DNA from: Nonomuraea rubra
Lineage (GTDB): Bacteria; Actinomycetota; Actinomycetes; Streptosporangiales; Streptosporangiaceae
DNA length: 64,000 nt
Assembly: GCF_014207985.1 (NCBI RefSeq)
Contig: NZ_JACHMI010000001.1
Coordinates: 3,269,001 to 3,333,000 of the forward strand
Direction of reading: 5' to 3'
This document shows, piece after piece, positions 1-64,000 of this stretch. Position 1 is the stretch's first letter. Each line of letters opens with the position of its first letter. A program made the translations under genes and the position numbers. The notes below the pieces were generated by a model. The model had not been told where the DNA came from and did not search any database. It saw only the letters and a program-made list of their open reading frames with translations.

Positions 1-1
1 G

Positions 2-247
2 GGTGGGGTGGCCATGGCGGCGGTGCCGTCCGACGTGTTCGTGCCGTGGATCCGTACCGGGCTGGCCATTGTGCTGGTCTCGCTATCCGCGCTGGCGGCG
101 GGCATGGCCTACCCCCGCTGGCGCAACATCCAGCGCGCGCTGCGCCGGCAGGCGCCGCTCCCGCCGCCCGCGCTCGCGGCCGTCTTCGGGTACGGCGTCG
201 CCGCCGTGGCCGTCGTCGCCCTCGTCCTGATCATCCTGTCCGCGTGA
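2..247 (+). CDS. DUF202 (YidH-like) membrane protein, 5' truncated by window edge
   Basis: The reading frame is open to the first base, so the gene begins upstream of the window. About 80 residues remain. They show the DUF202 hallmark WIRTGLA at the start of a membrane segment, a basic loop (RWRNIQRALRRQ), and a final hydrophobic helix ending at the stop. Family members are small three-helix inner-membrane proteins of unknown function, usually near 110-120 residues, so roughly the first helix is missing here. A second DUF202 gene starts 4 bases after the stop; such tandem pairs are common and suggest a two-subunit membrane assembly. The GTG at position 8 could be an internal start but would leave an incomplete fold. 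Confidence 0.7.
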   Translation, partial: GGVAMAAVPSDVFVPWIRTGLAIVLVSLSALAAGMAYPRWRNIQRALRRQAPLPPPALAAVFGYGVAAVAVVALVLIILSA

Positions 248-251
248 CCGC

Positions 252-587
252 ATGACGGCCGAAGAGGAGATCTGGGACCGGGGGCTGCAGAGCGAGCGCA
301 CCCGGATGGCCTGGGTGCGCACCGCCGTGGCGCTGGCCACCGGCGGGCTCGGCGCGGCCGGGCTCGCGGCCCGTCACGGCCTGCCCGTGCTCGCCACCGC
401 CGCCTTCGCCCTGGCCGCCCTCTGCGGCGGCGTGCTCCTTATCAGGACGGGGCTGCGTTACCGGCGGGTCCAGGCGGCCCTGCACGGAGGCAAGCCCCTG
501 GACGCCGGGCTCGACGCGCTGTTCGCCTGGCTCGGCACGTTGGGCGTGGTCGCGGGCGCTTTCACCTTTGTCTTCACCATTCGGTGA
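252..587 (+). CDS. DUF202 family membrane protein
   Basis: A 111-residue protein with an N-terminal cytoplasmic stretch, the family signature ERTRMAWVRTAVAL (compare the usual ERTxLAWxRT), and three predicted transmembrane helices: about residues 20-42, 45-68 and 87-108. The loop YRRVQAALHGG matches the basic loop of the family. The preceding DUF202 gene ends 4 bases before the ATG, so the two are probably co-transcribed and translated together; no strong ribosome binding site is visible. Function of the family is unknown. The following zinc-ribbon gene is on the same strand but about 60 bases away. Confidence 0.75.
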   Translation: MTAEEEIWDRGLQSERTRMAWVRTAVALATGGLGAAGLAARHGLPVLATAAFALAALCGGVLLIRTGLRYRRVQAALHGGKPLDAGLDALFAWLGTLGVVAGAFTFVFTIR

Positions 588-646
588 GCCTGGTTGCGGA
601 TTTATCCGGAAGAGGCGGACACTCGAAAACAGGGGGTGACCGCAAG

Positions 647-949
647 GTGGAAGAAGAAACGAGAAATGTGCCTTTCGAGTGCCGCGGCTGCTGGCACGTC
701 TGGGAGGAGGACTACGTCGTCAGGCGGAGCGAGGACGATCACGGTAACGAGGGCGAGGTCTGGTTGCGTGCCGGGCTGCGCGTGCCGCCTCCGTCGTCGG
801 GCGCGCTCTGCCCGCACTGCGGCTGCGAGCAGGCGACCACGTTCCCTGACGGGTACCTGGCCCGCCATCCGGAGCTGATCCCGCCGGCCGAGCCCGTCGT
901 GCCCGACGCGACACCGCTGCTCAGCCCGGTGCCGAGACCGCTCTACTGA
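647..949 (+). CDS. Small zinc-ribbon protein (paralogue of the 1073-1510 gene)
   Basis: About 100 residues from a GTG start. Two cysteine pairs, CRGC near residue 12 and CPHC near residue 56, suggest a single treble-clef or zinc-ribbon site. The intervening region carries WEEDYVVRR and a proline-rich PPPSSG segment. The C-terminus is proline-rich with no membrane helix. The frame stays open upstream to 584, but residues before 647 do not match the paralogue; the GTG is preceded by a GGGGGTG stretch, as is the paralogue's start. Alignment of WHVWEEDYVV with LHVWEEEYVV, and of the VPPP and CP.CG motifs, shows recent duplication. Role unknown; an RNA polymerase- or redox-linked regulator is possible but not shown. 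Confidence 0.65.
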   Translation: MEEETRNVPFECRGCWHVWEEDYVVRRSEDDHGNEGEVWLRAGLRVPPPSSGALCPHCGCEQATTFPDGYLARHPELIPPAEPVVPDATPLLSPVPRPLY

Positions 950-1008
950 CAGCACAATCTGACAGCCGGTAAGGCTTTCGTGGCTATCGGTGTCAGAAGC
1001 CGGTCTTG

Positions 1009-1021
1009 AACGATAATCGTT
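1009..1021. promoter_or_regulatory. Perfect 13-bp palindrome, possible metalloregulator operator
   Basis: AACGATAATCGTT (arms AACGAT/ATCGTT around a central A) lies about 52 bases upstream of the GTG of the second zinc-ribbon gene. Its size and A/T-rich centre resemble Fur/Zur-family operators, and the downstream product is a predicted zinc protein. The assignment is inference from one site only. Confidence 0.35.
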
Positions 1022-1072
1022 ACCGGGCGCACACTCGCGGTGACACGACCGACAAGCCGGGGGTGGTCCTTC

Positions 1073-1510
1073 GTGCCCGGGTTCGAGACCTGCGAGACGT
1101 GGCCCTTCGAATGCCTGCGCTGCCTGCACGTCTGGGAAGAGGAGTACGTCGTCAGACACCTCTGCGACGCCTACGGCAACGCCGGTGACATCTGGCTCAG
1201 CTCGGGAGTACCCGTGCCGCCGCCCTGGTCGAACACCTGCTGCCCGGCCTGCGGCGCGTACGGAGTGACCTGGTTCCCCTCCGGGCACCCGACCCGCCAC
1301 CCCGAGCCCGGGCACGAGCCGGAGCCGGAACAGGAGCCGGAGCCGGAGCAGGTGCTCGCGCCGGCGCCGCCGGACAGGGCGCCCGCTCCGCTTCCGGAGC
1401 GGACGCACCTGCCCGCCAGGCTGCTGGTCGCGCTGGGCGTGCCGCTGGCCCTGCTCGTCGGGTACGAGCTGTACGCCAGCGCCGTGGCCGCGGTGCACCC
1501 GCACCCCTAG
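1073..1510 (+). CDS. Zinc-ribbon protein with C-terminal membrane anchor
   Basis: About 145 residues from a GTG start chosen by comparison with its upstream paralogue and by the preceding GGGGGTGG; the frame is open to a GTG at 1040. It has cysteine pairs CLRC (near residue 14) and CCPAC (near residue 59). A long Pro/Glu-rich linker follows (repeated EPEPEQ around residues 80-95). A hydrophobic helix near the C-terminus (LLVALGVPLALLVGYELYA) probably anchors it in the membrane, with the zinc domain cytoplasmic. The paralogue lacks linker and anchor, so the pair may be a soluble and a membrane version of one factor. Its stop overlaps the converging ABC gene by 4 bases. Function unknown. Confidence 0.65.
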   Translation: MPGFETCETWPFECLRCLHVWEEEYVVRHLCDAYGNAGDIWLSSGVPVPPPWSNTCCPACGAYGVTWFPSGHPTRHPEPGHEPEPEQEPEPEQVLAPAPPDRAPAPLPERTHLPARLLVALGVPLALLVGYELYASAVAAVHPHP

Positions 1511-3351
1511 GAGCTGAGGCTCTCCAGCCACGCCCTGTGCAGGCCGGCGAAGCGGCCCGCGGCGGCGATGAGCTGGTCAGGCGGCCCGTCCTCGACGATC
1601 CGGCCGCGCTCCATCACCAGCACCCGGTCGGCGATCTCCACGGTCGACAGCCGGTGCGCGATGATCAGCGCCGTGCGCTCGGCCAGGATCGTGCGCAGCG
1701 CCCGCTGCACCAGCCGCTCGCTCGGCACGTCGAGGCTGGAGGTGGCCTCGTCGAGGATCAGCACGGCCGGATCCGCGAGGAACGCCCGGGCGAACGCGAC
1801 GAGCTGCCGCTGCCCGGCCGACATCCGGCCGCCGTGCTTGCCCACCTCGGTGTCGTAGCCCTGGGGCAGGCCGGAGATGAACTCGTGCGCGCCGATGGCC
1901 TTGGCCGCCTCGCGTACCTGCCGGTCGGTGGCGTCGGGTTTGCCGAACCTGATGTTGTCGGCGACCGTGCCGTTGAACAGGAAGTTCTCCTGCGTCACCA
2001 TGACCACGGCCTGGCGCAGCGCCGGCTCGTCGAGCCTGCGCAGGTCCACGCCGTCGAGCAGCACGCGCCCGTCCGTCGGGTCGTAGAAGCGGGAGATGAG
2101 CTTGGCCAGCGTCGTCTTGCCCGCGCCCGTCGCGCCGACCAGCGCCACGCTCTGCCCCGCCGGGATGGTCAGGTCCAGGCGCGGCAGGATCGGCATCTCC
2201 TTGACGTAGGCGAACTCGACGCCGTCGAAGCGCACCTTGCCCCGCGCCCTGCCCTGCGGCAGCGCCGCCGGCTCGCGCGGCTCGGGCACGGAGGGCTCCT
2301 CCTCCAGCACGCCCGACAGCTTCTCCAGCGCCGCGCCGGCCGACTGCAGCGTGTTGTAGAACTGGCTGATCTCCTGCATCGGCTCGTAGAACCCGCGCAG
2401 GTACAGCATGAAACCGGCCAGCACGCCGGGGGAGACCTCGCCGCGCAGGGCCAGGTAGCCGCCGTAGAGCAGCACCGCGCCGATCGTCATGTTGCCGATC
2501 AGCTTGACGCCGGTCATGAACGTCGCGCCGAGGATCATGCTGCGCGCGTTCGCGTCCCGGTAGTCGTCGTTGAGCTGCTCGAAGATCTCCTGGTTGCGCG
2601 GCTCCCTGCGGAAGGCCTGCACCGCGCGGATGCCGATCATCGACTCCACGAAGTGAACGATCACCAAGGCGACCGTCTCGCGGGTGCGCCGGTAGACCAC
2701 GGCCGACTGCCGCTGGAACCACTTGGTGAACAGCAGCAGCAGCGGGATCGGGATCAGCGCCACCAGGCCCAGGTGCACGTCCAGCACCAGCAGCAGCACC
2801 GCCGTGCCCACCAGCGTCAGCACGGCCTTGACCAGCGCGTCGAACCCCGACTGCACCAGCTCCGCGATGGCCTCGATGTCGGAGGTCAGCCGGGAGATCA
2901 CCCGACCCGAGGTGTAGTTCTCGTGGAAGCTCAGCGACAGCCGCTGGAAGTGGTCGAACACCCTCCTGCGCAGCGTCAGCAGGATGCTCTGGCCGACCGC
3001 GCCCATCAGGCGCAGGAACGCCTGCCGGGTGAGCGCCTGCGTGACCGCGGCGGCCAGGATCACCCCGACCACGGTCACCAGGACACCGGCTCCCGCGCCG
3101 TTCGTGATCGGCGGGATGCCGTGGTCGATGCCCACCGTGACGAGGAAGGGGATCGACAGGCCGGCCGCGTTGGAGACCACGATGATCAGGATGAGCAGCG
3201 CGATCTTCTTCTTGTACGGCCGCAGCAACTCCCCGAGCAGCCGCCGCGAGCGCGCCCGCAGCAGCACGGACACCTTGTCCGGCAGCTCGTCCTGATCCTC
3301 GGAGGCGACCCCGCGCCAGGAACCGCTCTTCTCCTGAACCGTCGCGGTCAT
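1507..3351 (-). CDS. ABC exporter half-transporter, subunit with canonical Walker B
   Basis: 614 residues. An N-terminal six-helix ABC transmembrane domain (about residues 45-340) is followed by a nucleotide-binding domain. Visible motifs are Walker [10 protein letters not shown] (near 404), signature MSAGQRQ (near 508, deviating from LSGGQ), Walker [12 protein letters not shown] (near 532) with the catalytic glutamate present, and H-loop AHRLST. The ATG overlaps the stop of the upstream exporter gene by 4 bases (ATGA), so translation is coupled. The two proteins should form a heterodimer: this subunit contributes a functional Walker B but a degenerate signature, complementing its partner. 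Multidrug or lipid export is typical of such pairs; the substrate cannot be read from sequence. Confidence 0.9.
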
Positions 3352-5132
3352 CGGAGCGCTCCTTCCGCGGCGTCGTCGAAGTCGGCGTCCTGGGCCAGCA
3401 GCTCCCGGTACTCGGGCACCCGCGCCAGCAGCTCGCGATGCTGCCCGACGTGCGTGATCGTGCCGTCGCGCAGCAGCGCCACCTTGTCGGCCAGCAGCAC
3501 GGTGGAGGCGCGGTGGGCGACCACGATGCCGGTCGCGTCGCGCAGCACGTGCCGCAACGCCTCCTCCACCAGGGCCTCGGTCTCGGCGTCGAGCGCCGAC
3601 AGCGTGTCGTCGAGCACGAGGACGCGCGGCTTGCTCAGCACCGCCCTGGCCAGCGCAAGCCGCTGCCGCTGCCCGCCGGACAGGGACAGGCCCTGCTCGC
3701 CGATACGGGTGTCGAGGCCCCACGGCAGGTCGTGCACGAACATGGCCTGCGCGGTCTGGACGGCCTGCTCCAGCTCCTCCTCGGTGGCGTCGGGCCGGCC
3801 GAGCATGAGGTTCTCGCGCACGCTCATCGAGAACAGCGTCGGCTCCTCGAACGCGGTGGCCACCACCGAGCGCAGGGTCTTCAGGTCGAGGTCGCGCACG
3901 TCGTGCCCGTCGATCGTGACCCGGCCCGAGGTGGGGTCGATCAGGCGGGGCACCAGCGCGGTCAGCGTGGTCTTGCCCGCCCCGGTCGGGCCCACCACGG
4001 CGACCGTCTCGCCCGGCTGGACCTCCAGCCAGACGTCCCGCAGCACCGGCTCCTCGGAGTCGGCGAAGTGGAAGCCGACCCCCTCGAAGCGCAGGTGGCC
4101 GCGAGGCCGCTCGATCGTGCCGGTGCCGCCCTCGATGGCCGGGACGGTGTCCATGACCTCCATGAGCCGGTCGGCGGAGGTCATCGCCTCCTGGGCCATG
4201 ACCAGGAGGTAGCCCAGGCTGGCCACCGGCCAGACGAGCTGCAGCATCAGCGTGGTGAAGGCGATCAGCGCGCCCAGGGTCAGGGTGCCGGAGCCGACCG
4301 CCAGCGCGCCGATCAGCAGCACCAGGGCCAGCGTGATGTTGGGGACGATCTCCAGGAAGGAGAAGAACTTGGCCGACAGGCGCACCTTGGCCATCGAGGA
4401 GCCGTACACCTTGAGTGCCGCGTCGTCGTACTGGTCGTAGACGTGGTGGCGGCGGCCGAACGCCTTGATCGTGCGGATGCCGGTCGCGGACTCCTCGACG
4501 AGCGTGGCGAGGTCGCCCTGCTCGTCCTGGACCTGGCGGGAGATCTTGATGTAGCGCTTCTCGAAGCGCTGCGACGTCCACACGATCGGCACGATCGAGG
4601 CGATCACCAGCAGGCCGAGCGGCCAGTACTTGTTCAGCAGCAGCACGGTGACCGCGATGACCTGCAGCACGTTCATGACCAGGAACAGCGCGCCGAAGCC
4701 GAGGAAGCGGCGGATCGTCGACAGGTCCGTGGTGGCCCGTGATAACAGCTGCCCGGACTGCCACTCTCCGTGGAAGCCCATGGGCAGGCGCTGCAGGTGC
4801 TCGTACAGGTCGTCGCGGACGGCGGTCTCCAGGCCGAGCACTGGTCTGACCTGGATGTAGCGCCTGAAGAGGATCAGCAGGGCCTCGGTGGCGCCGACGC
4901 CGATCGCGAGCAGCCCCAGGGGCAGCAGCGCGTCGGAGTCGCCGTGCCTGACGGGCCCGTCGATGACCTGCTCGATGATGAGGGGGAACACGATGACGAG
5001 ACCGACACCGACGAGCGCGGTCAGCCAGATGACGATCAGTCTGGCGACGTACGGGCGGAGGTAGTGCTTCATCCGCCACAGGGAGTTGGAAGACAGCAGG
5101 GGACGGCGAGGTTTCTGCGTATCGGGAGGCAT
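3348..5132 (-). CDS. ABC exporter half-transporter, subunit with degenerate Walker B
   Basis: 594 residues from ATG at 5132; longer upstream frames are non-coding in character. A six-helix membrane domain comes first (hydrophobic runs from LIVIWLTALVGVGLVIV on). The ATPase domain has Walker A GPTGAGKTT (near 381), canonical signature [10 protein letters not shown] (near 481), and Walker B VLVLDDTLSALD (near 505). Aspartate replaces the catalytic glutamate there, the hallmark of the non-hydrolysing site in heterodimeric ABC exporters. It is first in a two-gene operon overlapping the second subunit by 4 bases. It diverges from the deaminase gene across a 127-base region with a palindrome. A purine-rich AGAAGGG abuts the start, a tight spacing, so the start is moderately certain. 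Confidence 0.88.
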   Translation of the reverse strand: MPPDTQKPRRPLLSSNSLWRMKHYLRPYVARLIVIWLTALVGVGLVIVFPLIIEQVIDGPVRHGDSDALLPLGLLAIGVGATEALLILFRRYIQVRPVLGLETAVRDDLYEHLQRLPMGFHGEWQSGQLLSRATTDLSTIRRFLGFGALFLVMNVLQVIAVTVLLLNKYWPLGLLVIASIVPIVWTSQRFEKRYIKISRQVQDEQGDLATLVEESATGIRTIKAFGRRHHVYDQYDDAALKVYGSSMAKVRLSAKFFSFLEIVPNITLALVLLIGALAVGSGTLTLGALIAFTTLMLQLVWPVASLGYLLVMAQEAMTSADRLMEVMDTVPAIEGGTGTIERPRGHLRFEGVGFHFADSEEPVLRDVWLEVQPGETVAVVGPTGAGKTTLTALVPRLIDPTSGRVTIDGHDVRDLDLKTLRSVVATAFEEPTLFSMSVRENLMLGRPDATEEELEQAVQTAQAMFVHDLPWGLDTRIGEQGLSLSGGQRQRLALARAVLSKPRVLVLDDTLSALDAETEALVEEALRHVLRDATGIVVAHRASTVLLADKVALLRDGTITHVGQHRELLARVPEYRELLAQDADFDDAAEGALR

Positions 5133-5209
5133 CCCTTCTAGGCTAATACGTGGGATCAACCGATTTTCTGTGGCCCCAAGGTCGGATTTCTGTACATGAC
5201 GTGCGCAAA

Positions 5210-5223
5210 CATGAATGTTCATG
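5210..5223. promoter_or_regulatory. Inverted repeat between divergent exporter and deaminase genes
   Basis: CATGAA-TG-TTCATG, two perfect 6-base arms around a 2-base centre, sits in the divergent promoter region 78 bases from the exporter start and 36 bases before the deaminase ATG. The position suits an operator controlling either gene; no regulator is encoded next door. Confidence 0.3.
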
Positions 5224-5259
5224 CACTTTCGGCGGGCCGATACCTGTGTTGGAGTTGTC

Positions 5260-5739
5260 ATGATCGAGCCGTCCGAGCTGCCGTACCTGCGGCGCTGTGT
5301 CGAGCTGGCCACCCGGGCGCTGGAGGTGGGTGACGAGCCGTTCGGCTCGGTGCTGGTCTCAGGTGACGGGGCGGTGCTCGCCGAGGACCACAACCGGGTG
5401 GCCTCCGGCGACCGCACCCGGCATCCGGAGTTCGCCCTCGCCCGCTGGTCCGCCGAGCACCTGACGCCCGAGGAGCGGGCCGCCGCCACCGTCTACACCT
5501 CCGGCGAGCACTGCCCCATGTGCGCCGCCGCGCACGCCTGGGTGGGGCTCGGGCGCATCGTGTATGCCGCCTCCTCGGCCCAGCTCGCCGGCTGGCTGGC
5601 CGAATTGGGGGTGCCCGCGCCGCCCGTGCGCACGCTGCCGGTCGGCGAGATCGCGCCGGGAGTGATCGTGGAAGGGCCCGTGCCCGAGCTGGCCGAGGAG
5701 GTGCGCGAGCTGCACCGCCGCTTCTACACGTCAGTTTGA
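5260..5739 (+). CDS. Nucleoside deaminase-like protein (cytidine/tRNA-adenosine deaminase fold)
   Basis: 159 residues from ATG at 5260, chosen because GGAG lies 5 bases upstream; a longer frame from 5215 would swallow the palindrome. The zinc-dependent deaminase signature is complete: HPE (H55, catalytic E57) and PCxxC-like CPMC (C85, C88) bind zinc and protonate the substrate. The surrounding EPFGSVLVSGDGAVLAE is typical of the guanine/cytosine/tRNA adenosine deaminase group. Length fits free nucleobase or nucleoside deaminases; the second half (GRIVYAASSAQLAGW) resembles guanine-deaminase-like members, but the substrate cannot be fixed. It stands alone between divergent exporter genes and a sensor kinase. 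Confidence 0.8.
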   Translation: MIEPSELPYLRRCVELATRALEVGDEPFGSVLVSGDGAVLAEDHNRVASGDRTRHPEFALARWSAEHLTPEERAAATVYTSGEHCPMCAAAHAWVGLGRIVYAASSAQLAGWLAELGVPAPPVRTLPVGEIAPGVIVEGPVPELAEEVRELHRRFYTSV

Positions 5740-5775
5740 CCTGCAGTTTGTACGCTCCGTGACATAGTCGGACGC

Positions 5776-7089
5776 ATGGTGCACGGTCGCTCCATCAGGG
5801 CCCGGGTGACGATCGCGACGGTGGTCTCATTCGGGATCCTGATCATGAGCGGGGTGACCGTGATCTCGCTGGCGTATCCGCGGTGGGCCAGGGCCGCGCT
5901 GGTGGAGCAGGCCGACGAGGCCAGCCGCCGCATCACCACCATCGTCGACACGCATCGCTTCACCGGGCGCATCCCGCCGCAGGCCGGCGTCGGCCTGCTC
6001 CAGGTCGTGGACGACGAGGGCCGGGTCGTGGCGGCCAGCGCCGGGCTGGCCGGCCAGCCGCCGATCACCTCGGCCAGGCCGTCCGGCGGGGACTCGCGCG
6101 TCAGCGACCGGGTGTGCCGCCCCGAAGGCTGCATGGTGGTCGTGGGCACCAGCAACCGAGCCACCGTGTACGGGCCGATCGTGGCCTACGCGGCGGTCCG
6201 TGAGCCGTTCCTGCTGGACGCGACCTTCATGCCCGCGGTGCTGTACGGCTCGGCCGCGGCCCTGCTGGCGCTGATGGGCTGGGCCGCCTGGTACGGCGTC
6301 GGGCAGGTGCTGGCGCCCGTGGAGCGGATCCGGCGCGGCCTCGAACGCATCAGCGCGGAGGACCTCAGCCGCCGGGTGGAGGTGCCCGCCAGCCAGGACG
6401 AGGTAGCCGAGCTGGCCGTCACCGTCAACGACACGCTCGGCCGGCTGGAGGACGCCGTGGAGCGGCATCGGCGGTTCGTCTCCGACGCCTCCCACGAGCT
6501 GCGCACCCCGATCGCGGGCCTGCTGGTGCGGCTGGAGGCGGGGCTGGACGAGCGGAGCGACGCCGACTGGCGGGCCGCCATGGCTGACGCCCAGCGGCTG
6601 TCGGACATCGTGGGGGACCTGCTGCTGATGGCCCGCCTGGACGCGGGCGCGGAGATCGCCGGAGAGCGGGTCGACCTCGGGCGGCTGGTGGAGGAGGAGG
6701 TGGCGCGGCGGCCCGCGCGGCTGCCGGTGACCGTGCGCGCCGAGCCCGGGGTGTTCGTGCGGTGCAGCCCGTTGCGGCTGGCCAGGGTCCTGACGAACCT
6801 GCTGTCCAACGCCGACCGGTACGGGGACTCGGCGGTGTGGGTGACGGTGCGCGGGAGCGGGGACGAGGCCGTGCTGGAGGTGGCCGACGACGGGCCCGGC
6901 ATTCCCGAGGAGATGCGGGAGCAGGTGTTCGAGCGGTTCACCCGGCTGGATCGCACCCGGTCGCGGGACACCGGGGGGAGCGGGCTAGGGCTGCCGATCG
7001 CCCGCGACATCGTTCGGGCCCACGGCGGGGAGCTCCGGATCGAGGACGGGCCGGAGACCCGGCTGGTCGTGCGGCTGCCCAGAGACTAG
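5776..7089 (+). CDS. Orphan two-component sensor histidine kinase
   Basis: 437 residues. It has an N-terminal membrane helix (about 12-35), an extracytoplasmic sensor region to about 150, a second helix (AVLYGSAAALLALMGWAA), then HAMP. HisKA follows with phospho-acceptor H240 in SDASHELRTP. The HATPase domain shows the N box (LTNLLSNADRYGD), G1 box DDGPGIP, and GGSGLGL. All catalytic motifs are intact. No response regulator gene flanks it: upstream is the deaminase and downstream a converging NACHT gene, so its partner is encoded elsewhere. The last 105 bases overlap antisense with the NACHT reading frame. The signal is unknown; the sensor domain contains two cysteines (VCRPEGCMVV) that could form a disulfide. 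Confidence 0.9.
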   Translation: MVHGRSIRARVTIATVVSFGILIMSGVTVISLAYPRWARAALVEQADEASRRITTIVDTHRFTGRIPPQAGVGLLQVVDDEGRVVAASAGLAGQPPITSARPSGGDSRVSDRVCRPEGCMVVVGTSNRATVYGPIVAYAAVREPFLLDATFMPAVLYGSAAALLALMGWAAWYGVGQVLAPVERIRRGLERISAEDLSRRVEVPASQDEVAELAVTVNDTLGRLEDAVERHRRFVSDASHELRTPIAGLLVRLEAGLDERSDADWRAAMADAQRLSDIVGDLLLMARLDAGAEIAGERVDLGRLVEEEVARRPARLPVTVRAEPGVFVRCSPLRLARVLTNLLSNADRYGDSAVWVTVRGSGDEAVLEVADDGPGIPEEMREQVFERFTRLDRTRSRDTGGSGLGLPIARDIVRAHGGELRIEDGPETRLVVRLPRD

Positions 7090-10014
7090 CGCCTGCTGGA
7101 CGGGCTCGAGATGCACCGGGTCGATGCCGCGCGCGGTCGCGGTGCGCAGGATGTCGAGCACGTCGGCGGCCGGCATCGCATGGGCGTCCACCGCCAGCTG
7201 CCGCAGCAGCCGGAGCACGTACCGGTCCGACGGCCCCTCGAACACGGCGCGCCGGTACAGCTCAGGGTCAGGGCTATCCCCGAGCAGGATCGCCAGCAGG
7301 TCGGCGACCGGGCTCACCGGATGAGCGTCGAGCCTCTCGTCGATCTCCCGGTAGTAGGGAAGCAGGTCCACGAACAGGTGCCCCAGCGAGGTGTCGTCGC
7401 GGAAGGAGATCTCCCGCATCCAGCTCGCGGCCTTGGAGGTGGCGGACAGGTCCTGCTCCGGGACGGCGCCGCTGCCGCCCGGCCAGGTGAAGAAGACCAG
7501 GTCGCGCAGGGCGAAGACCGGGTCCCGGTCGAACGCGACCCGCATGCTCCGCGTCGCGTCGCGCAGGAAGTGGCGCACGTGCAGCGTGTGGATGAGCGCG
7601 TCCCACTCGGCCCTGGTGAGCTGGGAGTGCCACAGCCGGGCGATCCTGCGCCACCGCTCGTTCGCCTGCTCCGGCTCCCGGACGCGGAACAACCGCGCCC
7701 CCTCGATCGGCTCGTCCGCCGACAGCACGGCCAGGAGCAGCAGGTTGGCGCTGTAGGACGCGTGCCGGGCGGTGAGCTCCGCCCGGACCGGCTGGTACGC
7801 CTCGTACGAGGAGCCCGGCCTGGCCAGCAGCGACTCGGAGAACAACTCGCACAGGTGCGAGGTCAGCAGGGCACGCCGGTCGGCCGGAACGTCGCAGGTG
7901 AGGCCGTGCCTGAGGAAGTCCACGGTGGGGGCACGGACGGCCAGGCACGCGAACGACAGCAGCGCGTGCAGGTAGGCGTCGTCCGGCCGGGCGAACCGGC
8001 GGCGTGACGACCCGGCGTACGCCAGCTCCCCGGCCAGGTCCGCCAGCTCCCTGACGACCAGCCGGGCGACCAGGTACTCGCCGAACGTGGCGTGCAGGAA
8101 CTCGTAGGTCTTCAGCCGCTCGTCGTCCCTGAGCGCCTGGGTGGTGTGGACGAAGAAGAAGCCGCCGATGACGCTCTCGGCCCGGCTCAGGGCGCGGCGC
8201 AGCCCCTGCGGCTGGTGGCCCTCCTGGGGCAGCAGCGCCCGCAGGTCGGCGTCCAGGTCGGGCTCGGCGATCCACTGCATGCCGCGGTTGAACATCGCGA
8301 AGGCCGTGATCGACAGTCGCAGCAGCTCGTCCTCCACGGCCCGCTCCAGGTCCGCGTCCGTCAGGTGCGGGCGCGTCCTGCCGATCTCGCGGACGGCGAA
8401 GTCGTGCAGCAGCCGCTCGTACAGCTCCGCCTCGTGGAGGTCCTCGGGCATGTTCCGCAGGGCGTTCGCGTCGGCGTCGTACAGGGCGAGCATGAGCAGG
8501 AGCAGGGGCTGCTCGGCGAGCTGCCGGACAGCCAGCACCTTGTCCACCGGAAGCGGCTCCAGGCCGCGTTCGCGCAGGTAGGCGCCGTTGCCGCGGTTCC
8601 AGGTGCCGGCCCACCGGCGGATCTGGTCGTCGTCGAACGGCTCCAGGCGGATGACGAACGAGTCCGCGGGAAGCCGGGCCCGGTCCGCGACCGCGGTCCT
8701 GGAGGTGACGACGACGGCCAGCGCGCGGCCCTTCTCCGCCTGGTCGCGCTGGAAGCGGGCGACCCGCTCCAGGTAGTCGGTCTGGTTCACGCCCGTCGCC
8801 TGCAGCAGCTCGTCGAAGCCGTCCAGCATGACGACGGGCAGCGCGCCCTCGGCGGCGTGGACGAACTCCGGCCACGACAGCTGCTCGTCCAGCGCGGCCC
8901 TGATGCCGTGCTCGATCTGCGCCAGCACGTCGCCGTCGGCCGGGACCCCGCGCAGCTCGACCCTGAGCGGCAGGAACTCGGCGGCGGGCAGCCGGGCCGC
9001 GAGCATGCGCGTCAGCACGGACTTGCCCGCGCCCGGCTGGCCGAGCACCAGCAGGGGCGAGGCGGTGGCCTGCGGGAGCGTGAGGTGGCCGGTCAGGAAG
9101 GTGTCGAGGTCGCGGCGCCGGGGGAGGCGCGCCCAGGTCTCCTCCGAGGTGATCTGGTGCTGCCGGGCGGGCAGCACGCGGTAGGCCGGGTCGATGTAGC
9201 CCTGGTCCAGCGACGGGATGGCCATCCCGCTCGGCGTGCGCGGGGCGCTCACGATCGGGCGCTTGAGCGCGGCCGCGTTCGACCGGATCAGCACCGCCAG
9301 CCGGTCGGACGGGCTCCGGGTCGAGGGGATCCTGGCGAGCTGCTCCTGGATGCCCGCCAGCCCGTGCGCCAGGCGGCTGAGCTCCGCACGGGTGGCCTGG
9401 TGCTCGACCTGGCCGGCCCAGCAGGCCACCTCGGGGAAGTCGGCGACCAGGCGGCGGAACAGCTCCTGGTAACGGCGGACCGCCCGTGCGGGGAGCTCCG
9501 TGCCCAGCCTGGCCCGGGCGGTCTCGTCCCAGGTGTCCCAGCAGCGGAGCCCGGACAGGAAGTGGATCAGTGTCCGGGCCCGGCCCTGGTAGTCGATCGC
9601 GAGCTCGTCCAGCAGCTCCTCGAACGGCAGGGCCGGAGTCGGCATCGGCGTGCCGTACTCGATCAGGTGCCTGCCGAAGCCGTCGGCGCCGGTGATCCGG
9701 CGCTGCTCGTCCGGGGTGAGCTCGCGCAGCACGTCCATCTCGCCCAGCGCGTCGAGGAAGGCGGTGACCACGATCACCGAATGGGCCGCCGCCAGGCGCT
9801 GCGTCGAGTCGTACCGGCTCAGGCCCTTGACCTTGTCGCGCAGCCCGCGCAGGAAGGCGTCGCCCAGCCGCACGGCCTCGGCGCGGGCGTCGAACAGGTC
9901 GATCCCGCCCGTCCCGAACAGCACCAGGGACGACGCCTTGTCCAGGAGGCTCGAGACTCCGGCCGGCCCGCCCAGCAGGGCCACGGCGTCCTGGTAGGTG
10001 ATGATCTGCCGCAC
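6985..10014 (-). CDS. NACHT-domain STAND NTPase, candidate antiviral sensor
   Basis: 1,009 residues from GTG. An all-helical N-terminal region (about 1-240, starting ITYQDAVALLGG) resembles helical modules found ahead of actinobacterial NACHT domains. The NTPase core has P-loop GQPGAGKS (near 325), Walker B VVMLDGFDELL (near 394) with the extra acidic residue typical of NACHT, and sensor VVTSRT. The C-terminal half (about 550-1000) is helical, lacks obvious LRR/WD40/TPR periodicity, and contains FLHATFGEYLVARLV, common after NACHT domains. Members act as ligand-triggered switches, several in phage defence; no nuclease or protease effector is recognisable. It is a single-gene unit. Its 3' end runs 105 bases into the convergent kinase gene. 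Antiviral role is inferred from family. Confidence 0.8.
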   Translation of the reverse strand: MRQIITYQDAVALLGGPAGVSSLLDKASSLVLFGTGGIDLFDARAEAVRLGDAFLRGLRDKVKGLSRYDSTQRLAAAHSVIVVTAFLDALGEMDVLRELTPDEQRRITGADGFGRHLIEYGTPMPTPALPFEELLDELAIDYQGRARTLIHFLSGLRCWDTWDETARARLGTELPARAVRRYQELFRRLVADFPEVACWAGQVEHQATRAELSRLAHGLAGIQEQLARIPSTRSPSDRLAVLIRSNAAALKRPIVSAPRTPSGMAIPSLDQGYIDPAYRVLPARQHQITSEETWARLPRRRDLDTFLTGHLTLPQATASPLLVLGQPGAGKSVLTRMLAARLPAAEFLPLRVELRGVPADGDVLAQIEHGIRAALDEQLSWPEFVHAAEGALPVVMLDGFDELLQATGVNQTDYLERVARFQRDQAEKGRALAVVVTSRTAVADRARLPADSFVIRLEPFDDDQIRRWAGTWNRGNGAYLRERGLEPLPVDKVLAVRQLAEQPLLLLMLALYDADANALRNMPEDLHEAELYERLLHDFAVREIGRTRPHLTDADLERAVEDELLRLSITAFAMFNRGMQWIAEPDLDADLRALLPQEGHQPQGLRRALSRAESVIGGFFFVHTTQALRDDERLKTYEFLHATFGEYLVARLVVRELADLAGELAYAGSSRRRFARPDDAYLHALLSFACLAVRAPTVDFLRHGLTCDVPADRRALLTSHLCELFSESLLARPGSSYEAYQPVRAELTARHASYSANLLLLAVLSADEPIEGARLFRVREPEQANERWRRIARLWHSQLTRAEWDALIHTLHVRHFLRDATRSMRVAFDRDPVFALRDLVFFTWPGGSGAVPEQDLSATSKAASWMREISFRDDTSLGHLFVDLLPYYREIDERLDAHPVSPVADLLAILLGDSPDPELYRRAVFEGPSDRYVLRLLRQLAVDAHAMPAADVLDILRTATARGIDPVHLEPVQQALVSGQPHDQPGLRPVLDPELPAVGPNDVAGDRQP

Positions 10015-10097
10015 GGTTCCAAGTCTGCCGAAAACGAGCGGCCTCGCGGGCCCCGTTACCCGCTCTTACCGGCCCGGGCCCGTCCATAGAATGAGCT

Positions 10098-10745
10098 ATG
10101 AGCACCGAGCCCCTCTCCCGGGCCCGCATCGTCGCCGCGGCCATCGACCTCATCGAGCGGGAGGGCGCCGACGCGATCTCCATGCGGCGCGTCGCGGCCG
10201 GGCTGGGCGTGGGCGTCATGTCGCTGTACAACCACGTGCCCGGCAAGGACGCCCTGCTCAACGGGGTGGCCGAGGCGGTGCTGAGCCAGATCGAGTTCAC
10301 CGACGACCCCGACGCGCACTGGACCGACCGGGTACGCATGCAGGCCAGGGCGTTCCGGCAGATCGCCCACCACTACCCGCGCTCCACCATGCTCGTGGTC
10401 AGCCGGCAGCTGCACTCGGCCGCCGGGCTGCTGCCCGTCGAGCGGGCGCTGGCGACGCTGCGCAGCGCCGGGTTCGACGGCGCGGACGCGGTGCGGGTGC
10501 TGCGGATGTTCATCGCCTACATCGTGGGCTCGCTGCTGCGGGAGGTCGGGGTGACGCCGACGTTCGCGCCCGTGCAGACCAGGACGATCAGGGCCGACGG
10601 GGTCGATCCCGCGCTGTTCCCCGAGGTCGGCTCGCTGTCCGAGCAGCTGGGGCAGTGCGACCACGAGGAGGAGTTCGAGTTCGGGCTCGAGCTGCTGATC
10701 ACGGCGATCGAGGCGTACGCGGGGCGTCGGGAGGGCACCCGGTGA
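10098..10745 (+). CDS. TetR-family transcriptional regulator
   Basis: 215 residues. The N-terminal helix-turn-helix spans about residues 10-55 (ARIVAAAIDLIEREG ... SMRRVAAGLGVGVMSLYNHV), followed by a TetR_C-type all-helical ligand domain. The motif MSLYNHVPGKDALL is typical of the TetR class proper. It lies 83 bases from the divergent NACHT gene start and 27 bases before the convergent lysozyme-like gene. No efflux gene is adjacent, so its target is unclear; autoregulation or control of the NACHT gene is possible from position only. Confidence 0.85.
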   Translation: MSTEPLSRARIVAAAIDLIEREGADAISMRRVAAGLGVGVMSLYNHVPGKDALLNGVAEAVLSQIEFTDDPDAHWTDRVRMQARAFRQIAHHYPRSTMLVVSRQLHSAAGLLPVERALATLRSAGFDGADAVRVLRMFIAYIVGSLLREVGVTPTFAPVQTRTIRADGVDPALFPEVGSLSEQLGQCDHEEEFEFGLELLITAIEAYAGRREGTR

Positions 10746-10772
10746 GCCGCTCCGGATGCCCTCCTGAGCCGG

Positions 10773-11228
10773 CTAGTACCAGTTGTGCGATTTCCAGTGC
10801 CCCCAGGCGCCGCAAGGCCTGCCGTACCTCCCCTTGATGTAGGCCAGACCCCAGCGGATCTGGGTCTCCGGGTTGGACTTCCAGTCCCGGCCCGCGCCGC
10901 TCATCTTGCCGGCAGGCAGGGCCTGCGGGATGCCGTACGCGCCGGACGAGTGGTTGAGCGCCCGGTGGTTCCAGTTGCTCTCCCTGGTCCACAGGTTGTC
11001 CAGGCAGCGGAACTCCCGGTAGTTCCAGGCCCGCTGCACGACGTGGTCCAGGGCGATCTTCTTGTTCCTGCCGGCGGGCCTGACGGCCGCCATCTTCGGT
11101 TGTGCCGACGTGGTCCAGATGCCGGTCCTGATCGGCGGCTTCGACTCGGCCAGGGCGGCCGTTGCGCTGAGTGCCGTGAAGGCGGTGACGGTGACGAGTG
11201 TGCCGCTGAGCGCGCGTTTGCTGTCCAA
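10773..11228 (-). CDS. Secreted lysozyme-like/lytic transglycosylase protein 1
   Basis: 151 residues from a TTG start, chosen because AAGGA sits 5 bases upstream. A signal peptide (about 1-27, ending ATAALAES) precedes a short linker and a compact SLT/lysozyme-like domain. The domain contains LWTRESNWNHRA with the probable catalytic glutamate, SGAYGIPQALPAGKM, and W(G)LAYIKGRYG. The protein should cut or remodel peptidoglycan outside the cell. Two cysteines near the motif and the C-terminal region could pair. A paralogue lies upstream on the same strand (11566-11961) with about 60 percent identity over the domain by eye. A long GC-rich structured leader precedes this gene. Confidence 0.85.
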   Translation of the reverse strand: MDSKRALSGTLVTVTAFTALSATAALAESKPPIRTGIWTTSAQPKMAAVRPAGRNKKIALDHVVQRAWNYREFRCLDNLWTRESNWNHRALNHSSGAYGIPQALPAGKMSGAGRDWKSNPETQIRWGLAYIKGRYGRPCGAWGHWKSHNWY

Positions 11229-11400
11229 GGCGATCCTTGCTGTCGGGTCGCGTGCGGACGGGCGCCCTGAGCAGGCGCCCCGCCGTCCGCGTCCGTGGCT
11301 CGGACGCAGAGGGTCCGCGCGGCCCTCCGGGACGCATCTTGCCTCCGCCCGGTCGTGCTGGGCGGCCCGGAGGGCACCGCGACGTGTCCTCTAGCACGAT
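11229..11400 (-). promoter_or_regulatory. Structured GC-rich leader of the lysozyme-like gene
   Basis: Reading on the minus strand toward the TTG start, three hairpins follow one another. The first is a nested stem CCCTCCGG...CCGGAGGG enclosing CCGCCC-N9-GGGCGG. The second is GCGTCC-GAGCCAC-GGACGC. The third is GGGCGCC-TGCTCAG-GGCGCCC, ending about 25 bases before the AAGGA ribosome site. Peptidoglycan hydrolase genes of actinomycetes are often preceded by long regulatory leaders. I could not match the conserved core of the c-di-AMP (ydaO) riboswitch here, so the class is unknown. The rest of the 337-base gap (11401-11565) holds only an AT-richer stretch and the terminator below. Confidence 0.4.
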
Positions 11401-11511
11401 TCCTATTACGCGCCGTCACCTCGGGTCATACACCAAGACACGCGAAGGACAGGTGTTTGTGTGACCGTTGCGGATAAAAGGGCTGCTCGCTGGGCCGGGA
11501 TTGCCCGGTCC

Positions 11512-11529
11512 GCCGCCCGGTTGGGCGGC
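11512..11529 (-). terminator. Hairpin downstream of lysozyme-like protein 2
   Basis: GCCGCCC-GGTT-GGGCGGC, a perfect 7-bp stem 37 bases after the stop of the 11566-11961 gene. It is followed on the minus strand by a second stem (CCGGG-CAAT-CCCGG) and then CAGCCCTTTTATC. Probable intrinsic terminator separating the two lysozyme-like genes. Confidence 0.5.
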
Positions 11530-11565
11530 CCTTGCCGGAATCAGCGGGCAAGCCTGGGGTTTGGC

Positions 11566-11961
11566 TCAGTACCAACCGTGGGATTGGAAGTGGCCCCACG
11601 CGCGACACGGAGTGCCGTATCGCTGCTTGATGTAGCCGAGGCCCCACTTGATCTGCGTGCGCGGGTTGGTCCGCCAGTCACGTCCTGACGAGGCCATCTT
11701 GTGGCCGGGGAGCGCCTGCGGGATGCCGTAGGCGCCCGAGCCGTTGCCGGCGCGGTGGTTCCAGCCGCTCTCGCGGTGCCACAGCTTCACCAGGCACCTG
11801 AACTGGGCGGCGTCCCAGCCGCGCGAGGCCACCATGGCCTTGGCGATGGCCTTGTTCCTGCCGCTGGTCTGGGAGCTCTGCGCCTGTGCGGCCGGGGCGC
11901 CGCCCGCCGCCACCAGGGTGGCGGTCAGGACCAGGACGCCGGTACGGCGGAGCATGGGCAT
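11566..11961 (-). CDS. Secreted lysozyme-like/lytic transglycosylase protein 2
   Basis: 131 residues from ATG with AGGGA six bases upstream. A signal peptide (about 1-28, ending APAAQAQS) is followed directly by the same domain as its downstream paralogue: LWHRESGWNHRA with the likely catalytic glutamate, GSGAYGIPQALPGHKM, and the C-terminal pattern ended by GWY. It differs by a shorter linker. Both proteins should act on peptidoglycan outside the membrane. Tandem duplication is evident from matching spacing and C-termini (SHNWY versus SHGWY). The two genes have separate leaders and a terminator between them, so they are probably regulated independently. Confidence 0.85.
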   Translation of the reverse strand: MPMLRRTGVLVLTATLVAAGGAPAAQAQSSQTSGRNKAIAKAMVASRGWDAAQFRCLVKLWHRESGWNHRAGNGSGAYGIPQALPGHKMASSGRDWRTNPRTQIKWGLGYIKQRYGTPCRAWGHFQSHGWY

Positions 11962-12136
11962 GCGGATTCCCTTTCGAGGGGGTTCGTGGACCGCGCCACC
12001 CTCCCCGATGGGCTCCCTTTACAGCGAATTGACCATGGAAATGTAGATCGTCAGTAAAGATCTCGATATATACCTTTTCATGCGTGTTTGTCGGAAAAAT
12101 GAGGACTGCGTCACAATTTCGGCCTGACTCGTTCTG

Positions 12137-12142
12137 TAGGGT
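12137..12142 (+). promoter_or_regulatory. Candidate -10 element for a leaderless peroxidase transcript
   Basis: TAGGGT followed by 6 bases and then the ATG. This matches the actinobacterial TANNNT -10 pattern at the spacing expected for transcription starting on the start codon. No clear -35 is visible. Confidence 0.35.
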
Positions 12143-12148
12143 CGAACC

Positions 12149-12634
12149 ATGAGCCTCAGCGACATCCCGCTTCGCACTCTTACGGACGAGCCGACCACGC
12201 TGGCAGAGCTGGCCGCGGGCAGGCCCGCCCTCATCGTCAACGTGGCCTCGAGATGCGGGCTCACCCCGCAGTACATCGGCCTGGTGAAACTTCAGGAGGA
12301 CTACGGCCCGCGCGGCTTCACCGTGATCGGCATGCCGTGCAACCAGTTCGCCGGTCAGGAGCCCGGCACCGCCAAGGAGATCCAGCACTTCTGCTCCACC
12401 ACCTACGGCGTGGACTTCCCGCTGCTGGAGAAGTCCGAGGTGAACGGCCCCGGCCGCCACCCACTGTACGCCGAGCTCACCCGGACGCCCGACGAGCAGG
12501 GAGAGGCGGGCGACGTCCAGTGGAACTTCGAGAAGTTCCTCGTGGACGGCCAGGGCCGCGTCGTGGCCCGCTTCCGCCCCCGCACCGCCCCGGAGGACCC
12601 GGCGATCACCTCGGCGATCGAGCAGCTGCTCTAG
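12149..12634 (+). CDS. Glutathione peroxidase-family thiol peroxidase
   Basis: 161 residues, the normal length. The peroxidatic cysteine C36 lies in VASRCGLTPQ, where animal enzymes have selenocysteine. The rest of the tetrad is present in CNQFAGQEPG (glutamine) and VQWNFEKFLV (tryptophan and asparagine). In bacteria such enzymes usually reduce hydroperoxides with thioredoxin or mycothiol-linked systems, and actinomycetes make mycothiol rather than glutathione. No Shine-Dalgarno is visible; TAGGGT at 12137-12142 lies 6 bases before the ATG, so the message may be leaderless. Its stop overlaps the converging hydrolase gene by 4 bases. Confidence 0.88.
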   Translation: MSLSDIPLRTLTDEPTTLAELAAGRPALIVNVASRCGLTPQYIGLVKLQEDYGPRGFTVIGMPCNQFAGQEPGTAKEIQHFCSTTYGVDFPLLEKSEVNGPGRHPLYAELTRTPDEQGEAGDVQWNFEKFLVDGQGRVVARFRPRTAPEDPAITSAIEQLL

Positions 12635-13521
12635 CCGTTCGCCGCCGACGTGTGCGCGAGGACGGCCCGCGCCAGCTCCTCGTGCACCTCAGGCGGCAGC
12701 GTGTGCCCCATGCCCTCGATCATCAGCAGCCGCGCGCCCGGGATCCGGTCGGCGATGATCGCGCCGTGGCCGGGCTTGGCCGGCTCGTGGGTGCCCTCGA
12801 CGACCAGGGTCGGCGCCTTGACCCGGTGCAGCACGCCCACCGGCTCGAAGTCGGGGCCGGCCGCCGCCGCCAGCCGGTGGTTGACCACGGCGTCCAGGTC
12901 GCGGGCCCGGTCGTAGACGCGCTCCTGCAGGCGGCGGGCCGCGTCCTCGTCGAACGGCAGCGCCGTGCCGTGCAGCACCCGCTGCTCGGCGATCATCGAC
13001 TCGATCCGCTCGCGCCGGCCCGCGGGCGGCGGGGCCGTGATGAGCTCGCGGTAGAAGGCCACGAACTCCGGCGCGGGCTCCGGCAGGCTGCCCTCCGGCT
13101 GCGGCTCGCCCATCAGCGCCCGCATGATCACCATGCCCTCGCGCTCGCCCAGCGGCGAGGAGCCGATTACGGTGAGCGTACGCACCCGCTCGGGCCGCTC
13201 CACCGCGATCAGCTGGCCGAGCAGGCCGCCCGCCGAATGGCAGACCAGGTGGGCGCTCTCCAGGCCGTGCGCGTCCATCACCCGCAGGACGTCGTCCTTG
13301 ATGTCCTCCCAGGTGTACGGCTCCTGCTCGAAGTCCACGGTGCGGGAGCGGCCCGTGTCGCGGTGGTCGTACCGGATCACCCGCCGCCCGCCGGCGGTCA
13401 GCCTGCCCACGAACTCGTCCGGCCACAGGATCCCCTGCGACATCGAACCCATGACCAGCAGGATCGGCTCGTCGGCGGTGTCGCCGAACTCTTCACTCCA
13501 GATGTCGTTTTGCATGCTCAA
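12631..13521 (-). CDS. Alpha/beta hydrolase (RdmC-like esterase group)
   Basis: 296 residues. The fold is shown by the oxyanion region VMGSMSQG, the RYDHRDTGRS segment typical of the RdmC/aclacinomycin methylesterase group, nucleophile S96 in VCHSAGG, and GMGHTLPPEV carrying the catalytic histidine. The TTG start overlaps the stop of the upstream LuxR gene (TTGA) with AGGA six bases before; an ATG at 13515 is an alternative. It is therefore coupled to the LAL regulator and probably co-expressed. A paralogue is at 36025-36933. The natural substrate is unknown; such enzymes hydrolyse esters or lactones. Confidence 0.85.
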   Translation of the reverse strand: MSMQNDIWSEEFGDTADEPILLVMGSMSQGILWPDEFVGRLTAGGRRVIRYDHRDTGRSRTVDFEQEPYTWEDIKDDVLRVMDAHGLESAHLVCHSAGGLLGQLIAVERPERVRTLTVIGSSPLGEREGMVIMRALMGEPQPEGSLPEPAPEFVAFYRELITAPPPAGRRERIESMIAEQRVLHGTALPFDEDAARRLQERVYDRARDLDAVVNHRLAAAAGPDFEPVGVLHRVKAPTLVVEGTHEPAKPGHGAIIADRIPGARLLMIEGMGHTLPPEVHEELARAVLAHTSAANG

Positions 13522-16349
13522 AGCATGTCCTGCCCGGTTGCGGGTGCCTTCCGTAGAACTACTAGCCGCGCCAGTTCAGTACGGGTGCCGATGCCGAGCT
13601 TCGGGTAGATCTTGTACAGGTGGTACTCGACCGTACGCGCGCTGAGGAAGAGCTGCGCGGCGATCTCCTTGCTGGACAGGCCGTCGGCGACCAGGCCGGC
13701 GATGCGCAGCTCCTGCGGGGTCAGCACGTCCAGCTCCGGGCCGGGGGCAGGCCCGCTGTTCTCGTCCGTCCCGCTCTGACCTGTCCAGCCCTCGCCCGCC
13801 GCGCGGAGTTCGCCGTGCGCGCGGCGGGCCCACGGGTGCGCGCCCGAGCGCTGGAACGTCTCCAGCGCCGCGCGCAGGTGCGGGCGCGCCTCGCCCGGAC
13901 GGTGCGCCCGGCGCAGCCGCTCACCCAGCAGCAGCGCGGTCCTGGCCGCCTCGTACGGGTTCGCGTGCAGCCGCAGCGCCTCCTCGAAACCCTCGTGACC
14001 GCCCGTGACCTGGGCCCGGCACCTGGCCAGCAGGGCACGCGACTCGGCCGTGGCCGCGTGCGCCGACCAGCGCTCGTACGCCTCCAGCGCCGCCCCCGCC
14101 GCCTCCAGGTCGCCCGCGCCCACCGCGGCCTCGATCCGGTCCGGCGTCGAACGCCACACCACGGTCGGATGCCCCGCGCCCGGTCCCGCCGCCACGATCG
14201 CGCTGAACCGGTCGTGCGCGGCGGCGAACCGGCCCGCCCCCAGGTCCAGCATGGCCAGCGCGTACGCGGCCACGCCCGCCCGCAGTCCCACGCGGTGGGG
14301 CAGCGCGATGGCCAGCGCCTCCCGGGCCAGCCGGCGGCACTCGTCCTCCTCGCCGCGCAGCGCCGCCAGCACCGCCAGGTTGGCCAGGTGCGCGGCCACC
14401 GTGTTGCTGTAACCGGCCTCGCGGGCCAGCTCCAGGCCCTCCTCGGAGACGGCCTGGCTCTCCGCCAGCCGGCCGGCGACCCGTTCGGCGGTGGCCACGA
14501 ACTCCAGCACCACCGGCAGCTGCCCCACCATGCCCGACACCCTCGCCACCCGGCCGGCCCGCGCGGCCAGCTCGGCCGACAGGTCGGCCTCGCCCAGGTA
14601 ACTGGCCGCCGCCGTCGCCCACAGGAACCCGGCGGCGTCCGTCAGCTCCCCGGTCCTCGCCAGCGCCCGCCTCAGGAGGGCGTGTGCGGCGCTGGGAGGA
14701 TGTGCGGGCTCGTGGGCGCCCTCGGCCTGTGCGTGCTCGCGCTGGGCCCGTGTGTGCTCGCGCTCGGCGTCTGCGTGCCCGCCGGAGGTGCCGGCGGAGA
14801 GGGTCAGGCCGATGCCGGTCAGGACATCGCGCAGGAAACCCTCCGGGTGGGTCGCCGCGCGGCGGCCGATCTCGACGATGGCGGCGATGTCGCCCGCGTA
14901 CGAGGCCGCCTCGGCGGCGTCGGCCAGCATGTCCAGGCTGTCACCCGCGGCCAGGATCCGCACGGCCTCGGTGGCGCTGCCGGAGTTCAGCTCGAACCGG
15001 CCGCGCAACTGGGCCAGCTCCATGCCCAGCACCGCATCGCCGCCCGCGTGCTCCCTGGCCTCCGCCAGCAGCGACTCCGCCTGCCCGGGACGGCCGCCCA
15101 GCCAGGCGGCCACCGCGGCGTCCTTGAGCCGGGCGGCCCTCGCCGCCGGATCGGGGGTCAGCTCGGCGGCCCTGCTCAGGGCGGTGGCGGCGTCGCCGTA
15201 GCCGCCGCGGTCGCGGGCTCGTGCGGCCGTCTCGGCGAGCGCGGCGGCGACGGCCTCGTCCTGGCCCAGCGCCGCCGCCGCCAGGTGCCAGGCGCGGCGG
15301 TCCCCGTCGGCCTCCCCGGCCAGCACCCGGTGCGCCTCGCGGCGGTCCGCCGGGGTCGCGGCCTCGTGGACGGCCGAGCGGATGAGGGGGTGGCGGAATC
15401 GTACGGACGTCCCCTCGATCCGCGCCAGGCCGGTCGCCTCCAGCTCGTGCAGCGCGTCCCGGCCCGCGCCCATCCGGCCGGCGGCGCGCAGTACCAGGGC
15501 GAGGTCGCCCTCGACGGACGCCAGCAGGGCCACCAGCCGGGCGTCCTCGGGCAGCGCCGCCACCTGCTCGCCGAACAGGTGCGTCCCGCCGGGGAGCGGG
15601 TCGGGCAGCGGCTCGCGGCCGGCGAGCTGCCCGGGACTCAGCCTCCGTACGGTCTCGCGCAGGGCCAGCGGGTTGCCCCCGGTCAGCGCCACCAGCGCCC
15701 GCTTGACGCCAGGCACGATCGTGCCGCCGGCCCCCGCGGCGGTGTCCCAGGTCCCGGGGGCGGGCCGCAGGGCGGTGGCGTCCAGGAGTTCGGTTGCCGC
15801 GGGCTCAGGGAGGCCGGTGACCGGCAGGGACGGCACGCCCTTGACCGGCGGGGCGTCCGCGCGCACCGCCAGCAACATCGCGATCCGCTCCGGGCCGAGC
15901 CGCCGGGCGGCGAAGAGCAGGGCGTCCGCCGAGGCCCGGTCCATCCACTGGAAGTCGTCCACCACGCACACCAGCCCGCTCTCCGCACCGGCCTCGGCCA
16001 GCAGCGACAAAACCCCCGCCGCCAGCAGGAACCGATCCCCCGAGGCGCCCCCGCCCAGCCCGAGCACCCCGCGCACGGCGTCGCGCTGCGGCTCCGGCAG
16101 CGCGTCCAGCAGCCCCACCACCGGCCGCAGCAGCTGGTGCAGGGCGGCGAAGGCCAGGTCCGACTCGGGTTCGACGCCGGTCGTGCGCAGCACCCGCATG
16201 TCCCCGCCCCGGGAGGCCGCCAGGTCCAGCAGGGCCGTCTTGCCCACGCCCGCCTCGCCGCGCAGCACGAGCGCGGTACCCACCCCGCCGCGGGCCCGGC
16301 CGATCACGTCCTCGATGGCGGCGATCTCCGCCGATCTTCCGAACAGCAC
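13518..16349 (-). CDS. LuxR-family ATPase regulator (LAL type)
   Basis: 943 residues from GTG. An AAA/STAND ATPase domain lies at the N-terminus with Walker A GEAGVGKT (31-38) and Walker B CVVDDFQWMD. A long helical, TPR-like middle (about 330-840) follows. The LuxR helix-turn-helix is at the end (LTPQELRIAGLVADGLSSKEIAAQ split across the domain, with ARTVEYHLYKIY). This architecture is that of large ATP-binding LuxR regulators, usually activators that respond to small inducers. It overlaps the hydrolase gene that follows and diverges from the M29-like gene, so either may be a target. The middle contains a His/Glu-rich insertion (HADAEREHTRAQREHAQAEG) unlike the rest, probably a flexible linker. 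Confidence 0.9.
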   Translation of the reverse strand: MLFGRSAEIAAIEDVIGRARGGVGTALVLRGEAGVGKTALLDLAASRGGDMRVLRTTGVEPESDLAFAALHQLLRPVVGLLDALPEPQRDAVRGVLGLGGGASGDRFLLAAGVLSLLAEAGAESGLVCVVDDFQWMDRASADALLFAARRLGPERIAMLLAVRADAPPVKGVPSLPVTGLPEPAATELLDATALRPAPGTWDTAAGAGGTIVPGVKRALVALTGGNPLALRETVRRLSPGQLAGREPLPDPLPGGTHLFGEQVAALPEDARLVALLASVEGDLALVLRAAGRMGAGRDALHELEATGLARIEGTSVRFRHPLIRSAVHEAATPADRREAHRVLAGEADGDRRAWHLAAAALGQDEAVAAALAETAARARDRGGYGDAATALSRAAELTPDPAARAARLKDAAVAAWLGGRPGQAESLLAEAREHAGGDAVLGMELAQLRGRFELNSGSATEAVRILAAGDSLDMLADAAEAASYAGDIAAIVEIGRRAATHPEGFLRDVLTGIGLTLSAGTSGGHADAEREHTRAQREHAQAEGAHEPAHPPSAAHALLRRALARTGELTDAAGFLWATAAASYLGEADLSAELAARAGRVARVSGMVGQLPVVLEFVATAERVAGRLAESQAVSEEGLELAREAGYSNTVAAHLANLAVLAALRGEEDECRRLAREALAIALPHRVGLRAGVAAYALAMLDLGAGRFAAAHDRFSAIVAAGPGAGHPTVVWRSTPDRIEAAVGAGDLEAAGAALEAYERWSAHAATAESRALLARCRAQVTGGHEGFEEALRLHANPYEAARTALLLGERLRRAHRPGEARPHLRAALETFQRSGAHPWARRAHGELRAAGEGWTGQSGTDENSGPAPGPELDVLTPQELRIAGLVADGLSSKEIAAQLFLSARTVEYHLYKIYPKLGIGTRTELARLVVLRKAPATGQDML

Positions 16350-16464
16350 AAACGCCCACTTTAGGGCCGGGGACGAAGACCGCCCATCCGGACACGAACG
16401 GTACGTGAGTAGTCACGATGGGTATCTAAGGGCCGAGAAGCGCAAGGCCGAAGGAGTCCCGGGC

Positions 16465-17595
16465 ATGACCACCAATCCGTACGCGACCTCACCCTTCAGC
16501 TATGTCGCCGAGCCGGCCGCGGCCCCGTACTCGATCGTCGAGCTGATGCCCGGCGTGCGCAACCTGTGCGAGTACGTCCGGCTGGCCGCGGGCGACCGGG
16601 TGCTGCTGATGATGGAGCACACCGTGGACCCGGTCGTCGTGCAGGCCATCGCCGCGGCGGCGGCGCTGCGCGACGCGGACGTGCGCATCCTGTCGGTGCC
16701 GCCGTTCAGCGCGGGCGGGTGGGACCGTGAGGCGCCGCTGCCGATCGAGACGGCCGCCTTCCACGAGGCGGACGTCGTGATCAGCGGTACCTGGTGGGGC
16801 GAGGTGCACACGGCGCCGCTGTTCTTCGACCAGATCAGGGCCCGCTCGGCGCGGTTCCTGTCCCTGCACATGACGGCCACGGCAGGCGCGCTGCTGACCG
16901 GCGCGCGGCTGCCCGTGGAGGTCTTCCACGCGCTGGTGGCCAGGGCGCTGCGCCAGCTCCGCACGGCCTCCTCGATCAGGGTGACCTCGGCGCGGGGCAC
17001 GGACCTGACGTTCTCGGGCCTCACCTTCGAGGACCCGGGGCCCGGGGGGCTGCGGCCGGGCGACTGGCGGCCGTTCCCGTACGGCGGCGTCAACTTCTGG
17101 CCCGCCGAGACCGAGGGCGTGCTCGTCGTCGAGGACAGCACCGTCACCGGCGTGCCGGAGGAGCCGCTGCGCGTCACGCTGGAGGGCAACCTGGTCCGCA
17201 AGATCGAGGGCGGGGCCGCCGCCGGGCAGCTGCGCCGCTACGCGCCCGGCGGCTTCTACATGCGCCACGCCCTGTTCGGGCTGAACCCGAAGGTGCGCGT
17301 CGCGGGCGGCACGCAGTTCGAGCGGGAGAAACACGCCGGAGCCTTCTACTGCGGCCTCGACGGCCTGACCGACGGCGTGCCGGTCACCACGGGGCCGGGC
17401 TTCGCGCACTGCGACTGCCAGGTGGACCGGCCGACCGTGGTCGTGGACGGGGAGACGTTCGTGGAGCGGGGGCGGCTGCTGCTGCTCGACGAGCCGGAGA
17501 TCAGGGAGGTGGCGGCGCGGTACGGGCCGCCGGAGGTGATCCTCGACGACAACCCCGTGATGATCCTGCCCCGCCGTTACACCGGGCTCCGGTAG
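16465..17595 (+). CDS. M29 aminopeptidase/NicX-like metalloprotein
   Basis: 376 residues from ATG with AAGGAG eight bases upstream. The N-terminal half (PGVRNLCEYVRLAAGDRVLL, then a Rossmann-like segment) and the C-terminal pattern resemble the M29 peptidase fold. This fold is shared by aminopeptidase T and 2,5-dihydroxypyridine 5,6-dioxygenase. The C-terminal pattern is FGLNPKVRV, EREKHAGAFYCGL, GFAHCDCQVD and TVVVDGETFVERG. Candidate metal ligands are the Glu/His in EREKH, H in AHCD and D in HCDC. Whether it is a peptidase or a ring-cleaving dioxygenase cannot be decided. It diverges from the LAL regulator and its 3' end overlaps the converging serine hydrolase by 19 bases. Confidence 0.6.
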   Translation: MTTNPYATSPFSYVAEPAAAPYSIVELMPGVRNLCEYVRLAAGDRVLLMMEHTVDPVVVQAIAAAAALRDADVRILSVPPFSAGGWDREAPLPIETAAFHEADVVISGTWWGEVHTAPLFFDQIRARSARFLSLHMTATAGALLTGARLPVEVFHALVARALRQLRTASSIRVTSARGTDLTFSGLTFEDPGPGGLRPGDWRPFPYGGVNFWPAETEGVLVVEDSTVTGVPEEPLRVTLEGNLVRKIEGGAAAGQLRRYAPGGFYMRHALFGLNPKVRVAGGTQFEREKHAGAFYCGLDGLTDGVPVTTGPGFAHCDCQVDRPTVVVDGETFVERGRLLLLDEPEIREVAARYGPPEVILDDNPVMILPRRYTGLR

Positions 17596-18758
17596 AGGGC
17601 CTCGGCCAGCGAGCGCACCCGGAAGTCGCCGCCCTCCAGCAGCTCGGAGCCGCGGTTGGGCACGTACGCGAAGGCCAGGCCGCGCGCGGGGTCGGCGAAG
17701 GCGAACGAGCCGGTCGCGCCGCTCTGCCCGAACAGGCCGGTGAGGTGCCCGGGCGCGGGCCAGAACGGGCCGCCGGGCACGGCGAAGCCGATGCCCCAGG
17801 CGGTGCGTACGCGCAGCACCTGGTCGAGGCCGTCGGCCTGGGGCGTGCGCACCCGGTCGAGCAGGTCGGGGCCCAGCAGCCGCACGCCGCCGACCGGGCC
17901 GATCAGCGCGGCGAGGTAGCGGGCAAGGGAGTGGGCGGAGGCGACGCCGTCCATGGAGGGGCTCTCCACCTCGTACGTGCGCCGCTCGTTCGCCGCGTCC
18001 CAGCCGATGGCGACGCTGCCGTACAGGGCACGGTACGACAGCGACCCGGGGTCGTTCAGCGCCGCCACGAACCCGGCCAGCTCCGGCACCTCCATGCCCA
18101 GGCGTACGGACTCGGCGTCGGGCACCACCACCGTGGCCAGGCGCGGCATCGCGGCGGCGGGCACCCGTACGTAGCAGTCGAGCCCGAGCGGCCCCGTGAT
18201 CTCCCGCGCCAGGAACTCGCTCAGCGTCACCCCCGACACCCTGCGCACCAGCTCGCCCGCGAGGTGGCCGATGCTGACCCCGTGGTAGCCGTGCGCGGTG
18301 CCCGGCGGCCACTCGGGGGCCGCGGCGGCGAGCGCGTCGGTGATCGGCGTCCAGTCCCGCAGGTCCTCCCAGGTGAGGGGCCGCATGTGCAGGCTCGGCA
18401 GGCCGGCGCGGTGAGCGAGCAGCGTGCGTACGCTGATCCCGCCCTTGCCCCGCTGCGCGAACTCCGGCCAGTAACGCGCCACCGGCGCCTCCAGGTCGAC
18501 CTCGCCGCGCTCGGCCAGCAGGAGGAGCGCTCCCGAGGCGAAGACCTTGCAGGTGGAGGCGAGGGGCGCGATGGTGTCGCGCCGCCAGGGGCGGCGGGTG
18601 GCGGGGTCGGCGAGGCCGCCCCAGAGGTCCACCACCGGCTCGCCGTCCCGGTAGACGGTGAGCCCCGCGCCCACCTCGCCGCCGCCGGTGAAGTTGCGCT
18701 CGAACGCCTCGCGCACCGGCTCGAAGCCGGGCGCCACCGTGCCGTCGATGGTCGTCAC
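17577..18758 (-). CDS. Serine hydrolase of the beta-lactamase/EstB (class C-like) family
   Basis: 393 residues from GTG with AGGGAG upstream. The catalytic SxxK motif is S68-T-C-K71 in LASTCKVFASG. A tyrosine motif occurs in HGYHGVSIGH, and a C-terminal HLTGLFGQSGATGS region takes the place of the KTG box. No signal peptide is seen, so it is likely cytoplasmic. Family members include esterases, LACTB-like peptidases and carboxylesterases; beta-lactam resistance should not be assumed. It diverges from a TetR gene, and two identical inverted operators lie between them (18779-18832). This makes it the obvious target of that repressor. Confidence 0.85.
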   Translation of the reverse strand: MTTIDGTVAPGFEPVREAFERNFTGGGEVGAGLTVYRDGEPVVDLWGGLADPATRRPWRRDTIAPLASTCKVFASGALLLLAERGEVDLEAPVARYWPEFAQRGKGGISVRTLLAHRAGLPSLHMRPLTWEDLRDWTPITDALAAAAPEWPPGTAHGYHGVSIGHLAGELVRRVSGVTLSEFLAREITGPLGLDCYVRVPAAAMPRLATVVVPDAESVRLGMEVPELAGFVAALNDPGSLSYRALYGSVAIGWDAANERRTYEVESPSMDGVASAHSLARYLAALIGPVGGVRLLGPDLLDRVRTPQADGLDQVLRVRTAWGIGFAVPGGPFWPAPGHLTGLFGQSGATGSFAFADPARGLAFAYVPNRGSELLEGGDFRVRSLAEALYRSPV

Positions 18759-18778
18759 TTTCCCGTTCTCCCTTCTCC

Positions 18779-18797
18779 CTACCTTCCGGTCGGTAGG
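18779..18797. promoter_or_regulatory. TetR operator, copy 1
   Basis: CTACCTTCCGGTCGGTAGG, itself a near-palindrome (TACC..CCGG..GGTA). It is exactly the reverse complement of the second copy 16 bases away. It lies 21 bases upstream of the serine hydrolase start. Confidence 0.7.
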
Positions 18798-18813
18798 GCA
18801 GGCCCGACCGTAG

Positions 18814-18832
18814 CCTACCGACCGGAAGGTAG
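18814..18832. promoter_or_regulatory. TetR operator, copy 2
   Basis: CCTACCGACCGGAAGGTAG, a perfect inverted copy of 18779-18797, placed 46 bases before the TTG start of the TetR gene. The symmetrical pair between divergent genes suggests two repressor dimers, controlling both the hydrolase and the repressor itself. Confidence 0.7.
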
Positions 18833-18878
18833 GCAACCGCTGCTAAGCTGACGGCTCTCGCGAGCGGAAGGGGCACTC

Positions 18879-19424
18879 TTGGCCGGGGACGACACCAGGT
18901 CGCGGATCATCGAGACGGCGCGGGAGCTGTTCACCGCGCAGACGTACCGGGCCGCCTCCATGCGGGACATCGCCGAGCGCGTCGGGATCACCAAGCCGTC
19001 GCTGTACCACCACTTCCGCAGCAAGAGCGAGCTGCTGGCGAGCCTGGTGGGGCCGCCGATCGGCGAGCTGGAGGCGGTGGTCGAGCGCGCCTCGGCCGGC
19101 GCGGAGCCGGCGGCGGCGCGGCGGGCGGTGCTGGAGGGCTGCCTCGACGTGATGTTGGCGCACCGGGCGACCATGGCCCTGCTGCTGCGCGACGCCTCCG
19201 TCTACGGGGACGAGACGGCCGGGATCATGTCGCGGGTGGTGGGGGTGATCAACCGGGCCGTGGACCTGCTGGCGGGGCCGGACCCGGACTGGCGGCGGCG
19301 GGTGCGCGCCGCCCAGGCGCTGGCCGCCGTCGCCGACCCCATCGGGCAGCTTCCCGACGTCCCGGCCGCCGACCTGCGGGCCGAGCTCCTCCGGGGTGCG
19401 GGCGCGATCCTGGACCTCGATTAG
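18879..19424 (+). CDS. TetR-family repressor of the divergent serine hydrolase gene
   Basis: 181 residues from TTG, preceded by GGAAGGGG at good spacing. The helix-turn-helix is at about residues 6-52 (TRSRIIETARELFTAQTYRA, then SMRDIAERVGITKPSLYHHF), followed by a helical ligand-binding domain. The duplicated inverted operator just upstream and the divergent arrangement make this a local, self-regulating repressor. The ligand is probably a substrate or product of the hydrolase, but its identity is not visible. The gene downstream (LacI) converges with it. Confidence 0.88.
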   Translation: MAGDDTRSRIIETARELFTAQTYRAASMRDIAERVGITKPSLYHHFRSKSELLASLVGPPIGELEAVVERASAGAEPAAARRAVLEGCLDVMLAHRATMALLLRDASVYGDETAGIMSRVVGVINRAVDLLAGPDPDWRRRVRAAQALAAVADPIGQLPDVPAADLRAELLRGAGAILDLD

Positions 19425-19452
19425 CGGGACCGCGGCTTCTCCGGATGGCCGG

Positions 19453-20532
19453 CTAGCGGTGGGGGCCGCAGCTTCCCCTGACGATGAGCTCCGTGGGCAG
19501 CACGACGGAGCGCGGCCTGCGGCCGCCGGAGCGCAGCACCAGCTCGGCCGCCCGGTAGCCCATGTCGCGGCCCGGCTGGGCGATCACGGTCAGCGGCGGG
19601 GAGCACAGCTCGGCCCACGGCACGTCGTCGTACATGACGAGGGACACGTCGCGCGGCACCCGCAGGTCCAGCTCCCTGGCCGCCAGCACCGCGGCCTCGC
19701 CGAGCACGTTCCCCCCGGCGACCACCGCCGACAGGTCTGGGCGGCTCTGGAACAGGCCCGAGGCGGCGGCGTAGGCCGAGTCGCGGCTGCCCGTGCCGAA
19801 CACGACCAGTTCCTCGTCCACCGGCGAGCCCACCGCCTCCCTGAACGCCGACACGCGCCGGTCGTGGCCCGGCCCGCCGAGGAAGGCGATGCGCCTGTGG
19901 CCCAGGCCGCGCAGGTAGCGCACCGCCGTGCGGATGCCCGCCCGGTCGTCGGCCAGCACGGACGGCGCCGCGGGCAGCTCGGGCGCCCGCCCATGAGCGG
20001 GCAGGGGAGCGGCGACCCCGTCCAGGAGCATGAGGTCGCCGACGGCCGCGGCGGCGGGGTCCTCCTCCTCGGGGGACGGCCGGGCCGGGAGGCGGTCGGC
20101 GAAGACCACCGTCATGCCCGCGCGGATGGCCGGGGCCCAGGTGTCCTCCTCGCCCGAGGGGACGGCGATGAGGCGGTCGACGCTCTGCTCCAGCAGCATG
20201 CCGATCAGCTCGGCCTCCTGCTCGGGGTCGCCGGCCGTGGAGCCGAGCACGACGGGCTCGCCGGCCGAGCGGGCGCAGGCGAGCACGCCCTCGGCGAACT
20301 GCGCGAAGAAGGTGTCGGTCAGGTCGGGGACGAGCAGGCCGATGCCGCCGGTGCGGCGCTGGCGCAGGTTGCGGCCGAGGGCGCTGGGGCGGTAGTCGAG
20401 CTGGGCGGCCACGGCCAGGACCCGCTCCCTGGTCTGCGGGCTGGCCGAGCCGCCCGACAGCACCCGGGAGACGGTGGCGACGCCCACGCCGGCCGCCTCG
20501 GCCACATCCTTGATCGTCGCCCGCTTCTCCAT
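19453..20532 (-). CDS. LacI-family transcriptional regulator
   Basis: 359 residues from ATG. The N-terminal LacI helix-turn-helix (TIKDVAEAAGVGVATVSRVL) and hinge (PSALGRNLRQ) are classic. The periplasmic-binding-like sugar domain follows, with GIGLLVPDLTDTFF at its start and VLADDRAGIRTAVRYL in the middle. A Pro/Glu-rich insertion (PARPSPEEEDPA, about residues 170-185) lengthens one loop. It diverges from ugpC. A LacI-type operator overlaps its own start codon and a related site lies at the ugpC promoter, so it probably represses both genes and responds to a sugar. Confidence 0.9.
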   Translation of the reverse strand: MEKRATIKDVAEAAGVGVATVSRVLSGGSASPQTRERVLAVAAQLDYRPSALGRNLRQRRTGGIGLLVPDLTDTFFAQFAEGVLACARSAGEPVVLGSTAGDPEQEAELIGMLLEQSVDRLIAVPSGEEDTWAPAIRAGMTVVFADRLPARPSPEEEDPAAAAVGDLMLLDGVAAPLPAHGRAPELPAAPSVLADDRAGIRTAVRYLRGLGHRRIAFLGGPGHDRRVSAFREAVGSPVDEELVVFGTGSRDSAYAAASGLFQSRPDLSAVVAGGNVLGEAAVLAARELDLRVPRDVSLVMYDDVPWAELCSPPLTVIAQPGRDMGYRAAELVLRSGGRRPRSVVLPTELIVRGSCGPHR

Positions 20533-20545
20533 GGAAACGATTCCA
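20532..20545. promoter_or_regulatory. LacI-family operator over the regulator's start codon
   Basis: TGGAAACGATTCCA, with arms TGGAA/TTCCA and a central CG, the usual form of LacI-family sites. It covers the ATG of the regulator gene, consistent with autorepression. Confidence 0.6.
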
Positions 20546-20605
20546 TCATGGTTTCCCGCAAACCGGAAGTACCCGTGAGCGCAAAGGCTGGTCACACCGT
20601 AACCC

Positions 20606-20634
20606 TTGACACCGATGTCCGTTTCGGGTGAGAT
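20606..20634 (+). promoter_or_regulatory. Candidate promoter of ugpC
   Basis: TTGACA at 20606-20611, a 17-base spacer, then TGAGAT at 20629-20634. The -35 is a consensus match, the -10 weaker. The LacI-like site at 20638-20651 begins just after it, where a repressor would block transcription. Confidence 0.5.
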
Positions 20635-20637
20635 GCT

Positions 20638-20651
20638 TGAAAACGTATCCA
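20638..20651. promoter_or_regulatory. Second LacI-like site downstream of the ugpC promoter
   Basis: TGAAAACGTATCCA matches the operator at 20532-20545 in 10 of 14 positions, including the central CG and the outer TG/CCA. It lies about 80 bases before the ugpC ATG, immediately after the candidate -10. Confidence 0.45.
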
Positions 20652-20732
20652 CGCCGAGTGGGGGATTCGCTCCGCGCGAGCGAATCTGACGGGACCATCC
20701 GGGCCATCCGCCCTGGAGCGCGAAGGAATGTC

Positions 20733-21947
<1,215 letters not shown>

Positions 21948-21986
21948 CCCCACATTCCCGGCCGCGGGCGTAGCCCGCGACCGCCT

Positions 21987-22032
21987 GGGCCCCCACCGCG
22001 ACCCCCTCCCGCGGCGGGGGCCCGTCTCTTTT
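21987..22032 (+). terminator. Intrinsic terminator after ugpC
   Basis: GGGCCCCC at 21987-21994 pairs with GGGGGCCC at 22016-22023 and is followed by GTCTCTTTT. It lies 40 bases after the ugpC stop and just before the end of the converging SDR gene, so it may serve both. Confidence 0.75.
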
Positions 22033-22043
22033 CCGTACGGCGG

Positions 22044-22790
22044 TCAGCGGCCGATCCGCTGCGACACCATGGCCTGCAGGCCACGCGGGACGAGCCGCCC
22101 GATCGCCACGATGAGCTTGTAGCGCAGGCCGGGGATCGAGACCCGCCGCCCCACCGCCAGGTCCCGCATCGCCGCGCGCACCACGTCGTCGGCCTTCAGC
22201 CACAGGAACCAGGGGATGCCCGAGCTGTCCATCGAGGCCCGCTGGTGGAACTCGGTGCGGACGAAGCCGGGGCACAGCGCCATGACCCTGATGCGCGGGC
22301 CGACCGTGGTCGCGGCCGACTCGCTGAAGTTCACCACCCACGCCTTGGAGGCGCTGTAGGTGCCGCGCGTGAAGAACGCCGCCACCGACGCCACGTTCAC
22401 GATCGCGCCCCGGTCGCGCTCGCGCATGCCGGGCAGCGCCGCCAGCGTCAGCCGCAGCACCGCCTCGCAGTGCACCTTCAGCATGCGGACCTCGTTGGCG
22501 ACCGGCACGTCGGGGAAGTGCCCCGCGTTGCCGAAGCCGGCGTTGTTGACCAGCAGATCGACGCCCTCACGCAGTCTCGACTCGACCCTGGCCAGGCCCT
22601 CCTCGGTCGACAGGTCGGCGGGCAGCACCTCGACGCTCACGCCGTACCTGAGCTTGAGCTGGTCGGCGGTCTTGGCGAGGCGGAGCTCGTCGCGGGCCAC
22701 GAGGACGAGCGAGTAGGCCTCGGCGGCCAGGTGGCGGGCGAAGGCGGCGCCGAGGCCGGCGGTCGCGCCCGTGATCAGTGCGGTTGGCAT
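22044..22790 (-). CDS. Short-chain dehydrogenase/reductase (SDR)
   Basis: 248 residues. The NAD(P)-binding motif is TGATAGLG at residues 7-14, followed by NNAG (NNAGFGNAGHF), serine in VNVASVAAFF, and the catalytic YSASK. Length and motifs are those of classical SDRs; VARDELRLAKTADQL, with Arg after the second strand, suggests NADPH preference. The C-terminal WFLWLKADDVVRAAMRDL is typical of the DltE-like subgroup. The substrate is unknown. It diverges from the sugar-dehydrogenase-like lipoprotein gene with only about 35 bases between the starts. Confidence 0.9.
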   Translation of the reverse strand: MPTALITGATAGLGAAFARHLAAEAYSLVLVARDELRLAKTADQLKLRYGVSVEVLPADLSTEEGLARVESRLREGVDLLVNNAGFGNAGHFPDVPVANEVRMLKVHCEAVLRLTLAALPGMRERDRGAIVNVASVAAFFTRGTYSASKAWVVNFSESAATTVGPRIRVMALCPGFVRTEFHQRASMDSSGIPWFLWLKADDVVRAAMRDLAVGRRVSIPGLRYKLIVAIGRLVPRGLQAMVSQRIGR

Positions 22791-22825
22791 GCCTGCACCT
22801 TAACGGTCATGGCAGGATGGGGAAC

Positions 22826-23995
22826 GTGCGCCTCGTCGTGGCCGGGATCCTCCTCATGGCCCTCACCGCCTGCACGCCCGGGCAGCCCGCCGGGTCGGCC
22901 GCCCGCACCCCCGCCACCACCGGCGCCTCGCCCGTCCCCTCGCCGCGCACCAGCCTGCCCGAGCCGCAGACGAGCACGCCCGCGACCGAGCGGGGCGAGC
23001 TGCGCTTCACCGAGATCGCCACGCTGGAGCAGCCGGTGGCGTTCGCCGTACGCGAGGGCGACGACCGGCTCTACGTGGCCGAACAGACGGGCCGGCTGCG
23101 CACCACCGACGGCAAGACGGTGATCGACCTGTCCGGCGAGGTGAGCACGGGCAACGAGCAGGGGCTGCTCGGCGTCGCGTTCCACCCCACGGGCCGCTGG
23201 GTCTACCTCGACTGGACCGACGCGCGGGGCCACACCCACATCACCGAGTGGGCCTACGACGGCGAGCGCGCCACCGGCAGGCGCGACGTGCTCACGCAGG
23301 ACCAGCCGTTCGCCAACCACAACGGCGGCCAGCTCGCCTTCGGCCCCGACGGCCACCTCTACATCGCCTTCGGCGACGGCGGCAGCGCGGGCGACCCCGA
23401 GGGCAACGGCCAGGACCTGGGCACGCTGCTCGGCAAGATCGTACGCATCGACCCGCGCGGTGACCCGTACGAGATCCCCGAGGACAACCCGTTCGCCGGC
23501 CGGCGGGGCGCGCGCGGCGAGATCTGGGCCTACGGCCTGCGCAACCCCTGGCGGTTCAGCTTCGACCGCGGCACCGGCGACCTGTGGATCGGCGACGTCG
23601 GCCAGAACGCGTGGGAGGAGGTCGACCACCAGCCCGCGAGCTCCAAGGGCGGCGAGAACTACGGCTGGAACCTGCGCGAGGGCAAGGCGCGCTTCCGCGA
23701 CGGCCAGGCCCGCGACCTGGTCGAGCCGGTGATCGTCTACCCGCTGAACGAGGGCGGCAACTGCTCGTTGATCGCCGGGTACGTCTACCGCGGCGAGAAG
23801 ATCCCGTGGCTGAAGGGGCAGTTCCTGTACGGCGACTTCTGCGCCGGATGGGTCAGGGCCGCGCCCGCCGCAGATCCCGCGGACTCGGCCGAGGTGGGGA
23901 GGGTGGAGCAGCTGTCGTCGTTCGGGCAGGGCCCCGACGGCGAGCTGTACGCGCTCAGCCTGCAGGGTCCGATCTATCGGATCGAGCCCGCGTGA
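22826..23995 (+). CDS. PQQ-type sugar dehydrogenase-like lipoprotein (Gdh/Asd beta-propeller)
   Basis: 389 residues from GTG, chosen because AGGA lies 8 bases upstream and places a compact lipoprotein signal at the N-terminus (LLMALTAC lipobox). The frame stays open upstream, with ATG at 22817. A Pro/Thr-rich linker leads to a six-bladed beta-propeller of the soluble glucose/aldose dehydrogenase family. Visible repeats include NEQGLLGVAFHP, FANHNGGQLAFGPDGHLYIAFGDGG, YGLRNPWRFSFD, GDVGQNAWEEVD and GENYGWN. Family members oxidise sugars with PQQ at the cell surface. The 3' end overlaps the converging CMD gene by 41 bases. Confidence 0.88.
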   Translation: MRLVVAGILLMALTACTPGQPAGSAARTPATTGASPVPSPRTSLPEPQTSTPATERGELRFTEIATLEQPVAFAVREGDDRLYVAEQTGRLRTTDGKTVIDLSGEVSTGNEQGLLGVAFHPTGRWVYLDWTDARGHTHITEWAYDGERATGRRDVLTQDQPFANHNGGQLAFGPDGHLYIAFGDGGSAGDPEGNGQDLGTLLGKIVRIDPRGDPYEIPEDNPFAGRRGARGEIWAYGLRNPWRFSFDRGTGDLWIGDVGQNAWEEVDHQPASSKGGENYGWNLREGKARFRDGQARDLVEPVIVYPLNEGGNCSLIAGYVYRGEKIPWLKGQFLYGDFCAGWVRAAPAADPADSAEVGRVEQLSSFGQGPDGELYALSLQGPIYRIEPA

Positions 23996-24290
23996 CCCGC
24001 TCGATCAGCGACTCCACCTGGTCGTTCAGCTTGGCGCCCCTGGCCCAGCCCGCGTAGTGGGTGAGGAAGACCGCCACCTCCCGCAGCTCCGTGTCGCTCA
24101 GCTCGCCGGCCCGTAGCGCCACGTCGAGCTGGACGTCGGTCATCTCGTGCAGCCCCTGGCCGACGAGCAGCCCGAGGAGGAGCAGGCGGCGCTCCCGTAC
24201 CGTCAGCACCGTCCGTGACCACAGGTCGGCGAACTGACGCTCGGCGGTCATGCCGAAGGAGTCGACGGTCTCCATCGCGGGTTCTGTCAT
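23955..24290 (-). CDS. Carboxymuconolactone decarboxylase (CMD)-family small protein
   Basis: 111 residues from ATG with GGAG six bases upstream; the longer frame to 24434 has no support. The helical core RERRLLLLGLLVGQGLHEMTD, then ELREVAVFLTHYAGWARGAKL, matches the gamma-CMD pattern. The CxxC redox pair of AhpD-type members is absent, so peroxidase activity is unlikely. True ring-opening decarboxylases act on aromatic catabolites, but many short CMD proteins have no known substrate. It shares a 250-base divergent region with the lipoprotein/FtsH-like operon and overlaps the sugar-dehydrogenase gene tail to tail. Confidence 0.6.
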   Translation of the reverse strand: MTEPAMETVDSFGMTAERQFADLWSRTVLTVRERRLLLLGLLVGQGLHEMTDVQLDVALRAGELSDTELREVAVFLTHYAGWARGAKLNDQVESLIERVTRARSDRSDPAG

Positions 24291-24461
24291 GGTCCGCTCC
24301 AGGGTTGTCGATACGAGATCCTCATATCTTTCGCTACTTACCGGGATGAACCAATGGGGGTTGCATGAACGTTGTAGCGCGGCGCCGCGGGACCAGTGCG
24401 GAGGGCTGCTTGGCTCTGTAACAAGTAAAGCCAATGGACAGCCAAGATTTGGTCAAGATTT

Positions 24462-24477
24462 CTCACCGCTCGGTGAG
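24462..24477. promoter_or_regulatory. Perfect 7-bp-arm palindrome upstream of the lipoprotein/FtsH-like operon
   Basis: CTCACCG-CT-CGGTGAG, about 63 bases before the GTG of the lipoprotein gene, in the divergent region shared with the CMD gene. Its form suits a TetR- or GntR-type operator. No regulator gene is adjacent. Confidence 0.4.
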
Positions 24478-24539
24478 CTGATTTCACTCCAAAGCGGGCA
24501 CAACAACTCCGTTGGTCCGTCATGCGGAGGTAAGCCCTG

Positions 24540-25217
24540 GTGAAAAAGACACGGGCTTTGATCGCGCTCATGGTCGCGGTCCTGACGCTGTCCGCCTGCG
24601 GGCAGCCGGAGTTCACCTACGTACGTGACAAGGACGGGACCACCTACTTCAAGGTGCCCGCCTCCTTCACCCAGCTCGACGCCTACCCCATCGAGCTGTA
24701 CCTGTCGGGCGACCACCCCGGCTCGCAGGCGGCGGTCCTGCGGGCGCAGCGGGTCTGGTCGACGGCCTTCGACCAGTCAGCCGATCCGTCGGTCAATCAC
24801 CTGCTCGGCTCGACGGAGCCGTTCGTCTACGCCACCGTGCACCAGCTCACCGAGGAGCAACGGGACGCCGTCTCCCTGAACAGGCTGCGGGACTTCATCC
24901 TGCCGGTGACGGAGGAGATGCGCACGGCGTATCTGCAGCAGGCCATCCAGTCGAACCAGCCGCCCATGTTCGGCCGCTTCGAGCTGATCAAGGATGAGGT
25001 GCTGGCCCTGGACGGCGGCGCGAAGGGAGTTCGCGTCCGCTTCAACTACCAGATCGGCAACGAGATCCAGACCTTCGACCACACCGCCCTGCTCGACGCG
25101 AAGGGCACCAAGGTCTCCGTCATGCTCATCGGCTGCCAGTCGGTCTGCTACGCCAAGCGCGCCGCGGAGTTCGACAAGATCGCGAGTTCTTTCAAGCTGC
25201 TCCGGCTGCCCGGATGA
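24540..25217 (+). CDS. Lipoprotein encoded with the FtsH-like protease
   Basis: 225 residues from GTG with GGAGG upstream. A lipoprotein signal (KKTRALIALMVAVLTLSAC, lipid on Cys20) precedes a mixed alpha/beta domain with no family I recognise. Two later cysteines (GCQSVC) could form a disulfide outside the membrane. The stop is 10 bases before the TTG of the protease gene, whose ribosome site GAGGGAG overlaps this gene's stop, so the two are translationally linked. A partner role, such as presenting or sensing extracytoplasmic substrates for the membrane protease, is inference from this coupling. Confidence 0.75.
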   Translation: MKKTRALIALMVAVLTLSACGQPEFTYVRDKDGTTYFKVPASFTQLDAYPIELYLSGDHPGSQAAVLRAQRVWSTAFDQSADPSVNHLLGSTEPFVYATVHQLTEEQRDAVSLNRLRDFILPVTEEMRTAYLQQAIQSNQPPMFGRFELIKDEVLALDGGAKGVRVRFNYQIGNEIQTFDHTALLDAKGTKVSVMLIGCQSVCYAKRAAEFDKIASSFKLLRLPG

Positions 25218-25227
25218 GGGAGCATCA

Positions 25228-28200
25228 TTGACCATTCACCATGAAGGGCTGCGCGCCCCCGGCAGCGGGCCCATCGATCCCGAATCCGTGACCAGGAAGA
25301 AGATGCAGTTCTGGGACCGGAGCAAGTTCCTCATCGCCCTCGTGCTCGCCTATCTCGTCCTCACCTGGAAGGTGATGGCGGACCACGAGGGCATCATGAG
25401 TTTCTACGAGGGCGCGCAGCAGATCGCGATCGACTACCAGTGGATCTTCTGGCTTCTCGGCGTGGAGATCACCAGGCAGCTGCACTTCTTCGTCAGCGAG
25501 CACTGGTCGGCCTACCACCGCTTCTGGAGCCAGAAGGTCTTCGGCGGGTTCGAGCGCTGGACGCACCGCCGCTTCGACGACTGGACGCGCTTCCGGCTCG
25601 CCCGCGCGCTGAAGATCCTCTTCTTCATCACGCTGATCGCCCTGGTGCTGGGGGCGGTGCTGGACGTCAGCCCGTTCACCGCGCTGCTCCAGGCGCCGGC
25701 GCTGATCTGGCAGGCGCTGCCGTTCTTCCTGCAGATCGTCTTCCTGTTCTTCTTCGTCATCATCCAGTTCGTCGGCCTGTTCTGGTTCCTGTCCAGGGGC
25801 GGCGTCGAGACGTACTTCCCCGACGACATCAAGACCCGCTTCCACGACGTGTGGGGGCAGGACCACGTGGTCGAGCGCGTCCAGGAGAACATCGTCTTCC
25901 TGGAGCGGCCCGACGAGATCGAGCGGCGCGGCGGGTACGTCCCCAGCGGCCTGCTGCTGTGGGGGCCACCCGGGACCGGCAAGACCCTGATGGCCGAGGC
26001 CGTGGCCGGTGAGACCGGCAAGCCGTACGTGTTCGTGGATCCGGGCGCGTTCACGAACATGTTCATGGGCATCGGCATCCTCAAGGTCAAGTCGCTGTTC
26101 AGGAAGCTGCGCAAGCTGGCGCTCCGGTACGGCGGCGTGATCGTCTTCTTCGACGAGGCCGACTCCCTCGGCAAGCGCGGCAGGCTGGCCCAGCAGGGAC
26201 CGCCCGGACAGGGCGGCGGCTTCGCCGGGCACTCGTCCGGCTTCGACGGCTGCCACGGCATGAACTACATGTCCGAGGCCACCCGGCAGCTGCTCGCCTT
26301 CCGCGGCGGGCGCGGCGAGGAGGACGAGCCGGGCCGCCGCAACCGCTTCATGATGGGCGGCGGCATGATGAACAGCGGCGACCCCGGCACGCTGCAGGCG
26401 CTGCTCACCGAGCTGTCCGGGCTCAAGAAGCCGCGCGGGTTCTTCAACCGGCTGGTGCGCCGGCTGCTCGGCATGCGGCCCAAACCGCCGCCCAAGTACC
26501 GCATCCTCGTCATGATGGCCACCAACCGGCCCGACGCGCTGGACGAGGCGCTGCTGCGGCCGGGCCGCATCGACCGCATCTACAAGGTCGGCTACCCGTC
26601 CAAGGCCGGGCGCGTGCGCACCTACCAGGGCTACTTCGACAAGGTCTCGCACGAGCTGACCGCCGAGCAGGTCGACAAGCTCGCCACCATCACCCCGTAC
26701 GCGACCGGCGCCACCATCAAGGACCTGGTCAACGAGTCGCTCATCACCGCCATCAGGGACGGGCGCGAGGTCATCACCTGGTCGGACGTGCTGCGCGCCA
26801 AGCGGCTCAAGCAGCTCGGCCCGCCCGAGGACGTCGAGTACATCGAGCGCGAGCGGCACGCCGTGGCCGTGCACGAGGCCTGCCACGCCGTCGTCGCGTA
26901 CGTCACCCGCTTCCACCTCGAGATCGACATCGCCACCATCGAGAAGGGCGCCGACTACCTGGGCATGGTCGCCTCGATCAAGCCCGAGGACCAGTTCACC
27001 CGATGGAAGTCCGAGCACGAGGCGGACATCATGGTCTCCCTGGCCTCGCTGGCGGGCGAGCGCATGTTCTTCGGCGAGGACAACTCCTCGGGCGTCTCCG
27101 GCGACCTGTACTCGGCGACGTACCTGACGGCGATGATGGAGTCGTACTGGGGCATGGGCTCGGGCGTCACGTCGCTGCCCGCGCTCCAGGAGCTGGAGAT
27201 CATGGGCGGCAAGGCCGTGCGCAAGGCCGGGGGCGGCGGCTCCATCGGCATCACCGACAGGGAGCCGACCAGGCGGCAGCAGGACCTGACACCCGACGTG
27301 CTGGGCGAGCGCATCGAGTTCAACCTGGTGCGGCTGCTGGAGATGACCGAGGAGCTGCTGCAGGAGCACCGCAGGGAGGTGCTCTGCCTGGCGCACGCGC
27401 TGGAGACGCACAAGACGCTCAACGGCGACGACGTGGTCGCGATCATCCGCAGGGAGCCGGGGCCGCTGCTCGACGGCAGCATCTACGCCTCCGAGGAGCT
27501 CTACCAGGAGCTGGAGGAGTACCACAGGGACGCGGTCAGGGCGCACAAGGAGCACAGCCGGATCGACCGCGACCTGCCCGGGCACCAGGAGCCGGTCGAG
27601 GCCGTGCCAGCCGCCTTCGGCGCCGTGATCGTCCAGACCGGCCCGCCCGGGACGGCCCCGCTCCTCCAGGCGCCTCCGCCCGGCTCGCCGCCCGTGATGC
27701 AGGCGCCTCCGCCCGGCTCGCCGCCCGTGATGCAGGCGCCCGCGCCGGGTTCGTCGGCGGTGGCGCAGGCGCCCGCATCACCTCCCGCGGGCACGCCGCT
27801 GTCCATGGCCCCGCCTGTGGGGCCGCCCATGCCCTTCGTGCAGCAACCGCCCGCAGGCTCGGGCCCGCCTGCCGCCTCGGGTCCGCCAGCCGGGTCGGGT
27901 TCGGTGGCCGGGTCGGATCCCGCCGCCGCTTCCGGCGCGTCCGGCGAGCAGTCCGAACGGCCGGAGTTCGTGCCGTGGGCCGGCACCGCCCAGCCGCCGG
28001 CGCCGGCGGCGCAGCCGGTGCCCGTCGTCGTGGGCACCCCCGCCACCCCGCCGCCCCCGCAGCGGCGGGCCGCAGGCCGGATCTGGCTGGTCGTCGCCAG
28101 CCTGCTCGGGCTCGTGGTGCTGTCGATCATCGCGGCGCTCGCGGTGACGGGTACGGTGGCGGGCGGCAACGGCTCGGGCAACGCGGCGTCCGGCGTGGCC

Positions 28201-28425
28201 TCGCCGGGGCTGCTGCTCCTGCTGTTCGTGGTGGTCGTCGCGGGCATCGTGGGCGCGGGGCTGGCCTTCGTCGCGATCAAGGGCATCCGCAAGGCGCAGG
28301 CCAAGGCGGAGCAGGAACGTGACCAGGCCCACGCCCGCGCCCAGCTCCTGGCCGCGGCCATGGACCCGGACACGGCCATGCGCCTGCTGGGTTACGACGG
28401 CAACGGCACGGATCGCCGCCCCTGA
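25228..28425 (+). CDS. Large FtsH-like membrane AAA metalloprotease with C-terminal membrane extension
   Basis: 1,065 residues from TTG (GAGGGAG five bases upstream); FtsH is normally about 650. The N-terminus has several hydrophobic helices (to about residue 190). The AAA module has Walker A GPPGTGKT (near 249), the pore-like MFMGIG in place of FVG, and Walker B VIVFFDEAD (near 308). A roughly 70-residue Gly/Met-rich insertion follows, then SRH ATNRPDALDEALLRPGRID. The zinc protease site is H549-E-A-C-H553 with third ligand D626 in SGDLYSAT, so it should be active. After about residue 770 comes a Pro-rich tail with two exact 33-base repeats (27668-27733), two more membrane helices and a coiled-coil-like end. 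Substrates unknown. Confidence 0.85.
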   Translation: MTIHHEGLRAPGSGPIDPESVTRKKMQFWDRSKFLIALVLAYLVLTWKVMADHEGIMSFYEGAQQIAIDYQWIFWLLGVEITRQLHFFVSEHWSAYHRFWSQKVFGGFERWTHRRFDDWTRFRLARALKILFFITLIALVLGAVLDVSPFTALLQAPALIWQALPFFLQIVFLFFFVIIQFVGLFWFLSRGGVETYFPDDIKTRFHDVWGQDHVVERVQENIVFLERPDEIERRGGYVPSGLLLWGPPGTGKTLMAEAVAGETGKPYVFVDPGAFTNMFMGIGILKVKSLFRKLRKLALRYGGVIVFFDEADSLGKRGRLAQQGPPGQGGGFAGHSSGFDGCHGMNYMSEATRQLLAFRGGRGEEDEPGRRNRFMMGGGMMNSGDPGTLQALLTELSGLKKPRGFFNRLVRRLLGMRPKPPPKYRILVMMATNRPDALDEALLRPGRIDRIYKVGYPSKAGRVRTYQGYFDKVSHELTAEQVDKLATITPYATGATIKDLVNESLITAIRDGREVITWSDVLRAKRLKQLGPPEDVEYIERERHAVAVHEACHAVVAYVTRFHLEIDIATIEKGADYLGMVASIKPEDQFTRWKSEHEADIMVSLASLAGERMFFGEDNSSGVSGDLYSATYLTAMMESYWGMGSGVTSLPALQELEIMGGKAVRKAGGGGSIGITDREPTRRQQDLTPDVLGERIEFNLVRLLEMTEELLQEHRREVLCLAHALETHKTLNGDDVVAIIRREPGPLLDGSIYASEELYQELEEYHRDAVRAHKEHSRIDRDLPGHQEPVEAVPAAFGAVIVQTGPPGTAPLLQAPPPGSPPVMQAPPPGSPPVMQAPAPGSSAVAQAPASPPAGTPLSMAPPVGPPMPFVQQPPAGSGPPAASGPPAGSGSVAGSDPAAASGASGEQSERPEFVPWAGTAQPPAPAAQPVPVVVGTPATPPPPQRRAAGRIWLVVASLLGLVVLSIIAALAVTGTVAGGNGSGNAASGVASPGLLLLLFVVVVAGIVGAGLAFVAIKGIRKAQAKAEQERDQAHARAQLLAAAMDPDTAMRLLGYDGNGTDRRP
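27668..27733 (+). repeat. Two exact 33-bp tandem repeats in the protease's Pro-rich tail
   Basis: The units at 27668-27700 and 27701-27733 are identical and encode QAPPPGSPPVM twice; a third diverged unit follows. They are in frame and lengthen a flexible linker. Confidence 0.8.
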
Positions 28426-28504
28426 CCGCGTACGTGTCCGGCCGTACGTGACCCACCGTGACCGCCGTACCTGACCGCCGTGCCTGACCGGAAGGGCCGC
28501 GTGC

Positions 28505-28536
28505 GGGCCGGGGCGTTCCAGCGAGCGCCCCGGCCC
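28505..28536. terminator. Bidirectional hairpin between FtsH-like and TerC genes
   Basis: GGGCCGGGGCG at 28505-28515 pairs perfectly with CGCCCCGGCCC at 28526-28536 across a 10-base loop. There is no U-tract, which is usual in this GC range. It sits between two converging genes. Confidence 0.6.
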
Positions 28537-28552
28537 GCTCGGCCGGCGCGCC

Positions 28553-29725
28553 TCATCGGCGGTCGTGTTCCTCGTGGGCGCGGCGCAGCAGCGCCATCAG
28601 CTTGTCCTCGTCGCGGATCTGCCGCCTGAACTTCTCCGGCAGCCGCCTGAGCTGCTCCTCCTCGGCCAGCAGCTTGGCGAACAGCTCCGCGCGCAGCTCG
28701 GGGTCGTGCTCGACGTCCAGGTACTGCTGGGCGTGCCTGCGCACCATCGACACCGTGTTCTGCGCCCGGCCCTTGGCGCTGGCCAGCGAGGCGATCACGG
28801 TGATCGCCAGCACGCCGATGATCACCGACAGGGACAGCCCCGTGCTGATCTCCGCCACCGGCACCGGCTCGCCGTCGTTGATGAACGGCACGTTGTTCTC
28901 GTGCAGCGCGTGCAGGACCAGCTTCACGCCGATGAAGGCGAGGATGAAGGCCAGGCCGTAGGAGAGGTAGATCAGCCGGTCCAGCAGCCCGTCGATGAGG
29001 AAGTAGAGCTGCCGCAGCCCCAGCAGGGAGAAGGCGGTGGCGGTGAAGACGAGGTAGACGTTCTGGGTGAGGCCGAAGATGGCCGGGATCGAGTCCAGCG
29101 CGAACAGGATGTCGGTCCCGCCGATGGCGATCATGACGAGCAACATCGGCGTCATGACCCGCCTGCCGTCCTGGACGGTGAACAGCCTGTCGCCGTCGTA
29201 GGTGTCACTGGTACGCAGCACCCGCCGGGCCACGCGCACCATGAGGTTGTCGGGGGAGTGGCTCTCCTCGCCCTCCGGCCTGAGCAGGTTGCCCGCCGTG
29301 AGCAGCAGGATGAGCCCGAACAGGTAGAACACCCAGGCGAAAATGTTGATCAGCGCCGCCCCGACCAGGATGAACCCGCTCCTGGCCAGCAGCGAGAAGA
29401 CGATGCCGAACAGCAGAGCCTTCTGCTGATCGGCGCGCGGCACCTTGAAGCTCGACATGATGACGAGGAAGACGAACAGGTTGTCGACCGACAGCGCCTT
29501 CTCGGTCACGTAACCGGCGAAGTACTCCGCCCCGGGATCCGAGCCGCCGAAGATCCAGATCCCGGCGCCGAACAGCAGGGCGATGCCGACGTACAGGGCC
29601 GACCAGACCGACGCCTCGCGCAGCGTGGGCACGTGCGACTTGCGGACGTGGAAGAAGAAGTCGAACAGCAGCAACCCGACGATCCCCAGGATCGTCAGCC
29701 ACCACACCGCGGCGGAAACGTGCAC
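28553..29725 (-). CDS. TerC-family integral membrane protein (Alx-like)
   Basis: 390 residues from GTG, preferred because GGGAG is 5 bases upstream; a TTG one codon earlier is possible. About nine hydrophobic helices are present. The TerC signatures are EKALSVDNLFVFLVIMSSF and GGTDILFALDSIPAIFGLT, whose acidic residues are thought to bind metal. The C-terminal roughly 60 residues are charged and helical (AEEEQLRRLPEKFRRQIRDE), a cytoplasmic extension. Family members are linked to manganese export and to metalation of exoenzymes; tellurite resistance is not implied by a lone gene. I saw no yybP-ykoY manganese riboswitch in the 110 bases upstream. Confidence 0.9.
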   Translation of the reverse strand: MHVSAAVWWLTILGIVGLLLFDFFFHVRKSHVPTLREASVWSALYVGIALLFGAGIWIFGGSDPGAEYFAGYVTEKALSVDNLFVFLVIMSSFKVPRADQQKALLFGIVFSLLARSGFILVGAALINIFAWVFYLFGLILLLTAGNLLRPEGEESHSPDNLMVRVARRVLRTSDTYDGDRLFTVQDGRRVMTPMLLVMIAIGGTDILFALDSIPAIFGLTQNVYLVFTATAFSLLGLRQLYFLIDGLLDRLIYLSYGLAFILAFIGVKLVLHALHENNVPFINDGEPVPVAEISTGLSLSVIIGVLAITVIASLASAKGRAQNTVSMVRRHAQQYLDVEHDPELRAELFAKLLAEEEQLRRLPEKFRRQIRDEDKLMALLRRAHEEHDRR

Positions 29726-29835
29726 CAATGCTCCCTGTGTGCCGTCTGTCGTGGGGGAGGCGCATGTGAACGCGTGTCGTCGCTGGTGCTACCCGGTGGG
29801 CAGGAGGCCATGCGCCGTACGGTAGGAAGGAGATC

Positions 29836-30927
29836 ATGCATGTGATCGTCATCGGCGGCGGGATCGCGGGCGCGAGCGCCGCGTTCGCGCTGGCGCGCAG
29901 GGGCGCGGCCGTCACGGTCGTCGACTCGGGCGAGGCCGGGCAGGCCACGGCGGCCAGCGCCGGCATCATCGCGCCGTGGGCCTCCGCCGTGGAGGGCCCC
30001 TTCTACGACCTGTACGCGGCGGGCGCCGCCTACTACCCCGAGGTCATCGGGCTGCTGGCGGAGGCGGGCGTGGAGCGTACCGACTACCGCCGCAACGGCG
30101 AGCTGCTCGTGCACGAGGACCCGGCGCGGCTGGACGCGGCGCAGGCCCTCGTCGAGGCCCGCGCCCGCGACGCCGGCGCGATCGTCGGCGAGGTGCGGCG
30201 CATCGGCAACGACGAGGTACGCGCGCTGTTCCCGGTGCTGGCCGAGACCCTGGAGGGCGTGTTCGTCTCCGGCGGCGGCCGGGTGGACGGGCGCACCATG
30301 CGCGACGCGCTGCTCCAGGGCGCGGCGCACCACGGCGCCCGGCAGGTGCGCGGGCGGGCCAGGCTGCGCCCCCAGGGCACGCCGGCGGTGGAGGTGGGCC
30401 CGGACCTGCTGGAGGCCGACGCCGTACTCGTGGCCTCGGGTGCGTGGGCCAACGAGCTGCTGGAGCCGCGCGGGCTGCGCCTGGCGGTCGAGCCGCAGCG
30501 CGGCCAGATCTCCCACCTGCGCCTCGACGGCGTCGACACCAGCGGCTGGCCGTCGGTGCACCCGCTGTCGCACCACTACATGGTGGCCTTCGACGACTCG
30601 CGGGTGGCGGTGGGCGCGACCAGGGAGACGGGCAGCGGGTTCGACGCGAGGGTGACGGCTCGCGGGCAGTGGGAGGTGCTGTCCGACGCGCTGCGGATCG
30701 CGCCGGGGCTGGCGGACGCGACGCTCATCGAGACGCGCGTCGGGCTGCGGCCGCTGCCGTCGGAGCAGGTGCCGATCGCCGGGCCGCTGCCGGGGGAGGA
30801 AGGGCTGCACGTGGTGACGGGGTTCGGCGCGGCGGGGCTGACGATGGCGCCGTTCACGGGCGACGCGCTGGCCCGCTCGATCCTGGACGGGACGACGGTG
30901 CCCGAACTGGCCGCGTTCGCCCCCTGA
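29836..30927 (+). CDS. FAD-dependent amine/amino-acid oxidoreductase (DAO family)
   Basis: 363 residues from ATG with AAGGAG close upstream. The dinucleotide-binding motif IGGGIAGASAAFALARRG is at residues 6-23. It is followed by the DAO-family SAGIIAPWAS, the middle GGGRVDGRTMRDAL, and the C-terminal flavin contact TGFGAAGLTMAPFTGDALA. Size and motifs fit D-amino-acid dehydrogenase, glycine oxidase or sarcosine-oxidase-like enzymes; the substrate is undetermined. Divergent from terC. Downstream lies a short CCTGAACCG triplicate repeat (30927-30951) and then a small lipoprotein gene. Confidence 0.88.
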   Translation: MHVIVIGGGIAGASAAFALARRGAAVTVVDSGEAGQATAASAGIIAPWASAVEGPFYDLYAAGAAYYPEVIGLLAEAGVERTDYRRNGELLVHEDPARLDAAQALVEARARDAGAIVGEVRRIGNDEVRALFPVLAETLEGVFVSGGGRVDGRTMRDALLQGAAHHGARQVRGRARLRPQGTPAVEVGPDLLEADAVLVASGAWANELLEPRGLRLAVEPQRGQISHLRLDGVDTSGWPSVHPLSHHYMVAFDDSRVAVGATRETGSGFDARVTARGQWEVLSDALRIAPGLADATLIETRVGLRPLPSEQVPIAGPLPGEEGLHVVTGFGAAGLTMAPFTGDALARSILDGTTVPELAAFAP

Positions 30928-30976
30928 ACCGCCTGAACCGCCTGAACCGGAGACTGGCGCGCCGCGTCTTAGGGGT

Positions 30977-31450
30977 GTGCTCAGACTCACCCTCCTCCTG
31001 CTCGCCACCCTGACCGCCTGCTCGTCCGGCGAGCGGCCCTGCACGATGATGGCCAGCCTGGAGGGCGTGCACGTCGACGTCGACCAGGCGGTCGCGGCCC
31101 GGGCCGAGCACCTGGCGATCGAGGTGTGCTGGGACGGCGCGTGCCGGCGGTCGAGCGGCGAGCTGATGCCGGCCACGCGGCAGGGCGAGCAGACCTGCTC
31201 CGGTGACACCTGCTCGGTGACGGCGGTCCGCACGGGCGCGAAGTTCGGGTTCGGCACGGTCAGCGGGCTGCCGAAGCGGCCGGTCGAGGTGCGGCTGACG
31301 CTCTCAGGCGCCGGCGGCTCGGAGCCGGTGCCGGCCCGTACGATCAGGGTGACGCCGAAGGCCACCTTCCCCAACGGGCCCGACTGTGGCGAGGGCGCTC
31401 CCCAGGTGAAGCTCACCGTGGCGGCCGACGGCACCGTGAGAGAGGGCTGA
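30977..31450 (+). CDS. Small lipoprotein of unknown function
   Basis: 157 residues from GTG. A lipoprotein signal ends in LLATLTAC (lipid-bearing Cys15), followed by an extracytoplasmic beta-rich domain with several more cysteines in pairs (CWDGAC, CSGDTC, DCGEG), suggesting two or more disulfides. I recognise no family. It lies between the FAD oxidoreductase and glnII on the same strand, but the glnII promoter region separates it from glnII. Confidence 0.7.
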   Translation: MLRLTLLLLATLTACSSGERPCTMMASLEGVHVDVDQAVAARAEHLAIEVCWDGACRRSSGELMPATRQGEQTCSGDTCSVTAVRTGAKFGFGTVSGLPKRPVEVRLTLSGAGGSEPVPARTIRVTPKATFPNGPDCGEGAPQVKLTVAADGTVREG

Positions 31451-31475
31451 CCTCGCGGCTGGTAAAGCTTCCCGA

Positions 31476-31513
31476 TTAACACGGCGTTCACATTCGGGCA
31501 AAAACTGGGAAAC
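31476..31513 (+). promoter_or_regulatory. GlnR-like binding site upstream of glnII
   Basis: Four 5-base boxes at exact 11-base spacing: TTAAC, TTCAC, GCAAA, GAAAC. The actinobacterial GlnR pattern is GTNAC-N6-GAAAC repeated. The last box is perfect and the first two keep the AC core. glnII is a known GlnR target in streptomycetes, so nitrogen control is likely. It ends 50 bases before the GTG. Confidence 0.5.
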
Positions 31514-31563
31514 GGCCATCCGTAAGACTCGGCGTGGCTGAGAGAAACCCCGAAAGGACCGCC

Positions 31564-32583
31564 GTGAGCTACAAGGCTGAGTACATCTGGATCGACGGCA
31601 CCGAGCCCACGGCTCTGATGCGCTCGAAGACCAAGATCCTTGCCGACGGAGCCGAGCCTCCGGTCTGGGGCTTCGACGGCTCCAGCACCAACCAGGCCGA
31701 AGGCCACTCGTCGGACCGCGTGCTCCGCCCCGTGTTCGTCTGCCCGGACCCGATCCGCGGCGGCGACAACAAGCTCGTCCTGTGCGAGGTCGAGGAGATC
31801 AACGGCGACCCGCACGTCAGCAACACCCGCGCCCTGCTGCGCCCGGTCGCCGAGCAGTACGCCGCCCAGGAGTCCTGGTTCGGCATCGAGCAGGAGTACA
31901 CCTTCTTCAAGGGCAGCCGCCCGCTAGGCTTCCCCGAGGGCGGCTTCCCCGCCCCGCAGGGTCACTACTACTGCGGTGTCGGCGCCGAGGCCGTGTTCGG
32001 CCGCGAGATCGTCGAGCTGCACCTCGACCGCTGCCTCGCCGCCGGCCTCGCGATCTCCGGCATCAACGCCGAGGTCATGCCCGGCCAGTGGGAGTTCCAG
32101 GTCGGCCCGGCGGGCCCGCTCGAGGTCTCCGACCACATGTGGGTCGCCCGCTACCTGCTCTACCGGACCGCCGAGGAGTACGGCGTCGAGGCCACCCTCG
32201 ACCCCAAGCCCGCCCGCGGCGACTGGAACGGCGCCGGCGCCCACACCAACTTCTCCACCAAGGCCATGCGCGAGAGCTACGAGGCCATCATCACCGCCTG
32301 CGAGGCGCTCGGCGAGGGTGACAAGCCGATGGAGCACGTCACCCAGTACGGCGCCGACATCGAGCTGCGCCTCACCGGCCACCACGAGACCGCCCCGTGG
32401 AACAAGTACAGCTACGGCGTCTCCAACCGCGGCGCCTCCGTGCGCATCCCGTGGCAGGTCGAGGTGGACAAGAAGGGCTACATCGAGGACCGCCGCCCGA
32501 ACGCCAACGTGGACCCGTACGTGGTCACCCGCCTGCTGGTGAACACCTGCTGCGCGGCCCTGGAGAAGGCCGGCCAGGTCTGA
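31564..32583 (+). CDS. glnII: Glutamine synthetase type II
   Basis: 339 residues from GTG with AAAGGA upstream; the longer frame from 31534 would add residues not found in the family. It forms glutamine from glutamate and ammonium with ATP and assembles as a decamer. The type II signature is clear: KAEYIWIDGTEP at the N-terminus, WGFDGSSTNQAEG, GIEQEYTFF, and GINAEVMPGQWEFQVGP. The ATP/metal region GDWNGAGAHTNFST and HETAPWNKYSYGVSNRGASVRIP also match. The adenylylation tyrosine loop of type I enzymes is absent. Actinomycetes commonly carry this enzyme in addition to GlnA, expressed under nitrogen limitation. Confidence 0.95.
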   Translation: MSYKAEYIWIDGTEPTALMRSKTKILADGAEPPVWGFDGSSTNQAEGHSSDRVLRPVFVCPDPIRGGDNKLVLCEVEEINGDPHVSNTRALLRPVAEQYAAQESWFGIEQEYTFFKGSRPLGFPEGGFPAPQGHYYCGVGAEAVFGREIVELHLDRCLAAGLAISGINAEVMPGQWEFQVGPAGPLEVSDHMWVARYLLYRTAEEYGVEATLDPKPARGDWNGAGAHTNFSTKAMRESYEAIITACEALGEGDKPMEHVTQYGADIELRLTGHHETAPWNKYSYGVSNRGASVRIPWQVEVDKKGYIEDRRPNANVDPYVVTRLLVNTCCAALEKAGQV

Positions 32584-32596
32584 TCGTGCGAAAGTG

Positions 32597-32633
32597 AGCG
32601 GGCCCCCTTCGCAGGAAGGGGGCCCGCTTTCTC
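32597..32633. terminator. Bidirectional terminator between glnII and the aldehyde dehydrogenase gene
   Basis: GCGGGCCCCCTT at 32598-32609 pairs perfectly with AAGGGGGCCCGC at 32616-32627 over a 6-base loop, then TTTCTC. The far arm reaches the stop codon of the converging gene. Confidence 0.85.
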
Positions 32634-34170
32634 ATGCCAGGCGGAAGTCCAGGTCGGGGACGATGTCCGCGACGTCCATCTGCGCCTTCTGCAGGCGCCC
32701 CGAGTGGTCCCAGTTCATCGCCTGCCAGCGGGTGAACTGGTCGAGCACCCACATGCCCGACTGGCGGCTGCCGTTGCCCGACTTGCCGTTGCCGCCGAAC
32801 GGCAGGTGCGCCTCGGCGCCCGAGGTGGAGTTGTTGACGCTGACCATGCCCGCCGAGATGCCCTCCCTGAAGCGGAAGGCGTGCTGCGGGTTCGTGGTGT
32901 AGATGGAGCTCGACAGGCCGTAACCGGGCAGGTTGGCCAGGTCGAGCGCCTCCTCCATGGTGGAGAACGCGGTCACGCCCACGATCGGGCCGAACGTCTC
33001 CTCCATGAACAGCCGGTCGCCCGGCCGCACGCCGTCCACCACGACCGGGTGGTAGTAGAGCCCGTCGCCGCCGTCGAAGCCGTCGCGCGGGTTGTCCTTC
33101 GTGATCCGGCCGGTCGCGCCGGTGACGACCCGGTGGTGCGGCTCGATCCAGGTCAGGTACTCCTCGTACCGGTCGGCGAACTTGCCGTCCAGCAGGGGCC
33201 CCGCCAGCACGTCCTGCCCGGGGTCGCCGATCCTGGCCGTCTCCACCGCGCGCGCGAACCGCTCCACGAACGCGTCGTGCACGCTCTCGTGCACGATCAC
33301 CGTGCCCAGGCTGGTGCAGCGCTGGCCGGCGGTGCCGAAGCCGGAGAACAGCGCGCCCTCGACGGCCAGGTCCAGATCGGCGTCCGGCATGATCACCATC
33401 GGGTTCTTGCCGCCCAGCTCCAGGCAGGCCGACTGCAGGTGGCGGCCCGTCAGCTCGCCGATCTTCCTGCCCACCTCGCTGGAGCCGGTGAAGCCCACCT
33501 TCTGCACGGTGCCCTCGTCCAGGGCCCGCTCCAGGCCCCCGAACGTGGCCGCGCCGTCGGCGAAGACGATGTTCAGCACGCCGTCGGGCAGGCCCGCCGC
33601 CGTGAACAGGGTGAACAGGGCGTGCGCGGAGGCGGCGGCGTACTCGGCGGGCTTCCACACCACGGCGTTGCCGCACAGCAGCGCCGGGACCAGGTACCAC
33701 GACGGGACCGCCACCGGGAAGTTGCCCGCTGTCACGACCGCCGCCACGCCGATCGGGTTGCGGAAGGTGAACAGGTTCTTGTCCGGCATCTCCGACGGGA
33801 CGGTCTGCCCGTACAGCCTGCGGCCCTCGCCGAGGAAGAAGTCGCAGGTGTCCACGATCTCCCTGACCTCGCCCAGCGCCTCGGCGTACGGCTTGCCGAT
33901 CTCCTCGGTCACCAGCCTGGCCAGCCGCTCGGTGTTGGCCTCCACCAGCCGCCCGATCGAGGCGATCACCCGGCCGCGCACCGGCGCGGGCACCTTCGCC
34001 CACTCGCGCTGCGCCTCCCTGGCGGTGCGGCAGGCCGCGGCGAACGTCTCCGCGTCCGCCAGGCCGACCCGCGCCACGACCTCGCCCGTGCGGGCGGGAT
34101 TGATCGACTCGTACGTGCTCGCGGCCGCCACGTCCTTGCCGCCCACGATGGAAACGATTTGTCGGCTCAC
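32632..34170 (-). CDS. NAD(P)-dependent aldehyde dehydrogenase
   Basis: 512 residues from GTG with GAGGAGG six bases upstream. The catalytic cysteine is C285 in GQRCTSLG and the general base E251 in LELGGKNP. The cofactor-binding FTGSSEVG and the C-terminal EETFGPIVGV complete the ALDH pattern. The N-terminal ESINPARTGEVVARV and FRNPIGVAAVVTAGNFPVAV resemble semialdehyde dehydrogenases of amino-acid breakdown (ALDH7 or pyrroline-5-carboxylate type), but the substrate cannot be assigned. It is followed across the terminator by converging glnII. Upstream by 32 bases is galU on the same strand. Confidence 0.9.
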   Translation of the reverse strand: MSRQIVSIVGGKDVAAASTYESINPARTGEVVARVGLADAETFAAACRTAREAQREWAKVPAPVRGRVIASIGRLVEANTERLARLVTEEIGKPYAEALGEVREIVDTCDFFLGEGRRLYGQTVPSEMPDKNLFTFRNPIGVAAVVTAGNFPVAVPSWYLVPALLCGNAVVWKPAEYAAASAHALFTLFTAAGLPDGVLNIVFADGAATFGGLERALDEGTVQKVGFTGSSEVGRKIGELTGRHLQSACLELGGKNPMVIMPDADLDLAVEGALFSGFGTAGQRCTSLGTVIVHESVHDAFVERFARAVETARIGDPGQDVLAGPLLDGKFADRYEEYLTWIEPHHRVVTGATGRITKDNPRDGFDGGDGLYYHPVVVDGVRPGDRLFMEETFGPIVGVTAFSTMEEALDLANLPGYGLSSSIYTTNPQHAFRFREGISAGMVSVNNSTSGAEAHLPFGGNGKSGNGSRQSGMWVLDQFTRWQAMNWDHSGRLQKAQMDVADIVPDLDFRLA

Positions 34171-34202
34171 CGGTGCCCTCCTCGTAAGTTCTTTCGTAGA
34201 CG

Positions 34203-35072
34203 CTAGCTCTCCCGCGCCAGTTTGCGCAGCTCCGGCCCGTGGACCGGATCGGCCAGCGCGGCGGCGAACTGTGCCCGCAGGTAGTTGAGCGGCGAGCCGG
34301 TGTCCCACCAGGTGCCGTCGATGACCTGGCCGTACACCGGGTTGGCCGCGGCGTGGCGGTGCAGGGCGTCGGTGAGGTAGATCTCGCCCTCGGGACGCTC
34401 GTACCAGCGGCGCGTGGCCGCCTCCAGCTCGGCGACCACCCCGGGGGTGACGACGTAACCGCCGATGGCGGCGTAGCGCGAGGGGGCCTCCTCCGGGCGC
34501 GGCTTCTCCACCAGCCCGGAGATGCGCAGGCGGCCGCCGCCGAGGTCCTCCTCGACGATCGGCACGCCGTACTTGGCGGCGTCCTCGACCTCCATCGGCA
34601 TCAGCGCCAGCACCGGCGCGCCGGTGGCCTCGTAGGCGGACTTGAGCTGCCTGGCGCGGGGCACCTCGGCCACGAACACGTCGTCGGCCCACAACACCAT
34701 GAACGGCTCGTCGCCGATGACCCGGGCGGCGTTCAGCACCGGCGTGCCGTTGCCGTACGGGCCGCGCTGGTACAGGTACGTGATGTGGGCCAGCGACGAC
34801 AGCTCGGCCACCGCGCCGGCCAGGTCGTCCTTGCCGGCCGCGCGCAGCTCCCGCTCCAGGTCGCCGTCCGGGGCGAAGTGCCGCTGGACGAGCTCCTTGC
34901 GGGCCGAGGTCACGATGGTGATCTCGTCGATGCCGGAGTCCACGAGCTCGCGGATGGTGTGCTCGATGACCGGCTTGTCGCCGATCGGCAACATCTCCTT
35001 GGGCAGCGCCTTCGTCAGGGGCAGCAGCCGGGTGCCCAGCCCGGCCACCGGGATCACGGCCTTGCGGATCAT
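34203..35072 (-). CDS. galU: UTP-glucose-1-phosphate uridylyltransferase
   Basis: 289 residues from ATG with GAGGAG five bases upstream. It makes UDP-glucose from UTP and glucose-1-phosphate for cell-wall and glycan synthesis. The nucleotidyl-transfer motif is AVIPVAGLGTRLLPLTKALPK cut short here: AGLGTRLLP-T-KALPKEMLP. VLWADDVF carries the metal-binding aspartates, and EKPRPEEAPS and YLTDALHRHA follow the family pattern. Usual bacterial length. It heads a possible two-gene unit with the aldehyde dehydrogenase. Confidence 0.93.
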   Translation of the reverse strand: MIRKAVIPVAGLGTRLLPLTKALPKEMLPIGDKPVIEHTIRELVDSGIDEITIVTSARKELVQRHFAPDGDLERELRAAGKDDLAGAVAELSSLAHITYLYQRGPYGNGTPVLNAARVIGDEPFMVLWADDVFVAEVPRARQLKSAYEATGAPVLALMPMEVEDAAKYGVPIVEEDLGGGRLRISGLVEKPRPEEAPSRYAAIGGYVVTPGVVAELEAATRRWYERPEGEIYLTDALHRHAAANPVYGQVIDGTWWDTGSPLNYLRAQFAAALADPVHGPELRKLARES

Positions 35073-35109
35073 GGTCTCTCCTCGTGCGGACGGCGCGACG
35101 GGAGGGACG

Positions 35110-36006
35110 TTACCCCAGGGAGCGATCGCCGATCCCATCGGCCAGCACCTGGCCGATCACGAACCGGGCGTTGGCCGCGATGGCCGGGTTCGTGTACAGG
35201 TAGTAGGGGAGCTGGATGAGCGCCATCGACAGCGCCCAGCCCCTGCCGCGCGCCCACGTCGCGTCGTCGGCGCCGAGCGTGGCGCGGAAGACCTCGCGGG
35301 AGGCGGGGGTGAGCAGGTTCCAGGCCGGGATCAGGTCGATGGCCGGGTCGCCCACGCCCATGGTCGCGAAGTCGATCACTCCGGTGAGCCGGCCGTCCTG
35401 GACCAGGAGGTTGCCCGGCATCAGGTCGGAGTGCACCCACACGGGCCGTCCCGCCCACTCGGGCGCGCGGACGGCCGCGTCCCACGCGGCGGTGGCCGCG
35501 CCGGTGTCGATCAGGCCGTCCAGCTCGCCGATCGCGTGCCTGGTCGCCGCGTCCACCTCCGACAGGGGCCCCGCCCGGTACGCCGCGGGCCCGCCCGGCA
35601 GGTCGATCCGCCGGAACGCCCCGGCGAATGCGGCCAGGTCCTTGGCGAGCAGCCCGTCCTCGTGACCCTCGCGCGGGTTCTCGCCGTCGATCCACCGGCT
35701 GACCGACCACGGCCAGGGGAAGCCCTCGGCCGGCGCGCCCCTGCCGAGCACGTCGGGGATGGCCACGGGCAGCAGCGGGGCCAGCCGCGGCAGCCAGCGG
35801 TGCTCCTTCTCGATGTCGCCGACGCCGTTCTCGATGCGCGGCAGGCGTACGGACAGGTGGTCGCCCAGCCGGTAGACCGCGTTGACCGTCCCGGAGGACG
35901 GGAACGGCTCGATAGGCAGCTCCGCCCATTGCGGGAATTGTGCGGCCAGCAGGCGGCGTACCAGAGAAACGTCGATATCCGCCTCGTCGGCGTGCATCTT
36001 GCCCAT
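35110..36006 (-). CDS. APH-family phosphotransferase
   Basis: 298 residues. Kinase-like APH fold: the nucleotide-binding region is GTVNAVYRLGDHLSVRLPR, the catalytic loop HSDLMPGNLLV (Asp and Asn of HxDxxxxN), and the metal aspartate is in GVIDFATMGVGDPAID. The region WPWSVSRWIDGENP is characteristic of the subgroup often annotated as aminoglycoside phosphotransferases. Many such genes in soil actinomycetes act on metabolites rather than antibiotics, and nothing here marks it as a resistance gene. It lies between galU and an alpha/beta hydrolase, all on the minus strand. Confidence 0.85.
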   Translation of the reverse strand: MGKMHADEADIDVSLVRRLLAAQFPQWAELPIEPFPSSGTVNAVYRLGDHLSVRLPRIENGVGDIEKEHRWLPRLAPLLPVAIPDVLGRGAPAEGFPWPWSVSRWIDGENPREGHEDGLLAKDLAAFAGAFRRIDLPGGPAAYRAGPLSEVDAATRHAIGELDGLIDTGAATAAWDAAVRAPEWAGRPVWVHSDLMPGNLLVQDGRLTGVIDFATMGVGDPAIDLIPAWNLLTPASREVFRATLGADDATWARGRGWALSMALIQLPYYLYTNPAIAANARFVIGQVLADGIGDRSLG

Positions 36007-36024
36007 AAACGCCCCATCGTAGGG

Positions 36025-36933
36025 TCAGCCGGCCGTGTGCCGGAGCACCAGCCCGGCCACCCGCTGCGGCAGGCCCGGCGACAGGAGCGAATGGCCCATG
36101 CCCGGGATCGCCTCCAGCCGGGCGCCCGGGATCTGCGCGGCCACTGCCTCGCCGTGCGGCAGCGGGCGCAGCGGGTCCTCCGTGCCGTGCACGACCAGCG
36201 TGGGGACCTTGATCGAGGACAGCGGGACCTGGCGGTCGGCGGTCATCACCCGCCCGGCCAGGTCGTGGTTGAGCGCCGCCGCCGGATCCGCCGCGAGGTC
36301 GTAGGACTGCTCGACCAGCCGCCGCGCCGCCTGCTCGTCGAACGGCAGCGCCTCGCCGCTCAGCACCCGCCAGGTCTCCAGGTTCGCCGCGACGGCCTCC
36401 TCGCGGGTGCCGCGCGGCACGCTCGCCATGCGCATGACGTGCTCCAGGAAGCGCGGTGCGGGCGGGGGCAGGTCGTCCGGGTCCGGCTCCTGGCCCGACA
36501 GGGCGCGTGCCCAGGCCGGGCCGGCGTCCGCGCCCATCGGGCCCGACATGATCACGGTCAGCGTGGTCACGCGTTCCGGGCGGTGCACGGCCAGCCACTG
36601 GACGACCGCGCCGCCGAGCGAGGCGCCCGCGAGGTGGGCGGTGCGCACGCCGTACGCGTCGAGCACGGCGAGGGCGTCGGCGGCCAGGTCCGCGAGCGTG
36701 TACGGGTCGGTGGCGAAGTCGACGCAGCCGGAGCGGCCGGTGTCGCGGTGGTCGAAGCGGATCACCTGCCTGCCGCCGGTCACGAGGGTGTCGACCAGCT
36801 CGTCCGGCCAGCCGAGGCCCGGGGTGGAGGTGCCCATGACGAGCAGCACCGCCGGGTCCTCCGGGTCGCCGAACCGCTCGGTCCACAACGCTACTTTCCC
36901 GGACTCGATGAATTTCCCTTCGGATATCACCAT
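36025..36933 (-). CDS. Alpha/beta hydrolase (RdmC-like), paralogue of 12631-13521
   Basis: 302 residues. The oxyanion region is VMGTSTPGLGWPDELV, followed by RFDHRDTGRSG, nucleophile serine in LAGASLGGAVV, and the histidine in GMGHSLL. The layout matches the hydrolase at 12631-13521 throughout (DHRDTGRS, LPFDEQAARRL versus LPFDEDAARRL), so they are paralogues from one subfamily. No regulator is next to this copy. The gene's upstream region is an AT-rich island with roughly 9-base CG periodicity. Substrate unknown. Confidence 0.87.
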   Translation of the reverse strand: MVISEGKFIESGKVALWTERFGDPEDPAVLLVMGTSTPGLGWPDELVDTLVTGGRQVIRFDHRDTGRSGCVDFATDPYTLADLAADALAVLDAYGVRTAHLAGASLGGAVVQWLAVHRPERVTTLTVIMSGPMGADAGPAWARALSGQEPDPDDLPPPAPRFLEHVMRMASVPRGTREEAVAANLETWRVLSGEALPFDEQAARRLVEQSYDLAADPAAALNHDLAGRVMTADRQVPLSSIKVPTLVVHGTEDPLRPLPHGEAVAAQIPGARLEAIPGMGHSLLSPGLPQRVAGLVLRHTAG

Positions 36934-36938
36934 GACCG

Positions 36939-36985
36939 CGAATATATCGAAATTTCCGCATATTTCGCTAAAATGCGAAAATTCG
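36939..36985. repeat. AT-rich island with CG dinucleotides every ~9 bp
   Basis: CG occurs at 36939, 36948, 36957, 36966, 36976 and 36984, with almost pure A/T between. It includes the hairpin TTTCGC-TAAAAT-GCGAAA (36963-36980, approximate). It is the promoter region of the hydrolase gene and stands out strongly from the GC-rich surroundings. A TATAAT at 36996-37001 on the plus strand follows. Confidence 0.55.
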
Positions 36986-37004
36986 GGTTTTGTGATATAA
37001 TGTA

Positions 37005-37277
37005 TTACCAGGAACGGGTGGGGGGCGGAGAATCCGCGGCTGATTCTGAAATGTCGTGGTTCGCGATGACGGCCAGGTGATGTGCCAGGTCGGCCAGCGC
37101 GCGGGAGGCGGCCAGCTCGTCCCCGATCACCGGCTTCGACGGGTCCGCCGGGTTGCGGCGCGCCCGTCCGGTCCCGGTCACCTGCTCGCCTTTCGCGGTG
37201 GTCAGCGTCGCCTGCGCCGAGGTGTCGTCACCGGCCTCGGCGAGCGAGATGCGCACGGTCCATTCCTTGGTCTCCAT
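37005..37277 (-). CDS. DUF1876 (dsRBD-like) small protein
   Basis: 90 residues. ETKEWTVRISLAEAGDDTSAQA cut to its ends, ETKEWTV and AQATLTT, with GTGRARRNPAD, IGDELAASRALADLAHHL, match the actinobacterial DUF1876 family, which folds like a double-stranded RNA-binding domain. Function is unknown; members are small cytosolic proteins often linked to stress conditions. The C-terminal tail ESAADSPPPTRSW is probably unstructured. It is transcribed toward the hydrolase gene across the AT-rich island. Confidence 0.8.
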   Translation of the reverse strand: METKEWTVRISLAEAGDDTSAQATLTTAKGEQVTGTGRARRNPADPSKPVIGDELAASRALADLAHHLAVIANHDISESAADSPPPTRSW

Positions 37278-37323
37278 GCCCCGCCCCTTACCATCAGACC
37301 GCCTGTAAACCTTGGCGATCAGG

Positions 37324-37998
37324 TCAGTGGCGGGTGGCGGCCAGGATGGCGATGCCGTCCAGGACGTTGCCGACCACGTGGTCGGCCCCGTGCTCCTGTC
37401 CGGGCCAGGTGCCGTGGTCGATCCAGATGCCGCGCAGGCCCGCCGCCCTGGCCCCGGCGATGTCCGCGGTCAGGTTGTCGCCCGTCATCCAGCCGCCCGC
37501 CCCCAGCTCGGCCCCGCACCGCCGGGCAGCGATCGCGAACAGCTCCACCTCCGGCTTGCGCACCCCTTCGGCGCCCGAGATGGCGTACCCGTCCACCAGC
37601 CGGTCCAGCCCGGTCCGCCGGAGCTTGGTGAGCTGGCGCTGCGCCGGGCCGTTGGTGACAATGCCGACCCGCCAGCCCGCCTCCCGCAGCCCGGTCAGCG
37701 CCTCGGGCACGCCGGGGTAGGGGTCGGCGAGCCGCGGGATCCGCCGGTGGAAGCCCCTCGTCAGCTCCGCCACGGACTCCCGCACGCCGAACGCGCGCCG
37801 CGCCTCGGCGAAGAACCGCCCCCGATCGGGGTGGGCCGCGGCGTTCAGCTCGACCAGCCGCTCCACCGCCCCCTCCGGCAGCCGGTGCCGCTCGGCGAAC
37901 TCGCCCGCCCACCGGACGAACGCCGCGCCCAGGTCGAGCAGCGTCCAGTCGAGGTCGAACAGCGCCAGCCGGCCGCCGTCCGGACGGGTACCGATCAC
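37324..37998 (-). CDS. HAD-superfamily phosphatase
   Basis: 224 residues. Motif I is FDLDWTLLD with both aspartates, motif II is VTNGP, motif III is the lysine in VRKPEVELF, and motif IV is MTGDNLTADI. A helical cap between motifs I and II makes it a subfamily IA hydrolase of the phosphoglycolate phosphatase/pyrimidine nucleotidase type. DWT in place of the common DGT is typical of YjjG-like nucleotidases. Substrate not assignable. It diverges from the RHS gene. Confidence 0.87.
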   Translation of the reverse strand: MIGTRPDGGRLALFDLDWTLLDLGAAFVRWAGEFAERHRLPEGAVERLVELNAAAHPDRGRFFAEARRAFGVRESVAELTRGFHRRIPRLADPYPGVPEALTGLREAGWRVGIVTNGPAQRQLTKLRRTGLDRLVDGYAISGAEGVRKPEVELFAIAARRCGAELGAGGWMTGDNLTADIAGARAAGLRGIWIDHGTWPGQEHGADHVVGNVLDGIAILAATRH

Positions 37999-38288
37999 GT
38001 TCGCTCCTCACTCGGGCCAGTCAGGCCGGGCGGAAAGTTTCAGCGCGGGCCGCACCTCTGAAGAACATTTGAGCAGAACGCGCAAAAGTCTGGACCAACG
38101 GCGGCCCGCGGGCGACGATCCGATCATCGACGTAGATCGTGTCAAGGCGCCAGTGAAGGGCTGGCCCGCCTCGTCGTCTTCGCCTCCTCGAGCAGCGGGA
38201 CCCGCCGGGTTCTCGCTCCTGCCGACGGCCGGCCGAGCACCGCACTGCTCGCTCAGCCGGCCTCCCTCGTAACCCCCGGAGGAGCTCA
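37999..38288 (+). other. Intergenic leader region of the RHS gene
   Basis: 290 bases without a convincing gene. The last part should be the RHS mRNA leader. At 38227-38262 lies a strong hairpin with stem GGCCGGC-CGAGCA and TGCTCG-(CTCA bulge)-GCCGGCC, followed by the ribosome site GGAGGAG just before the ATG at 38289. Nothing else is recognisable. Confidence 0.45.
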
Positions 38289-41200
38289 ATGGATCAGCCG
38301 AGTGAGTTAGACCTGCCTGACTCCCGATGGAACGGCCTGCAACGACCCCCTCAAGAACCGGATCGCCCCGACTCGTCGTGGAATCGTTTCGCGACGCGGG
38401 AAGCCAAGCCGGAATCGCGCTGGCCACGCAGGCTGGCCCCCGTTCTCTCGATCGTCCTGGTGGTGGAGATGGCGTACGCCATGCCCGCCTACGCGGCCCC
38501 GCGCTCGGCGCCGGGCGTGCAGAAGGAGACACCGGTGACGGGCGAGAAGGTGCCCGTCAAGCCGCCGCTGGCCGATCCCGCCGCCAAGCAGGCGTGGAAG
38601 GCGGCGCCGGCCGTCACCTGGCCCAAGCCGCAGAAGGCGGAGCTGGGCGGCTCGGTCTCCACCCTGAAGGCCGGCTTCCCGGTGAAGCTGGCGCCGGGCA
38701 CGGCCAGGGCGGCACAGGCGGCGGCCCCGATCAGCGTCGAGCTGCTCGACACCGACCGGCTCGGCCTGGCCATGCGCGTCACGCCGGGCCAGGGAGTGGC
38801 GGCCGCCGCGGCGGCCAAACCGGCCAAGACCCGCGTGGAAGTGGACTACTCCGGCTTCCGCTACGCCTACGGCGGCGACTACGGCTCCCGGCTGCGCCTG
38901 GTGAAGCTGGAGGAGTGCGCGCTGACCGGCGCGGCGGGCTGCGCCGCGCCGCAACCGGTCAAGAGCGACAACAACGCCGCGAGCGGCACGGTGACCGCCG
39001 AGGTCGAGACCGGCGGCCTGTACGCGCTGACCGCGGCGGCGTCCGGCCCGTCGGGCGACCACGCCGCCACCTCCCTGGCGGCCTCCTCGGACTGGAGCGT
39101 GGGCACCCAGTCGGGCGACTTCACCTGGGGCTACGACCTGCGGACGCCTCCATCGCTGGGCGGCGAGGAGCCGGGCGTGTCGCTCGGCTACTCCTCGCAG
39201 AGCGTGGACGGCCGCACCGCCTCCACCAACAACCAGGCGTCGTGGGCGGGTGAGGGCTTCGAGCTGAACCCGGGCGGCTACATCGAGCGCCGCTACAAGT
39301 CCTGCATGATCGACGGCAAGAAGACCGGCGACCTGTGCTGGGACCAGGACAACGCCACCATGTCCATCGGCGACTCGTCGGTCGAGCTGGTCAAGGACGC
39401 CACCACGAAGCAGTGGCGGCCCAAGCGCGACGACGGCACCAGGATCGAGGCGCTGACCGGCGCCACGAACGGTGACAACAACGGCGAGTACTGGCGGGTC
39501 ACCACGCCGGACGGCACCCAGTACACCTTCGGCCTGAACCGCCTGCCCGGCTGGGTCAGCGGCAAGGCCGAGACGAAGTCGGTGCAGACGGTGCCGGTGT
39601 TCGGCAACAACAGCGGCGAGCCCTGCTACAACAGCACCCCGGCCAACGCCTGGTGCCAGCAGGCCTACCGGTGGAACCTCGACTCCGAGGTGGACACCCA
39701 CGGCAACGCCACCACCTACTGGTACGAGCGCGAGACCAACTACTACGGCCGCAACATGAAGCCGGAGCTGGGCACCCAGTACGTGCGCGGCGCGTACCTG
39801 ACCCGCATCGACTACGGCTACCTGAAGGGCGAGCTGTTCACCAAGGCGCCGGCCGCCCGCGTGCTGTTCGAGACGGCCGAGCGCTGCCTGCCCAGCGGCA
39901 CCATCACCTGCGCGCCCGCCGAGCTGAAGAAGGAGACCGCCAGCCACTGGCCGGACGTGCCCTTCGACCAGATCTGCGACGCGGGCGTGAAGTGCGTCGA
40001 CCGCCTGGCGCCGACGTTCTTCACGCGCAAGCGCCTGGCCAAGGTCACCACGCAGGTGCTCAACGCCGCGGGGCAGTACTACCCGGTGGACTCCTGGGCG
40101 CTGACGCACCAGTTCCCCGCCTCGGGTGACGGCATGAGCCCGGCGCTGTGGCTGGCCTCGATCCAGCAGACCGGTCACGTGGGCGGCACGATCACGCTGC
40201 CTCCGGTGAAGTTCACCGGCGTGCAGCTGCCCAACCGGGTGGACGCCCTCGAAGGCCGCGCCCCGCTGGTCAAGTGGCGGGTGCAGGCGATCAACAACGA
40301 GTCCGGCGGCGAGCTGCGGATCAACTACTCGGCGGCCGACTGCAAGCCGGGTGACGTGCCCGCGGCGGACAAGAACACCAGGCGTTGCTTCCCGCAGCGC
40401 TGGGCCCCGCCGAACGAGGCAGAGGTCACCGACTGGTTCCACAAGTACCTGGTCACCCAGACCGTCGAGGTCGACCGGGTGGCGGGCTCCCCGAACGTGG
40501 TCACCGACTACGAGTACCTGGACGGCGCCGGCTGGCACTACGCCGACAACATCCTGGTCAAGCCGGAGCACCGCACCTGGGCCGACTACCGCGGCTACGG
40601 CCGGGTCCGCGTCCGCGAGGGCGACGGGCAGGACACCAAGCGCACGCTGACGGAGTTCCGCTACTTCCGCGGCATGCACGGCGACAAGCTGGCCGACGGC
40701 TCCAGGCGCAGCGCGCAGGTCGAGGACTCCGAAGGCGTCAAGCTGGACGACCACGACCAGCTCGCCGGGTTCGAGCGGGAGGAGATCCTCTACGACGGCG
40801 ACGGCGGCACGCTCCTGACGGCGACGGCACAGCAGCCGTGGTCGGTCAAGACGGCCGAGTCCACGCAGGGCGGCGTCACCAAGACCGCGCACGTGGTCCA
40901 GCCCAAGTCCATGGTCACCCGCGACTCGCTGCCCGGCGGCAAGTGGCGGCGTACCGGGGAGGACCGCGAGTACGACGCCAAGGGCCTGCTCCTCCAGGTG
41001 GACGAGAAGGGCGACCTGGCCACCACCGACGACGACGAGTGCGTCCGCTACACCTACGCCCGCAACGACACGTCCTGGATGCTCGACTACCCCAGCCGGG
41101 TCCAGAAGGTCGCCGCCGGCTGCGGCACCGCGGTCTCCACGCTGGCCGCCGGCGAGGTGCTCTCCGACGAGAAGATCCACTACGACGGACAGGCGAACGG

Positions 41201-44200
41201 CCAGCCCCCGACCAAGGGCGACGTGACCGCGGTCCAGGAGGTCGTCTCGGCCGACGGACAGACGATCACCGGCAGCACCCACACCTACGACGTCTACGGC
41301 CGGGAGACCAGCGAGACCGACCCGGTCGGCACCAAGTCCGTGACCGCCTACAGCCCCGCCACCGGCGCCCCGGCGAGGGAGACCACGGAGACGAACCAGC
41401 TCGGCCACCTCGAGCGCACCCAGCTCGAACCGGCCTGGGGCGAGCCGGTCGCCGAGATCGACGCCAACAACCGCCGCGTCGACATGGAGTACGACGCGCT
41501 GGGCCGCCTGATCAAGGTCTGGCAGGCCGACCGCAGCAAGGCGGCCGGGCAGTCGCCCAGCACCGAGTACTCCTACACGGTGCGGTCCGACGGGCCCAGC
41601 GTCGTCACCACCAAGACGCTGCGCGCGGACGGCGGCTACACCGTCAGCCACGAGCTGTACGACGGCCTGATGCGCGAGCGCCAGACCCAGGAGCCGTCGC
41701 CCACCGACGACCAGACGCAGGACCCGGCGCTGCGCGACGGCCGCACGATCACCGACACCTTCTACAACTCCCAGGGCGAGGAGTACAAGCAGAACACCGG
41801 CTACTTCGCCACGGGCACGCCGTCCACCGCGCTGCTGGCGGTGGCCGACACCGCCGTGCCGAACCAGGTCGTGGCGCAGTTCGACGGCACGGGTGAGAAG
41901 AACGCCGAGATCTTCAGGGTGAAGGGCGTGGAGCAGTACCGCGTCACCGCCAAGGATGAGGGCGACCGGCTGCACATCACCCCGCCGCCGGGCGGGACGG
42001 CCACGACCCGCATCGGCGACGCGCAGGACCGGCTGATCGAGCTGCGCCAGTACAAGGGCGCGACCCCGACCGGCGAGTACGAGTCAACCAAGTACACCTA
42101 CGACCACGCGGGCCGCCTGGCCACGGTGACCGACCCGGCCGGGAACGTCTGGCGGCACCACTACGACCTGCGCGGCCGGGAGATCAGGACCGAGGACCCG
42201 GACAAGGGCGTCACGACCACCACGTACAACGACGCCGACGAGGTCGTCACCACGACCGACTCGCGCGGCAAGACCCTGTGGTACGGCTACGACGCGCTGG
42301 GCCGCAAGACGCAGCTGCGCGACGGCTCGGCGACCGGCACGCTGCTGGCCGAGTGGAAGTACGACGCGCTGGCCAAGGGGCACCTCAACGCCAGCATCCG
42401 GTACGTGGACGGGCAGGCGTACACGGCCGAGATCAACGCGATCGACACCGACTACCGCACGCTCCGCCAGACCGTGACCGTCCCGGCGCGGGAGGGCAAG
42501 CTGGCCGGCTCCTACCAGCTCAACACCCGCTACACGCTCGACGACCAGGTCCAGTCGATCAGCTTCCCGGCCGGCGGCGGGCTGGCGGAGGAGCAGGTCG
42601 TCTACAGCTACGACGCGCTCAGCCAGCCGACCAAGGTCACGGGCCTGTCGGCGTACGTCACCGCCACCCGCTACTCCAAGCTCGGCGAGACCCTGCAGTA
42701 CGAGCTGGGCGAGGGCGACAAGAAGACCTGGCTCACCTACACCCACGACGAGGGCACCCGCAGGCTGACCGGCATGCGGCTGGACCGGGCCGGCGCCTCG
42801 GCCAGTGACCTGGACCTCCACTACAGCTACGACGCGGCCGGCAACGTCACCAAGATCGCCGACAAGGCCGCCCAGGACACGCAGTGCTTCACGCACGACC
42901 ATCTGCGCCGGTTGACCTCGGCGTGGACGGCCACGGACGACTGCGCCGCCGGCGCCCCGCAGTCCGGCAAGATCGGCGGCGTGGCCCCGTACGCGGTCAG
43001 CTACGCCTACGACGTCACCGGCAACCGGACCAAGGAGACCAAGCACGCCTTCGGCAGCGGGGGCGAGAGCGTACGCACCTTCACCTACCCCTCGGCGGGC
43101 GGCAAGCAGCCGCACGCGCTGCAGAGCGTCGGCACGGACCTGTTCGAGTACGACGCGGCGGGCAACACGACCAGGCGCAAGGTCGGCACCTCCGACCAGA
43201 GCCTGGTGTGGGACGCCGAGGGCAACCTGGAGTCGGTGACCGAGGCGGGCAAGACGACCTCGTTCGTCTACGACGCCGACGGCGACCGGCTGCTCCGCAA
43301 GACCGCCACCGACGCCACCCTCTACATCGACGACATGGAGCTGCGGCTCGACTACGCCAAGGACGCCGTCGAGCAGACCCGGTACTACACCATCGGCGGC
43401 GAGGCCATCGCGATGCGCACGCCGGACAACCAGGTCTACTTCATGGCCAACGACCACCAGGGCACCGCGCAGGCCATGGTGAACGCCGGCACCGGGGACG
43501 TGGCCGTCCGCAGGCAGACCCCGTTCGGCGAGGATCGCGGGACAGCGCCACCCTGGTGGCCGGGACAGCGCGGGTTCGTCGGCGGCACCAAGGACGCGAC
43601 CACCGGGCTCGTGCACCTCGGCGCCCGCGAGTACGACCCGGCCAACGGCCGCTTCCTCTCGGTCGACCCGATCATCGACGAGAACGATCCGCAGCAGCTC
43701 AACGCCTACGCCTACGCCAACAACAGCCCCGTTACCATGAGCGACCCCGACGGTCAGCTGTTCTGGTTCGCCGTCGGCATCGCGGCTCGGATCGCGGCGC
43801 GTGCCATCGCCAGGCGGCTGGCCCAGGCCGCCGCCAGGCGGGCGGCGGCCGCGGCGGCCAGGCGGGCGGCGCTCGCCGCCGCCAGGCGCAGGGCCGCCGA
43901 GGCGGCCAGGAGGCGCGCCCTGGAGGCCGCCAGGCGCAGGGCCGCCGAGGCCGCCAGGAAGAAGGCGGCGGAAGCGGCGAGGAAGCGGGCCGCCGAAGCC
44001 GCCAGGAAGAGGGCGGCGCTGGCGGCCAGGAAGAAGGCCGCGCTGGCCAGGCAGCGGGCGGCAGCGGCCGCTGCCAGGCGGCGGGCGGCGGCGGCGCAGC
44101 GCAGGGCCGCGGCGGCCAGGCGCAGGGCCGCGGCCGCGCGCAGGGCGGTCACCAGGCGTGCGAGCAGGCCCAAGGCCACGGTCAGGCACCGGCCCGCCGT

Positions 44201-44519
44201 CCGCCCGACCAGCCGCAGGGCGGTCCAGCGGGAGGCCCCGGCCAAGGCTCAGCGGAACGCGCCGAGCCAGGGTCAGAGCCAGTCGCGCGGGCTGAGTGAA
44301 GCGCAGAAACGCTCGATCGACGAGCAGTTGGGCAGGGCCCGGCCCACCGGGGCGTACACGAGGAGCGCCAGGACCGAGACGGAGGGCATCGCGTGGCAGG
44401 GCACCGGCCACGGCCCGGCCTCCAAGCCGTACCAGTCCGAGCTCCCGCGTTCGAAGGGCTGGGCGCGCGTCTACCGCATCTGGGAGATCTTCAGGCCGCC
44501 GGCGGTCCCGCCGAACTGA
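38289..44519 (+). CDS. RHS/YD-repeat protein with basic octapeptide-repeat C-terminus (polymorphic toxin-like)
   Basis: 2,076 residues. A roughly 45-residue cytoplasmic leader precedes a membrane/signal segment (LAPVLSIVLVVEMAYAMPAYA cut at its ends), so the protein is exported or anchored. An actinobacterial pre-RHS region (DGRTASTNNQASWAGEGFEL) is followed by many YD repeats (YDALGR, YDAAGN). The RHS core ends at GAREYDPANGRFLSVDPI and NAYAYANNSPVTMSDPDG. After the core come about 150 Ala/Arg/Lys-rich residues including seven octapeptides (ARRRAAEA type), then about 75 residues (from LSEAQKRSIDEQLG) of no known fold, where toxins normally sit. No immunity gene follows. Secretion route and activity are unknown. 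Confidence 0.85.
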   Translation: MDQPSELDLPDSRWNGLQRPPQEPDRPDSSWNRFATREAKPESRWPRRLAPVLSIVLVVEMAYAMPAYAAPRSAPGVQKETPVTGEKVPVKPPLADPAAKQAWKAAPAVTWPKPQKAELGGSVSTLKAGFPVKLAPGTARAAQAAAPISVELLDTDRLGLAMRVTPGQGVAAAAAAKPAKTRVEVDYSGFRYAYGGDYGSRLRLVKLEECALTGAAGCAAPQPVKSDNNAASGTVTAEVETGGLYALTAAASGPSGDHAATSLAASSDWSVGTQSGDFTWGYDLRTPPSLGGEEPGVSLGYSSQSVDGRTASTNNQASWAGEGFELNPGGYIERRYKSCMIDGKKTGDLCWDQDNATMSIGDSSVELVKDATTKQWRPKRDDGTRIEALTGATNGDNNGEYWRVTTPDGTQYTFGLNRLPGWVSGKAETKSVQTVPVFGNNSGEPCYNSTPANAWCQQAYRWNLDSEVDTHGNATTYWYERETNYYGRNMKPELGTQYVRGAYLTRIDYGYLKGELFTKAPAARVLFETAERCLPSGTITCAPAELKKETASHWPDVPFDQICDAGVKCVDRLAPTFFTRKRLAKVTTQVLNAAGQYYPVDSWALTHQFPASGDGMSPALWLASIQQTGHVGGTITLPPVKFTGVQLPNRVDALEGRAPLVKWRVQAINNESGGELRINYSAADCKPGDVPAADKNTRRCFPQRWAPPNEAEVTDWFHKYLVTQTVEVDRVAGSPNVVTDYEYLDGAGWHYADNILVKPEHRTWADYRGYGRVRVREGDGQDTKRTLTEFRYFRGMHGDKLADGSRRSAQVEDSEGVKLDDHDQLAGFEREEILYDGDGGTLLTATAQQPWSVKTAESTQGGVTKTAHVVQPKSMVTRDSLPGGKWRRTGEDREYDAKGLLLQVDEKGDLATTDDDECVRYTYARNDTSWMLDYPSRVQKVAAGCGTAVSTLAAGEVLSDEKIHYDGQANGQPPTKGDVTAVQEVVSADGQTITGSTHTYDVYGRETSETDPVGTKSVTAYSPATGAPARETTETNQLGHLERTQLEPAWGEPVAEIDANNRRVDMEYDALGRLIKVWQADRSKAAGQSPSTEYSYTVRSDGPSVVTTKTLRADGGYTVSHELYDGLMRERQTQEPSPTDDQTQDPALRDGRTITDTFYNSQGEEYKQNTGYFATGTPSTALLAVADTAVPNQVVAQFDGTGEKNAEIFRVKGVEQYRVTAKDEGDRLHITPPPGGTATTRIGDAQDRLIELRQYKGATPTGEYESTKYTYDHAGRLATVTDPAGNVWRHHYDLRGREIRTEDPDKGVTTTTYNDADEVVTTTDSRGKTLWYGYDALGRKTQLRDGSATGTLLAEWKYDALAKGHLNASIRYVDGQAYTAEINAIDTDYRTLRQTVTVPAREGKLAGSYQLNTRYTLDDQVQSISFPAGGGLAEEQVVYSYDALSQPTKVTGLSAYVTATRYSKLGETLQYELGEGDKKTWLTYTHDEGTRRLTGMRLDRAGASASDLDLHYSYDAAGNVTKIADKAAQDTQCFTHDHLRRLTSAWTATDDCAAGAPQSGKIGGVAPYAVSYAYDVTGNRTKETKHAFGSGGESVRTFTYPSAGGKQPHALQSVGTDLFEYDAAGNTTRRKVGTSDQSLVWDAEGNLESVTEAGKTTSFVYDADGDRLLRKTATDATLYIDDMELRLDYAKDAVEQTRYYTIGGEAIAMRTPDNQVYFMANDHQGTAQAMVNAGTGDVAVRRQTPFGEDRGTAPPWWPGQRGFVGGTKDATTGLVHLGAREYDPANGRFLSVDPIIDENDPQQLNAYAYANNSPVTMSDPDGQLFWFAVGIAARIAARAIARRLAQAAARRAAAAAARRAALAAARRRAAEAARRRALEAARRRAAEAARKKAAEAARKRAAEAARKRAALAARKKAALARQRAAAAAARRRAAAAQRRAAAARRRAAAARRAVTRRASRPKATVRHRPAVRPTSRRAVQREAPAKAQRNAPSQGQSQSRGLSEAQKRSIDEQLGRARPTGAYTRSARTETEGIAWQGTGHGPASKPYQSELPRSKGWARVYRIWEIFRPPAVPPN
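43881..44048 (+). repeat. Seven 24-bp in-frame repeats coding basic octapeptides
   Basis: Seven consecutive units encode A-R-(R/K)-(R/K)-A-(A/L)-(E/L)-A, from residue 1865 of the RHS protein. The period of 8 residues and alternation of charge predict one long, strongly cationic helix. Related less regular Ala/Arg stretches flank it on both sides. Confidence 0.85.
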
Positions 44520-44550
44520 TCCGGCACTGAGGCCCGACCAGAGTTGACCG

Positions 44551-44592
44551 GAGCTCCCGTCCGGACGGTGCGGACCGTCCGGGCGGGAGCTC
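44551..44592 (+). terminator. Long hairpin terminator after the RHS gene
   Basis: GAGCTCCCG-t-CCGGACGGT, loop GCGG, ACCGTCCGG-g-CGGGAGCTC: a near-perfect 19-bp stem starting 31 bases after the RHS stop. No U-tract. The 14-bp minisatellite begins 8 bases later. Confidence 0.75.
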
Positions 44593-44600
44593 GCTCATGC

Positions 44601-44740
44601 CAGGCGCGAAACATCAGGCACGAAACATCAGGCACGAAACATCAGGCACGTAATTCAGGCGGTGGAATTTCAGGGGCGGAATTTCAGGCGTGGAAGTTCA
44701 GGCGTGGAAGTTCAGGCATGGAAGTTCAGGCATGGAAGTC
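44601..44740. repeat. Ten-copy 14-bp minisatellite running into the 3' end of the cupin gene
   Basis: Ten units of mostly 14 bases (one of 13, one of 15), consensus CAGGCRYGGAARTT. They grade from CAGGCACGAAACAT at the left to CAGGCATGGAAGTT at the right. The right-most unit lies inside the cupin gene and includes its final codons; read on the minus strand each unit contains the F-H-A-stop sequence. Confidence 0.85.
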
Positions 44741-45271
44741 GGCGAAGTCGAAGCCCGGCGAGACCAGGCAGCTCACCAGCACCTCCGTGTCGCCGGCCGG
44801 GCGCGCCGACTGCCACACGCCGCCCGGCACGACCGCCTGCGGGACCTGGCCGTGCTCGACGTCCGGGCCGAGGACGACCGTCTCGTCGCCGATCGTCAGA
44901 TCGAGCGGCCCGCCGCGGTGCCACAGCCAGATCTCCGCCGAGGTGACCATGTGCGGCACGGACTCCTCGCCCGGGTGCAGCAGGAAGTAGATGGCGGTGG
45001 CGCTGGCGCGGGGCCCCGGATAGCCGTCCGGGGTGAACGTGACGGGCGACCGGTAGGTCTCCTTGAACCAGCCGCCCTCGGGGTGGGGAAGCAGGTCGAG
45101 GGCCTGGGCGATGGGCGGGCGTTCGACGAAGGCGACGGGGGCGCCGGTGACGTCCCTGCGCAGGAAGCGGCTGCCGTCGAGGACGAGCTGCCCGCCGAGC
45201 GGGCTGGCCAGGGCCGCCGCCTCGTCGGGAACCTCGGTGGACGGGCCGTCGGGGTAGATCCGCAACTCCAC
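44726..45271 (-). CDS. Cupin-family protein (DUF985)
   Basis: 181 residues from GTG. The DUF985 cupin pattern is clear: LLPHPEGGWFKETYRS, SATAIYFLL, VTSAEIWLWHRGGPL, GQVPQAVVPGGVWQSA and VSCLVSPGFDFADF. These proteins form a small beta-barrel that may bind a metal or sugar; function is unknown. The last codons and stop lie within the 14-bp minisatellite, so the exact C-terminus could vary between strains. No good ribosome site is visible. It diverges from the phoD gene across an AT-rich 118-base region. Confidence 0.85.
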   Translation of the reverse strand: MELRIYPDGPSTEVPDEAAALASPLGGQLVLDGSRFLRRDVTGAPVAFVERPPIAQALDLLPHPEGGWFKETYRSPVTFTPDGYPGPRASATAIYFLLHPGEESVPHMVTSAEIWLWHRGGPLDLTIGDETVVLGPDVEHGQVPQAVVPGGVWQSARPAGDTEVLVSCLVSPGFDFADFHA

Positions 45272-45389
45272 ACGCAGAGTTTATGAGGATATTTCGGACA
45301 AGTACTGTCTCCGCTGATGACCTCGGCCGTTCACCTGGCGTACGATTCCTCATATTTTAATATTTTTTCACCGGCAATCAGACCCACGA

Positions 45390-46982
45390 ATGAGGCACGA
45401 CCAGGTGAAACCCGACCAGTGGCGCTCGCTGCTCGACAGCAGGGCCTCCCGGCGCCAGATGCTCATGTACGCCACAGGCGTAGCCGGACTCGCCGCGCTG
45501 GGCCAGGTGCCCGCCGGCGCGACCGACCGCACCCCCGCCCTGCCCGCGAACCCCTTCACGTTAGGCGTCTCCTCCGGCGACCCCCGCCCCGACAGCGTCG
45601 TGCTGTGGACCAGGCTCGCCACCGAGCCGCTGGCCGACGACGGGTTCGGCGGCATGCCGCGGGCCAAGGTGCCCGTCCGGTGGGAGGTCGCCGAGGACGA
45701 CGGCATGCGCCGCGTCGTCCGCAGGGGCGTGGCCACCGCCACGCCCGAGCTCGCCCACGCCGTCCACGTCGAGGTGGACGGGCTGCGCCCGGGACGCGAG
45801 TACTGGTACCGCTTCACCGCCGGCGGCGAGACCAGCCGCGTCGGCCGGACGAAGACCGCCCCCGACCCCCGCTGGAACAGCGAGATCTCCTTCGCCTACG
45901 CCTCCTGCCAGCAGTGGGAGAGCGGCTTCTACACCGCCTACCGCGACATGGCCGCCCAGGACCTCGACCTCATCGGGCACCTCGGCGACTACATCTACGA
46001 GCTGGCCATCGGCGCCACGGGCGGCCAGCGCAGGACGTCCCTGTCGGCCGCGCACAACGCGCCCACCATGACGCTGTCGCAGTACCGGCTGCGCTACGCC
46101 CTGGTCAACTCCGACCCCGACCTCCAGGCCGCCCGCGCCGCCGCACCCTGGTTCTTCGCCCTCGACGACCACGACGTCGAGGACAACTGGGGCGCCGACC
46201 TGTCGCCCACCGGCGGCACCCCGGAGAACTTCCTGCGCCGCCGCGCCGCCGCCTTCCGCGCCTGCTTCGAGAACCAGCCGATGCGCCCGTCGAGCCTCCC
46301 GGCCGGGCCCGACCTGTCGATGTACCAGCGCATCCCGTACGGCAGGCTGGCCACGTTCCACGTCCTGGACGAGCGGCAGTTCCGCAGCCCCGCGAACATC
46401 GCCGCCCGGCTCGACCCGGGCCGCACCATGCTCGGCGAGCAGCAGGCCGCCTGGCTGCTGGACGGCCTCGGCCGCTCCCGCAGCACCTGGAACATCATGG
46501 CCAACCAGGTGCAGATGTTCCAGCTCGACCGGCTCACCGACCCCGGGCTGCAGCAGCTCAACCCCGACACCTGGGACGGGTACGCCGCCGAGCGCGACCG
46601 CCTCTGGGCCGGGATCACCCAGCGGAAGGTGGCCAACCCGGTCGTGATCACCGGCGACGCGCACGTCAACTGCGCCGCCGAGCTCAAGGCCGACTTCGCC
46701 GACCCCGGCTCCCCGACCGTGGGCGTCGAGTTCCTCGGCACCTCGATCACCTCCGGCGGCAACGGCTCCGACATGACCGCCGGCGGGACCGAGTGGCTGG
46801 CGGCCAACCCGCACCTGAAGTTCTTCAACAGCCAGCGCGGCTACATCCGCTGCCACGTCGCCAGGGACACCATGCGAGCCGACTACGTGGTCGTCGACAA
46901 GGTCACCACGCCCGACGGCACCGCCTCCGTCCGCAAGTCGTTCGTCGTCGAGTCCGGCCGGCCCTCCCTCCAGGACGCGTGA
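45390..46982 (+). CDS. phoD: Alkaline phosphatase D, Tat-exported
   Basis: 530 residues. A twin-arginine signal (SRRQMLMYATGVAGLAALG, residues about 20-38) sends the folded enzyme outside. The PhoD pattern follows: a beta-rich N-terminal domain (FTLGVSSGDPRPDSVVLWTR), then the catalytic domain with FAYASCQQWESG, HLGDYIYE, FALDDHDVEDNW and VVITGDAHVN. Family enzymes are calcium/iron phosphodiesterase-phosphatases that release phosphate from nucleic acids and teichoic-type polymers. The next gene begins 4 bases later and also encodes an exported phosphoesterase-like protein. The AT-rich run before the start (45350-45372) is likely its promoter; no PHO box was identified with certainty. Confidence 0.92.
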   Translation: MRHDQVKPDQWRSLLDSRASRRQMLMYATGVAGLAALGQVPAGATDRTPALPANPFTLGVSSGDPRPDSVVLWTRLATEPLADDGFGGMPRAKVPVRWEVAEDDGMRRVVRRGVATATPELAHAVHVEVDGLRPGREYWYRFTAGGETSRVGRTKTAPDPRWNSEISFAYASCQQWESGFYTAYRDMAAQDLDLIGHLGDYIYELAIGATGGQRRTSLSAAHNAPTMTLSQYRLRYALVNSDPDLQAARAAAPWFFALDDHDVEDNWGADLSPTGGTPENFLRRRAAAFRACFENQPMRPSSLPAGPDLSMYQRIPYGRLATFHVLDERQFRSPANIAARLDPGRTMLGEQQAAWLLDGLGRSRSTWNIMANQVQMFQLDRLTDPGLQQLNPDTWDGYAAERDRLWAGITQRKVANPVVITGDAHVNCAAELKADFADPGSPTVGVEFLGTSITSGGNGSDMTAGGTEWLAANPHLKFFNSQRGYIRCHVARDTMRADYVVVDKVTTPDGTASVRKSFVVESGRPSLQDA

Positions 46983-46985
46983 ACC

Positions 46986-48623
46986 ATGAGGAAATCCGTC
47001 TACGTCGCCGCCGTCCTCGCGCTCGTCCCCCTGGGCGCCGTGCCCGCGGCCGGCTCCACCACCGCGCCCAAGCTCCCCAGGACCCCCGCGGGCCAGGTGC
47101 TCGTCGTGCACGCCAACCTCCAGGACTCGGTCCGCCCGGCCGACGCCGCCGACACCACCGACCTGGAGAACTTCGCCGCCCGCCTGGCCGCCAAGGTGCC
47201 CGCCGCGCCCGACGCGCTCGTGCTCAACGAGGTGCTCGGCCCCGGCGCCCGCCGCCTGGCCTCCAGCCTCAGCAGGGCCACGGGATACCGGTACCGCGTG
47301 GAGGTGGCCGGGGAGCGCGGGGCGTTCCAGGCCGACGGCTCGGTACGCGAGACCGCGATCATCCTGAACGCCGACACCATGACCGGCTCCCGGCCCTCCG
47401 GGTACGAGCGCGTGCAGGACGAGGACCAGGCGTACGCCGGCGCGGCCAGGCGTGACGGCACGCTGCGGGTGCCGCTTCTCGCCGTCCACCCCGGCGGCGA
47501 CCCGGCCACGGCCACCGCCGCGTTCACCGCGCTGGCCGCCGCCAAGTTCCCGCAGGCGCAGGTGCCCGTACTCGGTGGTGACTTCAGGGCCGCCCGCTGC
47601 GCCGTGCCGACCGTGGACCAGCCGATCGGCTGCGCGCCGCAGGCGTTCTGGGCGGACCTGACCGGGGCGAAGGCGTACAGCGACGCGCTGTTCGACAAGG
47701 CCGACGCGCAGAGCCGCAGCCACAGCGGGTACCTGTTCGCCCGCGGCCAGGTGCTCTCGGCCGGGCTCGACACCGCCTACGACGCGGACCTGCCCGACCG
47801 GGCCGCCTGCAAGCCGTCCTTCGACGCGGGCCGACCCCGCTCGGCCCCCTCGGCGTGCCGCGCCGCGTACTACGCGGACGCGCCGTTCGGCTGGGCCGTG
47901 CTCGCCGCCGGGCTGCCGGTGCAGGAGTCGGTGACGCCGAGCCGCGTCGCGCTGGACCACTGCGAGCTGGCCGTACGGCAGGCCGAGGTGGCGGCCAGGG
48001 TCGTCAACAACACCGGCGAGGCGATCTCCAGGCCGCTGGAGGTGACCGCCCAGGCCCCGCTGACCGCCACCCCGGCCACCGGCACCCTGGACGTCCCCGC
48101 CGGCCAGGCCGCCACCGCCGTCGTCAAGATCACCGCACCCCGGGACACGCCTCCCGGCGAGCACCGGATCACCGTACGGGCCGGCGACCACACCGCGGAG
48201 GTCCCGGTCACCGTCACGGAGGGCTGCACGGAGCCGCAGGTGTACGCCAGCAGCTTCCACGCCGGGTTCGGCCCCGAGCGGGCCGTCGACGGGGACATCG
48301 GCACGTTCTGGCACTCCGAGTACTCGCCGCCCACCCCGCTCCCGCAGTCGATCACCCTCAACCTGGGCGAGGTGAAGCAGGTCTCGAAGCTCGACTACCA
48401 GCCCCGCTTCGACGGCAACCTGAACGGGACGGTCCTCGACTACAAGGTGTACGTCAGCACGGACGGGCAGACGTTCAGCGAGGTCGCGACCGGCACCTGG
48501 GCGCTGGACGCCCGGCTCAAGACGGCCACGTTCGGCGCCGTCGAGGCCCGCTACGTCCGGCTCGAAGGGCACCGGGCCAGCGGTGGCTCGTACCTGTCGG
48601 CGGCGGAGGTGAGCGCGGGGTAG
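46986..48623 (+). CDS. Secreted endonuclease/exonuclease/phosphatase-like protein with F5/8 type C domain
   Basis: 545 residues. Signal peptide (about 1-24) then an EEP-like domain (about 30-310). Expected positions read VVHANLQD, LVLNEVLG and LGGDFRA, keeping Asn/Glu/Asp but lacking an evident terminal SDH, so catalysis is uncertain. A NEW3-like beta domain (about 320-405) follows, and a discoidin/F5/8 C domain (about 420-545, VDGDIGTFWHSEY) of the carbohydrate-binding type. It is translationally adjacent to phoD (4-base gap), suggesting joint release of phosphate from a surface polymer or extracellular nucleic acid. Several cysteines suggest disulfides. Confidence 0.75.
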   Translation: MRKSVYVAAVLALVPLGAVPAAGSTTAPKLPRTPAGQVLVVHANLQDSVRPADAADTTDLENFAARLAAKVPAAPDALVLNEVLGPGARRLASSLSRATGYRYRVEVAGERGAFQADGSVRETAIILNADTMTGSRPSGYERVQDEDQAYAGAARRDGTLRVPLLAVHPGGDPATATAAFTALAAAKFPQAQVPVLGGDFRAARCAVPTVDQPIGCAPQAFWADLTGAKAYSDALFDKADAQSRSHSGYLFARGQVLSAGLDTAYDADLPDRAACKPSFDAGRPRSAPSACRAAYYADAPFGWAVLAAGLPVQESVTPSRVALDHCELAVRQAEVAARVVNNTGEAISRPLEVTAQAPLTATPATGTLDVPAGQAATAVVKITAPRDTPPGEHRITVRAGDHTAEVPVTVTEGCTEPQVYASSFHAGFGPERAVDGDIGTFWHSEYSPPTPLPQSITLNLGEVKQVSKLDYQPRFDGNLNGTVLDYKVYVSTDGQTFSEVATGTWALDARLKTATFGAVEARYVRLEGHRASGGSYLSAAEVSAG

Positions 48624-48689
48624 CCACCGTCGTCCGGGATCGTCCTGACTGCGCGCGGATTGTCGGTCCGCCTGAGTAATCTGCGGCAG

Positions 48690-50165
48690 GTGACTGAACG
48701 GTGGAGCCGTGATCAGGTGCTCGCCCTCGCCCCCGACGCGTCGTCCCAGAAGGCGGCGCAGGGGGTGGCGGCTGCCGGAAAGTGGTCGCTGCGCGGCACG
48801 ACGGGCACGGTGCTGTACGGCGAGTGCAAGGGCAGCGGCGCCCGCCCCTACCTGGCGGCCGTCGACCTGAGCGAGCCCGCCTACCGGTGCAGCTGCCCGA
48901 GCAGGAAGTTCCCGTGCAAGCACGCGCTCGGGCTGCTGCTCCTGTGGTCCGCCGACGGGGTGCCCGCCCAGGAGGCGGCGCCGCAGTGGGTCACGGAGTG
49001 GCTGGACGGCCGCGCCGAACGCGCCGCCAAGTCAGCGGCCCGCCTGGACGCGGCCCGCACCCGCCTCGCCACCACCCCGGGCACCGCCCCCTCGGCCCGG
49101 GACGCTGGACCCTCGGCCCCGGGTGCCTCGGCTGCGGTTCCGGGCGCGGGCCCCTCCGCCCCCGGCACCGCCCCCGGCACCGTGCCCGGCACCGTGCCCG
49201 GCGCCGGTGGCCGGGTGGAGTCCGTACGGCATCAGCGGGTCGCGGCCGGGCTGGCCGAGCTGGAGCGGTGGCTGGCCGACCAGGTGCGGCAGGGCCTGGC
49301 GGGCGCCCAGGAACACGACTGGGACGGCCTGGCCAAGCGGCTCATCGACGCCCAGGCCCCCGGCGTGGCCGGCGTGGTGTCCCGGCTGGCCAGAGTCCGC
49401 GCCGAGGAGGGCTGGCCGGGCCGGCTCCTGGAGGAGTACGCCCTGGTCAACCTGCTCGCCATCGCCTACCGCCGCCGCGCCGCCCTGCCGGATCCCCTGG
49501 CGCAGACCGTCCTGATCCGCACCGGCTTCCCCATCACGAGGGAAGAGGTCCTCGCCGGCCCCCCGGTGCGCGATCACTGGGACGTGCTGGGCAGGCGCGA
49601 CGAGACCCAGGACCGGCTGACCGCCCGCCGCGTCTGGCTCCGCGGCCGCCGCACCGGCCGCCCGGCCCTCATCCTGTCGTTCGCCCCGCAGGGCCAGCCC
49701 CTGGACGCCTCCCTGGTCACGGGCACCACCATCGACGCCGACCTCACCTTCTACCCGGGTGCCGCCCCCCTCCGCGCCCTCGTCGCCCTCCGCCACCCCA
49801 CCACCCCACCACCGGCCGCACCGCAGGCCGTGCCACCCGAGGCGCCACCCGAGGCGCCACCCGAGGCGCCACCCGAGGCGCCACCCGAGGCGCCGCCCGG
49901 GGTGTCGCCCGGTGAGGCGCTCGACGAGGTGGCGTGGGTGCTGGGCGAGGACCCGTGGACCGAGTCGTGGCCGCTGGTGCTCACCGGCGTGGTCCCCGGC
50001 CGCACCACCCTCGGCGGCCTCCCGCTCCACCCCCGCGCCCACGACCCGTGGCGCCTGATCGCCGTCTCCGGCGGCCGCCCGCTCACCGTGGCCGCCGAAT
50101 GGACACCTCAGGGCCTGCGCCCCCTGACCACCTGGGACGACGAAGGAACGGCGGTGATCCTGTGA
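48690..50165 (+). CDS. SWIM zinc-finger protein, first gene of a five-gene operon
   Basis: 491 residues from GTG (VTERWSRDQVLALAPD is the usual family N-terminus); the frame is open to 48660. The SWIM finger is C67-x-C69-x6-C76-x-H78 in YRCSCPSRKFPCKH, a zinc motif proposed to bind DNA or protein. A Pro/Ala/Gly low-complexity linker (about 130-180) separates it from a helical region. A later acidic linker has five PEAP-type units from a 12-bp repeat (49839-49898). Its stop overlaps the next gene's GTG (GTGA). The operon continues with DUF5691, MoxR, DUF5682 and VWA genes, all overlapping by 4 bases. Confidence 0.87.
   Translation: MTERWSRDQVLALAPDASSQKAAQGVAAAGKWSLRGTTGTVLYGECKGSGARPYLAAVDLSEPAYRCSCPSRKFPCKHALGLLLLWSADGVPAQEAAPQWVTEWLDGRAERAAKSAARLDAARTRLATTPGTAPSARDAGPSAPGASAAVPGAGPSAPGTAPGTVPGTVPGAGGRVESVRHQRVAAGLAELERWLADQVRQGLAGAQEHDWDGLAKRLIDAQAPGVAGVVSRLARVRAEEGWPGRLLEEYALVNLLAIAYRRRAALPDPLAQTVLIRTGFPITREEVLAGPPVRDHWDVLGRRDETQDRLTARRVWLRGRRTGRPALILSFAPQGQPLDASLVTGTTIDADLTFYPGAAPLRALVALRHPTTPPPAAPQAVPPEAPPEAPPEAPPEAPPEAPPGVSPGEALDEVAWVLGEDPWTESWPLVLTGVVPGRTTLGGLPLHPRAHDPWRLIAVSGGRPLTVAAEWTPQGLRPLTTWDDEGTAVIL
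49839..49898 (+). repeat. Five 12-bp repeats in the SWIM gene
   Basis: GAGGCGCCACCC repeated five times, the last with one change, encoding E-A-P-P units in a flexible linker. Copy-number change would keep the frame. Confidence 0.85.
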
Positions 50166-51502
50166 CCGGCTGGGACGAGCTGGCCTCGACGGCGCTCGTG
50201 GGCACCGACCGCAGACCGTACGGAGGCGACCTGCTCGAAGCGGCGGCCGTCGAGGTGGCGCGGCGGCGCGCGGGCGGCCGGGTGAACGAGCCGGGCGGCG
50301 TGGAGCCCGCGCCCGGCGAGGAACGCGAGGCGGTCGGCAGGCGGGCGGCCGAGCGGCTGGGCAGGCTGCTCGGCGGCGAGCACGAGAGGCTGATCCCCGA
50401 ATGGCTGGCCGCGGCCGCCGCCACCGGCCGCAGGGTCCCCGCGTACGTGCTGCCCGAGCTGCTGGAGCGCGGCCGCCGCGACCGTTCGATCAGGGTGCAC
50501 CTCGGCGTGCTGGCCGGGCAGCGCGGCCGCTGGCTGGCCGGGCAGAACCCGGCCTGGGCGTACCTGCTGGAGGAGCCCACGGGCGAGACGTGGGAGCTGG
50601 GCGGCGCCGCCGACCGGCGCGCCCACCTGAGCGCGCTCAGGGCGGCCGATCCCGGCCAGGCCAGGCGGCTGCTGGAGAGCACGTGGGAGCGGGAGACGCC
50701 GGACGACCGGGCGGGGTTCGTGGAGGTGCTGGCCGACGGGCTGAGCATGGCCGACGAGCCGTTCCTGGAGCAGGCGCTGGACGACCGCCGCAGGGAGGTG
50801 CGGCAGGCCGCCGCCAACCTCCTGACCCGCCTGCCCGGCTCGCGCCTGTCGCAGCGCATGGCCGGGCGGGTACGCGCCCGCGTGACGATCAGCGGCGACA
50901 CGATCACCGTCGAGGCCCCGGAAGCCTGCGACAGGGACATGGAGCGCGACGGCGTGCGCCCGAAGCCGCCCCGCGGCATCGGCGAGCGCGCCTGGTGGCT
51001 GCAGCAGATCGTCTCCCGCGCCCCGCTGTCCTTCTGGGGCAGCCCGAACGTCCTGCTGGGGATGAAGATCCCCGACTGGGACGCCGAGGTGAAGGCCGCC
51101 TGGGTACGCGCCGCGGTGCTGCAGCGCGACCCCGAGTGGGCGCGGGCGATGTTCGGCTGGGACCCGATCGCCGACCTGCTCGAATGCCTGCCGCCCGAGG
51201 AGCAGCAGGAGCTGGCCGCCCGGTTCGTACGCGGCCACGACCTCGACAGCCAGTTGATCATGGTGCTGGGCGGCGTGTCGTCCCACTGGCGCGAGGGCCT
51301 GGCGACGGCCGTGCTCAGCAAGATCGTGAAGGTGAACACCACGCAGCCCTGGAACCTCGGCGAGCTGGTCAAGCTGGCGGGCGAGCACATCGACCCCGCC
51401 CTGTTCGAGCTGGCCGAGGACTACTCGCCGGCCGAGCCCGTCCAGAAGGTCGCCGCCCTGCTGCGTTTCCGCGCTGACATGTACAAGGAGCTCTCCCGAT
51501 GA
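50162..51502 (+). CDS. DUF5691 protein
   Basis: 446 residues from GTG overlapping the previous stop by 4 bases. It starts GWDELASTALVGTDRRP, the usual N-terminus of this family, and is mostly helical. The middle part contains HEAT-like helices (DDRRREVRQAAANLLTRLPG), which suggest a scaffold. No catalytic motif is seen. Its stop overlaps the MoxR gene start (ATGA). Function unknown; strict coupling to a MoxR ATPase and a VWA protein suggests a structural or substrate-recruiting subunit of that machine. Confidence 0.8.
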   Translation: MTGWDELASTALVGTDRRPYGGDLLEAAAVEVARRRAGGRVNEPGGVEPAPGEEREAVGRRAAERLGRLLGGEHERLIPEWLAAAAATGRRVPAYVLPELLERGRRDRSIRVHLGVLAGQRGRWLAGQNPAWAYLLEEPTGETWELGGAADRRAHLSALRAADPGQARRLLESTWERETPDDRAGFVEVLADGLSMADEPFLEQALDDRRREVRQAAANLLTRLPGSRLSQRMAGRVRARVTISGDTITVEAPEACDRDMERDGVRPKPPRGIGERAWWLQQIVSRAPLSFWGSPNVLLGMKIPDWDAEVKAAWVRAAVLQRDPEWARAMFGWDPIADLLECLPPEEQQELAARFVRGHDLDSQLIMVLGGVSSHWREGLATAVLSKIVKVNTTQPWNLGELVKLAGEHIDPALFELAEDYSPAEPVQKVAALLRFRADMYKELSR

Positions 51503-52563
51503 CCGTTCTGCGCCCGCACGCGGAAGACCAGTACGCCGAGGAGCTGGCCTTCCTCGCCAAGGACGACGACCGGCCCAGGCCGCCGGGCTGGAAGCTGTCG
51601 CCGTGGGCGGTGACCACGTACGTCCTGGGCGACGGCGACCGCATCACCCCCAAGTACGTCGGCGCCCGCCGCATCGTGGAGGTGGCCGTGGCGACGCTGG
51701 CCACCGACCGCGCGCTGCTGCTGCTCGGCGTGCCCGGCACCGCGAAGACGTGGCTGTCGGAGCACCTGGCCGCCGCGATCAGCGGCGACTCGACGCTGCT
51801 CGTGCAGGGCACCGCGGGCACCGCCGAGGAGGCCGTCCGGTACGGCTGGAACTACGCCCGGCTGCTGGCCGAGGGCCCGTCGATGGAGGCGCTGACCCCG
51901 TCGCCGGTCATGCGCGCGATGGCGGAGGGCCGGGTGGCCCGGGTCGAGGAGCTCACCCGCATGCCGTCCGACGTGCAGGACGCCCTGATCACCGTGCTGT
52001 CGGAGAAGACGCTGCCGATTCCCGAGCTGAACCGCGAGGTGCAGGCGCAGCGCGGCTTCAACGTGATCGCCACGGCCAACGACCGCGACCGGGGCGTGAA
52101 CGAGCTGTCCAGCGCGCTGCGCCGCCGCTTCAACACCGTCGTGCTGCCGGTCCCCGCCACCGCCGAGGAGGAGGTGGACATCGTCGCCCGCCGCGTCGCC
52201 CAGCTCGGCCGTTCCCTGGAGCTGCCGGAGACGGCGACGGGGCCGGCGGAGATCAGGCGGGTGGTGACGGTGTTCAGGGAGCTGCGCACGGGGGTCACGG
52301 AGGACGGCCGCACCAAGGTCAAGTCGCCCAGCGGCACCCTGTCCACGGCCGAGGCCATCTCGGTCCTGACCAGCGGCATCGCCCTGGCCGCCCACTTCGG
52401 CGACGGGGTGCTGCGCCCGGCGGACGTGGCCGCCGGGATCGTCGGCGCGGTGGTGCAGGAGCCGGTGTCGGACCGGGTGGTGTGGCGCGAGTACCTGGAG
52501 ACCGTGGTCCGCGAGCGCTCCGACTGGCGCGACTTCTACCGCGCCTGCCGCGAGGTCTCATGA
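51499..52563 (+). CDS. MoxR-type AAA+ ATPase
   Basis: 354 residues. Walker A is GVPGTAKT (77-84). The Walker B position reads VARVEELTR, with Glu where Asp is usual, followed by PSDVQDALITVLSEK as in MoxR proteins. Sensor 1 is ATANDRD and the arginine finger region SSALRRRF. MoxR ATPases work as chaperones with VWA-domain proteins to insert metals or remodel complexes. The VWA gene is two genes downstream in the same operon. Overlaps its neighbours on both sides by 4 bases, so the five proteins are probably made in fixed ratio. Confidence 0.92.
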   Translation: MTVLRPHAEDQYAEELAFLAKDDDRPRPPGWKLSPWAVTTYVLGDGDRITPKYVGARRIVEVAVATLATDRALLLLGVPGTAKTWLSEHLAAAISGDSTLLVQGTAGTAEEAVRYGWNYARLLAEGPSMEALTPSPVMRAMAEGRVARVEELTRMPSDVQDALITVLSEKTLPIPELNREVQAQRGFNVIATANDRDRGVNELSSALRRRFNTVVLPVPATAEEEVDIVARRVAQLGRSLELPETATGPAEIRRVVTVFRELRTGVTEDGRTKVKSPSGTLSTAEAISVLTSGIALAAHFGDGVLRPADVAAGIVGAVVQEPVSDRVVWREYLETVVRERSDWRDFYRACREVS

Positions 52564-54896
52564 GCGGCCCCCCGACCGGCGGCGACCGGGAGAGCGGCGT
52601 CCCGGCCGGCGGAGAGCGGTTGAGCACCGCCCCGGCTGGCGGTGGCCGGGTGAGCGGCGTGTCCGTCCTCGGGGTGCGGCATCACGGGCCCGGCTCGGCG
52701 CGTGCCGTGCGGCGGGAGCTCGAACGGCTGCGCCCCGACGCGATCCTCATCGAGGGCCCGCCCGAGGCGGACGCCCTGGTCACGCTCGCGCCCGGCCTGG
52801 AGCCGCCGGTCGCGCTGCTCGCCCACGTGCCGGCCGAGCCGTCGCGGGCCGCGTTCTGGCCGTTCGCGACGTTCTCTCCCGAGTGGCAGGCGATCCTGTA
52901 CGGCACGTCCGCGGGCATCCCGGTCCGCTTCTGCGACCTCCCCGCCGCCCACTCCCTGGCCGGCGACCCCGACGGCCCCGACGAGCCCGAGCCCGCGCAG
53001 GTGGACCCGATCGGCTCCCTGGCCGCCGCGGCCGGCTACGACGACCCGGAACGCTGGTGGGAGGACGTCGTCGAGCACCGGGACGGCGACACGCCGTTCG
53101 AGGTGATCGCCGAGGCCATGGCCGCCGTACGCGAGGGTCACGAGCCGGGCGGGCGGGAGGCCAGGCGGGAGGCGTACATGCGCAAGACCCTCCGCGCGGC
53201 CGTCAAGCAGGGCTTCGGCCGGATCGCGGTGATCTGCGGCGCCTGGCACGTGCCCGCGCTGACCGGCCCGATGCCGTCCGCCGCCGCGGACAACGCCGTC
53301 CTGCGCGGCCTGCCGAAGGTGAAGGCGGAGCTGACGTGGGTGCCGTGGACGTACGGGCGGCTGGCCTCCTGGAGCGGCTACGGCGCGGGGATCACCTCGC
53401 CCGGCTGGTACCACCACCTGTTCGACGCGCCCGACCGGCCCGTGGAGCGGTGGCTGGCGCAGGCGGCGGGGGTGCTCCGCGACGAGGGACTGGCGGTGTC
53501 GTCGGCGCACGTCATCGAGTCCGTACGCCTCGCGCAGAGCCTGGCCGTCCTGCGCGGCAGGCCGCTGGCCGGGCTCGGCGAGGTCACCGAGGCGGCCAGG
53601 GCCGTGCTGTGCGAGGGCGACGACCTGGCCGTGGAGCTGATCCAGCGGCGCATGGTCGTCGGCGACCGGCTCGGCCACGTCTCCGACGGCACGCCGATGG
53701 TGCCGCTGCAACGCGACCTGCGCGAGCAGCAGCGGCGGCTCAAGCTCAAGCCCGAGGCGCTCGACCGGGAGCTCGACCTCGACCTGCGCAAGCCCCTCGA
53801 CCTCGACCGCAGCCACCTGCTGCACCGGCTGGCGCTGCTCGGGGTGGGCTGGGGCACGCCGGGGCAGGCGCGCGGCAAGGGCACGTTCAGGGAGACGTGG
53901 ACGCTGCGGTGGCGCCCCGAGCACGACCTCGCGCTCATCGAGCACGCCGCGCTCGGCACGACCGTGGCCGGGGCGGCGGCGCAGCGGGCCGCGGACCTGG
54001 CGGCGGAGCCGTCGGCGGCGCTGGCCGATCTGACGTCGCTGGTCGAGCGGTGCCTGCTGGCGGACCTGCCGGAGGCGCTGCCGGACGTGCTGGCGGCGCT
54101 GTCGGCCAAGGCGGCGCTGGACACGGACGTCACCCGCCTGATGGCGGCGCTGCCCGCGATGGTGCGCGCCCACCGGTACGGCGACGTGCGCGGCACCTCG
54201 GCGGAGGGGCTGGCGGTGATCGTGCGGTCGATGCTGGAGCGGATCCGCGTCGGGCTGCCGGTGGCGGTGACGGGCCTGGACGACGAGGCGGCGGCGGACC
54301 TGCTCAAGCACGTGGACGCGGTGCACTCGGCCGTCGCCCTCCTGCCCGACACCACTCCAGACGGCGCTCCAGACGGGGCTTCGGACGGGGCTTCGGACGG
54401 GGCTTCGGGCGGGGCTGCGGAGGGGGCCGGGCCCCGCGGGCGGTGGCTGAGCACGTTGCGGGGCATCAGCGACCGGCAGGACCTGCACGGCCTCATCGAG
54501 GGCCGCCTGACCAGGATCCTGCTGGACTCCGGCGAGCTGGACGACGCCGGTGACCGCATGTCCAGGGCCATGTCGCGGGGCCAGGCGCCGGCCCGGGCGG
54601 CGGCCTGGGTCGAGGGCTTCCTGGCTGGTGACGGGCTGCTGCTGGTGCACGACCCGCGCCTGCTGGCCCTGGTGGACGGCTGGCTGTCCGGGCTGCCTGG
54701 CGACCAGTTCACGGACGTGCTGCCGCTGCTGCGCCGCACGTTCGGCGGGTTCGCCGCGCCGGAGCGCAGGGCGATCGGCGAGCGGCTGCGCTCGGCCGGC
54801 CGCGACGAGGGGGAAGGGGAGCAGGACGTGGACGAGCGCCGCGCCGCGGCGGCCGTCGCCACCGTCCTGTCGATCATCGGGAAGGCGAGCGGATGA
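52560..54896 (+). CDS. DUF5682 protein
   Basis: 778 residues from ATG overlapping the MoxR stop. A short Gly-rich leader is followed by VLGVRHHGPGSARAVRRELE and AILIEGPPEADALV. This N-terminal pattern of paired histidines and an acidic strand end recalls TraB/ChaN-like hydrolase folds, but that link is tentative. Later ICGAWHVPAL supplies another conserved histidine. The C-terminal half is helical. A low-complexity DGAS linker comes from a 12-bp repeat (54360-54419). It is the largest protein of the operon and, if the fold guess is right, the likely enzyme. Ends overlapping the VWA gene by 4 bases. Confidence 0.8.
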   Translation: MSGPPTGGDRESGVPAGGERLSTAPAGGGRVSGVSVLGVRHHGPGSARAVRRELERLRPDAILIEGPPEADALVTLAPGLEPPVALLAHVPAEPSRAAFWPFATFSPEWQAILYGTSAGIPVRFCDLPAAHSLAGDPDGPDEPEPAQVDPIGSLAAAAGYDDPERWWEDVVEHRDGDTPFEVIAEAMAAVREGHEPGGREARREAYMRKTLRAAVKQGFGRIAVICGAWHVPALTGPMPSAAADNAVLRGLPKVKAELTWVPWTYGRLASWSGYGAGITSPGWYHHLFDAPDRPVERWLAQAAGVLRDEGLAVSSAHVIESVRLAQSLAVLRGRPLAGLGEVTEAARAVLCEGDDLAVELIQRRMVVGDRLGHVSDGTPMVPLQRDLREQQRRLKLKPEALDRELDLDLRKPLDLDRSHLLHRLALLGVGWGTPGQARGKGTFRETWTLRWRPEHDLALIEHAALGTTVAGAAAQRAADLAAEPSAALADLTSLVERCLLADLPEALPDVLAALSAKAALDTDVTRLMAALPAMVRAHRYGDVRGTSAEGLAVIVRSMLERIRVGLPVAVTGLDDEAAADLLKHVDAVHSAVALLPDTTPDGAPDGASDGASDGASGGAAEGAGPRGRWLSTLRGISDRQDLHGLIEGRLTRILLDSGELDDAGDRMSRAMSRGQAPARAAAWVEGFLAGDGLLLVHDPRLLALVDGWLSGLPGDQFTDVLPLLRRTFGGFAAPERRAIGERLRSAGRDEGEGEQDVDERRAAAAVATVLSIIGKASG
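54360..54419 (+). repeat. Five 12-bp repeats in the DUF5682 gene
   Basis: GACGGGGCTTCG occurs three times exactly, with one diverged unit on each side, encoding D-G-A-S units in frame. Same unit length and copy number as the repeat in the SWIM gene of this operon. Confidence 0.8.
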
Positions 54897-56062
54897 GCGC
54901 GGCGGACGAGCGGATGCGGCGGTGGCGGCTGGTGCTCGGGGGCGGGCAGGCCGACGGCACCGGGTTCGGGCTGGAAGGCGTGGACGCGCGGATGGACGCC
55001 GCCCTGGCCGCCGTCTACGACCAGGGCGGCCAGGGCGGCGACGACGGCGGCGACCGCAGGCAGGGCGGCCTCGGGGCGTCGGCGCCCCGGGTGGCCAGGT
55101 GGCTGGGCGACATCCGGACGTACTTCCCGTCCACGGTCGTCCAGGTCATGCAGAAGGACGCGATCGAGAAGCTGAACCTCACCAGGCTCCTCCTGGAGCC
55201 CGAGATGCTTGAGGCGGTGGAGCCGGACGTGCACCTGGCCGGCACCCTGCTCGCGCTCAACAAGGTGATGCCCGACCAGGCCCGCGAGTCGGCCAGGGCG
55301 CTGGTGCGGCGGGTGGTGGAGGAGCTGGAGCGCAGGCTGGCGCAGAAGACCAGGGCCGCCGTGTCCGGGGCGCTGGACCGCTCGGCCAGGACGCACCGGC
55401 CCAGGCGGGTGGCCGACATCGACTGGGACCGCACGATCAGGGCGAACCTGAAGAACTACCTGCCCGACAGGAACACCGTGGTCCCGTCCCGGCTGGTGGG
55501 CTACGCGCGCAGGCAGCGGTCGGTGCAGCGGGAGGTGGTGCTGTGCGTCGACCAGAGCGGGTCGATGGCGGCCTCGGTGGTGTATTCGAGCGTGTTCGGG
55601 GCGGTCCTGGCGTCGATGCGGTCGCTCAGGACGTCGCTCGTCGTGTTCGACACGGCGGTGGTGGATCTCACCGATCAGCTGCACGACCCGGTGGAGGTGC
55701 TGTTCGGCACCCAGCTCGGCGGCGGCACCGACATCAACCGCGCCGTCGCCTACTGCCAGGGCCTCATCACCCGGCCGGCGAACTCGATCTTCATCCTGAT
55801 CAGTGACCTCTACGAGGGCGGGATCAGGCAGGAGATGCTGCGCAGGGTGGCGGCGATGACACAGGCGGGGGTGCAGGTGATCGTGCTGCTCGCGCTGTCC
55901 GACGAGGGAGCGCCGTTCTACGACCACGAGAACGCCGCCGCGCTGGCGGCGATGGGCGTGCCCGCGTTCGCGTGCACGCCCGACGCCTTCCCCGGCCTGA
56001 TGGCCGCCGCGATCGAGCGCCGCGACATCGCCCAGTGGGCCGAGCGGCACCAGACGACCTGA
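54893..56062 (+). CDS. VWA-domain protein, last gene of the SWIM/MoxR operon
   Basis: 389 residues. A helical N-terminal half with a Gly/Asp-rich linker (near residues 44-55) precedes a von Willebrand A domain. The MIDAS metal site is complete: D220-Q-S-G-S in CVDQSGSMAAS, threonine in GGGTDINRA, and aspartate in LISDLYEGG. It should bind Mg or Mn and a ligand carboxylate, probably in DUF5682 or a target, under remodelling by the MoxR ATPase. No signal peptide, so the system is cytoplasmic. The converging MFS gene ends 10 bases after its stop. Confidence 0.9.
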   Translation: MSAADERMRRWRLVLGGGQADGTGFGLEGVDARMDAALAAVYDQGGQGGDDGGDRRQGGLGASAPRVARWLGDIRTYFPSTVVQVMQKDAIEKLNLTRLLLEPEMLEAVEPDVHLAGTLLALNKVMPDQARESARALVRRVVEELERRLAQKTRAAVSGALDRSARTHRPRRVADIDWDRTIRANLKNYLPDRNTVVPSRLVGYARRQRSVQREVVLCVDQSGSMAASVVYSSVFGAVLASMRSLRTSLVVFDTAVVDLTDQLHDPVEVLFGTQLGGGTDINRAVAYCQGLITRPANSIFILISDLYEGGIRQEMLRRVAAMTQAGVQVIVLLALSDEGAPFYDHENAAALAAMGVPAFACTPDAFPGLMAAAIERRDIAQWAERHQTT

Positions 56063-56071
56063 CACCCGGGG

Positions 56072-57523
56072 TCACGCGCCGTGCGGCTGCTGCTCCGGGC
56101 GGGCGCGGCGCGGCAGCAGGTACGACAGGGCGAACGTCAGCAGCAGCAGCCCGACCTCGACCCACACGGTGACCTCCATCGACGCCCCGAACTCCCACTG
56201 ATCGGCGAGCAGGCCGAAGAAGAGCGTGCCGAGCACGGCCGTGCCGAGGGCGCCGCCGAGCTGCTGCACCCCGGTCAGCGTGCCGGAGGCGGAGCCGGTC
56301 TCGTGCGGCTCGACCCCGGCCAGCACGATGTCGAAGAACGGCGCCATGGTCAGCCCCATCCCGACGCCGACCAGGGCCAGCCCCGGAGCGAGCTGCCAGG
56401 CGCCGACGTCGATCCCGGCCAGGTGGATGGTCAGGGCGAGGACCGCCGCCCCGGCCGCCATCACGACGGTGCCGATCTGCATGAGCCCGCGGCCCAGCTT
56501 CTCCTGCAGCCCGGCCATCGCCAGGGCGAAGCCGGCGACGCCGCCGACGGCCTGCGGGAGCGCGGTCAGTCCCGCCTGGAGCGGCGTGAACCCGAGGCCG
56601 GCCTGGGTGTAGAAGCTGAACACGACGCCGAAGCCGGTCATGCCGGAGAAGAAGGCCAGGCCGGCGACGAGGCCGCCGACGAAGCCCCGCTTGCGGAACA
56701 GGGAGGGCGTGACCAGCGGATCCCGGCCGGACCTGGCGCGGCGCGACTCGTACCGGCCGAAGAGGACGAACATGAGGGCGGAGGCCGCCATCGAGACGAA
56801 CGTCCAGGCCGGCCAGCCCGCCTCGCGGCCCTGGATGAGTGGGAAGATCAGCAGGAACGCGGCGATCGAGACGAGTGCGACGCCTGGCAGGTCGAGCCGC
56901 GTGGCGTTGGAGAGGCGGAACTCGGGCAGGAAGCGCAGCGCGGCCAGGACGGCGGCCAGCCCGATGGGCAGGTTGATCAGGAAGATCATGCGCCAGCCGG
57001 TGCCGAAGAAGTCGGCGTCCACCAGCCAGCCCGCCAGCACGGGCCCGCCGACGGAGGAGATGGTCATGACCGGCCCGAACATGCCGAACGCCTTGCCCAT
57101 CTCCTGTGGCGGGAACATCTCCCTGATCAGCCCCAGCCCCTGCGGCAGCATCACGGCCCCGAACAGGCCCTGCACCGCCCGGCCCGCGACGAGCATCTCG
57201 GGGCTGACGGCGATGCCGCACAGGAGTGAGGCGACGGTGAAGCCGGCGGCGCCGATCACGAACATGCGCTTCTTGCCGAACAGGTCGCCGAGCCGCCCGC
57301 CGGTGATCAGGCCGACGGCCATGGCCAGGGTGTAGCTCGCGCCGAGCCACTGCACGAGGCTCTCGGAGCCGCCGAGCTCCTCCTGGATCGTGGGGGCGGC
57401 GATCGCGGTGACGAGCGCGTCGAGCAGGTCCATGACCTCGGCGGCCAGGATCACGAACAGGGCGACCCAGCGCCAGCGGTAGGGCGGGGCCTCGGTGGTC
57501 GCACCGGAGGCGGTGACTGTCAT
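56072..57523 (-). CDS. MFS drug/metabolite exporter (DHA2, 14-helix type)
   Basis: 483 residues from ATG with AAGGAG six bases upstream. About 14 membrane helices. Antiporter motifs are GRLGDLFGKKRMFVIG (motif A, loop 2-3), the acidic residue in the first helix (AAEVMDLLDALVTAIAAPTI cut to LLDALVTAIAAPTI), and GSASGTLTGVQQLGGALG late in the protein. This is the EmrB/QacA group, proton-driven exporters of toxic compounds or antibiotics. It diverges from a TetR gene with palindromic operators between them, the classic repressor/efflux arrangement. Confidence 0.92.
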   Translation of the reverse strand: MTVTASGATTEAPPYRWRWVALFVILAAEVMDLLDALVTAIAAPTIQEELGGSESLVQWLGASYTLAMAVGLITGGRLGDLFGKKRMFVIGAAGFTVASLLCGIAVSPEMLVAGRAVQGLFGAVMLPQGLGLIREMFPPQEMGKAFGMFGPVMTISSVGGPVLAGWLVDADFFGTGWRMIFLINLPIGLAAVLAALRFLPEFRLSNATRLDLPGVALVSIAAFLLIFPLIQGREAGWPAWTFVSMAASALMFVLFGRYESRRARSGRDPLVTPSLFRKRGFVGGLVAGLAFFSGMTGFGVVFSFYTQAGLGFTPLQAGLTALPQAVGGVAGFALAMAGLQEKLGRGLMQIGTVVMAAGAAVLALTIHLAGIDVGAWQLAPGLALVGVGMGLTMAPFFDIVLAGVEPHETGSASGTLTGVQQLGGALGTAVLGTLFFGLLADQWEFGASMEVTVWVEVGLLLLTFALSYLLPRRARPEQQPHGA

Positions 57524-57553
57524 CACAAGCTCCTTCAAACGGTGTTCTAGCGG

Positions 57554-57568
57554 ACGAACGGCGTTCGT
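57554..57568. promoter_or_regulatory. TetR operator 1 (perfect palindrome)
   Basis: ACGAAC-GGC-GTTCGT, perfect 6-base arms, 31 bases upstream of the exporter ATG. A half site AACACTGTT follows at about 57574-57582. Confidence 0.7.
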
Positions 57569-57588
57569 CAACGAACACTGTTTTAGTG

Positions 57589-57603
57589 ACGAACAGCGTT
57601 CGT
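57589..57603. promoter_or_regulatory. TetR operator 2 (perfect palindrome)
   Basis: ACGAAC-AGC-GTTCGT, the same arms as operator 1, 35 bases further on and 19 bases before the TetR ATG. An additional half site ACAGTGTTCG occurs at 57611-57620. Confidence 0.7.
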
Positions 57604-57621
57604 GTCAAGTACAGTGTTCGC

Positions 57622-58356
57622 ATGAGCAAGGACTCCCGTGACGTGCCCGCGCCCCCGTGGCGCAAGCCGCGCCGCCCGGCGCAGGTCAAGCGGCAGCTCA
57701 ACCAGGAGCTGATCGTCGAGACCGGGCTGGCCATCCTCGACGCCGAGGGCTTCGACGCGCTGAGCATGAGACGGGTGGCCCAGGAGCTCGAAACCGGCCC
57801 CGCCTCGCTGTACGCGCACGTGTCCGGCAAGGAGGAGCTGCTCGAACTCATCTACGACCGCGTGTGCGCCGAGATCCGGCTGCCGGAGCCCGACCCGTCC
57901 CGCTGGAAGGAGCAGCTGCGGGAGTACGCCCTGGAGGTGCACCGCGTGTTCGGCGAGCACGCCGACGTGGCCAGGGCCGCCCTGGCGAGCATCCCGACGG
58001 GGGAGCACTCCCTGCGTACGGGCGAGTTCACGTACGGGCTGCTGATCGAGGCGGGCATGTCGCCGAGGGAGGCGTCCCTGGCGATGGACCGGCTGACGCT
58101 CTACCTCGTCGGCGACGCCTACGAGGCGTCGGTGCACTGGGCGCGGATGCGCGCGGCCGGGATGCGGGACCCGCGGGAGTACTTCGAGGCGTTCATCAGG
58201 CAGATCACCACCTACTACCGGGCGCTGCCGCGGGAACGGTTCCCGCACCTGTACGACCACGTGGACGACCTGACCGCCGACGGCGGTGAAGCCCGCTTCG
58301 AGTACGGGCTGGAGCTGCTGCTCGACGGCATCGAGGCCCGCATGCCCAGGACCTGA
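57622..58356 (+). CDS. TetR-family repressor of the divergent exporter
   Basis: 244 residues from ATG; a frame to 57586 is open but would run through operator 2. Helix-turn-helix about residues 28-75 (LNQELIVETGLAILDAEG, SMRRVAQELETGPASLYAHV) and a TetR_C-type ligand domain with DRLTLYLVGDAYEASV. Two identical palindromes and further half sites in the 98-base divergent gap point to autoregulation and control of the DHA2 exporter. The inducer is probably an exported compound. Confidence 0.9.
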   Translation: MSKDSRDVPAPPWRKPRRPAQVKRQLNQELIVETGLAILDAEGFDALSMRRVAQELETGPASLYAHVSGKEELLELIYDRVCAEIRLPEPDPSRWKEQLREYALEVHRVFGEHADVARAALASIPTGEHSLRTGEFTYGLLIEAGMSPREASLAMDRLTLYLVGDAYEASVHWARMRAAGMRDPREYFEAFIRQITTYYRALPRERFPHLYDHVDDLTADGGEARFEYGLELLLDGIEARMPRT

Positions 58357-58433
58357 CGCGCCCGGCCTTAGGGCGAATTGCCTAGGCCCTGCGCCCGATG
58401 TGCCGACCAGGGCCTTCACCATAGTTTGCCGGT

Positions 58434-59816
58434 ATGACAACGACTGTTGAAAGCCCTGTGGGGACCCCGGCGGGCGTGCTCTCGCCGCAGTACCGCGCGC
58501 TCAGCATCGGGCTGGTCGCGCTGGTCACGTTGCAGGCCTTCGAGGCCATGGCGGTGGCCACGGCCATGCCCGTGGTGGCCCGCGAGCTCGACGGCATGTC
58601 CCTGTACAACCTGGCCTTCAGCGCCACCCTCGCGGCCAGCGTGATCGCGACGGTGCTGGGCGGACGGTGGAGCGACGTGCGGGGGCCGCTGCGGCCCATC
58701 GGCGCCGGCGTGGTGACGTTCGTGGCGGGGCTGCTGCTGGCCGGGCTCGCGCCGACGATGGAGCTGTTCGTCGCGGGCCGGTTCGTGCAGGGGCTCGGGA
58801 CCGGATTGACGCAGGTGGCGCTGTACGTGCTGGTGGCCAGGGCGTACCCGCCTGAGATGCATCCCCGGGTGTTCGCCGCGTTCTCGGCGGCCTGGGTGGT
58901 GCCCTCCATGATCGGCCCGGCCATCGCCGGGTTCATCGCGGAGAGCCTGGACTGGCGGTGGATCTTCCTCGGTGTCACGGTGATCGTCGTCCCGTCGGCG
59001 CTGCTGCTCTGGCGCGGGATGTCCGGCAGGGCCGTGCACGAGGCCGTCGCCGCACCCGCCCCCGGCCTCGGCCGCAAGCTCGTCTACGCCACCCTGACCG
59101 CCGTCGCCGCCGCCCTCATCCAGTACGGCAGCGCGCTCAAGCTCGCCGGCCTGCCCCTGCTCGCCGCCGGCATCGTCCTGCTGGCCGTGTCGCTGCCCAA
59201 GCTGCTGCTGCCGGGCTCGCTGCGGGCCGCCCGCGGCCTGCCGACCGGGCCGCTGCTGCGCGGGCTGGCGTTCGGCTCGTACACGGCGGCCGAGGTGCTC
59301 ATCCCCCTCATGCTCAAGTACGAGCGCGGCCTGAGCGTCACCGCGGCCGGCATCGTGCTCACCATCGGAGCCCTCGGCTGGTCCACCGGCTCCTGGCTCA
59401 AGGGCCGCGGCCTGATCGGCAACATGGCCGCCCTGCGCGGCGGCGCGTTGCTGATCGCGGCCGGCATCTCGCTGGTGACGCTCGTCCTCATCGACCCGCT
59501 GCCGCTCGTTCTCGCGCACGTGGGCATGGCCGCCGTCGGCCTCGGCATCGGCGTGCTGCACCCGACCGTGTCGGTGCTGGTACTGGAGATGTCGAAGGAG
59601 GGCGAGGAGGGCAACAACAGCGCGGCCGTGGGCGTGGGCGAGTCGGTGTTCACCGTGGTGGCCGTGGCGGTCAGCGGCGCCCTGTTCACCGCCGCCGCGC
59701 AGAACTACGCGGTCGGTCTCGTCTTCACCATCGGGCTCGCGCTTCTCGGCGCCGTGCTGGCCCCACGTTTCGTTCACCCCCGGGCAGCGGGCACTATGGA
59801 GGGAACCGCGTCATAA
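58434..59816 (+). CDS. MFS transporter
   Basis: 460 residues with about 12-14 hydrophobic helices. Motif A is present in modified form (GGRWSDVRGPLRPIGAG). The N-terminal helix TLQAFEAMAVATAMPVVARELDG and GRFVQGLGTGLTQVALYVLV match multidrug-type MFS proteins. No Shine-Dalgarno is seen before the ATG; CATAGT eight bases upstream could be a -10 for a leaderless transcript. The enolase-superfamily gene follows 10 bases later and may be co-transcribed, which would link transport to that protein. Confidence 0.88.
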   Translation: MTTTVESPVGTPAGVLSPQYRALSIGLVALVTLQAFEAMAVATAMPVVARELDGMSLYNLAFSATLAASVIATVLGGRWSDVRGPLRPIGAGVVTFVAGLLLAGLAPTMELFVAGRFVQGLGTGLTQVALYVLVARAYPPEMHPRVFAAFSAAWVVPSMIGPAIAGFIAESLDWRWIFLGVTVIVVPSALLLWRGMSGRAVHEAVAAPAPGLGRKLVYATLTAVAAALIQYGSALKLAGLPLLAAGIVLLAVSLPKLLLPGSLRAARGLPTGPLLRGLAFGSYTAAEVLIPLMLKYERGLSVTAAGIVLTIGALGWSTGSWLKGRGLIGNMAALRGGALLIAAGISLVTLVLIDPLPLVLAHVGMAAVGLGIGVLHPTVSVLVLEMSKEGEEGNNSAAVGVGESVFTVVAVAVSGALFTAAAQNYAVGLVFTIGLALLGAVLAPRFVHPRAAGTMEGTAS

Positions 59817-59825
59817 GGGGGGTAC

Positions 59826-60830
59826 ATGCCGCGAGTGCGGGAGCTCGAGGTCTTCCGGCTGGTCCTGCCGTACGGCAGGCGCACGGAGACCCTGCTCGTG
59901 AAGCTCACCGACCACGGGGGCATGACCGGATGGGGCGAGGCGACCGCCCCTGCGGCGAAGACCTGGTCGAGGCTGGAGGAGTCGCTGGCGGCGCTGCTGG
60001 TCGGGGTCGACTGGGAACATCCGGACACGGTGGCCGGCGGCGACTCCGCCGTGGACATGGCGTGCTGGGACCTGTGGACCAGGATGCGCGGGGTGCCGCT
60101 CGCCGAGGCGATCGGCGGCACCCGCACCTCGCTCATGGCCACCGTCCGGCTGGCGCCCGACCCGTCCGTCGAGAGCCTGGTGTCCCGGGTCAACCAGCAG
60201 GTCTGCGCCGGGTACGGGCACGTCACGCTGGACGTCAGGCCCGGCTGGGACGTCGAGCCCGTACGCGCCGTGCGGCAGGCGTACCCCGCGCTGACCCTGG
60301 CGGTCGACTGCGGCAACGCCTACACCGACCTCGGCCAGCTCGTCGCGCTCGACTCCTACGGCCTGGAGGTCATCGAGCGGCCCTTCGCCACCTCCGACGT
60401 GCACGCCCACGCCTCGCTCCAGGACGAGGTGACCGCCTCGGTGGCGGTCGAGGCGGCCTCGCCGGCCGAGCTGGACGACTACCTGACGCTCCGGGCGGCC
60501 CGGGTCCTGCTGCTGCGGCCGGCGGCGTTCTCCTCGCTGTCGGAGGTCAGGCGCGCCCACGACAAGGCCGCGGCGGCGGGCTGGGACATCCAGTGCACCG
60601 GCGGCCAGGGCGCGGGCCTGGCCAGGGCGGCCACCGTGGCGGTGGCCAGCCTGCCGGGCTGCACGCTGCCGTGCGACGTCACGCAGCCGCCCCGCCAGAA
60701 CCAGATCGTCACCCCGATCGTCGGCGCGAACGCGGGGGTCATCGCGGTGCCGCTGACCCAGTCGGGGCTCGGGCACGACATCGACGAGGCGCGGGTGCGG
60801 CGCCTGGCCAAGGAGTCGTTTCGCGCGTGA
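59826..60830 (+). CDS. Enolase-superfamily (OSBS/NSAR-like) protein lacking catalytic lysines
   Basis: 334 residues, close to but shorter than o-succinylbenzoate synthase/N-acylamino acid racemase (about 365). The fold is recognisable: GWGEATAP, DMACWDLW, RPGWDVEPVRAVR, VDCGNAYTD, EVIERPF, and GAGLARAATVAVASLP. At the KxK position the protein has T134-L-D136. The second-face lysine is R231, and the third metal ligand Asp is V208, though D161, E184 and E209 remain. It therefore should not catalyse the usual proton abstraction. It may be a pseudoenzyme or have a new role. It is 10 bases after an MFS gene on the same strand. Confidence 0.8.
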   Translation: MPRVRELEVFRLVLPYGRRTETLLVKLTDHGGMTGWGEATAPAAKTWSRLEESLAALLVGVDWEHPDTVAGGDSAVDMACWDLWTRMRGVPLAEAIGGTRTSLMATVRLAPDPSVESLVSRVNQQVCAGYGHVTLDVRPGWDVEPVRAVRQAYPALTLAVDCGNAYTDLGQLVALDSYGLEVIERPFATSDVHAHASLQDEVTASVAVEAASPAELDDYLTLRAARVLLLRPAAFSSLSEVRRAHDKAAAAGWDIQCTGGQGAGLARAATVAVASLPGCTLPCDVTQPPRQNQIVTPIVGANAGVIAVPLTQSGLGHDIDEARVRRLAKESFRA

Positions 60831-60899
60831 CGCCGGGGCGTGAGCCCGGCGGAGATCACAGCTTGATCTGACGGCGTCCGGAGCGTGAGCCCGGTGGCG

Positions 60900-61115
60900 T
60901 CAGAGTGTGAGCTGGTGGTGCCAGTTGATGCCGCCGAGGATGTCGGAGAGCCGGTAGAAGTGCTGGCCCGCCTTCATGAGCGCGTGACGGACGCTCTGCG
61001 TGCTGCGGATCAGCCCGGGAGGCTGGGGGGAGTCCGCGGGGGCGAGCGGTACGAGCGGTACGAGCGCGGTGGCCAGGGCGGCGGTGGCGAGCAGCAGATG
61101 GGCGCGGCGGCGCAT
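60900..61115 (-). CDS. Small exported protein of unknown function
   Basis: 71 residues from ATG with AGGAGG six bases upstream, an excellent start. The first about 28 residues form a signal peptide (RRRAHLLLATAALATALV, then PLAPADS). The mature part is only about 43 residues (LIRSTQSVRHALMKAGQHFYRLSDILG and a His-rich GINWHHQL end), with no cysteines. No family recognised. It lies between converging neighbours and has its own promoter region of about 88 bases. Confidence 0.65.
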   Translation of the reverse strand: MRRRAHLLLATAALATALVPLVPLAPADSPQPPGLIRSTQSVRHALMKAGQHFYRLSDILGGINWHHQLTL

Positions 61116-61203
61116 GTCGGACCTCCTGGGTGACGAGTTTCGCCCAGGAGACCACGGGCCGCAGGGGTCCGGCCGGATCCGCCACAGCGGCGAGGCAGGT
61201 TCT

Positions 61204-62025
61204 TTACGCTCCCGCGCTCATTCCGGGATCCCCGCCGAGCCGGGCCTCCAGGAGACGCACGATCTCGGCATGCCCGGTGCCCAGGTGGATCTCCGACCGG
61301 AGCCGCCCCTCCGCGTCGCGGACCTCGGCCACCACGCGCACCCCGCCCCCTTCGGCCTCCTCGCGCCGCACGCCGATCCGCGCGCCCGGCGGCGCGTACT
61401 GCCCGGCCCGCGCGCGTACCTCGGCCTCGATGTCGTGGCCGGCGTGGCGCCTGGCGAGGTCGAGGTGGTGTGCCGCCGGGGTGGCACCGTGGTCGAGCAG
61501 CGCTCTGACCATGGCCGTCGCGCCGCGTTCCGCCGCACGGGAGAGCGGGGTGTTGCCGGCGGAATCGCGCAGGTCGGGGCCGGCGCCCCGGGCGAGCAGG
61601 GCCCGTGCGACGGCCAGCCGGTCGTTGGCCGCCGCCCAGTGCAGGGCCGTCATGGCGCCCGGGTCCTCCCGCCGGTCGGGGTCGGCACCGGCGTCGAGCA
61701 GCGCGTTGACGGCGCCGAGGTGCCCCCAGCAGGCGGCCGCGCACAGCGGCAGGCCCTCGCTCTCGTCCCCGGTCTCCCGGTCAGGGTCGGCACCGGCCTC
61801 CAGCAACATCCGCACGATGCCGGCGTGCCCCTGCACGGCCGCCTGGTAGAGCGCCCCGGCCATGTCCGTTGCGGCCGTGTCCGTTGCGGCCGTGTCCGGC
61901 CCGCCTGCATCCGGCCCGCCTGCATCCGGCCCGCCTGCATCCGGCCCGCCGGCGGCCTCCAGGAGTCGCCTGACCTCCCCGGCTTGGCCGGTCATCGCCG
62001 CCGACCGCAGCTCGTCATCGCTCAT
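61204..62025 (-). CDS. Ankyrin-repeat protein
   Basis: 273 residues from ATG (a TTG one codon earlier is possible). Four or more ankyrin repeats span about residues 5-185, with typical consensus pieces: LLEAGADPD, LLDAGADPDRREDPGAMTALHWAAAN, GNTPLSRAAERG, LLDHGATP. A repeat-coded spacer, four GGPDA units plus TAATD units, interrupts the first and second repeats (residues about 27-55). The C-terminal about 80 residues (VRVVAEVRDAEGRLRSEIHLG) form a separate beta-rich part. Ankyrin proteins bind other proteins; the partner is unknown. Its start is close to the divergent ArsR gene. Confidence 0.85.
   Translation of the reverse strand: MSDDELRSAAMTGQAGEVRRLLEAAGGPDAGGPDAGGPDAGGPDTAATDTAATDMAGALYQAAVQGHAGIVRMLLEAGADPDRETGDESEGLPLCAAACWGHLGAVNALLDAGADPDRREDPGAMTALHWAAANDRLAVARALLARGAGPDLRDSAGNTPLSRAAERGATAMVRALLDHGATPAAHHLDLARRHAGHDIEAEVRARAGQYAPPGARIGVRREEAEGGGVRVVAEVRDAEGRLRSEIHLGTGHAEIVRLLEARLGGDPGMSAGA
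61864..61955. repeat. 15-bp tandem repeats inside the ankyrin gene
   Basis: CCGGCCCGCCTGCAT occurs three times exactly at 61896-61940 with a diverged copy after it. It is preceded by two copies of a related 15-base unit (GTCCGTTGCGGCCGT). All are in frame. Confidence 0.85.
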
Positions 62026-62077
62026 CAACCCCAGTCTGTACGCCCCTCCGCGCCACCATCCACCGGTTTTCCCACGT

Positions 62078-62099
62078 CATATCGAAGTTCCGCGAAATG
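62078..62099. promoter_or_regulatory. ArsR-type operator upstream of the arsR-like gene
   Basis: CATATCG-N8-CGAAATG, matched by CATATCG-N8-CGATATG upstream of the oxidoreductase gene (62484-62505). It lies just before the -10 of the regulator gene, so it should repress its own promoter. Confidence 0.65.
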
Positions 62100-62105
62100 T
62101 CGGCC

Positions 62106-62111
62106 TATACT
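62106..62111 (+). promoter_or_regulatory. -10 element of a leaderless arsR transcript
   Basis: TATACT, then 7 bases, then the ATG at 62119. No ribosome binding site precedes the ATG. The spacing is that expected for transcription starting at the A of the start codon. Confidence 0.6.
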
Positions 62112-62118
62112 CGTACCG

Positions 62119-62445
62119 ATGGCTCAGGACGACACCTCCGCGCACCTCGTCGAGGTCTTCAAGGCGCTCGCCAACCCCGTGCGCCTCCAGGTGCTCCAAT
62201 GGCTGCGCGACCCCGAGGCGCACTTCCCGGTGGAGACCGGCATCGCCGACCCGCACGAGGTGGGCGTCTGCGTGAGCCACATCCAGGCCAAGCTCGGCCT
62301 CGCCCAGTCCACCGTCTCCGCCTACATGGCCTCGCTGGAGCGCGCCGGCCTGGTGCGCTCCACCCGCGTGGGCAAGTGGACGCACTACCAGCGCGACGAG
62401 GAACGCATCTCGCGCCTCGTGGACGTGCTCGGCCGCTCGCTCTGA
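62119..62445 (+). CDS. ArsR/SmtB-family transcriptional regulator
   Basis: 108 residues. Winged helix-turn-helix with KALANPVRLQVLQWL, LGLAQSTVSAYMASLERAGLV and the wing STRVGKWTHYQRDE. The N-terminal ELCVC metal motif of ArsR is absent. Single cysteine VGVCVSH lies before the recognition helix, so it may be a non-metal sensor. A shared palindrome before this gene and before the next gene indicates that it controls itself and the LLM oxidoreductase. Leaderless start. Confidence 0.87.
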   Translation: MAQDDTSAHLVEVFKALANPVRLQVLQWLRDPEAHFPVETGIADPHEVGVCVSHIQAKLGLAQSTVSAYMASLERAGLVRSTRVGKWTHYQRDEERISRLVDVLGRSL

Positions 62446-62483
62446 GAACCCGGTCATCGGCCTCCGTCTCCAGCGTGTACTCT

Positions 62484-62505
62484 CATATCGAGAATATGCG
62501 ATATG
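62484..62505. promoter_or_regulatory. ArsR-type operator upstream of the LLM oxidoreductase gene
   Basis: CATATCG-N8-CGATATG, perfect 7-base arms, 15 bases before the ATG of the oxidoreductase gene. It shares 13 of 14 arm positions with 62078-62099. Confidence 0.7.
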
Positions 62506-62520
62506 TCGATGGGGAGAGTC

Positions 62521-63393
62521 ATGGGCACGATCGAAGGCATGGACCTGGGGCGGTTCGGGGTCTGGACGTTCGACTTCGACGGCCTGCCGGCGAGCGCGAT
62601 GCGCGAGTCCGTGCGGGAGCTGGAAGAGCTGGGCTGGCAGGCGATCTGGGTGCCGGAGCTGCAGGGGCGCGAGGCCATGACGCACGCGGGGTTCCTGCTG
62701 TCCTGCACCGAGCGGATCAACGTCGTCAACGGCATCGCGCAGATCTGGTCCCGCGAGCCCCGGTGGACGCAGAGCGCGGCCACCCTCCTGGCCGACGCCT
62801 ACCCCGGCCGTCACCTGCTCGGCCTGGGCTTCGGCGGCGACAGGCGGCCGGGGGTCAAGCCGTTGCAGGCGATGGCCGACTACCTGGACGCCATGGACGC
62901 GGCGGCGGACGCCGTTCCCGCGCCGCGGGGGCGGATGCGGCGGCTGCTGGCGGCGTACGGGCCGAAGATGCTGGAGCTGGCCCGCGACCGGGCCGACGGC
63001 GCGCACACCTACCACGTGACCGTGCGGCACACGGCGCAGGCGCGGCGGACGCTGGGGGAGGGGCCGTTCCTCGGCGTCGAGCAGGCGGTGCTGTTCGAGA
63101 GCGACCCCGGCAGGGCACGCGAGCTCGCCCGCGAGCACCTGCGCCCCTACTTCACCACGCCGTACAACATCGCCAAGTTCCTGCGCCTCGGCTACACCGA
63201 GGCGGACCTCGACGGCGGCCGCGGCAGCGACCGGCTGGTCGACGACCTCGTGGTCTGGGGCGACCTCGACACGATCGCCCGCAAGCTGCACGACCACCTC
63301 GACGCGGGCGCGGACCACGTCGGGATCCAGGTGCTGGAGCCGGGCGGGTCCGCCATGCCGCACTGGCGCCGGCTCGCCGGAGCACTTCTGTGA
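62521..63393 (+). CDS. F420-dependent luciferase-like (LLM) oxidoreductase
   Basis: 290 residues from ATG with GGGGAG four bases upstream; an ATG at 62503 lies within the operator and is less likely. The TIM-barrel LLM pattern is visible in GRFGVWTFDFDG, ELEELGWQAIWVPE, INVVNGIAQIWSRE and GRHLLGLGFGG. The C-terminal part is ADHVGIQVLEPGG. Such enzymes use reduced F420 or FMN to reduce or oxidise diverse metabolites and xenobiotics; the substrate is unknown. Controlled by the adjacent ArsR-type repressor through the shared operator. Confidence 0.88.
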   Translation: MGTIEGMDLGRFGVWTFDFDGLPASAMRESVRELEELGWQAIWVPELQGREAMTHAGFLLSCTERINVVNGIAQIWSREPRWTQSAATLLADAYPGRHLLGLGFGGDRRPGVKPLQAMADYLDAMDAAADAVPAPRGRMRRLLAAYGPKMLELARDRADGAHTYHVTVRHTAQARRTLGEGPFLGVEQAVLFESDPGRARELAREHLRPYFTTPYNIAKFLRLGYTEADLDGGRGSDRLVDDLVVWGDLDTIARKLHDHLDAGADHVGIQVLEPGGSAMPHWRRLAGALL

Positions 63394-63411
63394 TCTACAA
63401 CGTAAAGGACC

Positions 63412-64000
63412 TCAGCCCTTGGCGGACGTCATCCCGCACCCTTCGGTGAGCCCCTTGGTGGGGTCGTCGCCGGTCTCCCTCCCGGGCCGCTTGGTCTTCT
63501 TCGGCGAAGGCGAAGGCGAAGGCGAGGACGGGGACGAGGCCGGTGACGAGGGCGTGGCCGTGGCGGGGGAGGAGGACGACGGGCTGGCGGAGGCCGCGAC
63601 GGCCGCCTTGGTACGGGTGGAGTCGCGGACCGCCTTCGCCGCGATGTCGCGGATCTTCTCCCAGTCGGGGTAGCCGGTGTTGATCAGCGGCGGCACGAAC
63701 TGCACGCTCGTGACCTCGGCGTCCTTGACCTTCAGCGCCAGCGGCACGAGGTGCTCCAGCCACGTCCGGGGGATGTCGGTCCTGATCAGTTCCTTGGTGG
63801 CCCGGGCGATCTGGTTGAACCTGGTGAGCACGGTCGCCGGGTCGGCCTGGTCGAGGATGGCGCCGAGCACGCAGCGCTGGCGGCTCATGCGGGTGTAGTC
63901 GTCGCTGTAGGTGCGCGAGCGGGCGTACCACATGGCGTCGGCGCCCTTGAGCTTGCGGGTGCCGGCCTTGACCAGGCCCTCGTTGTACTTGCCGAAGACG
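63412..64000 (-). CDS. LytR-CpsA-Psr (LCP) family protein, 3' part only
   Basis: About 196 residues of the C-terminal part; the gene's start lies beyond the window. The end of the LCP domain is recognisable: LKGADAMWYARSRTYSDDYTRMSRQ with the conserved arginines (shown here as AMWYARSRTYSDDYTRMSR), RCVLGAIL, and VPPLINTGYPDW. LCP enzymes attach teichoic-acid-like or arabinogalactan polymers to peptidoglycan on the outside of the membrane. A Ser/Pro/Thr-rich tail (repeated SPSPSP) and a short end with one cysteine (LTEGCGM) follow. It converges with the LLM gene, 18 bases between stops. Confidence 0.82.
   Translation of the reverse strand, partial: VFGKYNEGLVKAGTRKLKGADAMWYARSRTYSDDYTRMSRQRCVLGAILDQADPATVLTRFNQIARATKELIRTDIPRTWLEHLVPLALKVKDAEVTSVQFVPPLINTGYPDWEKIRDIAAKAVRDSTRTKAAVAASASPSSSSPATATPSSPASSPSSPSPSPSPKKTKRPGRETGDDPTKGLTEGCGMTSAKG

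Follow-up and report, generated by a model that had tools for sequence, protein, structure and literature searches.

A conserved five-gene MoxR-VWA operon of Nonomuraea rubra and a predicted TIKI-like domain in its DUF5682 protein

Gene layout and conservation of the set

The question raised by this locus is whether five adjacent genes, for a SWIM zinc-finger protein, a DUF5691 protein, a MoxR AAA+ ATPase, a DUF5682 protein and a VWA protein, make up one system and, if so, what that system does. The genes (48690-56062) lie in a stretch of 64,000 nucleotides, here called the window, from the 12.9 Mb genome of Nonomuraea rubra. Coordinates and Pfam matches bear out the layout of five genes joined by four 4-base overlaps that was described in a first-pass annotation of the DNA (Table 1). 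The overlaps read GTGA, ATGA, ATGA and ATGA in gene order, and all five Pfam matches are above the cut-off, with E-values of 2.6e-6 (SWIM), 3e-139 (DUF5691), 8.8e-39 (AAA_5), 5.3e-270 (DUF5682) and 1e-57 (VWA_CoxE).

Table 1. Genes, domains and motifs of the operon, in positions of the window
Feature	Position	Strand	Basis or residues
SWIM zinc-finger protein, 491 aa, GTG start	48690-50165	+	Pfam PF04434
SWIM finger CxC-x6-CxH	48888-48923	+	C67-C69-C76-H78
DUF5691 protein, 446 aa, GTG start	50162-51502	+	Pfam PF18944
MoxR AAA+ ATPase, YehL-like, 354 aa	51499-52563	+	Pfam AAA_5
MoxR Walker A GVPGTAKT	51727-51750	+	motif, residues 77-84
MoxR Walker B R148-V-E-E (VEE)	51940-51957	+	motif
DUF5682 protein, 778 aa, predicted N-terminal TIKI-like alpha/beta domain and C-terminal helical repeat	52560-54896	+	PF18934
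TIKI-like domain (EreC matches reach residue 283)	52650-53288	+	predicted structure, residues 31-243
DUF5682 motif GVRHH	52671-52691	+	H41, H42
DUF5682 conserved Glu	52752-52754	+	E65
DUF5682 motif SPEW	52875-52886	+	E108
DUF5682 motif GAWH	53238-53249	+	H230
Small helical bundle resembling AAA+ lid subdomains	53433-53633	+	residues 292-358
HEAT/armadillo-like helical repeat, probable scaffold	53832-54809	+	residues 425-750
VWA (CoxE-type) protein, 389 aa	54893-56062	+	Pfam VWA_CoxE
VWA MIDAS DxSxS	55547-55567	+	motif, D220-S222-S224
VWA MIDAS Thr	55718-55732	+	motif, T279
VWA MIDAS Asp	55799-55819	+	motif, D305

Species genomes were scanned with the operon's DUF5682 protein, and the best 80 of at least 506 relatives were kept. 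All five genes are collinear in 53 of these 80 and arranged as two divergent units in 17; on counting the operon itself, 54 of 81 loci are collinear, 17 divergent and 10 without one or more gene. In the divergent form the DUF5691 and SWIM genes are transcribed away from MoxR, DUF5682 and VWA, the examples examined being from Streptomyces and Streptantibioticus. Eight of the 10 incomplete loci are on short contigs or are cut off by the contig edge where the missing gene would stand; of the other two, L048 has disturbed frames and begins close to the end of its contig, and L086 has no detectable SWIM gene despite the presence of upstream sequence. Overlapping junctions, scored in gene order over the best 80 relatives and the operon, number 40 of 57, 51 of 78, 45 of 81 and 51 of 76 (fused and divergent pairs were taken as not overlapping, and minus-strand SWIM-DUF5691 pairs were left out). 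The 4-base overlaps are common, and not universal, among the relatives. It had also been proposed that the five proteins are made together in a set ratio, which is not a conserved feature since the 17 relatives with divergent units have all five genes. Across the phylum the set has a patchy distribution, but its members occur together: of 296 sampled Actinomycetota genomes, 21 have DUF5682, and all 18 genomes with DUF5691 above the cut-off are among these 21 (hypergeometric 5e-26, relatedness of the genomes being ignored). DUF5691 matches with E <= 0.001 that are below the cut-off occur in three genomes without DUF5682 (G049, G153 and G187). Outside the phylum, all five genes were found in plasmid-collection records of Deinococcus, Hymenobacter and Rhizobium, the Hymenobacter copy having SWIM fused to DUF5691. 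The annotation would have been contradicted had the five genes not been conserved as a set; the gene-neighbourhood check across genomes shows that they are, and such a set is probably one system. In a Methylosinus plasmid copy (L139, 11130-12355) the VWA matches fall in three overlapping ORFs and the gene is not annotated, reflecting either a broken gene or a sequencing error.

Natural fusions divide the set into two modules and a motor. Among 111 loci, SWIM and DUF5691 share one ORF in 8 and DUF5682 and VWA share one in 6. Pfam was run on three fusions and placed both domains above the cut-off in L120 and L063; in the Hymenobacter fusion (L138) DUF5691 is above and SWIM below. A fourth operon class, with DUF5682 and VWA as a single polypeptide, is found in L119-L121 and L128. 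MoxR and VWA adjoin DUF5682 in 19 of the 20 regions that account for the 35 DUF5682 match rows of the 296 sampled genomes (split genes included), and in the 20th (L135) the contig ends before MoxR. MoxR-DUF5682-VWA is therefore the core, and the remaining genes are swapped between loci. In L120, an upstream stretch of 1668 aa has no Pfam match above the cut-off, and a downstream ORF shows by eye a CxC..CxH-like stretch with no Pfam match. The SWIM finger of the operon scores 27.3 bits with PF04434 (cut-off 19.6) and its CxC-x(n)-CxH pattern is found in 89 of 98 related SWIM ORFs; the SWIM protein is likely the recognition part, with DUF5691 as the partner to which it is fused in some loci. The second protein had been described as a DUF5691 HEAT-like scaffold. 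The DUF5691 assignment stands; the HEAT matches are below the Pfam cut-off (HEAT_EZ 16.7 bits against 27; HEAT 14.9 against 23.5). Low-complexity PPEA units seen by eye in the SWIM protein (window 49800-49920) are probably a flexible linker.

The MoxR-VWA pair and its E. coli counterpart

The pairing of a MoxR ATPase with a VWA protein, already suggested in the annotation, is supported. The operon MoxR matches E. coli YehL with 42% identity over 352 aa (6e-84) and gives no significant match to E. coli RavA (E 0.19), so that by alignment it is closer to YehL than to RavA, the other E. coli MoxR, these being the two compared out of the seven named subfamilies. The VWA protein matches YehP with 37% identity over 370 aa, as against a weak match to ViaA (24%, E 5e-4). 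The annotation read the MoxR Walker B as EE rather than DE. The reading is correct, but EE is the rule rather than an oddity: it is found in 109 of 111 related MoxR ORFs and the DE pattern in none, the other two being a Fusobacterium ORF with VEE in which the last letter of the pattern differs and an incomplete ORF in L048. Walker B normally combines an Asp, which serves Mg, with a Glu that is catalytic (PMC9976466), and with EE the catalytic Glu is kept. The operon MoxR has the Walker A and the catalytic Glu expected of a competent AAA+ ATPase. On the same count of relatives, the idea that EE marks an inactive or aberrant ATPase was rejected. The MIDAS site is complete as had been claimed, with DxSxS, T and D all present; of 109 related ORFs, 98 match the pattern used for DxSxS, and the misses include flanking-residue variants and partial ORFs.

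A sister arrangement is found in E. coli, where yehI, yehL, yehM, yehP and yehQ encode DUF4132, MoxR, DUF5682, VWA and SWIM proteins. As in yehLMP, the operon has DUF5682 and VWA_CoxE genes beside MoxR, and yehLMPQ matches it in the order of MoxR (42%), DUF5682 (29%, 476 columns) and VWA (37%) and in having a SWIM protein. The yeh set differs in that its SWIM gene is last and not first and in that it lacks DUF5691 and has a DUF4132 gene, yehI, set apart by yehK; the operon SWIM protein gave no significant alignment with that of E. coli. At least 80% of yehLMPQ is carried by 5162 of 5426 complete E. coli genomes, and hence the set is near-core there. Yeh-type sets are also present on Allorhizobium and Iodobacter plasmids, and the N. 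rubra genome has a second copy, which is of this type (L087, 5650-15815), with WGR-DUF4132, MoxR, DUF5682, VWA and a SWIM protein below the Pfam cut-off. In a third, different copy (L088, 7892-14563) a protein that no Pfam model matches stands in the place of SWIM, and the other genes are VWA, MoxR and DUF5682. It may be noted that YehL counts among the seven MoxR subfamilies that have been named, yet the MoxR-family literature examined gives YehL no function. The open-access literature has no mention of DUF5682, though a description elsewhere is possible, and DUF5691 is in none of the matches listed; two or more of yehL/M/P/Q occur together, to go by titles, only in genome reports. In the parts consulted, papers on MoxR, VWA and SWIM have nothing about the five-gene set, and "SWIM zinc finger" is in none of the listed matches for MoxR/von Willebrand. 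The gene yehQ appears in the strain tables of a butanol-tolerance study, without a mechanism in the part consulted.

NorQ-NorD, CoxD-CoxE and RavA-ViaA likewise join a MoxR AAA+ protein to a VWA partner; unlike in the operon, no DUF5682 or SWIM-DUF5691 partner is described for them in the portions of the literature examined. In NorQD, a finger of the VWA protein enters the MoxR pore and ATP drives a twist of a linker (PMC13036017), and changes in MIDAS residues abolish client activity while MoxR binding is kept (PMC9976466). The operon could be read as a cofactor-insertion chaperone like NorQD or CoxDE, with a metalloenzyme as the protein that MoxR-VWA remodels and with DUF5682 handling a cofactor or metal without hydrolysis. 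This we consider somewhat improbable. ChaN, which is on the same fold as that predicted for the DUF5682 N-domain, does bind haem, but in seven annotated records the neighbourhood of the operon shows, by product names, no recurring metalloenzyme gene, and the invariant residues of DUF5682 include His and Glu as in the esterases and proteases of the TIKI fold.

Predicted fold and candidate active site of DUF5682

DUF5682 had been named as the likely enzyme of the set, a view that is supported and to which a predicted fold and candidate residues can now be added. The AF2 model of the whole protein has a pLDDT of 86.1 and a pTM of 0.81. Searches with this model in Foldseek and VIA-align returned matches to the C-terminal repeat only, and the N-domain was therefore folded alone (pLDDT 90). 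Its structural matches are uniformly TIKI-type. Plain Foldseek of the N-domain gave weak values and no support for the TIKI fold. Profiles of the whole protein and of the N-domain, compared with the sequences of the PDB, did not support it either, and hhalign against an erythromycin-esterase profile detected no sequence-level similarity. With TraB in 2 of 246 genomes of the phylum and in 0 of 41 relatives, there were too few sequences to build a TraB profile. Tiki/TraB proteins carry a pair of GxxH motifs, and two such motifs are present in DUF5682, G38-x-x-H41 (G in 32 of 35 sequences) and G227-x-x-H230 (35 of 35). Tiki/TraB and GxxH were not found together in the open-access literature. The TIKI likeness may have gone unseen because the Pfam DUF5682 match starts at residue 50, past the first His.

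In 35 DUF5682 sequences from four operon classes, with a lowest pairwise identity of 18%, 31 residues are invariant and 27 of them lie in residues 31-375; the set includes H41, H42, E65, S106, E108, D126, E172, R191, R203, E204, G227 and H230. A Fusobacterium protein outside the 35 keeps the first His and has Phe in place of H42. As in the TIKI superfamily (TraB/Tiki, erythromycin esterases, ChaN and VvRRSP), a His follows strand 1, a Glu strand 2 and a His a later strand of the predicted N-domain. Two His and one Glu of the 2His/2Glu site are thus invariant and in the expected order, but the first Glu is not at its VvRRSP place, where V39 stands; invariant E108, E172 or E204 could serve in its stead. 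DUF5682 differs from the superfamily also in its long C-terminal repeat, in the AAA+ motor encoded alongside and in having no detectable sequence-level similarity. We therefore do not class it as a TIKI superfamily member; on the model, it looks like and may work like a TIKI-type hydrolase, with H41, E65 and H230 as candidate residues.

The weak Foldseek values, the Glu displaced from the VvRRSP place and the helical repeat of the C-terminal half would also suit a DUF5682 that is scaffold only, its TIKI likeness being a general alpha/beta resemblance or that of a dead enzyme, with MoxR-VWA assembling some other complex. The invariance of H41, E65 and H230 in all 35 sequences of four operon classes and the uniformly TIKI-type list of structural matches argue against such a protein, and we regard it as quite unlikely. 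DGAS-like low-complexity units were seen by eye in DUF5682 (window 54350-54440) and are probably a flexible linker. The host genome also has eight erythromycin-esterase family matches, for example L153.

Proposed machine and the question of defence

Building on the observed gene set, fusions, motifs and conservation and on the predicted fold, we tentatively favour a reading in which the five proteins are one ATP-driven machine of YehL/YehP (MoxR-VWA) type that controls the TIKI-like hydrolase DUF5682 in protein maturation or quality control. By analogy with NorQD, a MoxR ring, as presumed from the family, would pull or twist the VWA protein, whose MIDAS site would hold the client. In complex with VWA, or as one polypeptide with it, DUF5682 would act on this client, its TIKI-like site (H41, E65, H230) hydrolysing a peptide or ester bond and its helical repeat serving as scaffold. 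The client would be selected by SWIM-DUF5691, a recognition module that can be exchanged, the yeh branch having a DUF4132 protein instead of DUF5691. Protein maturation or quality control would be the most likely role of the operon. An extended form of the reading, which we think unlikely, is that of a new kind of ATP-dependent proteolysis, in which a MoxR ring would take the place of the Clp, Lon or FtsH motor, VWA-captured clients would pass to a TIKI-fold protease (DUF5682/YehM) and swappable SWIM-based adaptors would set the specificity, in a system that spans several phyla of bacteria and is near-core in E. coli. If the hydrolase reading is true, an AAA+ motor would be coupled to the TIKI fold, which is not otherwise known to serve one. 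The defined gene set and the predicted site H41, E65 and H230 open the operon to a direct test with point mutants.

The first-pass annotation had linked the operon to the MoxR-vWA ternary systems proposed to act in conflict. Such systems likewise have MoxR, vWA and a third protein, but the component that defines them is a VMAP, iSTAND, FtsH or beta-propeller one (PMC7159879), and no such partner was recognised among the five proteins of the operon: Pfam names no FtsH, propeller or above-cut-off STAND domain in them, and the name VMAP is not among their Pfam matches (Pfam may hold no VMAP model). The bpMoxR profile scores the operon MoxR at 26.5 bits, just below the cut-off of 27, whereas PADLOC gave no convincing match, the best being IetA (E 0.0028) over a 31-residue stretch around Walker A. 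Plasmid copies stand beside restriction genes in Iodobacter and beside a PDDEXK nuclease gene in Hymenobacter, and a partial DUF5682 match occurs in one record labelled bacteriophage; against this, no relative was found among 42 matches of two peptide patterns in viral contigs. The patchiness of DUF5682 in the phylum (21 of 296) and the two upstream neighbours, kept in 0 and 1 of the best 80 relatives, would fit defence or mobility, but the three downstream neighbours are kept in 14, 14 and 21 of the same 80 and yehLMPQ is, as noted above, near-core in E. coli. On this balance the link to ternary conflict systems is unsupported, a conflict or anti-phage system related to them appears very doubtful, and a housekeeping role is, on indirect evidence, more likely than defence. 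A viral origin was rejected on the result of the two peptide patterns in viral contigs. The phage-labelled record is a faecal one of 14 kb (MT835988.1), with the match at 11694-12686 (30.8%, 41% of the query), and may be mislabelled bacterial DNA. The three downstream neighbours (window 56072-59816) resemble, by eye, genes for an MFS transporter, a TetR regulator and another MFS transporter.
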